A stretch of DNA of 24,263 nucleotides from IMG/VR virus record IMGVR_UViG_3300028802_000055, positions 1-24,263 of that record; one strand, given 5' to 3'. Below are positions 1 through 24,263 of the stretch, in pieces. The notes beneath the pieces were generated by a model, which searched no databases, was not told the DNA's origin, and worked only from the letters and a program-made list of their open reading frames with translations. Within the stretch, counting starts at the first letter, position 1. The number at the start of each line of letters is the position of its first letter. The stretch is from a virus. Made by a program: the position numbers and the translations under genes.

Positions 1-1
1 C

Positions 2-199
2 ACCACGTCGGCGCAGATGCTCGACTGGATCATGCAGATCGCCGGGAAGACGTGGGCCAACGACGTGTGCCTCGCCGGTCTGGTGCGGGCGCTCGATGAC
101 GTCCTGGCGCCCCAGGGCACGCTCTGCTCGTTCGGGAAGTCCAAGACCCTGACCGAGGCCGCGATCCGCAAGCACGTCAAGGGGACCAAGGTCCGCTGA
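2..199 (+). CDS. Hypothetical protein, 3' end only
   Basis: The frame is open from the window edge to a TGA, so the true start lies upstream and only the last 65 residues are seen. The visible part is a small mixed helical sequence (LDWIMQIAGKTWAND, then a basic C-terminus ending KGTKVR) with no motif I recognise. An internal ATG at 17 exists, but no SD precedes it within the window, so I do not take it as the start. A hairpin terminator follows 31 bases after the stop, which suggests this is the last gene of its transcript. The function is unknown. Confidence 0.6.
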   Translation, partial: TTSAQMLDWIMQIAGKTWANDVCLAGLVRALDDVLAPQGTLCSFGKSKTLTEAAIRKHVKGTKVR

Positions 200-230
200 G
201 GCAACCAATCTGGCGGGAACCAGAAGAGGG

Positions 231-253
231 AGGCGCCTTCGGGCGCCTTCTTC
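231..253 (+). terminator. Hairpin terminator with UUCG tetraloop
   Basis: AGGCGCC (231-237), loop TTCG (238-241) and GGCGCCT (242-248) form a perfect 7-bp stem closed by the very stable C(UUCG)G loop. It is followed by TCTTC rather than a full T tract. It ends the upstream gene and insulates the secreted-protein gene that begins at 307. Confidence 0.75.
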
Positions 254-294
254 GCGTCGGTGCGCTTAGAGAATAGCAACCAGCGCCGCTGAGC

Positions 295-306
295 TATGAT
301 CCCGCC
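295..306 (+). promoter_or_regulatory. Leaderless-type promoter for the Thr-rich protein
   Basis: TATGAT at 295-300 is a good -10 hexamer. It is followed by 6 bases and then the ATG at 307, so transcription would start at or next to the start codon. No SD is present and no clear -35 box is seen about 17 bases upstream. Confidence 0.55.
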
Positions 307-2793
307 ATGAGACTGCGGGTAGCTGGTGTTGTCACAATCGGAGCCGTGCTGACGCTGGCCCCAGCGTTGGCCTTGGGCGGGGACGCTGTCTCCGGTTGGT
401 ACACGGGGGGTGAGTACACATCGACCACACAGCCTGCGACGACGCAACCGGCGACGACGACGCCGACCACTGTCCCCACGACCCCGGCGACGACGGCCAC
501 GACCACGCCCAGGGAAGTGACGACGACGACGCACCCGCCGTACACGACGACGACGCACCCTGCGACGACGACGACGACCGCTACGACCACACCCCGCGAG
601 GTCACCACTACGACGGCCGCGTCTACCACTACGTCCTCTACAGCGACTTCTACTTCGACTACCTCCGTGGCGACCTCTACGAGTACGTCACCTTCGACCT
701 CGACAACTACGACCCAGCCGGGAACGACCACCACAACGGCGGGCGGAACTACCACAACCACCCTGCCGAGTCACAAAGTCTTCGTGTGCAAGTTCGTGGG
801 GACGCCGGGAGTGGATGAACGGCTCCAGACCGGCCAGAACCCGATCTCGGTGGACATCCACTCGATCCTCGACCCCGAGAATGACGGCATCCACATCGGT
901 GACTTCTTCACCGACGCCCAGGGCCGCTCGCTGATCATCGCCTTCGACATCGGCCAGGACGAGCCGTCGATCCTCGACTGCGTGTTCCCGGTGCCGACGA
1001 CCACGACCACGACGAGCACTACCGTTCCGTCATCTTCCACGACAACGACGACGGTTGCACCCACTACTACGGCGACGGGTGCGACGACGACCACGGCCGC
1101 TCCACCGCCGCCGACGTTCACCACGACGACGACAAGCACTGTCCCGGCCACTACGTCAACCGCGCCGGGTACGACCACGTCCACTTCTTCCACGACGACG
1201 ACCGCTGCCCCGACAACGACTGAGGCACCCAAGAAGGTCTGGGTCTGCAAGTACGTCAACATCCCCAACTCCAACGAGTTGCTCCAGGTAGTGATCAGTG
1301 TCTCGGTCAACGCCATCCCGGATCCCGAGAACGACGGCGTCCACGTCGGGGACGAGTTCGCTGACGAGCACGGCCTGTCCAAGGTGATCGCCTTCGACAC
1401 CGGCCAGCCCAAGCCCGACGTGAGTGAGTGCCTGCCCGATGGGGGTACGACGACGACATATCCCAGCAGCACCACCACGACGCAGCCTGGTACCAGCACC
1501 ACTACAACGTCGCCTACGACCTCTACGACCACGGGTTCGTCCACCACGACCACCACGGCATCCTCTACGACGAGCACGACCGCCCCATCTACGACCACGA
1601 CAACCACCGGATCGTCTACGACGACCACGTTGCCGAGGCCGAGCCTGTTCGGGGTGAATGTGTTCGCCTTCTGCGACGAGGCGACCAACACCCCGCAAAT
1701 CTCGATCACCTTCGGGAACCGCCTCGACCTCGACGGCCAGACCGGCACCCTGTCGTTCAGTAGCGGGGGGTCAGTTCCCCTGGTCTTCCAGACCAGCAGC
1801 GTGGTGGTCATCCCCTACCCGGACACCGACGAGAACATCACGCTGACCTACACGCTGGCCGGTGAGACGGCTTCGGCCTCGGTGACCAAGCCGCCGAACT
1901 GCCCGCCGTCTACGACGACCACCACCGGGGTAACGACGACGTCATCGACATCCTCGACTACCGCGCCCAGCACGACGACCTCCACCACGTCGCCTACAAG
2001 CACGTCTACGTCCACCACGACGGTGGCCCCGACGACGAGCACCTCAACGAGCACTACCCTGCCCCAAGGGACCACGACGACGGGGGTGACGACATCGACC
2101 AGCACCACGTCCACTACGACCCCGCCGACTTCGACTTCGACAACGACGACTCAGCCGTCCACGACCTCCTCCAGCACGACTCTGCCGGGGACGACGACCA
2201 CATCTACGGTCCCGACAACGTCGTCTACCGCCGTGACCACTACGACCGCATCGTCCACGACGAGCACAACGGCGCCAGGCACGACTACGACGACCAGCAC
2301 CCCTACGAGCACGACTTCAACGACGCTCCCTGAGACGTTCACCTTCGGGGCGGCGGGCACGATCTGTGTGGCCGAGGTGCCGACCATCCGCATCGAGTTC
2401 CAGAACCAGTTCCCGAGCCTCGCCGGGGTGACCGGAACCCTGACCATGACCGACATCAACGGTCGTGTGATCAGCACCCAGTCGCTCGTCTACCAGCCCG
2501 GTCAGACGGTGGACATCCTGTACCCAGGTACGGAAGTGAACCCTGACGGGTCGATCGCTGACGTGCCGGGATGGAACCTCAACCCGGCCGGGTTCTGGGT
2601 GCCCGACAACTCGGACGCTTTCCTCCGAGAGGGCATCTTCCTCACCTACGAGGTCAACCCCACGGCTGGCCCGGTGCTGGTCACCTACCCGCCCGAGTCG
2701 TCAGCCTGCGCCAACCCTGACGGGCCGTTCCCGCCCGGTATCGGCCCGGACAACGTGTCCAGGGGACCAGCGCTTCTCCCAGCCACCGAGTAG
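307..2793 (+). CDS. Secreted Thr-rich mucin-like multidomain surface protein (moron-like)
   Basis: The 828-residue protein begins with a Sec signal peptide: R2/R4, a hydrophobic core to about residue 23, and likely cleavage near ALA-LGG. It has no lipobox Cys. Four globular modules are joined by Thr/Ser/Pro linkers (about residues 39-155, 231-308, 379-446 and 535-676). Modules A1 (156-230) and A2 (309-378) share a pattern with V-C-K near the start, DPENDG in the middle and a second Cys near the end. Modules B1 (447-534) and B2 (677-828) share a Cys, then TP-I-I-F, then GxTGTL, and look like beta-sandwich units. No LPxTG motif or C-terminal membrane anchor is visible, so it should be released or held non-covalently. 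The linkers would suit O-mannosylation. A terminator lies on each side and the gene has its own -10 box. The likely role is modification of the lysogen surface or adhesion; a virion adhesin is less likely given the signal peptide. Function is inferred. Confidence 0.8.
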   Translation: MRLRVAGVVTIGAVLTLAPALALGGDAVSGWYTGGEYTSTTQPATTQPATTTPTTVPTTPATTATTTPREVTTTTHPPYTTTTHPATTTTTATTTPREVTTTTAASTTTSSTATSTSTTSVATSTSTSPSTSTTTTQPGTTTTTAGGTTTTTLPSHKVFVCKFVGTPGVDERLQTGQNPISVDIHSILDPENDGIHIGDFFTDAQGRSLIIAFDIGQDEPSILDCVFPVPTTTTTTSTTVPSSSTTTTTVAPTTTATGATTTTAAPPPPTFTTTTTSTVPATTSTAPGTTTSTSSTTTTAAPTTTEAPKKVWVCKYVNIPNSNELLQVVISVSVNAIPDPENDGVHVGDEFADEHGLSKVIAFDTGQPKPDVSECLPDGGTTTTYPSSTTTTQPGTSTTTTSPTTSTTTGSSTTTTTASSTTSTTAPSTTTTTTGSSTTTTLPRPSLFGVNVFAFCDEATNTPQISITFGNRLDLDGQTGTLSFSSGGSVPLVFQTSSVVVIPYPDTDENITLTYTLAGETASASVTKPPNCPPSTTTTTGVTTTSSTSSTTAPSTTTSTTSPTSTSTSTTTVAPTTSTSTSTTLPQGTTTTGVTTSTSTTSTTTPPTSTSTTTTQPSTTSSSTTLPGTTTTSTVPTTSSTAVTTTTASSTTSTTAPGTTTTTSTPTSTTSTTLPETFTFGAAGTICVAEVPTIRIEFQNQFPSLAGVTGTLTMTDINGRVISTQSLVYQPGQTVDILYPGTEVNPDGSIADVPGWNLNPAGFWVPDNSDAFLREGIFLTYEVNPTAGPVLVTYPPESSACANPDGPFPPGIGPDNVSRGPALLPATE
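421..2334 (+). repeat. Low-complexity Thr-codon tracts in four linkers
   Basis: Runs of ACG/ACC/ACT codons, with few ACA, fill about 421-771, 997-1230, 1441-1644 and 1909-2334. They encode the Thr-rich linkers. Because the repeat is ACN, the other plus frames read mostly NAC or CNA codons and contain almost no stops, which creates long shadow reading frames on both strands. The tracts are likely to vary in length between related phages. Confidence 0.85.
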
Positions 2794-2802
2794 TGGGTCA
2801 GT

Positions 2803-2833
2803 CGCTAGGGAATCATTCGATGATTCCCTAGCG
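2803..2833. terminator. Bidirectional terminator between convergent genes
   Basis: A perfect 14-bp inverted repeat (2803-2816 and 2820-2833) has a 3-base TCG loop. It lies between the plus-strand stop at 2793 and the convergent minus gene, whose TAG stop (2828-2830) sits inside the stem. There is no T tract on either side, as is common in Actinobacteria. Symmetry and position fit a shared terminator; a protein-binding palindrome is the alternative. Confidence 0.75.
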
Positions 2834-3436
2834 GCGCCCGAAGAGAACCCGACGCTCCAACTCGGTCAGATCCCACGTCGCCACCACCGACCACAGGTCG
2901 CCCCGGATGTGGCGCACGAGGGCGGGATCGACTGGGGGCGTCGGATCCCACTTCTCGACCTCCCACACGATGTGGAAGCCCCGGATGCGGTGACGACGCG
3001 GCCGGTGCTTGGGCGGGATGATCGGCACGACGGTCTTGGCACCGCGGACGTATGCAGCGCGCCCCTGTTCGTCTCGTGCGCCGTTCGGCACCCGCAGTGA
3101 GTGCTTGCCGACGAGCGCACCACGGTTGACGCTGTCCAGGATGTCCGTGAACACCCAGTCGCCTGAGTCGGCATAGACCCGGCACTCGGTGGCGTCGGCG
3201 CGCACGATCGCCAGGCGCGGCAGCCCGGTCGAGGAGTTGGTGCCCTGTGCTGGGAACTGACCAGCCGCTTCGAACGCCGCCTGGAGCGAGAACACGGGCA
3301 TCCCTCGGGCTGCGGCCCGGTAGCCCATGCGGATGGCCTCGTCCTCAGCCGTGCGCTCGGCCTCGATCTGGGCCTCGTACTGGGCGAGGCGCTCCTTGGC
3401 CTCTTCCTCGCTGATGAGCAGTGGTGCCAGGTCCAT
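2828..3436 (-). CDS. Hypothetical protein, minus-strand singleton
   Basis: The protein has 202 residues from the ATG at 3436, chosen because a near-perfect SD (AAAGGAGG, about 5 bases before the ATG) sits directly upstream. A longer frame from 3478 would have to translate through the leader hairpin. The N-terminal 45 residues are Glu/Ala-rich and probably helical (LISEEEAKERLAQYEAQIEA). The centre contains a beta-rich stretch with DSGDWVFTDILDSV, and the C-terminal half is rich in basic residues and Trp. I do not recognise a family. It is transcribed against its neighbours and shares a terminator with the Thr-rich protein gene. This is consistent with a lysogeny-expressed or accessory gene, but that is inference. 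Confidence 0.7.
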   Translation of the reverse strand: MDLAPLLISEEEAKERLAQYEAQIEAERTAEDEAIRMGYRAAARGMPVFSLQAAFEAAGQFPAQGTNSSTGLPRLAIVRADATECRVYADSGDWVFTDILDSVNRGALVGKHSLRVPNGARDEQGRAAYVRGAKTVVPIIPPKHRPRRHRIRGFHIVWEVEKWDPTPPVDPALVRHIRGDLWSVVATWDLTELERRVLFGRR

Positions 3437-3454
3437 GGTTTCCTCCTTTGGTGG

Positions 3455-3489
3455 AGAGAGGCCTGGCGCACGCCGCACCAGGCCTCTCT
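3455..3489 (-). promoter_or_regulatory. Leader hairpin upstream of the minus-strand gene
   Basis: A perfect 12-bp inverted repeat (AGAGAGGCCTGG at 3455-3466 and its complement at 3478-3489) has an 11-base loop. On the minus strand it ends about 5 bases before the AAAGGAGG region, in the 5' leader of the 2828-3436 gene. It could control translation, stabilise the message or be a dyad operator. There is no U tract, so a terminator is less likely. Confidence 0.5.
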
Positions 3490-3589
3490 AGCGACCAACC
3501 GACGTTTCCCGTGCTGCGGCCCATCGGCGGTGCTTCGAATCGGACGCTATCACAGCACCCTCTAGCGAAGCTGGGACGGTGTACCGGAC

Positions 3590-3601
3590 TACGCTGGGCC
3601 A
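3590..3601 (+). promoter_or_regulatory. Leaderless-type -10 box for the ParB-like gene
   Basis: TACGCT (3590-3595, fitting TANNNT) is followed by 6 bases and the ATG at 3602. There is no SD. The geometry matches the other leaderless starts in the window. Confidence 0.4.
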
Positions 3602-4069
3602 ATGCCCTGGCAAGGCCCGCATGACCGTGAGGAGATGCTGAGCACTCGGCAGTTCGAAGTGGTGCGCGCTGTCTACGGGACGCAGAACCCCGAAGCGCTG
3701 TTCAAGGGTCGAGCGTGGACCGGAGCGCCCTGGCCGGGTGCGGGCAAGATGAAGGACCAGTCGCACTTCAACCGCGAGTTGATCCACCACGCTCTCTCCC
3801 AGCCCCCCGAGCTAGAGGACGTCGATCCCCGGCCTCTGCGGGCCACCCAGCCCAACATCATCCGCGAGCACGTCAACTACTACATGGGCAAGAACTACGA
3901 GCACACCGGGCGCACGAGCGCTGACCCCCACAACGTGGGCAACATGTTCCCGACGATCTACGTGCGCCCCAACGACCGCTGGGACATCCTCTCGGGCCAC
4001 CACCGCGCCACCGCCTCCCTGCTGAAGGGCGAAGCGCTGCGCGCTCGTGTGATCCGTCAGCCTCAGTAG
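3602..4069 (+). CDS. ParB/sulfiredoxin-fold-like protein
   Basis: This 155-residue protein's C-terminal 40 residues carry PTIYVRPNDRW followed by DILSGHHRATASLLKG (D128, G132, H133, H134, R135). That matches the core GxHR-type motif of ParB N-terminal-like domains, which bind or hydrolyse nucleotides or cut DNA. The N-terminal two thirds are not recognised. They include several His/Tyr residues (REHVNYYMGKNYEHTG) that could form another part of the same fold. No HTH DNA-binding domain is seen, so it is not a full partition ParB. Similar small ParB-like proteins are common in actinophages. It is the first gene of the plus-strand accessory cluster and is closed by the hairpin at 4071-4095. Confidence 0.6.
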   Translation: MPWQGPHDREEMLSTRQFEVVRAVYGTQNPEALFKGRAWTGAPWPGAGKMKDQSHFNRELIHHALSQPPELEDVDPRPLRATQPNIIREHVNYYMGKNYEHTGRTSADPHNVGNMFPTIYVRPNDRWDILSGHHRATASLLKGEALRARVIRQPQ

Positions 4070-4070
4070 C

Positions 4071-4095
4071 GAAATGGCTCCTCGGGAGCCATTTC
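4071..4095 (+). terminator. Hairpin terminator with TCG loop
   Basis: GAAATGGCTCC (4071-4081), TCG, GGAGCCATTTC (4085-4095) form a perfect 11-bp stem directly after the TAG stop at 4067-4069. No T tract follows. The TCG loop resembles the one at 2817-2819. Confidence 0.75.
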
Positions 4096-4124
4096 ACGAC
4101 TCGCCGTTCTCCTTGACGAGCAAC

Positions 4125-4137
4125 TATCATAAGACGG
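4125..4137 (+). promoter_or_regulatory. Leaderless-type -10 box TATCAT
   Basis: TATCAT (4125-4130) is followed by 7 bases and a GTG at 4138. The 13 bases from 4125 match 11 of 13 bases at 6411-6423, upstream of the KTSC gene, so the two promoters may be related. Confidence 0.5.
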
Positions 4138-4392
4138 GTGCCGTACCTGTACCACGTCCTGCCGCACCTGGCGATCGAGGGCACCCCTGGTGAGTGGGCA
4201 GCGACGTATCGGCTTCTGCTCGATCGGGGCGCCTCCAGTGACGACGCCCTGAAGCAGATCGCCTTCGCCTACAGCGGCGACCCGTTCGGTGCCCTCCCCG
4301 AGGAGTTGCATGATGACCGATCCGAACAGCGAGCTTGTAGCGGACCTAGCACGGCAGCGAGCGGAGTATCACGCCTACCAGCGCGCCAATGA
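4138..4392 (+). CDS. Hypothetical small protein with out-of-frame 3' overlap
   Basis: The GTG start was chosen from the TATCAT box 7 bases upstream; there is no SD. The frame encodes 84 residues. The first 59 or so (YLYHVLPHLAIEGTPGEW, then a helical stretch with ASSDDALKQIAF) look like normal protein. The last part overlaps the next gene (from 4313) in another frame by 80 bases and has shadow-like composition. Either the overlap is real, a stop has been lost, or a frameshift joins it to the next frame. I recognise no family. Confidence 0.5.
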   Translation: MPYLYHVLPHLAIEGTPGEWAATYRLLLDRGASSDDALKQIAFAYSGDPFGALPEELHDDRSEQRACSGPSTAASGVSRLPARQ

Positions 4393-4585
4393 GGCGCCCA
4401 CTGTGTACTCCGGTGACTGGAACACCCCCATCGACACCATCCAGGCCGACTGCCTCAGCCTGCGCAACCTGATCCGCGGCTGGATCGGTGACGCCAAGGA
4501 CGTCGCCTGGCGCTGGGAACCGCGCCCCTGCCCGCCGTCTATCATCACCCTTCCCCGAACCGAGGAGATGCCCCGTGGGCGATAG
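4313..4585 (+). CDS. Hypothetical small protein
   Basis: This 90-residue protein (MTDPNSELVADLARQRAEYH at its start) is placed at ATG 4313 because GAGGAG (4300-4305) lies 7 bases before it; the ATG at 4310 is too close. An N-terminal helix is followed by a Trp-rich centre (NLIRGWIGDAKDVAWRWEP). No family is recognised. It overlaps the tail of the upstream frame, and its own 3' end overlaps the next gene by 11 bases. Confidence 0.6.
   Translation: MTDPNSELVADLARQRAEYHAYQRANEAPTVYSGDWNTPIDTIQADCLSLRNLIRGWIGDAKDVAWRWEPRPCPPSIITLPRTEEMPRGR
4540..4545 (+). promoter_or_regulatory. Possible -10 box TATCAT
   Basis: TATCAT lies inside the 3' end of the previous gene, 29 bases before the GTG at 4575, which has its own SD. 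It would give a short conventional leader. No convincing -35 box was found. Confidence 0.3.
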
Positions 4586-4868
4586 CGACGACAAGTACAT
4601 CGTGTTCAAGAGCGACGAGTTCTTCGCTCAGACCTCGGGCCTGCCAGTGGCCTTGTGGACCAGCATCGCCGTCCCTGACGCTGTGGTCATCCGCCGTCAG
4701 GACAAGTTCGCCTCCCCTGCCCTGGCCACGTACTCCAGCATGATCGCTGTCGCCGTGAGCCTGATCGAGGACGACGAGAAGCGCAAGGAACTGCTGCGGG
4801 TGGCCGACTACTTCGAACACCAGGCCCAACTGGCCGCTGACGAGGGCCACAAGCTCCCCGACGTATGA
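4575..4868 (+). CDS. Hypothetical protein
   Basis: The 97-residue protein starts at GTG 4575, with GAGGAG at 4562-4567 (7-base spacing). The ATG at 4488 in the same frame lies deep in the previous gene and has no SD. Features are a short beta-like N-terminus (DDKYIVFKSDEFF), a hydrophobic segment around PVALWTSIAVPDAVVIRR, and a C-terminal helix rich in charged residues. The family is unknown. Its stop overlaps the next start as ATGA, indicating translational coupling. Confidence 0.65.
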   Translation: MGDSDDKYIVFKSDEFFAQTSGLPVALWTSIAVPDAVVIRRQDKFASPALATYSSMIAVAVSLIEDDEKRKELLRVADYFEHQAQLAADEGHKLPDV

Positions 4869-5131
4869 GCGAGGCAATGAACGCCATCGATGCGGCGATC
4901 GAGGAGATAGATCAGGAGTTGCAGGAAGCGGCGCTGTGGTCGTTCCAGTACTTCGAAGCGATGGATCAGGCCAACGCCAAGATCCACTGCGCTCCGGTGA
5001 AGTACTCACCGATCACCTTCCGCTTGGCCCGCGCTCTCAGGGCTGTCTGGCCCCTTGACCAGGATGTCACCGAGGAGATGGCGCGAGTGCTCCATCACGT
5101 TGGTCAGTACGAGGAGGACACCGGCCGCTGA
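4865..5131 (+). CDS. Hypothetical small helical protein
   Basis: This 88-residue protein is coupled by an ATGA overlap to the gene before it. The N-terminus is acidic and helical (AIDAAIEEIDQELQEAALW), followed by ITFRLARALRAVWPLDQDV and a C-terminal helix. No Cys cluster, signal peptide or known motif is present. It probably shares a complex or regulation with the coupled upstream gene. Confidence 0.65.
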   Translation: MSEAMNAIDAAIEEIDQELQEAALWSFQYFEAMDQANAKIHCAPVKYSPITFRLARALRAVWPLDQDVTEEMARVLHHVGQYEEDTGR

Positions 5132-5162
5132 TCTTGTGATAGCGAGCAATGGTTCCGTCCCC

Positions 5163-5174
5163 TATACTCGCCGC
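5163..5174 (+). promoter_or_regulatory. Leaderless-type -10 box TATACT
   Basis: TATACT (5163-5168) is a near-consensus -10 hexamer, followed by 6 bases and the ATG at 5175. TTGTGA at 5134-5139 resembles a -35 box, but the 23-base spacing is too long. Confidence 0.55.
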
Positions 5175-5630
5175 ATGACCGAACCGATGACCAACGAGGG
5201 GCGCCTCGACTTCCTCATGAAGACCGGCAAGCTGGCCCTGGAGACGATGGCCCTCGCAGAGGAGGACTTCAACCCCGTGATCGTCCACGAGGACATGGAC
5301 GGGACGTTCAAGATGACCTTGCTCGCTGGCGGGCTAGGTGACGACCTCAGTCTGCTGCGGGAGGGGCTGGTCCACGCCGCCGAGACGCCTCAGGCGATGA
5401 TCAGCCTCACCGCTGACGCGTTTGCCATGACTGATGATGGTTCCAAGACTGAGGCGCTCCAGATCACCACCGCCTTCGTCGGGCAGGACGCCGTCATCGA
5501 GATCATCCTCCCCTACGAACGCGAGGGCGTCTCGATCATCTGGGGCGAGGGTGAAATCTCGATCTGCGAGAGCGCCATCGCCGGGGGCATCCGAGCGGCT
5601 GTTACGGCGTCGCATACCCTGGGGGGATGA
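5175..5630 (+). CDS. Hypothetical acidic protein
   Basis: The start is set at ATG 5175 by the TATACT box 6 bases upstream. A longer frame from 5055 would lie across the previous gene. The 151-residue product is acidic and alternates helical and beta segments (GRLDFLMKTGKLALETMALA; DAVIEIILPYEREGVSIIWG). No catalytic motif is recognised. Its TGA overlaps the next ATG as ATGA, although that gene also has its own -10 box. Confidence 0.65.
   Translation: MTEPMTNEGRLDFLMKTGKLALETMALAEEDFNPVIVHEDMDGTFKMTLLAGGLGDDLSLLREGLVHAAETPQAMISLTADAFAMTDDGSKTEALQITTAFVGQDAVIEIILPYEREGVSIIWGEGEISICESAIAGGIRAAVTASHTLGG
5615..5626 (+). promoter_or_regulatory. Leaderless-type -10 box TACCCT
   Basis: TACCCT (5615-5620) is followed by a run of six G and then the ATG at 5627. 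The G run touches the start codon and cannot act as a normally spaced SD. The -10 match is weaker than at 295 or 5163. Confidence 0.35.
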
Positions 5631-6022
5631 CCCCCGGCGAAGCGCTCGTCGCCCGGATCTTCAACTATGTTAAGACGGTAGTCCCGCCTGAACTGGTGGA
5701 GCCGGTGACCAAGGCGACGGCCGAGGCCATCGTCGTACTGATGAACGATCCCGGCTTCACCGCCGAGCTACGAGTCGTCAACGACCTTCGTCAGGAGAAC
5801 CAGTGGCTGAAAGTGCAGAACGTTCACCTTCAGAGGATCCTCTCAGTCGCCGGATCCGCGAGTACTTCGCCTCCCCGCAAGCGCGCCAGCACTTCCAAGA
5901 AGGCTTCGCCCAAGCGAGCACCTTCATCCCGGCCCTCAACGAGGTCACCAGGAGGAACAGCAAGCCGGTCAGCGAAAGCGAACTTCGTGAAGGGAGTGAG
6001 GCAGGCGAAGAGGACGAAGTAG
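5627..6022 (+). CDS. Hypothetical protein with basic tail overlapping the next gene
   Basis: The protein has 131 residues. Residues 1-60 are a plausible helical domain (PPELVEPVTKATAEAIVVLM; then ELRVVNDLRQENQWLKVQ, coiled-coil-like). Residues 75-131 are a Lys/Arg/Ser/Pro-rich tail resembling nucleic-acid-binding basic tails. That tail overlaps the zinc-finger gene (5803 onward) by 220 bases in another frame. In the overlap, third-position GC is visibly lower in this frame than in the zinc-finger frame, so the tail may be incidental read-through. Coupled by ATGA to the previous gene. The function is unknown. Confidence 0.5.
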   Translation: MTPGEALVARIFNYVKTVVPPELVEPVTKATAEAIVVLMNDPGFTAELRVVNDLRQENQWLKVQNVHLQRILSVAGSASTSPPRKRASTSKKASPKRAPSSRPSTRSPGGTASRSAKANFVKGVRQAKRTK

Positions 6023-6111
6023 AGATCGAACTGCTCTGCATCTGGTGCGGCCGGGTCTGCGCCGACATGGACGATCTCGACCGCCACGAGGCCGAGTGCG
6101 AGCCTGACTAG
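5803..6111 (+). CDS. Small C2HC zinc-finger protein
   Basis: The GTG start at 5803 has AGGAG (5792-5796) 6 bases upstream. The 102-residue protein has a helical N-terminal half (RREYF-type helices; QARQHFQEGFAQASTFIPAL), an acidic linker (SEAGEEDEVEIE) and a C-terminal zinc finger. C79 and C82 (CIWC), then H95 and C99, give C-x2-C-x12-H-x3-C, the spacing of a classic C2H2 finger with Cys as last ligand. It may bind DNA or a protein partner. It overlaps the upstream gene by 220 bases, and its TAG stop overlaps the convergent minus gene's stop (CTAG). Confidence 0.7.
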   Translation: MAESAERSPSEDPLSRRIREYFASPQARQHFQEGFAQASTFIPALNEVTRRNSKPVSESELREGSEAGEEDEVEIELLCIWCGRVCADMDDLDRHEAECEPD

Positions 6112-6380
6112 TTGAAGCCCCCGTGCAGGCGCGCCACGATCTTGGCGATGGCCGCAGGGCGGTCGTCCATCGGCGTGTTGGCGATCTCGGCAACGATCTC
6201 CTGGCCAGCCCCAGCACGGGCCAGCAGGTCCAGCCCAATGGCAGCGGCGCGCTCGGGCACCAGCCGGATGTAGTCGGTCGGTTCGTCCTGCTCCTCGTTG
6301 TGGAACAGGGACAGGACGACGCAGACCTCGCCGCCCTCAGGGTCGAGCATCAGGCCCACACCCACGCCGTTGCATATCAT
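6108..6380 (-). CDS. Hypothetical minus-strand protein
   Basis: The 90-residue protein starts with MICNGVGVGLMLDPEGGEVC and continues with VVLSLFHNEEQDEPTDYIR and Ala-rich helices. The ATG at 6380 lies 6 bases after TAGAGT (minus strand, 6392-6387), a leaderless arrangement without SD. It is convergent with the zinc-finger gene (stops share CTAG, with no terminator between them) and divergent from the KTSC gene. I do not recognise a family. As an inverted single gene with its own promoter it may be a small moron. Confidence 0.65.
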   Translation of the reverse strand: MICNGVGVGLMLDPEGGEVCVVLSLFHNEEQDEPTDYIRLVPERAAAIGLDLLARAGAGQEIVAEIANTPMDDRPAAIAKIVARLHGGFN

Positions 6381-6392
6381 GGAATCACTCTA
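6381..6392 (-). promoter_or_regulatory. Leaderless-type -10 box TAGAGT (minus strand)
   Basis: On the minus strand TAGAGT is followed by 6 bases and the ATG at 6380. It sits in the 47-base divergent region shared with the KTSC gene promoter. Confidence 0.4.
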
Positions 6393-6407
6393 GCAAGAGG
6401 ACGTTCA

Positions 6408-6423
6408 TCTTATGATAAGACTG
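6408..6423 (+). promoter_or_regulatory. Palindrome overlapping a -10 box in a divergent promoter region
   Basis: TCTTATGATAAGA (6408-6420) is a perfect 13-base palindrome about a central G. It contains TATGAT (6411-6416), the likely -10 box of the KTSC gene whose ATG is at 6428. Its location between two divergent starts suits a dyad operator. The half TATNATAAGAC also occurs at 4125. Confidence 0.45.
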
Positions 6424-6427
6424 ATCT

Positions 6428-6865
6428 ATGGCTGAGAAGGACGCATCCCAGGCCAGAACGGCCAAGCCGCAGAACGTCGGCGCCCACCGCATTGCCGGTG
6501 CGGCCAAGGTCAAGGGCACCACTCTGGGCAAGTCCAGGGTGCAGGCCGAAGACGTCTCCGAGGATGCAGACGTCCACGACCTCGGTCCCTGGGCCGAGAC
6601 ACCGGCCTCCACACGGGTCAAGCGCTACCGCTACGACTACGCCCAGCGCCAGATCCAGGTGCAGTGGCGGAACAACAAGAACCAGGGCTACATCTACGAG
6701 GACGTGCCCTACGAGGCCTTCAGGAACTTCGCTCGGGCGGTGTCCAAGGGCAAGGCGATCAACCGCTCGCTCAACAGCTTCAGCTACGGCGTCATGCAGG
6801 GCCAGGAGTACGAGATCGAGTCCAACGCCAAGCGGACGGCCATCTACAGCCGGGTGCGTGGATGA
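6428..6865 (+). CDS. KTSC-domain protein
   Basis: This 145-residue protein has a low-complexity Lys/Ala-rich N-terminal region (about 1-60), then a KTSC-like domain (about 60-120). The domain shows VKRYRYDYAQRQIQVQW, then YIYEDVPYEAFRNFARAVSK and GKAINRSL, matching the family pattern of Y-x-Y-DVP followed by an A-x-S-x-G helix and a final N. KTSC domains occur in phages and bacteria, and are named for a Lys-tRNA-synthetase association; their function is poorly defined. The N-terminal tail is longer than usual. The stop overlaps the next start as ATGA. Confidence 0.7.
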   Translation: MAEKDASQARTAKPQNVGAHRIAGAAKVKGTTLGKSRVQAEDVSEDADVHDLGPWAETPASTRVKRYRYDYAQRQIQVQWRNNKNQGYIYEDVPYEAFRNFARAVSKGKAINRSLNSFSYGVMQGQEYEIESNAKRTAIYSRVRG

Positions 6866-7278
6866 TCGTCGTCCACGGCATCGGGCCTTACCTGGGTATC
6901 GAGGTGTACTGGGGTATCGAGTACGACCCTCCTGCCTACATCTCCCTCATCGGCCCTGGCTGGTTGGTCGAAGACCTCCCGCCGTATCGTCGCTCCCGTT
7001 GGGGGGCACATCTTCGACTTGGGGATCGTGTCCTCCACTTCGGCACCTGCACCCGTAGTGAAGACCCGCACAGGCGTCTGGGGGACATCACCGAGGTGGA
7101 GATCAGTCAGTGGAGAGGACCGAGCAATGACGTTCAGGGTCAAGAGACAGGAGAAGGTGCCGATCCCGGAGGCGAGCCGCTTCGACCGGATGGCGGCAGA
7201 GGATCTCTTCCTCCTGCTGGAGTCGGGGCTGTCAACGGCGACTCGGCTGACCGACGTGTACCGGGCCACGGTGGCTGA
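6862..7278 (+). CDS. Hypothetical protein with out-of-frame 3' overlap
   Basis: Coupled by ATGA to the KTSC gene. The frame encodes 138 residues. About 1-88 look like real protein, hydrophobic and aromatic (MIVVHGIGPYLGIEVYWG; later HLRLGDRVLHFGT and ITEVEISQW). From 7127 the frame overlaps the next gene by 152 bases, and the residues become Gly/Pro/Arg-rich with poor codon bias, like a shadow. The functional gene may effectively end near 7127, with the stop lost or a sequencing frameshift present. No family is recognised. Confidence 0.5.
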   Translation: MIVVHGIGPYLGIEVYWGIEYDPPAYISLIGPGWLVEDLPPYRRSRWGAHLRLGDRVLHFGTCTRSEDPHRRLGDITEVEISQWRGPSNDVQGQETGEGADPGGEPLRPDGGRGSLPPAGVGAVNGDSADRRVPGHGG

Positions 7279-7387
7279 GGAGAAGGCGCCGATCTTGGCC
7301 AATGCCCAGGTCGCACTAGAGGACGCCTTGGCGGCGATCAAGGCGCTGCGCCGCAAGCTAGTTGTCACAGTGCCAATGGAACAGTAA
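7127..7387 (+). CDS. Hypothetical small helical protein
   Basis: The start at ATG 7127 is supported by GGAGAGGA (7112-7119) 7 bases upstream; the upstream in-frame ATG at 7019 gives unlikely sequence. The 86-residue protein is helical with a basic N-terminus (MTFRVKRQEKVPIPEASRF) and Leu/Ala-rich helices (AEDLFLLLESGL; VALEDALAAIKALRRKLVV), possibly a coiled coil. The function is unknown. Confidence 0.65.
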   Translation: MTFRVKRQEKVPIPEASRFDRMAAEDLFLLLESGLSTATRLTDVYRATVAEEKAPILANAQVALEDALAAIKALRRKLVVTVPMEQ

Positions 7388-7398
7388 CCTTTGCAGTT
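7385..7398 (+). promoter_or_regulatory. Possible leaderless-type -10 box TAACCT
   Basis: TAACCT (7385-7390) is followed by 8 bases and the ATG at 7399. It overlaps the previous stop codon. No SD is present. The spacing is at the long end of the set. Confidence 0.3.
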
Positions 7399-7692
7399 AT
7401 GACCGAACCAGAACAGCTTCAACTCGACCTCGACTACGGACCCCCTCCTGACCACTTCACCATCGAGGTGCGCAGTGGCCTTCAGTACAACGAGGAGGTA
7501 GTGCGCACGATGGAGGCCGCAACCCCTGAGGAGGCCGTCCTCGCCATCGAGTCTCTGCGCGAGACCTACGCCCAGCGCAGCCACGTGAAGTGGGAGGGCG
7601 AGGAGGTCAACGCCTACGGCAGTCTCCTCGGCATGGACGACAAGCGCGTGACGTGGCAGATCCACGTCAACCCCCCGCTGCCCATCTCATGA
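7399..7692 (+). CDS. Hypothetical protein
   Basis: The 97-residue protein begins MTEPEQLQLDLDYGPPPDHF. This is followed by a beta-helix-beta-like region (FTIEVRSGLQYNEEVVRTME; helix TPEEAVLAIESLRETYAQRS) and a beta C-terminus ending RVTWQIHVNPPLPIS. Glu/Asp-rich and soluble, with no motif recognised. Its TGA overlaps the next ATG as ATGA, so both are probably made together. Confidence 0.65.
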   Translation: MTEPEQLQLDLDYGPPPDHFTIEVRSGLQYNEEVVRTMEAATPEEAVLAIESLRETYAQRSHVKWEGEEVNAYGSLLGMDDKRVTWQIHVNPPLPIS

Positions 7693-7952
7693 TCAGCGAG
7701 GCCCGCCTAGCCCGTATCGAGGCGCGCCTCGACGCCCTGGAAGGGCAGCGCCCTGGGCGCAAGGCCAAGCCGGTCATCGTCAGCGAGGAAGGCGTCTGCG
7801 GCATCGACCCCGATCGCAACTCGGCGGTCTGCAAGGATGCCTCGCTGTGGCGGCGCCAGAAGGGCTGTCAGGGCACCGCGTGTGTGCGCGTTGCGTCCGA
7901 GTACTACGGCGAACGGCGTAAGGCGAAGAGGTTGCCAGTAGATCCATCGTGA
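7689..7952 (+). CDS. Small Cys-motif protein, possibly metal-binding
   Basis: The start at ATG 7689 is coupled by ATGA to the gene before it; a longer frame from 7590 is its shadow. The 87-residue protein has a short coiled-coil-like N-terminus (ARLARIEARLDALEG), a basic linker, then four Cys: C37 (EGVCGIDPDRNS), C48, C60 and C65 (KGCQGTACV). The spacing x10-x11-x4 is not that of WhiB or a standard zinc ribbon. A structural metal site or disulphides are possible. It is the last gene before the pre-terminase regulatory region. Confidence 0.65.
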   Translation: MISEARLARIEARLDALEGQRPGRKAKPVIVSEEGVCGIDPDRNSAVCKDASLWRRQKGCQGTACVRVASEYYGERRKAKRLPVDPS

Positions 7953-7960
7953 GATACGAT
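7932..7960 (+). promoter_or_regulatory. Sigma70-like promoter upstream of the attenuator RNA
   Basis: TTGCCA (7932-7937), a 17-base spacer and TACGAT (7955-7960) form the best-spaced -35/-10 pair I found in the window. Transcription would start near 7967, giving an RNA of about 70 bases if it stops at the hairpin ending at 8035. The -10 box overlaps the end of the upstream gene. Confidence 0.5.
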
Positions 7961-7966
7961 CGTTAG

Positions 7967-8037
7967 CGACTGAAGTGGCCGTCCTGGCTAGTTCGGTTCG
8001 GTTGTTGGGAGGACGGTTCCGAGAGGGACCGTCCTTC
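7967..8037 (+). ncRNA. Candidate small RNA or attenuator leader before the terminase gene
   Basis: Between the promoter at 7932-7960 and the terminator at 8010-8035 lies a short region with three related segments. CCGTCCT (7979-7985) can pair perfectly with AGGACGG (8010-8016), which is also the 5' arm of the terminator stem whose 3' arm contains ACCGTCCT. The two pairings exclude each other, as in an antiterminator/terminator switch. A short TTCGG repeat lies between them. No ORF was found in it. A packaging (cos or pac) site is another possibility here. Confidence 0.35.
8010..8035 (+). terminator. Hairpin terminator with GNRA loop ahead of the terminase
   Basis: AGGACGGTTCC (8010-8020), GAGA loop and GGGACCGTCCT (8025-8035) form an 11-bp stem with one G-U pair, followed by TCTAA. 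It closes the accessory block before the terminase promoter. Confidence 0.7.
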
Positions 8038-8053
8038 TAACGTTCTGGGCTGC

Positions 8054-8066
8054 TATAGCTAGGCCT
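8054..8066 (+). promoter_or_regulatory. Leaderless-type promoter for the terminase gene
   Basis: TATAGC (8054-8059) lies 7 bases before the GTG at 8067, just downstream of the terminator. There is no SD. It would begin the virion-gene transcript. Confidence 0.45.
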
Positions 8067-9650
8067 GTGACGATCACTGATCTCGGCTATGGGCCTGACC
8101 CTGAAGAACTCCTTGAAGAGGACGAGGAGCAGCGCTCCGCCGAGGAGGACGAGGAGTTCATCGAACCTCTCGACCCGGAGATGGCCAACTTCGTTGACCA
8201 GTTGATCAAGCGCACCATCATGTTCTGCGAGGAACTGGCCGGGTTCGAAATGTTCCCCTACCAGCGCTCGCTGTCATACCGCATCATCGAGAGCCTGATC
8301 CTGTCGGACGCTGAGGAGGTCACCGGCCTGATGGCCCGCCAGTCGGGCAAGTCAGAGGTCGTGGCCACCACCCTGTCGGGTTGCATGGTGCTCTTCCCCA
8401 AGCTGGCCAAGAGCTATCCGATCCTGGAGAAGTTCAAGCGCGGCTTGTGGGTCGGCATCTTCGCTCCCGTCGATGAGCAGGCCGACCTCGTCTTCAGCCG
8501 CATCGTCTCCCGGCTCACCAGCGACCACGCCGTGGAGATCATGCTCGACCCCGAGATCGATGACCGCGTGGACGGCAAGTCGAAGGTGGTGCGCCTCTCA
8601 TCTGGCTCGTTCTGTCGCCGCCAGACGGCCAACCCCCGAGCCAAGATCGAGGGCGCCTCGTATCACATCATCATCGTGGACGAGGCCCAGGAGGCCGACG
8701 ACACAGTGGTGCGCAAGTCGATCCACCCGATGCTCGCCTTCTACGCCGGGACCATCGTCAAGATCGGCACCACCGGCTACACCAAGGGCGACTTCTACAA
8801 GGCCATCAACATCAACAAGCGGCGCCAGGTCAACAAGCGCGCCCGCCAGAACCATTTCGAGTACGACTACCGCACCGTCTGCAAGTACAACCCGAGCTAC
8901 GCCAAGTTCATCGCCAAGGAGAAGATCCGCCTCGGTGAGGACTCGGAGGAGTTCCAGATGTCCTATGCGTTGAAGTGGATGCTGGAGCGTGGCATGCTCG
9001 TCACGGAGGACGAGCTTGACTACCTCGCTGATCCCAGCATGCAACTCGTTCGGGGCTGGCACCGTTCACCTTGTGTGGTCGGTATCGATCCGGCGCGTGT
9101 CAAGGACAGCACGGTCGTCACCGTGTGCTGGGTGGACTGGGACTTCCCTGACCCCGCTGGGTACCGGGAGCACCGCATCCTCAACTGGCTGGAGATCAAC
9201 AACACCGAGTGGGAGAGTCAGTACTTCCAGATCATGGACTTCCTCGACCCCTACGACATCATGTCGATCGGGGTCGATGCCCAGGGGATGGGATCAGCCG
9301 TAGCCGAGCGGATGCAGCGCCTGATGGGGAGCCGCTGTGAGGTCATCCCCTACTCCTCTGACAGCAAGAACCAGTCCGAGCGCTGGAAGCACCTCATCCA
9401 GTTGATACAGCGCCAGATGCTGGTCTACCCCGGCCACAGCAAGGCCCGACGTACCCGTGTATGGCGTCGCTTCCGCCAGCAGATGGTTGATGCCGAGAAG
9501 GTGATGCGGGGTCAGTACCTGCTGATCGAGGCTCCTGACGAGAAGGAAGCCCACGATGACTATGTCGATTCGGCTGCCCTCGCCTGTGCCTGCTCGATGA
9601 TGGAGACCGTGCCCATGGTTGAGGAGGTCTCCTCTCCGTTCTACCGATGA
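8067..9650 (+). CDS. Terminase large subunit
   Basis: This 527-residue motor protein packages DNA into the prohead and cuts it. The ATPase domain has Walker A MARQSGKSE (residues 89-97), Walker B IIIVDEAQE (D205, E206) and coupling motif GTTG (234-237). The nuclease domain has the expected three acidic clusters: GIDPARVKDST (D341), GVDAQGMG (D404) and DDYVDSAA (D497-D501). The N-terminal 35 residues are very acidic (EELLEEDEEQ), which is unusual. Length fits the family. The GTG start was chosen from the -10 box 7 bases upstream. No small subunit is recognised next to it. The genes that follow are not the portal but a long insertion. Confidence 0.93.
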   Translation: MTITDLGYGPDPEELLEEDEEQRSAEEDEEFIEPLDPEMANFVDQLIKRTIMFCEELAGFEMFPYQRSLSYRIIESLILSDAEEVTGLMARQSGKSEVVATTLSGCMVLFPKLAKSYPILEKFKRGLWVGIFAPVDEQADLVFSRIVSRLTSDHAVEIMLDPEIDDRVDGKSKVVRLSSGSFCRRQTANPRAKIEGASYHIIIVDEAQEADDTVVRKSIHPMLAFYAGTIVKIGTTGYTKGDFYKAININKRRQVNKRARQNHFEYDYRTVCKYNPSYAKFIAKEKIRLGEDSEEFQMSYALKWMLERGMLVTEDELDYLADPSMQLVRGWHRSPCVVGIDPARVKDSTVVTVCWVDWDFPDPAGYREHRILNWLEINNTEWESQYFQIMDFLDPYDIMSIGVDAQGMGSAVAERMQRLMGSRCEVIPYSSDSKNQSERWKHLIQLIQRQMLVYPGHSKARRTRVWRRFRQQMVDAEKVMRGQYLLIEAPDEKEAHDDYVDSAALACACSMMETVPMVEEVSSPFYR

Positions 9651-9687
9651 GTTAGGCTCGCCCTGATACCCAGGTAAGGAGGGTCGC

Positions 9688-10053
9688 ATGTCGTATCCGC
9701 CCCAGGAAGTCCAGTTCGAACGGGACGTCGCCTTCAACGGCACCCGGCGTGGTCCTCTTCGTTTCGAAGAGGGAGTTGCCACCGACACGGACATCCCCAA
9801 CGACTTCGGTCGCGGTGCCTACGGTGACACGGGCGGCGACGCTCGCGGGCGCCCCTTCACCGCCATCAAGGATCCGATGGAGACGATGTCCGAGCGCGCT
9901 CACGTCGGCTCGGCCACGTGGATCGAGGCGCCGACCATGCTCAGCGACTTCGTCATCGGCGCCAGCGTCGGTCAGGGACCGCCTCAGTTCGAAATGGAGC
10001 TTGGCTCCGAGCGTCGGCTGATCCGGCTCAACCCGGCGATGGTCAGCGACTGA
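9688..10053 (+). CDS. Hypothetical protein downstream of terminase
   Basis: The start at ATG 9688 has an excellent SD (AAGGAGG, 5-base spacing); a TAGGCT -10-like box lies at 9653-9658. The 121-residue protein is rich in Gly/Asp/Arg in its centre (DFGRGAYGDTGGDARGRPF), with little predicted hydrophobic core until the C-terminus (FEMELGSERRLIRLNPAM). This suggests an extended or virion-associated protein. No family is recognised. It opens the gene block between terminase and portal. Confidence 0.7.
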   Translation: MSYPPQEVQFERDVAFNGTRRGPLRFEEGVATDTDIPNDFGRGAYGDTGGDARGRPFTAIKDPMETMSERAHVGSATWIEAPTMLSDFVIGASVGQGPPQFEMELGSERRLIRLNPAMVSD

Positions 10054-10063
10054 ACACACGGCC

Positions 10064-10393
10064 ATGGCCGATGACCTCAGTCAGCGGCACCTTGGGACGC
10101 TCCACGAGATCCACCACAAGGGCAAGCTGCCTCGCCAGAAGAGCGAGGTGGCGGCGCTCGTCCAGCGAGGGTTGGTCGAACCTGCGGGCGCCCGAGGTCA
10201 GTTCGGCATGACGTACTACCAGTTGACCCAGGCTGGGTCGAACGTTGCTCGGAACGTCAATCTCTCCGGGGGGAAGTACGAGCATGTGCCGGGGTCCGCT
10301 CCTGCGCCTGTGACACCGGCAGCAACCGACGAGGTGCCTGAGGGGTACATGCGGATGAAGAACGGCAAGATCCTGAAGATTGCGAGGGGATGA
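10064..10393 (+). CDS. Winged-helix-like protein
   Basis: Residues 8-65 of 109 (LGTLHEIHHKGKLPRQKSEV, LVQRGLVE, TYYQLTQAGSNVA) have the layout of a winged helix-turn-helix: helix, turn, recognition-like helix, then a two-strand wing ending in a T-x-x-G helix. The C-terminus is a Pro/Ala linker and a basic end (MRMKNGKILKIARG). It could regulate late genes or be a small DNA-binding packaging factor, since no small terminase is evident, but the position after the large subunit argues for caution. No clear SD precedes the ATG. Confidence 0.55.
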   Translation: MADDLSQRHLGTLHEIHHKGKLPRQKSEVAALVQRGLVEPAGARGQFGMTYYQLTQAGSNVARNVNLSGGKYEHVPGSAPAPVTPAATDEVPEGYMRMKNGKILKIARG

Positions 10394-10394
10394 G

Positions 10395-10835
10395 ATGGCC
10401 CTCAGGGCGGTGCCGTATCTGTCGGTCGGGTTCGGCACCCGACCACAGAAGCTGCGCACGGCGCCAGACAAGCCCTACAAGCCGCCCAAGCCGCTGGTGC
10501 CCACTGCACCGACGCCGAGGGTCACCGTTGCTCCGCAGCCGAACGCCCCGGCGTCCCGGAGCAAGGAGATCCCGCTCGGCAGGGCTGGCCCTGGGCGTCC
10601 TCCCACCAACCTCGGCCAGTACCTGATCAAGCCCATCGATGACCAGAACACCGGTTTCGAGATGCTCAACACCGAGCCGTCGATGATCACCAAGGTCAAC
10701 CAGGACTACATGCGCAAGGGCCAGCTTCCTCTCGCCCTCCAGCCGAAGTACCTCCGCAAGCCCGCTGTGATGGAGAAGGGGCGCGCCGCTGCCATCTCCA
10801 AGGGCTGGCACAAGCCGAGGAGCCACCAGGGATGA
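10395..10835 (+). CDS. Pro/Lys-rich hypothetical protein
   Basis: The ATG at 10395 is chosen because GAGGGG lies just upstream; the frame opens at 10380. The 146-residue protein is Pro- and Lys-rich and probably unstructured for residues 20-75 (DKPYKPPKPLVPTAPTPR). A short conserved-looking part follows (TNLGQYLIKPIDDQN; YMRKGQLPLALQPKYLRKP), with a basic tail. Its TGA overlaps the next start (ATGA). A virion-internal or DNA-contacting role is possible but unproven. Confidence 0.65.
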   Translation: MALRAVPYLSVGFGTRPQKLRTAPDKPYKPPKPLVPTAPTPRVTVAPQPNAPASRSKEIPLGRAGPGRPPTNLGQYLIKPIDDQNTGFEMLNTEPSMITKVNQDYMRKGQLPLALQPKYLRKPAVMEKGRAAAISKGWHKPRSHQG

Positions 10836-11449
10836 CGCACGTGACCGCTCGATGGGTGAGCAAGGACCAGTTCCGCCACCTCGCCACCGAGGCCAACACC
10901 ATCGCCCCCGGCGAGACCGAGGCGGGGTTCACTGTGTCAGCGCGCCAGTCCCCCGAGGGCGAGCTTGTTCGTGCTGCCGACCGGTACACGGTCGGGGGCG
11001 TACCAGGGCAGGTCGGCACGTCCACCGACACCCCGGTTGGTGGCCGGGATCTCGCCTCGTTCACCCGCAAGAACCGGGCGCTGCTCTCCCAGCCCGAGCA
11101 CTACATCGGCGCCTGGCACGAGGGTGATCGTCAGCCCAAGGCTCAGGTCGATCTTGATGTATCCCAGGGCTTCCCTCGCACCGAGGCCGGGGGCGTCGAG
11201 GCGCGTCATGCGACGTTGACTCGCAACGAGCGGGCCTTCGGTGAGGTGGACGAGAAGGCTGACTACGCCGGGACGCACACCAATCCGTTCTCGACCCGCC
11301 CGCTCGGTGACGAGGGAGGGGTCAAGGCAGCCATCGCCTCGCTGAGTACGAACCCAGCGGCCTACGAGGCGGTCGTCTCGGGCAACGTGTTGTCGGGGAT
11401 GTCCACCTGGGTCAACGGGCGCCCTGTGGCGAAGTCGAAGAGGGCGTGA
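10832..11449 (+). CDS. Hypothetical protein in terminase-portal block
   Basis: The 205-residue protein is coupled by ATGA to the gene before it. Sequence hallmarks are MTHVTARWVSKDQFRHLATE at the start, LSQPEHYIGAWHEGD in the middle (Trp/His-rich), DLDVSQGFP, and a C-terminal AAIASLSTNPAAYEAVVSG. The PEHYIGAWHEG...VDLDVSQGF pattern resembles a beta-rich enzyme-like core, but I cannot name a family. The last 88 bases overlap a minus-strand zinc-binding gene tail to tail. Confidence 0.65.
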   Translation: MTHVTARWVSKDQFRHLATEANTIAPGETEAGFTVSARQSPEGELVRAADRYTVGGVPGQVGTSTDTPVGGRDLASFTRKNRALLSQPEHYIGAWHEGDRQPKAQVDLDVSQGFPRTEAGGVEARHATLTRNERAFGEVDEKADYAGTHTNPFSTRPLGDEGGVKAAIASLSTNPAAYEAVVSGNVLSGMSTWVNGRPVAKSKRA

Positions 11450-11595
11450 TCCGGCTTGGGCAGCATCTTGTGTTCGTCGCACGAGGAGAAGCCAGCGCGG
11501 GCGACGCACGTGCTGCGCGCCCCGCAGACCTCGCACCACTTCGGGGTCGCCCAGGCACGCAGCTTGCGCTCGGTGTCGCTCATCGGTTCGGTCAT
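11362..11595 (-). CDS. Small minus-strand Cys4 zinc-binding protein
   Basis: The 77-residue protein has four Cys in a zinc-ribbon-like layout: C21, C24 (WCEVCG), C30 and C39 (SSCDEH, with H42 as another possible ligand). The ATG at 11595 is supported by TACACT 7 bases upstream on the minus strand, with no SD. An alternative start is ATG 11583. It lies antisense inside the virion gene block and overlaps the 3' end of the 10832-11449 gene by 88 bases. It may be a small regulator or an inserted moron; function unknown. Confidence 0.6.
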   Translation of the reverse strand: MTEPMSDTERKLRAWATPKWCEVCGARSTCVARAGFSSCDEHKMLPKPDHALFDFATGRPLTQVDIPDNTLPETTAS

Positions 11596-11608
11596 GCACG
11601 GGAGTGTA
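11596..11608 (-). promoter_or_regulatory. Leaderless-type -10 box TACACT (minus strand)
   Basis: On the minus strand TACACT (11608-11603) is followed by 7 bases and the ATG at 11595, without SD. It lies in the short divergent gap before the 11628 gene. Confidence 0.45.
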
Positions 11609-11611
11609 GCA

Positions 11612-11627
11612 AAGGGAACGGTTCCTT
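11612..11627. promoter_or_regulatory. Quasi-palindrome in divergent gap
   Basis: AAGGGAACGGTTCCTT is nearly self-complementary (core GGAAC-G-GTTCC, 11615-11625). It ends directly at the ATG at 11628 and lies just upstream of the minus-strand TACACT box. It could be an operator acting on both genes or a translation-blocking hairpin. Confidence 0.35.
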
Positions 11628-12977
11628 ATGCCTAGGGCTACGAAGAGGGTTGACCCTGGCACACCGCTGACCAATCCAACGGGAGCGGCTGTTGTTGCCA
11701 CCGCCGAGGCGGGGCGCTCCGGTGAGGGCTTCTACCAAGGTCTCGTCGGGCGCAAGACCGGGCGCGCTGCACCTCGGCCCCAGGGTCACGGGCGCTCCAC
11801 TGCCGTGCCTCGTCACGAGGCCATCCTCGCCGCCCATGGCTTGATGGACCAGGGCGCCGCCGACCCTCGCCAGGGCCAGTTGTTCGCCCCCCACGAGCTT
11901 CCACCGCTCATCTCCCCGGCGACGTTGGCCAAGAAGCACAACGCCCCCCCGCCCCTGCCTGCCTCACGCCCTGGCTTCATGCCCGAGTTGTACGAGAAGG
12001 AAGGTGGCGGCACCGTCTCCACGAAGCAGGCCCACAAGCGCATGGTGGCGGGCATCCAGCGACTGGGAGCGTACGTGGACGTGGACCCGGACTCGGGCCT
12101 CGGCGCTGTGGGCACAGCGATGTCGAACCGGGCCGCTACGGCGGCGCTGCACCCCGAGCCTGCGCCGTGGTACGCCAAGGTCACCCGGCGCTCCACCCCG
12201 GCCGAGAACCCCAACCAAGGCGTGCTCGATCTCGATGCCGGTAGCGCCACCACGATGATCGAGAGTGCGGCGCACGGTGAGGGCGTGAGCTACGGCGAGA
12301 TGTCCAGGGCCACGGCGATCACCAGCCCGCGCACCCGTTGGACCAAGGGAACCCTCGGGACCGACGACTACTCCACGCCCAACCTGACGTCGGCACGCAA
12401 CGTCGTCCACGACGTGAAGCAGGCCAAGGCGGTGTCCGAGGAACTTGACCTGCCGGTGGACTACCACGAGATCGGCCGTCACGCCACCAGCGGTGGCGCC
12501 CTCCAGGAGCACATGGGCAAGGCGGGCGTCGAGTTCGCCACGGGTGACCCCAGTCGGGCCATCCCGATCGGTGAGTTGCAGAGCACGAAGGTGCCCAACT
12601 TCAACCAGAGCCTGCTGCTCGCCCACCCCTCCCAGGCGATCCGGCGTCAGTCGGCGCTGTCGTACACCGTGGACACCCACGACGTGTCGTCGCTGGGCGC
12701 TCACCCCGACATGTTGAAGACGATGGGCGGCATGGCCATCGCTCGCATGACCGGGCGGCGCTCCGCTCTGCGTGGTGGTGAGCTTCCACCGGCCTACCAG
12801 TCGAGGGTGTGGGAGGGCCAGAAGTCCAAGGAGCCAGAGCCGCTGGGTGAGCACTCGCTGCTGGAGACGACGCGCTCGGGCAAGATCCGCCCCAACCCCA
12901 CGCAGCTACCGGGTCACATCTCGCACCAGTTCGATGATCGCAGCCCCATTGCCAAGCGCCTGGGTCTGGAGTTCTGA
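11628..12977 (+). CDS. DUF7178-like protein, possible virion-associated enzyme
   Basis: The 449-residue protein has a Pro/Gly/Ala-rich N-terminus (about 1-120), then a domain (about 130-410). This domain contains GVSYGEMSRATAITSPRTRW (the ITSPRTRW motif starts at I231), NLTSARNVV, a lysine-containing KVPNFNQSLL (N324) and TVDTHDVSSLG (D349, H351, D352). The order S-P-x-x-R-W, N-x-x-x-A, K-V-x-x-F, then V/I-D-x-H resembles the DUF7178 family I recall from actinophages, whose biochemical role is unknown. The conserved acidic/His/Arg residues suggest an enzyme. No SD is clear, and the start abuts a quasi-palindrome. The TGA overlaps the next ATG by one base (TGATG). Confidence 0.6.
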   Translation: MPRATKRVDPGTPLTNPTGAAVVATAEAGRSGEGFYQGLVGRKTGRAAPRPQGHGRSTAVPRHEAILAAHGLMDQGAADPRQGQLFAPHELPPLISPATLAKKHNAPPPLPASRPGFMPELYEKEGGGTVSTKQAHKRMVAGIQRLGAYVDVDPDSGLGAVGTAMSNRAATAALHPEPAPWYAKVTRRSTPAENPNQGVLDLDAGSATTMIESAAHGEGVSYGEMSRATAITSPRTRWTKGTLGTDDYSTPNLTSARNVVHDVKQAKAVSEELDLPVDYHEIGRHATSGGALQEHMGKAGVEFATGDPSRAIPIGELQSTKVPNFNQSLLLAHPSQAIRRQSALSYTVDTHDVSSLGAHPDMLKTMGGMAIARMTGRRSALRGGELPPAYQSRVWEGQKSKEPEPLGEHSLLETTRSGKIRPNPTQLPGHISHQFDDRSPIAKRLGLEF

Positions 12978-13738
12978 TGGCTCGCCAGAGGCGTCTCCCA
13001 GGAGTGGACTGGCACAAGGGCGACATCCGTCGTGAGGAGTCGCTGGCCAAGGGGGCCAAGGAGTACGCCCGCGGTCAGGGTCTGCCCTACCGCCCTGGCA
13101 ACGTCGCTGCGGTGCGCGCCGACCCCAACGTGCTCCACGCCGTGGGTGGGATCGTGGCCAAGCAGCAGGGCGCCCCTCCGCACATGTCCGACCAGATGAA
13201 GGCGTCGTACGCCGCTCTGCACGAGGGCATCAACCGCCAGTACGAGCACCTCACCAAGCCGACCTCCGAGGGTGGCCTCGGCATCAAGCATGAGGTGACA
13301 GCCGAGGATCCCTACAAGGACATCGGGGAGGCGATGGCCGACGTGCGTAGCAATCGCCGGTTGCGCACGTTGGCCACCGCTACCACGGAGTCGGGTCAGG
13401 GCCGCGAGGGATCACCGGCCCAGGAGAACCCGATGATGCACTCGTCCATGAACGACAAGTTCCGGGCCGTCCACGACGCCTTCGGTCACCTGGCCACCGG
13501 GCGCGACTTCGGGCGCCACGGTGAGGCGGCTTCCTTCCAGCACCACGCAGCGATGTTCCCCGAGGCCGCTCATCCAGCGCTGGCGAGCGAGCTACGAGCG
13601 CAGAACTCGGCGCTGATCCGCATGGGCAACTTCCCCGAGAACAAGCCTTACGAGATCCCAGATTGGGCAACTAAGCCTGTGGCCAAGATGCCGACGCCCA
13701 AGCGGCGCAAGGCCGCACCCCACCCGACGCTGTTCTAA
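12977..13738 (+). CDS. VHDxFGH-motif protein of unknown function
   Basis: The 253-residue protein is coupled by TGATG to the DUF7178-like gene. Residues 159-211 carry a striking set of conserved-looking residues: NDKFRAVHDAFGH (H166, D167, H171), GRDFGRHGE (H181, E183), HH (189-190) and ELRAQNS (E205, Q209, N210). I recall similar N-x-x-F-R-A-V-H-D-x-F-G-H and ETRGQNS patterns in large phage polyvalent or internal proteins, where the activity is not established. The His/Asp/Glu pattern suggests a metal site. The N-terminal half is basic and helical and the C-terminus is a Lys/Pro tail (MPTPKRRKAAPHPTLF). Confidence 0.6.
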   Translation: MARQRRLPGVDWHKGDIRREESLAKGAKEYARGQGLPYRPGNVAAVRADPNVLHAVGGIVAKQQGAPPHMSDQMKASYAALHEGINRQYEHLTKPTSEGGLGIKHEVTAEDPYKDIGEAMADVRSNRRLRTLATATTESGQGREGSPAQENPMMHSSMNDKFRAVHDAFGHLATGRDFGRHGEAASFQHHAAMFPEAAHPALASELRAQNSALIRMGNFPENKPYEIPDWATKPVAKMPTPKRRKAAPHPTLF

Positions 13739-13752
13739 CCGAAGGAGCACTC

Positions 13753-13914
13753 ATGGCCGAGCAGGCGAAGCACAACAACCCCAAGGACAAGGGGAAGTTC
13801 AGCTATGGCAAGAAGGAGGCGCCGCGCAAGACGGTGACCCAGCCCAAGGACACCGCCAAGACCCGTGAGGCCAAGCGGTCCAAGGGTGGAGACCGAGAGC
13901 GGGTGACCAAGTAG
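13753..13914 (+). CDS. Small, very basic protein
   Basis: This short gene encodes 53 residues, almost all polar, with Lys/Arg dominant (HNNPKDKGKFSYGKKEAPRK; AKTREAKRSKGG). A good SD (GAAGGAG, 13741-13747) precedes ATG 13753. It probably binds nucleic acid or is unstructured. The stop overlaps the next GTG start as TAGTG, indicating coupling. Confidence 0.65.
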   Translation: MAEQAKHNNPKDKGKFSYGKKEAPRKTVTQPKDTAKTREAKRSKGGDRERVTK

Positions 13915-14162
13915 TGGCACGAGGGGAACGCTCCGAGAACCATCCCAGTCGGCGGGTTGAGCGCAGTTCCTACTCCGGGGACGCCTACGACGCCTACCGC
14001 GACTACCAGTTGACGCACGGTCCCGACATCGACCGCCCCCGGCCGGGGTGGTTCCAGCGGGCCAACGCCGAGCGCATCGCCAACGACATCGCTGGCCGCA
14101 AGACGAAGAACGCCATGTGGCCCGCCGCTCCGCAGGAGCACGGACCTGCCCGCCCTCAGTAA
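13914..14162 (+). CDS. Hypothetical small protein
   Basis: The GTG start shares a base with the previous stop (TAGTG). The 82 residues are polar, with SSYSGDAYDAYRDYQLTHG and WFQRANAERIANDIAGRKT as the only likely ordered parts. No motif is recognised. It belongs to a run of small basic proteins (13753-15118) between terminase and portal. Confidence 0.6.
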   Translation: MARGERSENHPSRRVERSSYSGDAYDAYRDYQLTHGPDIDRPRPGWFQRANAERIANDIAGRKTKNAMWPAAPQEHGPARPQ

Positions 14163-14178
14163 CACAACAAGGAGAACC

Positions 14179-14373
14179 ATGACCACCGACCCAGCCCCAC
14201 AGCAGCCCGCCGCCAGCGGCCCCGCACCGGTCAGCCCTGAGCCGACCGCCGCCGACGACCCCGCTCGTCGTGACCAGATCAAGGCGCAGGTTCAGACCGC
14301 CATGGAGAACCTGAAGGCCGAACTCGCCACTCGCCTCGATCAGTTCCTGGACGAGTTGGGCGCTCTGATCTGA
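14179..14373 (+). CDS. Small helical protein
   Basis: The 64-residue product has a Pro/Ala-rich acidic N-terminus and an amphipathic helix (RRDQIKAQVQTAMENLKAEL, then LDQFLDELGALI). An AAGGAG SD (14169-14174) lies 4 bases before the ATG. It may form a coiled-coil oligomer. The family is unknown. Confidence 0.65.
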   Translation: MTTDPAPQQPAASGPAPVSPEPTAADDPARRDQIKAQVQTAMENLKAELATRLDQFLDELGALI

Positions 14374-14374
14374 C

Positions 14375-14551
14375 GTGCCCGGAGGGAAGTCCCCAGGGCC
14401 GTCGATCAAGAAGCCCGACGAGTACGAAGCCCTGAAGAAGGAGGGCTACTCCAAGTCGAAGTCGGCTGCCATCTCCAACGAGGCGGCGAAGGGGCCAGCG
14501 GCTCGCTCACGCATGGCCAAGAAGGCGGCACGAACGAGGGCGAAGAAGTAA
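14375..14551 (+). CDS. DUF7218-like small basic protein
   Basis: The GTG at 14375 opens a 58-residue frame that begins one base after the previous stop. PSIKKPDEYEALKKEGYSKS followed by KSAAISNEAAKG matches the pattern 'K-x-P-x-x-Y-E-A-L-x-x-x-G-x-S-K-x-x-A-A-x-I-x-N' of small actinobacterial and phage DUF7218-type proteins. The C-terminus is Lys/Arg/Ala-rich (RMAKKAARTRAKK) and histone-like, so DNA contact is plausible. GGAG lies inside the gene rather than upstream, so coupling to the previous gene is likely. Confidence 0.65.
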   Translation: MPGGKSPGPSIKKPDEYEALKKEGYSKSKSAAISNEAAKGPAARSRMAKKAARTRAKK

Positions 14552-14577
14552 CCCCAACCGATACCGGAGGTATCACA

Positions 14578-14793
14578 ATGACCATGCTTGCCACCATGTA
14601 CGCCGAGATCATGGACAGCCCGGACTTTGCCGAGATCATGTTCCTGGTCGCCTTCATCCTGTTCACCATCGAGGCCGTGCGCCTCGTCGTGGGCCGGGGA
14701 GCGACGTGGGACTTCCACTGGATCCTGGTGGTGGCGGGCTTGGCCTGCGTCGCCCTCGGGCTACTGGCTCTACCGACAGGAGGCAGCGCTTGA
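14578..14793 (+). CDS. Small two-helix membrane protein
   Basis: The 71-residue protein has two predicted membrane helices (about 19-38, EIMFLVAFILFTIEAVRLVV; and about 48-66, WILVVAGLACVALGLLALP), separated by a short loop with RGATWDFH. The start at ATG 14578 has GGAGG (14566-14570) 7 bases upstream. Its stop overlaps the TTG start of the next membrane protein (TTGA). A holin-like or membrane-anchoring role is possible, but no lysis enzyme is nearby in this window. Confidence 0.65.
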   Translation: MTMLATMYAEIMDSPDFAEIMFLVAFILFTIEAVRLVVGRGATWDFHWILVVAGLACVALGLLALPTGGSA

Positions 14794-14900
14794 CCCCGGC
14801 CATGCTGGCTGCCGTTCTCGCAGACGGCATCTACATCGGCGGCGGGTTCATCCTGCTGGTGCTCGTCATCATCCTCGTCGTCATCCTGCTGCGGCGCTGA
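14790..14900 (+). CDS. 36-residue single-span membrane protein with TTG start
   Basis: The TTG at 14790 has AGGAGG (14778-14783) at 6-base spacing and overlaps the previous stop as TTGA. An internal ATG at 14802 is an alternative without SD. The product is a short N-terminus (TPAMLAAVLADGIYIGGG), one membrane helix (FILLVLVIILVVILL) and a basic end (RR). The topology would place the C-terminus inside. It is tightly coupled to the two-helix membrane protein before it, so the two may act together. Confidence 0.55.
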   Translation: MTPAMLAAVLADGIYIGGGFILLVLVIILVVILLRR

Positions 14901-15118
14901 TGGCCAGCGAATACCGAGGTGAGGTGCGGCCCCGGCGTCAGCCGTCGCGGCACCACATCTCGTTGTTCGCTGGACAGCACAAGACCGACACGGTGGACGA
15001 TCCCTTCGGGCCGCTCTCCAACAAGCAGTTCCCGGCCTTCTACCAGCGCAGCCCGATCAAGAACGCCTACCGCAAGTACATGCGCGCCAAGACCCCCTAC
15101 ATGAAGCAGCGCATGTAG
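14900..15118 (+). CDS. Small basic hypothetical protein
   Basis: ATG 14900 overlaps the previous stop by one base (TGATG). The 72-residue protein is basic and aromatic, with RPRRQPSRHHISLFAG near the start and PIKNAYRKYMRAKTPYMKQR at the end. No family is recognised. The stop shares a base with the next GTG (TAGTG). Confidence 0.6.
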   Translation: MASEYRGEVRPRRQPSRHHISLFAGQHKTDTVDDPFGPLSNKQFPAFYQRSPIKNAYRKYMRAKTPYMKQRM

Positions 15119-15435
15119 TGGCGGCGCACGAGAACCTGAGCGAGGGCCAGTTCCCGATCCTGTACCACGGCTCCCACCGCCCCGAGGACGTCGAGTCGAT
15201 CCGTAGCGAGGGTATGCGCTCGACCCCTTCCCACATCCTGTTCCCGGCGAAGTGGCCAACCCTCACCACCAGCCGGGAGCAGGCCGAGCGTTATGGCAAA
15301 CATGTGGTCGAGGTTCACCTCCCACAACAAGTCGCGCATACCCACCTATGGCCAGCGCAGCGTCATACCGCCTATGGTCATGACGCCCAGGCCTACGCTG
15401 TGCGTAAGCCGATCCCTCGGGAGCACATCAGATGA
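15118..15435 (+). CDS. Small ADP-ribosyltransferase-like protein
   Basis: This 105-residue protein matches the order of motifs in small ADP-ribosyltransferase-fold proteins. It has ILYHGS (Y16, H17, G18) followed by the helix VESIRSEGMR; then TLTTSREQAERYG (T50, S52, Y59) and a strand VVEVHLP. It ends AYAVRKPIPREHIR, like the 'PIPPE-x-I' ending of such domains. H17 and Y59 would be the NAD-binding residues of an H-Y-x type enzyme. The third catalytic residue is unclear (Q91 or E102). The GTG start is coupled to the gene before it (TAGTG), and its stop overlaps the portal start (ATGA). It may modify host proteins or a virion component; no activity is proven. Confidence 0.55.
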   Translation: MAAHENLSEGQFPILYHGSHRPEDVESIRSEGMRSTPSHILFPAKWPTLTTSREQAERYGKHVVEVHLPQQVAHTHLWPAQRHTAYGHDAQAYAVRKPIPREHIR

Positions 15436-17090
15436 CCGTCGCCTTCCACTCACCCAGCTACCGGGCGGCAGCATCTGACCTCACCATCGCCATCAGTCCC
15501 CTGGGCCTGGTCGAGCTTGCCGACGAGGAGTTCGAAGTCCACGGACCACGGCTCAACCGCTACGCCAACAACTGGGCCTGGTACCTCGGCCACCACTGGG
15601 CGTACAAGCGGGAGATCGGTGAACCTCAACTGACCTTCAACTGGGTCCGGGCGTTCATTGACTTCCTCGTGAACTTCAGCTTTGGCAAGGGCATCAACTT
15701 CCACTCCCCCGAGGCCACGGGCGCCATCACCCCGTACCTCCTGAAGGAGGTGTGGGAGAACCACAACGACAAGCAGCCGATCCTCATGGAGATCGGTCAG
15801 CTTGGCTCCGTCTCCGGTGACGTCTTCGTCAAGGTCGCCTACGAGCCGCCCTACGTGGACACAGCAGGGGTACCGCACGAGGGCCGGATTCGGATACTCC
15901 CTCTGAATCCGGCCTTCGCCTTCCCCGAGTGGCACCCCCACGACCGCACGCGGATGATCCGCTTCAAGACGAAGTACAAGTTCTGGGCGACGGCCCAGGA
16001 CGGCTCTCGTCAGGTCATGACCTATGTGGAACTCATGACCGAGGACACGATCGAGGAGTACATCAACGACGAGTTGATCGACTCCCGCCCCAATCAGCTT
16101 GGCGAGATCCCGGTGGCCTTCTGCCCCAACTTCTCGGTCTCCTCCAGCCCCTGGGGTCTCGGTGACGCCAACGACATCATCAGCCTCAACCGCGAGTACA
16201 ACGAGAAGGCCACCGAACTCTCAGACATCATCAACTACCACGTCGCTCCGGTCACTGTCATAACAGGCGCCAAGGCGAGCAACCTGGAGAAGGGCGCTCG
16301 CAAGGTCTGGGCCATCGGCTCCAAGGACGCCAAGGTCCAGAACCTGGAGTTGCAGACCAACTTCACCGGCCCCCTCGGCTACATGGAGTTGCTGAAGCAG
16401 TCGATGCACGAGTTCATGGGCGTCCCCGCCGCGGCCCTCGGTCAGATGCAGCCCATCTCCAACACCAGCGGCGTGGCCCTCGCCATCCAGTACCAGCCGC
16501 TGATGCTGAAGCACGACCGCAAGAAGATCCAGTACATCCCGCTCTTCCAGCACATCAACGAGCTTGTCATCAAGCACGCCTTCCTGTTCGCCCCCGAGAT
16601 GACGGTCTACAACCCGCGCCTGTCGGCCACGATCGTCAAGCCCGACCAGGTGCCGCAGTTGGACCCGCTGGATCCGGTGTCATACCGCACGTATGTGGAC
16701 TGGCCGTCGCCTATGCCGATGGACACCCTCATCAAGATCAACGAGATCCAGGCCAAGATGGCGATGTCGTTGGAGAGCCGCCGCGGTGCGCTGCGCGACC
16801 TCGGGGTCCAGTTCCCCGATCAGAAGATCCGCGAAATCTTCGAAGAGGTGCTGGAGGACACGAAGGAGCAGGGTGCCCTCGACCTCATCCGTAGCCAGAT
16901 CGCGGCCTTCACGATGATGAGCACGGGCATGACGCCTGACGGTCAGCCGATGATGACTGCCGATGCGATGGGCAACCCGGTCCCGGCTACGCCTCCGGTT
17001 GACCCAGCGCTCGCTCAGGAGATGATGGCGCTCGCCTACGGAATGATGCCGCCTCAGATGGTGGACTACGAGAGCGATGACAGTCGATGA
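15432..17090 (+). CDS. Portal protein
   Basis: The 552-residue protein forms the dodecameric DNA channel at the head vertex. Length and pattern fit the SPP1 gp6-like portal family. It has an N-terminal Trp-rich segment (NRYANNWAWYLGHHWAYK), FNWVRAFIDFLVNFSFGKGI, a beta-rich wing, SPWGLGDANDIISLNREYNE (the typical D-x-x-x-L-x-x-x-Y stem helix), PAAALGQMQPISNTSGVALA and a long C-terminal helix (LRDLGVQFPDQKIREIFEEV). The Met-rich C-terminus is extended. It precedes scaffold and capsid in the usual head order, but lies 5.8 kb from the terminase. Confidence 0.88.
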   Translation: MTVAFHSPSYRAAASDLTIAISPLGLVELADEEFEVHGPRLNRYANNWAWYLGHHWAYKREIGEPQLTFNWVRAFIDFLVNFSFGKGINFHSPEATGAITPYLLKEVWENHNDKQPILMEIGQLGSVSGDVFVKVAYEPPYVDTAGVPHEGRIRILPLNPAFAFPEWHPHDRTRMIRFKTKYKFWATAQDGSRQVMTYVELMTEDTIEEYINDELIDSRPNQLGEIPVAFCPNFSVSSSPWGLGDANDIISLNREYNEKATELSDIINYHVAPVTVITGAKASNLEKGARKVWAIGSKDAKVQNLELQTNFTGPLGYMELLKQSMHEFMGVPAAALGQMQPISNTSGVALAIQYQPLMLKHDRKKIQYIPLFQHINELVIKHAFLFAPEMTVYNPRLSATIVKPDQVPQLDPLDPVSYRTYVDWPSPMPMDTLIKINEIQAKMAMSLESRRGALRDLGVQFPDQKIREIFEEVLEDTKEQGALDLIRSQIAAFTMMSTGMTPDGQPMMTADAMGNPVPATPPVDPALAQEMMALAYGMMPPQMVDYESDDSR

Positions 17091-17116
17091 TGCGGCTCTT
17101 AGGGACTGACATAGTG

Positions 17117-17204
17117 CCCGTTCCTAGGAGCAGTGTGCTAATACTGGGGTCTCCCGAACTATGTAGAACCAACCGTTGAACGCGCTGTGGACTTAGGAAC
17201 AGGG
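17117..17204 (+). promoter_or_regulatory. Long-range RNA stem in the portal-scaffold gap
   Basis: CCCGTTCCTAGG (17117-17128) can pair with CTTAGGAACAGGG (17192-17204) with one bulged A and one G-U pair, closing a 63-base loop. The 3' arm ends 3 bases before the scaffold ATG at 17208 and would sequester the purine-rich ribosome-binding region. A TAATACT -10-like sequence lies in the loop (17139-17145), but no fitting -35 box was found. The rest of the 117-base gap shows nothing else. Confidence 0.4.
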
Positions 17205-17207
17205 GCC

Positions 17208-18029
17208 ATGTCAGATAACCAGATCACCCAAGACGGCCAAGGGTTGCTAGTAGGCGTGACGCCTGCACAGCCCCAGAACGCTGCCAACTGGAGCCAGACG
17301 AGGCCCGACCAAGAGGTCTCGCAGCGTCCCATCCAACTGGTGGACTCGCCGCCGAACGGTGCCGCCCATGCCAACGCCCGGTTCTCGGACGAAGACATCG
17401 AGCGGGCGCGGCAGCAGGAGAAGGACAAGCTGTACCCGCGTATCGATGAGATGCAGCAGCAACTGAAGGAGTTGCAGGCTGAGCGCGAGGCCGCAGCGGC
17501 CGAGCGTGAGCGGCTGGCCCAGGAGGCCGAGGAGGCTCGCCGTCAGAAGGAGGAGTCGGAGATGGATCTCCGTCAACTCTTCGAGAAGCGCGAGGCCGAG
17601 TTCAACCGTCAGATCAGCGAACTCAGCAGCCGGTACGACACCGACCGAGCGATCTTCGACAGAGAGCGGGCACTCCAGGAGGCGTACGCCTACCGGATGG
17701 CTCGCATCGAGCAAGAGCAGGAGTACATCCTCCCGGAACTCCGGGACTTGATCGGTGGGGACACCATGGAGGACATCGACGCCAGCATCGAAGAGATGAA
17801 GCGTCGCTCCGAGGCGATCTTCACCAACATGGCCGCGGCCACTCAGCCGCAGCCGTTCAGGGGGGCGGCGATGCCGTCAGTTCCCCCAGTAGGACCAATG
17901 GAGCAACTACCGCAGCAAGAGTCGTTGACAGCGGATGACATCCGCACGATGGACATGGACACGTACAAGAGGTATCGAGAGCAACTCCTACGAGCTACGA
18001 ACCCAAACCAACGACCACGGGGGCGCTAG
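17208..18029 (+). CDS. Capsid scaffolding-like protein
   Basis: The start at ATG 17208 follows the purine-rich AGGAACAGGGG; a GTG at 17187 is an alternative. The 273-residue protein has an extended N-terminus and a long charged coiled coil, about residues 60-190 (ERARQQEKDKLYPRIDEMQQ; REAAAAERERLAQEAEEARR). Its C-terminal part is Pro/Gln-rich, and a helical end follows (DMDTYKRYREQLLRATNP). Gene position between portal and major capsid, and this architecture, fit a scaffold that guides prohead assembly and is then lost. Sequence identity to a named family is not claimed. Confidence 0.75.
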   Translation: MSDNQITQDGQGLLVGVTPAQPQNAANWSQTRPDQEVSQRPIQLVDSPPNGAAHANARFSDEDIERARQQEKDKLYPRIDEMQQQLKELQAEREAAAAERERLAQEAEEARRQKEESEMDLRQLFEKREAEFNRQISELSSRYDTDRAIFDRERALQEAYAYRMARIEQEQEYILPELRDLIGGDTMEDIDASIEEMKRRSEAIFTNMAAATQPQPFRGAAMPSVPPVGPMEQLPQQESLTADDIRTMDMDTYKRYREQLLRATNPNQRPRGR

Positions 18030-18033
18030 CCCC
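18020..18033 (+). other. Small hairpin before the capsid SD
   Basis: GGGGC (18020-18024), GCTA and GCCCC (18029-18033) form a 5-bp stem containing the scaffold stop codon. It lies immediately before the capsid SD AAGGAG (18034-18039). It could stabilise the message or tune coupling. Short, so only weakly supported. Confidence 0.3.
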
Positions 18034-18047
18034 AAGGAGTTAGCAAC

Positions 18048-19442
18048 ATGGCCACAGGTGGCAGCCTTGGTGGTGAGCTTCCCATCGTATCCGGCATCAC
18101 CGGCACGACCAGGGCAGCCCCAGGGGGCATCTACAGCAACTACACGCCGGTTGTCGGTTACTACGGCAACGCGACCCTGGACAACACAGGTGTCGGCTAC
18201 GCCGGAGGTGTGACCACAGGTTCCACGATGATGGGACCGGCAATCCAGACCATTTGGAGCAAGGAGATCCTGTTCCAATCGATGCCCGTTCTACGGTTCG
18301 AGCAGTTCGCGGCGAAGAAGACCGAACTGGGAACTATGCCCGGTTTGACGGTGAACTTCATGCGCTACAACAATCTGCCGGTGCCCGCTGGGCCTCTGGT
18401 TGAGGGTGTGCGTATGAAGACCCATGCGATCACGGCGAACCAGTACGCGATCACCGTCGAGGAGCAGGGCTTCGCCGTCGCCGTCTCGGAGCTTCTGCTC
18501 AATGCGAGCTTCGATGACATCATGGCGAGCGCATCCCGACTGCTGGGTCGGAACATGGCGCTCTACATGGACACCCAGGCCCGCAACACGCTCTCTCGTG
18601 CGACGTCGGTCGTGTTCGGCTACCAGAAGCCCGCCGCCATCAACGTCGGCTACGGCGTGTACGAGCCGGGAACCCCGGCCACGACCGTCGCCCAGGTGAC
18701 CGGTGCCGCTGCCGGGTCCGAGTACTACCTCGTGCCCCACGCCATCAAGGACGCCGTCGAGGTACTGGCAGCGAAGAACGTGCCTCGCCTTGGTGAGACC
18801 TACGTCGCCTTCGTTCACCCTCACCAGAGCCGTCGATTGAGGGATACGCCGGAATGGATCGAGGTCACAAAGTATGCCGCACCCGGCAACTTCATGCTCG
18901 GGGAAATCGGCAGGCTGGATGACGTCGTGTTCATCGAGACCACGCAGATCGGTGCTCCCAGCGGTACCACCCAGACCGACCTTTGGCCTGGGCTGCCCGG
19001 TGGGAACGTCTCCTCGGCATCCCCCGCCGATCCCAACTGGCGTGCGAACGCACTCGGCATGGACGACGCCCAGCGCCTCGTCCAGGTCGCCGCAGGGACG
19101 ACCAGCCTCACCAACTACGACGAGCAGGCCGACCCCTACGCCGACATCGACGTGGGTCACCCGGCGTCGTCGGGTGGAACGACGCTCGACGTCCCGCCGC
19201 AGGGTGGAGTGCCCACCCCGAGTTGGGGCGAGCCGTGGGGTCCGTACGCGGGCGCCGGTCCTGCCTCCTTCGAAGCGCTGCTGCTGGGCGACAACGCCTT
19301 CGGCCACGCCATCTCCCTCCCGGTCGAACTGCGCGACGGCGGGGTGCTCGACTTCGGTCGTGAGCACGCGCTGGCGTGGTACTCGATCTGGGGCTGGGGC
19401 GTCGTGACCGAGTCCAGCGTCGTCAAGATCATCACCAACTGA
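18048..19442 (+). CDS. Major capsid protein (N4-gp56-like)
   Basis: The 464-residue shell protein shows the pattern of the N4-gp56 family of HK97-fold capsids. It has a Gly-rich N-arm (residues 1-60) and IWSKEILFQSMPVLRFEQFA. This is followed by RMKTHAITANQYAITVEEQG, then LLGRNMALYMDTQARNTL (backbone helix), VPHAIKDAVEVLAAKNVPRL and YVAFVHPHQSRRLRD. MLGEIGRLDDVVFIETTQI then forms the P-domain. The C-terminus (HALAWYSIWGWGVV) also fits. A strong SD (AAGGAG, 8-base spacing) precedes the ATG, and a strong hairpin follows the stop, consistent with high expression. An insertion at about 320-390 (Gly/Pro/Asp-rich) may be a surface loop. Confidence 0.85.
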   Translation: MATGGSLGGELPIVSGITGTTRAAPGGIYSNYTPVVGYYGNATLDNTGVGYAGGVTTGSTMMGPAIQTIWSKEILFQSMPVLRFEQFAAKKTELGTMPGLTVNFMRYNNLPVPAGPLVEGVRMKTHAITANQYAITVEEQGFAVAVSELLLNASFDDIMASASRLLGRNMALYMDTQARNTLSRATSVVFGYQKPAAINVGYGVYEPGTPATTVAQVTGAAAGSEYYLVPHAIKDAVEVLAAKNVPRLGETYVAFVHPHQSRRLRDTPEWIEVTKYAAPGNFMLGEIGRLDDVVFIETTQIGAPSGTTQTDLWPGLPGGNVSSASPADPNWRANALGMDDAQRLVQVAAGTTSLTNYDEQADPYADIDVGHPASSGGTTLDVPPQGGVPTPSWGEPWGPYAGAGPASFEALLLGDNAFGHAISLPVELRDGGVLDFGREHALAWYSIWGWGVVTESSVVKIITN

Positions 19443-19454
19443 GCAGTCCATGCA

Positions 19455-19483
19455 GTGGGTGAGGGGACACACCCCTCACCCAC
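19455..19483 (+). terminator. Strong hairpin terminator/attenuator after the capsid gene
   Basis: GTGGGTGAGGGG (19455-19466), loop ACACA and CCCCTCACCCAC (19472-19483) make a perfect 12-bp stem, extendable by GCA/TGC with a bulge. It begins 13 bases after the capsid stop and has no T tract. As the next gene lies in the same direction, it probably sets the capsid message level above the downstream genes. Confidence 0.75.
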
Positions 19484-19508
19484 GCTGCGCGCATACGGAG
19501 GTATGAGC

Positions 19509-20456
19509 ATGAGCATCGTTGCCGTTCACGGTCCACAGACGTTCGGGTCTCGGGGCGTCCAGGAGACAGGCCCGGTCGTGGCCGTGGTCGGGTCCACCGG
19601 GCTGAAGTGGGACTTCAGGCTCGACCAGAGCACCACCCGACCGGACCAGGACTTCTCCTGGGCCTTCCCACCTGACGGCACCCCCACGCCGCAGGTGCTG
19701 GCCAACCCGACCGAGGTCACCTACGCCGCGGTCGGCTCGACCTTCGGTGACCCCCTCAGGCCCACCCAGCCGACGAAGACGGCCACGCTGACCGTCACCA
19801 ACGTGTCGCGCACCGTCAGCAACAAGGCGCTGACCAACAACGTCGCCACGCTCACCACGACGGCCACGCACGGCTTCAAGGTCGGCCAGTCCGTCGTCAT
19901 CACGGGCGTGGACGCCGTCTTCAACGGCACCTACACCATCGCTTCGACGCCCTCGGGCACCACGTTCACCTACGCCAAGACCAACGCCGATGTCACGTCG
20001 GCGGCGTCGGGCGGCACGGTGGCTTCCGACCCGGCTCAGTACCCGGTCGCTGGCTCCTACCCGAACACCGTCCCGGTGGCCTCGGGTGCCGCTCCGCAGT
20101 TGCGGATGGCCCAGGAGGACGGCGGCGAGGAGAGCGGCGGCGATGAGGGCACCCCTGATGTGGCGGTCGGCTACGACCCGGCTGCCCACACCGTGGCCGA
20201 GGTCGAGGACTTCGTCACCGAGCACCCCGATGAGGCCCAGGACATCTACGACGCCGAGGTGGTGGGCAAGAACCGCGCCACCCTCGTCAACTGGCTAGAG
20301 GAAGTCCTCCCCTTTGACCCCGGAGCGCACACCGTGGCCGAGGTCGAGGAGTTCGTCACCGCCAACCCCGACATGGTGGACGACGTGCTCGCGGCCGAGG
20401 AGACCGGCAAGGCTCGGGTCACGCTGATCACCTGGCTGGAGGACTTCCAGCCATAG
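19509..20456 (+). CDS. Putative head decoration/structural protein with duplicated C-terminal module
   Basis: ATG 19509 was chosen over 19503 because GGAGG (19497-19501) is 7 bases from it. The 315-residue protein has an N-terminal region (VAVVGSTGLKWDFRL) and an Ig-like or beta-sandwich stretch of about 100-175 (ATLTTTATHGFKVGQSVVIT; DAVFNGTYTIAS). This kind of domain is common in phage structural proteins. An acidic Gly-rich hinge follows. Two tandem 47-residue units (222-268 and 269-315) share DPxAHTVAEVE-FV and GK-R-TL-WLE, like small HeH/LEM-type helical units. The location after the capsid gene suggests decoration or capsid-tail joining; this is inference. Confidence 0.65.
   Translation: MSIVAVHGPQTFGSRGVQETGPVVAVVGSTGLKWDFRLDQSTTRPDQDFSWAFPPDGTPTPQVLANPTEVTYAAVGSTFGDPLRPTQPTKTATLTVTNVSRTVSNKALTNNVATLTTTATHGFKVGQSVVITGVDAVFNGTYTIASTPSGTTFTYAKTNADVTSAASGGTVASDPAQYPVAGSYPNTVPVASGAAPQLRMAQEDGGEESGGDEGTPDVAVGYDPAAHTVAEVEDFVTEHPDEAQDIYDAEVVGKNRATLVNWLEEVLPFDPGAHTVAEVEEFVTANPDMVDDVLAAEETGKARVTLITWLEDFQP
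20172..20453 (+). repeat. Tandem duplication encoding two 47-residue modules
   Basis: Units 20172-20312 and 20313-20453 lie in the same frame. Conserved residues include DP-AHTVAEVE-FVT--PD near the start and E--GK-R-TL--WLE near the end. The DNA keeps a 20-plus-base identical core beginning CACACCGTGG, while the rest has diverged, so the duplication is not recent. Confidence 0.8.
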
Positions 20457-20487
20457 GCATACCGGCCTATCGAAAGGAGCACACACC

Positions 20488-20790
20488 GTGGCAACAAGGA
20501 CAACGCAGCAACCAGAGGCGCCCGAGCAGGCCGACGAGAACGAGGTCACCCGACCATCCGATCTCGGCTTCGGCGCCCGCCGTGAGATCGAGGTGGAGCC
20601 GGTCAACGTCCCGGCCCCCAAGCCTGACGACGAGGGCTACACCGTCATCCGCATGGCGGTGACCATCGATGAGTTCACGTACGGCAACAACCGCGGTCCT
20701 GTCGAACTGAAGGCAGGGAAGATGTACCGCGTTCCCAACCACATCGCGCAGTATCTCTACTCACTGGGGAAGCTGTACGTCACGAGCTAA
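20488..20790 (+). CDS. Small head-tail connector-like or structural protein
   Basis: The GTG start at 20488 follows the SD AAAGGAG. The 100 residues have an acidic unstructured N-terminus, and then a compact beta domain: TVIRMAVTIDEFTYGN, VELKAGKMYRVPNHIAQYLY, SLGKLYVTS. The 'ELKAGKxYRVPxxIAxYLxxxGKLY' pattern recurs in phage proteins next to capsid genes. The exact role (connector or decoration) is not known to me. Confidence 0.6.
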   Translation: MATRTTQQPEAPEQADENEVTRPSDLGFGARREIEVEPVNVPAPKPDDEGYTVIRMAVTIDEFTYGNNRGPVELKAGKMYRVPNHIAQYLYSLGKLYVTS

Positions 20791-20799
20791 GGAGACGCC

Positions 20800-22374
20800 G
20801 TGGCACGGCCCTCGGTGCAGCACAGCGGGTTTCTGATCCCGAACGCCCAGGACGTGTCCAACTCGGTCCTGGCTGAACCTGACAAGATCGACTTCAACAC
20901 CGTTGCCAACGCCCGCTGGGGCGTTGTCAGCGGCTGTGCCCTGGGGGAGCAGGGACCGCTCGCGCTCACTGTCGGTACCGGCGTAGCCGTCGTCAATGGG
21001 GCCATGGTGCCGGTGCGTGGCGGCACCGTCACCCTGACCCAGCCCACCACTGGCTCGCGCTTCATCAACGTCGTCGTGGACTCGGGCGGCGTCGTGCGCA
21101 CCATCGACGGGGAAGCGGCCACCGACCCGGTGTTCCCCGACGTGCCCGCCGACAACACGCTGTTGGCGACGATCCACGCCACGTCGAACGCCGTCAGCCT
21201 CCAGGACTTCGTCGTTGACAAGCGCAAGTTCCTGACCCCGGCGCTGTTCGCCAACCTCCCGGCGACCAGCACCCTCATCGTCAACTACAACAGCCCCAAC
21301 CCGGCTCTGGGCGACCCCAGCCAGTGGTTCCACGTCAACGGCCTGGGCGACATCTTGTGGTCGCAGGACACGATGCTGAGGCGCACCGACGTCGGGACGC
21401 TGTTGATCAGCAACAACCTTCACATCGGCAACGACCTCACCGTCCACGGTGACGAGCAAGTGCTCGGAGCGTTCCACTCCGAGGGGGTGCTCTCGGGGCG
21501 CAACCTGCGGCGCGCCAACGCCGCTCCCACCAGCCCGATCCTCGGTGACCTGTGGCAGAACACCACGACGGGCACGCTCAGCATCGCCCTGCCCGACCCG
21601 GTGACCCACGTCATCGACTGGGAGCCGCTGGCGACCGGTGACACGGCGATGCCGGTGGGCACGATCATCGACTCCGTCGAGGAGAAGACGATCATGGAGG
21701 GCAAGGGCTGGGTGGCCCTCGACGGTCGGGTGGTGACCGAGACCAAGTACCCCAACCTGTTCGGCCTCGTCGCCATGCAGCCGTGGATCTCGGGCGGCAC
21801 GGCACCGACCCGGCAGATGACGCTGCCCAACCTGGAGCGGCGCTTCCGCATCACCGACTCCAACGACACGGCGAAGTACGGCGGCGCCAACTCCAAGACG
21901 ATCACCCGCCAGAACCTCCCCAAGCACGACCACAACGTCAGTGTGGACACCCACGGCGACATCCAGCCCACCGCCCAGTTGTCGGGCATGAGCGGCGCCC
22001 ACGGCCACGACATCATCGGGGACGGCAAGCACGATCACGACGTGTACGACAAGGGCCATACCCACGACAAGAACTTCATCGTCGTCAACGATTCAGGCGG
22101 CTCGATGCTCGACGGTCTGATCAACGACCGCTCGCACACCTGGCAGGTGGACGTGGCTGCCACGACGGCGACCGGCTACGCCAACATCGTGGCCAAGCCA
22201 GCGGCCATCGGTGGCCTCTCCATCCCAGCCAACGGAGGTCTCCACAACCACACCGTGCAGGTGTCGAGGATCACCGGCCTGACCCACACCGTGCGTGAGG
22301 AACTGGTGGGCGAGAACGCCCCCTTCGACGTCACCCCGGCCTACTTCACCGTCCGCACCTACATCCGAACCTAA
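20800..22374 (+). CDS. Tail fibre/collar protein with His-x-His metal-binding array
   Basis: The 524-residue protein starts at GTG 20800 with AAGGAG upstream. N-terminal residues 1-150 are a beta-rich attachment region (IDFNTVANARWGVVSGCALG; TLLATIHATSNAVSLQDFVV). From residue 284 a phage tail collar domain appears (MPVGTIIDSVEE; GWVALDGRVV; YPNLFGLV; MTLPNLERRFRI). Five His-x-His motifs follow at 376/378, 401/403, 411/413, 420/422 and 482/484, like the metal-binding HxH repeats of T4 gp12 and gp37 fibres. The role is host-surface recognition by a trimeric fibre. It is unusual that it sits so close to the head genes. Confidence 0.82.
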   Translation: MARPSVQHSGFLIPNAQDVSNSVLAEPDKIDFNTVANARWGVVSGCALGEQGPLALTVGTGVAVVNGAMVPVRGGTVTLTQPTTGSRFINVVVDSGGVVRTIDGEAATDPVFPDVPADNTLLATIHATSNAVSLQDFVVDKRKFLTPALFANLPATSTLIVNYNSPNPALGDPSQWFHVNGLGDILWSQDTMLRRTDVGTLLISNNLHIGNDLTVHGDEQVLGAFHSEGVLSGRNLRRANAAPTSPILGDLWQNTTTGTLSIALPDPVTHVIDWEPLATGDTAMPVGTIIDSVEEKTIMEGKGWVALDGRVVTETKYPNLFGLVAMQPWISGGTAPTRQMTLPNLERRFRITDSNDTAKYGGANSKTITRQNLPKHDHNVSVDTHGDIQPTAQLSGMSGAHGHDIIGDGKHDHDVYDKGHTHDKNFIVVNDSGGSMLDGLINDRSHTWQVDVAATTATGYANIVAKPAAIGGLSIPANGGLHNHTVQVSRITGLTHTVREELVGENAPFDVTPAYFTVRTYIRT

Positions 22375-22384
22375 TGTTGCACCC
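22372..22384 (+). promoter_or_regulatory. Possible leaderless-type -10 box TAATGT
   Basis: TAATGT (22372-22377) overlaps the stop codon of the fibre gene and lies 7 bases before ATG 22385. There is no SD. Confidence 0.35.
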
Positions 22385-23095
22385 ATGGCTGCTTACGGCG
22401 CTTTCCGGTTCGGGCGAGACAACCCCTCCCTCATCGCATCCACGGCCCAGATGATGGTCGAGGCTCAGTCGCTGATGCCGGGAGAGCCGACGTACCAACC
22501 CATACCGTTCTATCCCAGCATCGTCTCGGGTTCAGGGGCGCAGCTTGGCGCCTCGACCGATACACAGGTATGGGCCAACTACCCCGGCCGCTGCGACCTG
22601 ACCTTCTACCAGGGCGACGACGTCACGATCCCGCTGACCATCGAGGATCCGGGCGACATCACCCCCGACATGAGCACGACGTGGGAGTGGAGCGCCCAGA
22701 TCAGGGTCTGCCACACCTACCACTCGACCCTGGTCAACACGTTCGCCGTCAAGGACAACTACGTGGCCCCGGTCGGGGACACGGCGGGCTACACCGAGGT
22801 CACCCTGTTCCTGCCCCGCACGGAGAACGTCTTCGTCGGGCGCTACCGCTGGGATCTGTTCTCCCTCTCCCCCTTCGACGCCGCTGGCTTCCCCCAGCCT
22901 CCCGACGTCATCGCCCCCGAGCCGTGGCCCCCCACCGACCAGATCCGCACCTGGCTCTACGGGGCGGTCACCATCCTGCCCCGTGTCACCTCCACCGACG
23001 TCCTCCCGGCCCTCCCGGAGAGCGGAGACGGGGGTGGCACGGTCACGCCGCAGCAGCAGTGGCTCTTCGTCGGCCCGAACGGACTCGTGCCATGA
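22385..23095 (+). CDS. Virion structural protein, baseplate/fibre-type beta-sandwich
   Basis: The 236-residue protein has an N-terminal segment (MAAYGAFRFGRDNPSLIAST), and then a beta-sandwich stretch with CDLTFYQGDDVTIPLTIEDP, STTWEWSAQIRVCH, FAVKDNYVAPVG and RYRWDLFSLSPFD. The 'xFYQGDDVTxPLTI...A-QIR...F' layout is typical of phage tail-fibre and baseplate upper domains (LtfC/Gp6- or BppU-like). The Gly-rich C-terminus ends QQQWLFVGPNGLVP. ATG 22385 was chosen since an earlier ATG at 22295 lies in the fibre gene. Its stop overlaps the next start as ATGA. Confidence 0.65.
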   Translation: MAAYGAFRFGRDNPSLIASTAQMMVEAQSLMPGEPTYQPIPFYPSIVSGSGAQLGASTDTQVWANYPGRCDLTFYQGDDVTIPLTIEDPGDITPDMSTTWEWSAQIRVCHTYHSTLVNTFAVKDNYVAPVGDTAGYTEVTLFLPRTENVFVGRYRWDLFSLSPFDAAGFPQPPDVIAPEPWPPTDQIRTWLYGAVTILPRVTSTDVLPALPESGDGGGTVTPQQQWLFVGPNGLVP

Positions 23096-23295
23096 GCATC
23101 ACCGTCTCGACATCTCCTCAATCCATCCCGATCGTCTCGGCGCCTACCAAGCCGGTTCTTGTCACAGTGCCCACCGGCAAGCAGGGGCCACCCGGCCCCC
23201 CTGGGGAGGACGCCCAGTGGGCGCGGATGACCCAGGCCGAGTACGACGCCTTGCCCACCAAAGACCCCAACACGCTCTACGTGATCATCGGATAG
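23092..23295 (+). CDS. Small collagen-like tail-fibre accessory protein
   Basis: The 67-residue protein is coupled by ATGA. A beta-rich start (MSITVSTSPQSIPIVSAP) leads to a short collagen-like stretch (GKQGPPGPPGED). The ending WARMTQAEYDALPTKDPNTL plus YVIIG is a very common phage tail-fibre ending motif. It is probably a virion surface peptide attached to the neighbouring fibre proteins. Confidence 0.7.
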   Translation: MSITVSTSPQSIPIVSAPTKPVLVTVPTGKQGPPGPPGEDAQWARMTQAEYDALPTKDPNTLYVIIG

Positions 23296-23308
23296 GAGAC
23301 ACCAGGCC

Positions 23309-23887
23309 ATGCGCCACTTCGGAACCAGCTACAAGTTCGCCCACCATCGCACTGTCGATGGCGAGCGCTGCCTCATCTGGGGCAACGGGATCGGTGAACT
23401 GCTGATCCCGGTCACCTCGCTCGACTACGCCGAGGCACTCGGTGATCGTGGGTGGCAGGACAACGCTCTCGTCAACGAGGGCGAGGACGAACTGCTCAAC
23501 ACCTACTTCCGTGCCCAGGCCAAGCAGACCACGCTGTACGGACGGCTGTACGGCGCCGGGTCGGTGCTGGAGACCTCCACCCTGGCCGCTCCCGTGGCGA
23601 CCGAGGTAGCCGGTACCGGCTACGCCCCGGCCACGCAGTGTGCGTGGACGGTCGGCAACACCGACTTCGGTGCGACGGCCGACGTCGCCGGTTCGCAGAC
23701 GACGACCTCGACCACCAAGACGTTCACCGCTGGGGCGGGTGGATGGTCGGCGGCGGTGCAGTTGTTCCTCGCCACGGCTGCCACCGGCACGGCGGGCAAG
23801 CTCATCGCCTTCGTGGCCCTGTCGGCCACCCGTACCCTCGCCGCCACCGACACCCTCGACGTCTCCGTTGCTGTCGGCCTGAACTAG
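23309..23887 (+). CDS. Putative virion structural protein
   Basis: The 192-residue protein begins MRHFGTSYKFAHHRTVDGE, with a middle RGWQDNALVNEGEDELLNTY, then a Thr/Ala/Gly-rich beta region (VAGSQTTTSTTKTFTAGAGG; KLIAFVALSATRTLAATDTL). Such sequences are seen in phage structural genes near fibre genes. GGAG lies 10 bases before the ATG. A virion surface role is inferred from context and composition. Confidence 0.6.
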   Translation: MRHFGTSYKFAHHRTVDGERCLIWGNGIGELLIPVTSLDYAEALGDRGWQDNALVNEGEDELLNTYFRAQAKQTTLYGRLYGAGSVLETSTLAAPVATEVAGTGYAPATQCAWTVGNTDFGATADVAGSQTTTSTTKTFTAGAGGWSAAVQLFLATAATGTAGKLIAFVALSATRTLAATDTLDVSVAVGLN

Positions 23888-23889
23888 TA

Positions 23890-23904
23890 GCCGCCAACGG
23901 CGGC
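23890..23904 (+). other. Short hairpin between two virion genes
   Basis: GCCGCC (23890-23895), AAC and GGCGGC (23899-23904) form a 6-bp stem. It lies just before AAGGA (23905-23909) and the ATG at 23917. It may be a weak terminator or a structural element controlling translation. Confidence 0.35.
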
Positions 23905-23916
23905 AAGGACTGACTG

Positions 23917-24263
23917 ATGGTCGCTGCTTTCAAGACGGCGCTCGGCAGCAACTTCAACAACACGTCGGGCACCACGCTCGTCATCACCAACAACAACGCC
24001 ATCAGTGTTGGTGATCTCGTCGTCGTCCGGTGGGCCTCTGACAACCTGAGCGCCACCACGCCAACGGTGACAGTCACCGACTACGGCGGCAACACCTGGA
24101 CGGTGCTTCGCCAGGCTGCGGTCAACGCCACTGCTGCGGCCGGGTGCGCCGGGGGCATGCTTGCCTCCAAGATCACCTCTGGCTATGGCAGCGGCGGCAC
24201 CATCACGCTCACCTTCTCCGGTGCGGTCACCGGCAAAGCGGCGTATGCCGAGTCGTTCAGTGG
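23917..24263 (+). CDS. Putative virion structural protein, 5' part (runs off window)
   Basis: The frame from ATG 23917 (SD AAGGA, 7-base spacing) stays open to the window edge, giving 115 residues. It is beta-rich with Asn/Thr/Gly and alternating hydrophobics (LVITNNNAISVGDLVVVRWA; TVTVTDYGGNTWTVLRQAAV; TITLTFSGAVTGKAAYAES). This pattern fits an Ig-like or jelly-roll domain of a tail or decoration protein. The 3' end is not seen. Confidence 0.6.
   Translation, partial: MVAAFKTALGSNFNNTSGTTLVITNNNAISVGDLVVVRWASDNLSATTPTVTVTDYGGNTWTVLRQAAVNATAAAGCAGGMLASKITSGYGSGGTITLTFSGAVTGKAAYAESFS

Follow-up and report, generated by a model that had tools for sequence, protein, structure and literature searches.

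Genes between the terminase and portal genes

The window analyzed here is the complete 24,263-bp stretch of the viral record IMGVR_UViG_3300028802_000055. On its + strand it carries the gene for the terminase large subunit (TerL; 8067-9650; phrog_2, 6.7e-23; Pfam Terminase_6C) and the portal gene (15432-17090; SPP1_portal, 9.8e-25; phrog_64, 1.1e-38), which are separated by 5,781 bp and followed by the scaffold and then the major capsid protein (MCP) gene. The profile matches of both border genes confirm the 5.8-kb block between terminase and portal that had been described in a first-pass annotation. According to a codon-usage gene finder the gap contains 14 tightly packed + strand genes, here named B1 to B14, which is close to the 15 or so counted before; however, a conserved antisense gene had been overlooked. 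This gene (11362-11595, - strand) encodes a 77-aa zinc-ribbon protein with a C-x2-C...C-x2-H pattern and is found beside B4 relatives in seven loci. The overlaps that had been noted are indeed present in the sequence, namely ATGA at 10832 and 15432, TGATG at 12975 and 14898, and TAGTG at 13912 and 15116.

B1 (9688-10053, +, 121 aa) is the sole TerL-portal gene conserved group-wide, in 64 loci including the BRock group (see below), and its AlphaFold2 model is too poor to be of use (pLDDT 50). B2 (10064-10393, +, 109 aa) has no relative among the compared loci and possibly encodes a wHTH protein as had been suggested, although the match to EarA (E=0.0078) is weak and lies below the cut-off. The basic B3 (10395-10835, +, 146 aa, net charge +16) was found in 19 loci, always in the gap, and is conserved in the closer relatives, whereas B4 (10832-11449, +, 205 aa) has relatives inside the gap of several loci. 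B5 and B6 are treated in a separate section, as is B8. The basic B7 (13753-13914, +, 53 aa, net charge +10) and the acidic, helical-looking B9 (14179-14373, +, 64 aa) each have relatives in four loci, all of them gap-located, and the same location holds for the relatives of the basic proteins B10 (14375-14551, +, 58 aa; eight loci) and B13 (14900-15118, +, 72 aa; ten loci). B10 belongs to DUF7218 as had been supposed (PF23855, 4.2e-14; 52.9 bits at a curated cut-off of 27). By hydropathy, B11 (14578-14793, +, 71 aa) has two predicted transmembrane segments and B12 (14790-14900, +, 36 aa; TTG start, ATG at 14802) has one. These two correspond to the membrane proteins, and B3, B7, B10, and B13 (net charge +10 to +16) to the several basic proteins of the first-pass annotation. 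The last gene before the portal, B14 (15118-15435, +, 105 aa), had been called ART-like, which no profile above threshold bears out (DRAT, E=0.12; phrog_6170 of unknown function, E=0.003), and it has no sequence match in the PDB. PADLOC detected nothing.

A variable gene junction, expanded in the window

The window belongs to a large phage group related to the BRock-type Streptomyces myophages (BRock/Borockvirus, LuckySocke, Alone3, GiJojo, pSt2308). These share the order TerL, B1, portal, scaffold, MCP together with homology of the proteins (TerL 47-48%, portal 56-58%, B1 about 44%), and in them, too, several additional genes separate the portal gene from TerL. However, their gap is only 1.8-3.1 kb long and filled with other small genes, among which no VHD, DUF7178-like, DUF7218, or HPxRxV gene was matched. 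The window had been compared with siphophages, which is doubtful since 12 of 16 related records match a tail sheath (eight of these 12 above the family cut-off) and sheaths are annotated in the records of the BRock-type phages. With regard to the host, the only match was one 3.2-kb MAG contig labelled Proteobacteria (78% portal), which is possibly a phage contamination.

The distance between TerL and portal grows with relatedness to the window, from a median of 912 bp in compact relatives (n=37) over 2,645 bp in intermediate ones (n=8) to 4,869 bp in the window's own clade (n=15; range 2.2-6.8 kb), and this gradient was repeated in 93 further loci. While this distance varies, the portal-scaffold and scaffold-MCP distances have medians below 100 bp. 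The junction is thus variable, with the window showing it in expanded form, and the idea that the gap is unusual for this phage can be ruled out. The first-pass annotation had considered that the block might turn out to be a normal part of the phage group: a gene-filled gap is normal there, but its content varies between the members. B1 occurs in 64 loci, B3 in 19, and the remaining island genes in 1-10, so that only B1, and in closer relatives B3, is constant. In the clustered families every relative of a B gene sits inside the TerL-portal gap. Relatives of B11 were found outside the island in two related genomes (97% and 68% matches), and therefore not every island gene seems to be tied to this place.

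The block could also be a module for head assembly or head completion, with proteins required for capsid or connector. Its position between TerL and portal, the several basic proteins, and the invariance of B1 in position and sequence class would fit such a function. However, the compact relatives build their head with B1 and one lysine-rich protein as the only genes in the gap, and most relatives are devoid of nearly every other gene. This largely refutes such a function for B2 and B4-B14 and makes it very unlikely for the block as a whole. The designation as assembly module is therefore not supported, since the group can dispense with almost all genes other than B1 and, among the closer relatives, B3.

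B5 and B6 resemble domains of polyvalent proteins

B6 (12977-13738, +, 253 aa) is a member of the VHDxFGH family, as its match to phrog_3170 (1.7e-28) spans residues 23-223, and the previously noted motif is exactly present as VHDAFGH. In the alignment of 27 family members H166, D167, H171, E183, and H190 are invariant. The AF2 model of B6 (pLDDT 88) has a low-confidence, flexible C-terminal tail that ends with HPTLF. As no significant fold match was obtained in the PDB (lowest Foldseek E 0.5, highest VIA Z 2.5), no catalytic activity was assigned. The adjacent B5 (11628-12977, +, 449 aa) had been described as DUF7178-like. No Pfam match was obtained, hence B5 lies below the curated cut-off of DUF7178 (PF23802), but the similarity can be reached by a profile chain from the B5 group over a second protein group (G04, 86%) to a third one (G00, 56%) that includes PF23802 matches. 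The putative links of B5 to DUF7178 and of B14 to ART are weak. No B5 was found in INPHARED phages, and a literature search gave no paper on DUF7178.

In Rhodococcus phage E3, a B6-type VHD domain (39% to B6) and DUF7178 are fused in gp205, which is annotated as “structural protein” in the record, whereas in the mycobacteriophages of the genus Bixzunavirus they are adjacent, with gp98 and gp99 of Alice located between the major head and the head decoration genes. Judged from these homologies, the adjacent B5 and B6 appear to be the split form of E3 gp205. In contrast to the window, the Bixzunavirus pair follows the major head gene, the unit was not seen between TerL and portal in either E3 or Bixzunavirus, and their VHD/DUF7178 proteins lack a QxxLF-type tail. 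Furthermore, BFVD contains entries with the VHD fold whose names are head-morphogenesis, large-polyvalent, or ART-PolyVal protein, and in one locus (L275) the VHD domain is combined with LPD38 in one polyvalent protein. For the polyvalent proteins of portal-terminase phages, packaging and injection have been proposed (PMC5512222). They share domain types such as VHD with the island, as well as the virion-gene context, since the island has TerL on one side and portal, scaffold, and MCP on the other. However, polyvalent proteins contain two or more disparate domains per polypeptide (PMC5512222), whereas each window gene has at most one recognized domain and the domains reside on separate small genes, with fusions such as E3 gp205 only in relatives.

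Short motifs shared by unrelated island proteins

B8 (13914-14162, +, 82 aa) begins with an HPxRxV leader (MARGERSENHPSRRV...) that is common to 28 gap components, which are unlinked once the leader is masked. A first test on held-out loci gave no motif carrier in 37 new families and was uninformative, because motif sharers had been linked to old proteins through the motif itself. When the motif was masked before linking the proteins, four HPxRxV carriers were observed compared to 0.02 expected, which confirms that the leader marks otherwise unrelated island proteins. By tblastn no match to it was obtained in INPHARED phages.

An unbiased motif scan yielded QxxLF, which is the published consensus for binding to the bacterial sliding clamp. 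The motif is concentrated in genes near the portal and at chance level in structural and remaining genes. Its enrichment on held-out loci after masking is modest, as two cases were observed versus 0.27 expected, with 4 versus 1.78 upstream. B5 carries QGQLF(AP), conserved in those members of the family alignment that reach this region, and B6 has the variant HPTLF, with QLSLF, QLRLF, or QLELF in its relatives. HISLF of B13 and QLQLDL of the upstream window gene 7399-7692 were dropped, since they are not conserved in the B13 family and in relatives, respectively. The pattern resembles bacterial clamp-binding motifs (QL[S/D]LF, QxxLF, QLxLxL), which have five- and six-residue forms and are often located C-terminally on a flexible tail. 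In contrast to these, the motif is found here on candidate phage cargo instead of polymerases, the second residue in the island is often G, and B6 of the window has H instead of Q.

The concentration beside the portal gene would also fit a virion-targeting tag that is read by the capsid, scaffold, or portal protein instead of binding the clamp. However, the scan returned precisely the clamp-binding consensus, homologous tails interchange QLSLF with the six-residue forms QLSLGI and QLGLGL as clamp-binding motifs do, and VHD genes outside the gap retain such tails (L233), which makes a virion tag rather unlikely. A phage-encoded target or partner was rejected, as neither a clamp gene nor PolC/DnaE was found in 13 related records, some of which are fragments, whereas PolA is present in ten of the 13. 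We propose, tentatively and as one possibility among others, that the exchangeable effectors are delivered with the virion and addressed by short tags. Small proteins would have the HPxRxV leader for this, while others would have a QxxLF/QLxLxL tail by which some of them might dock on the host clamp DnaN. Such tails would bring DUF7178, VHD, ParB-like, and ART-like effectors to the replication fork, where they would compete with host polymerases.

A candidate island of packaged effectors

Taking location, conservation pattern, turnover, domain links, and shared motifs together, we consider it fairly likely that the block represents an accessory island with fast turnover at one fixed site of the late gene cluster, made up of candidate late effectors that are packaged and injected. 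The order would be TerL, B1, in some cases B3, variable cargo, portal, scaffold, and MCP, with B1 as core gene and the others as exchangeable cargo in the direction of the head genes. The cargo would comprise stand-alone VHDxFGH and DUF7178-like domains, which are fused into virion-packaged polyvalent proteins in other phages, as well as tiny basic and membrane proteins, and in relatives additional ParB-like, ART-like, zincin-like, and GNAT-like domains. Most likely it is made late and enters the head, and it would then reach the next host together with the DNA and act against host functions. Proximity to the portal gene alone is no proof of packaging. Nevertheless, the suggestion of packaged effectors in the first-pass annotation is plausible, and it gains indirect support since the stand-alone genes match the domain kinds of virion-packaged polyvalent proteins and the B5-B6 pair corresponds to the fused “structural protein” of E3 and to the head-region pair of Bixzunavirus.

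Alternatively, the genes could be morons for host takeover, expressed inside infected cells and never packaged, with the TerL-portal junction being just a tolerated insertion point. The high turnover and the many small genes would agree with that, as would the membrane genes, the antisense zinc-ribbon gene, and the endolysin-like and HNH-like genes that also occur within the island of relatives. However, the fused B5-B6 homolog of E3 is annotated as structural protein, and short motifs common to unrelated cargo suggest one common destination, so that we regard unpackaged morons as improbable, though not as far-fetched.

For this phage group, the TerL-portal gap can no longer be read as an oddity of a single phage. 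Provided that the cargo is packaged, the island would offer a natural collection of phage effectors at one fixed site, which could easily be mined in a large number of genomes. Clamp binding by the QxxLF tails would mean that many unrelated delivered proteins are addressed to one host machine by a shared peptide, and this would provide a simple handle to predict phage proteins acting at the replication fork.

The gene block between TerL and portal

Both TerL (8067-9650, + strand) and the portal gene (15432-17090, + strand) are supported by profile matches, and the wide separation of the two described in the first-pass annotation stands: they are 5,781 bp apart. Gene finding in the window places 14 + strand genes, B1 to B14, in this island; a fifteenth, minus-strand gene (11362-11595) was overlooked in the earlier reading. 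Its product, a zinc-ribbon protein of 77 aa, has a C-x2-C...C-x2-H pattern that is conserved in seven relatives, mostly adjoining a B4-like gene. This antisense gene overlaps the 3' end of B4 (10832-11449, +) and starts 33 bp from B5 (11628-12977, +). The proposed tight coupling is borne out by ATGA, TGATG and TAGTG junctions, as are the DUF7218 label (B10, profile match), the VHDxFGH label (B6, 12977-13738, +; phrog_3170 with an exact VHDAFGH), the two membrane proteins (B11, B12) and the strongly basic proteins (B3, B7, B10, B13). The wHTH-like (B2) and ART-like (B14) labels find no profile support above threshold, and B5 is linked to DUF7178 proteins solely via a profile chain. B11 (14578-14793, +; 71 aa) has relatives distant from the TerL-portal junction, one of 97% identity in genome G003 (L302:6491-6694) and one of 68% in genome G002 (L289:17890-18084), so this membrane gene changes its location.

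Outside the island, 307-2793 (+) encodes an 828-aa protein consisting mostly of low-complexity, Thr/Ser-rich stretches that separate repeated globular segments; it has no relative among the loci compared. Upstream of TerL, 3602-4069 (+) encodes a 155-aa protein with a ParB-like "LSGHHRATASLL" stretch and no profile match above threshold; a similar gene type occurs inside islands of relatives.

The island in related phages

Among named phages, those of the BRock type, which infect Streptomyces, are closest (portal 57-58%, TerL 47-48%); their annotated sheath genes indicate contractile tails. Of 16 related IMG/VR records, 12 have a tail-sheath match, eight of them above the family cut-off, so the earlier comparison with siphophages is probably misplaced. 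The window itself yielded no recognisable tail tube or sheath gene. A tail-collar/fibre-like protein gene (20800-22374, +) follows soon after the major capsid protein (MCP) gene, within the head gene cluster.

Measured over 80 viral contigs and the Streptomyces phages, the median TerL-portal distance is 912 bp for distant relatives (n=37, most of them at 0.6-1.0 kb), ~2.6 kb for intermediate ones (n=8) and 4,869 bp for the clade to which the window belongs (n=15, range 2.2-6.8 kb). The medians of 93 further loci are 850, 2,314 and 4,284 bp, respectively. The gap is thus normal within this group. Since the portal-scaffold and scaffold-MCP junctions remain short (medians <100 bp), growth is concentrated between TerL and portal. 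The distance from MCP to the next shared gene also increases, reaching a median of 750 bp in the closest class. One close relative carries a 1.6 kb insertion between portal and scaffold (L006:11657-13285), which are <110 bp apart in most other loci.

B1 was found in 64 loci, with insertions on either side. Compact relatives have B1 and a single lysine-rich protein, whereas in closer relatives B3 comes next, usually with a 300-520-aa protein from one of several mutually remote families behind it, and after that varying small genes and a last gene before portal. Because compact relatives manage with so little and the other content changes, the island represents accessory cargo rather than an assembly module, and B1 alone may be structural.

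Sequence motifs of the island proteins

All three-residue patterns were scanned in the island protein families, with upstream and downstream proteins for comparison. P.R.V/HP.R.V and Q..LF ranked highest, and no comparable pattern was present in the upstream and downstream proteins. HPxRxV belongs to an N-terminal leader, MA[RS]G...HPxRxV, carried by small proteins whose tails are otherwise unlinked. An island often has two or three such proteins, and B8 (13914-14162, +; 82 aa) represents them in the window. With the leader masked, these proteins form 28 components, and the leader was observed 27 times among representatives (0.2 expected) and four times in held-out loci (0.02 expected). The tails left after masking are short, so the carriers may instead be one rapidly diverging family.

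QxxLF-like strings had been spotted by eye before the scan, which for this motif is hence a check on pattern choice and not a blind discovery. Of the 87 island families, 15 carry QxxLF, a family-weighted 8.8 versus 0.87 expected. Controls with N, E, K or R in first place, with shifted spacing or with Q..LL stay close to chance, and in structural proteins QxxLF itself gives 0.70 versus 0.73 expected. Held-out novel families gave a small excess (2 versus 0.27). In four genomes of 100-118 kb, whose mutual relatedness makes the counts not fully independent, clamp-motif-like patterns are present in 10 of 49 island genes (0.39 expected) versus 16 of 552 other genes (12.5 expected).

The pattern equals the sliding-clamp-binding consensus QL[S/D]LF, more generally QxxLF (PMC12309361). 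Clamp-binding motifs comprise five-residue QLxLF and six-residue QLxLxL forms, often C-terminal (PMC4564189, PMC3716654), and tails of VHDxFGH (VHD) and DUF7178-slot proteins show both (QLSLF, QLRLF, QESLF, QLSLGI, QLGLGL). B5 of the window contains QGQLF, and its B6 ends only in the off-consensus HPTLF. An intermediate relative's VHD gene (L233:1822-2679), located outside its contig's island, ends in EQMQFDI, a six-residue clamp-motif-like tail. As none of 13 related records yielded a clamp gene, the bacterial sliding clamp DnaN of the host would be the candidate partner of the QxxLF proteins; a packaging tag instead of a clamp-binding motif is a real alternative.

Nature of the cargo

The most telling cargo is the B5-B6 pair. 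The ~450-aa proteins at the B5 position of several relatives are DUF7178 proteins (PF23802 in L008 and L006). Rhodococcus phage E3 gp205, annotated as "structural protein", fuses a VHD domain with DUF7178, whereas in Mycobacterium phage Alice gp98 (DUF7178) adjoins gp99 (VHD) as a separate gene, between the major head and head decoration genes; B5-B6 appears to be a pair of this type. AlphaFold2 models B6 well (pLDDT 88). The model has no convincing match among PDB structures, but it does match viral proteins named head-morphogenesis, large-polyvalent and ART-PolyVal, and one B6 homologue carries LPD38. Inspection by eye and weak profile matches point to ParB-like, ART-like, zincin-like, GNAT-like, HNH-like and peptidoglycan-binding proteins in other relatives' islands, with only the last above cut-off.

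It has been proposed that phages package polyvalent proteins in the head and inject them (PMC5512222). The window is inferred to encode cargo of this kind as separate genes, whose products may be expressed late, packaged and injected. Of the two roles suggested earlier for the block, packaged effectors are plausible and an assembly module is unlikely. New here are the dynamics of the island, the split VHD/DUF7178 unit, the HPxRxV leader family and the clamp-motif signal.
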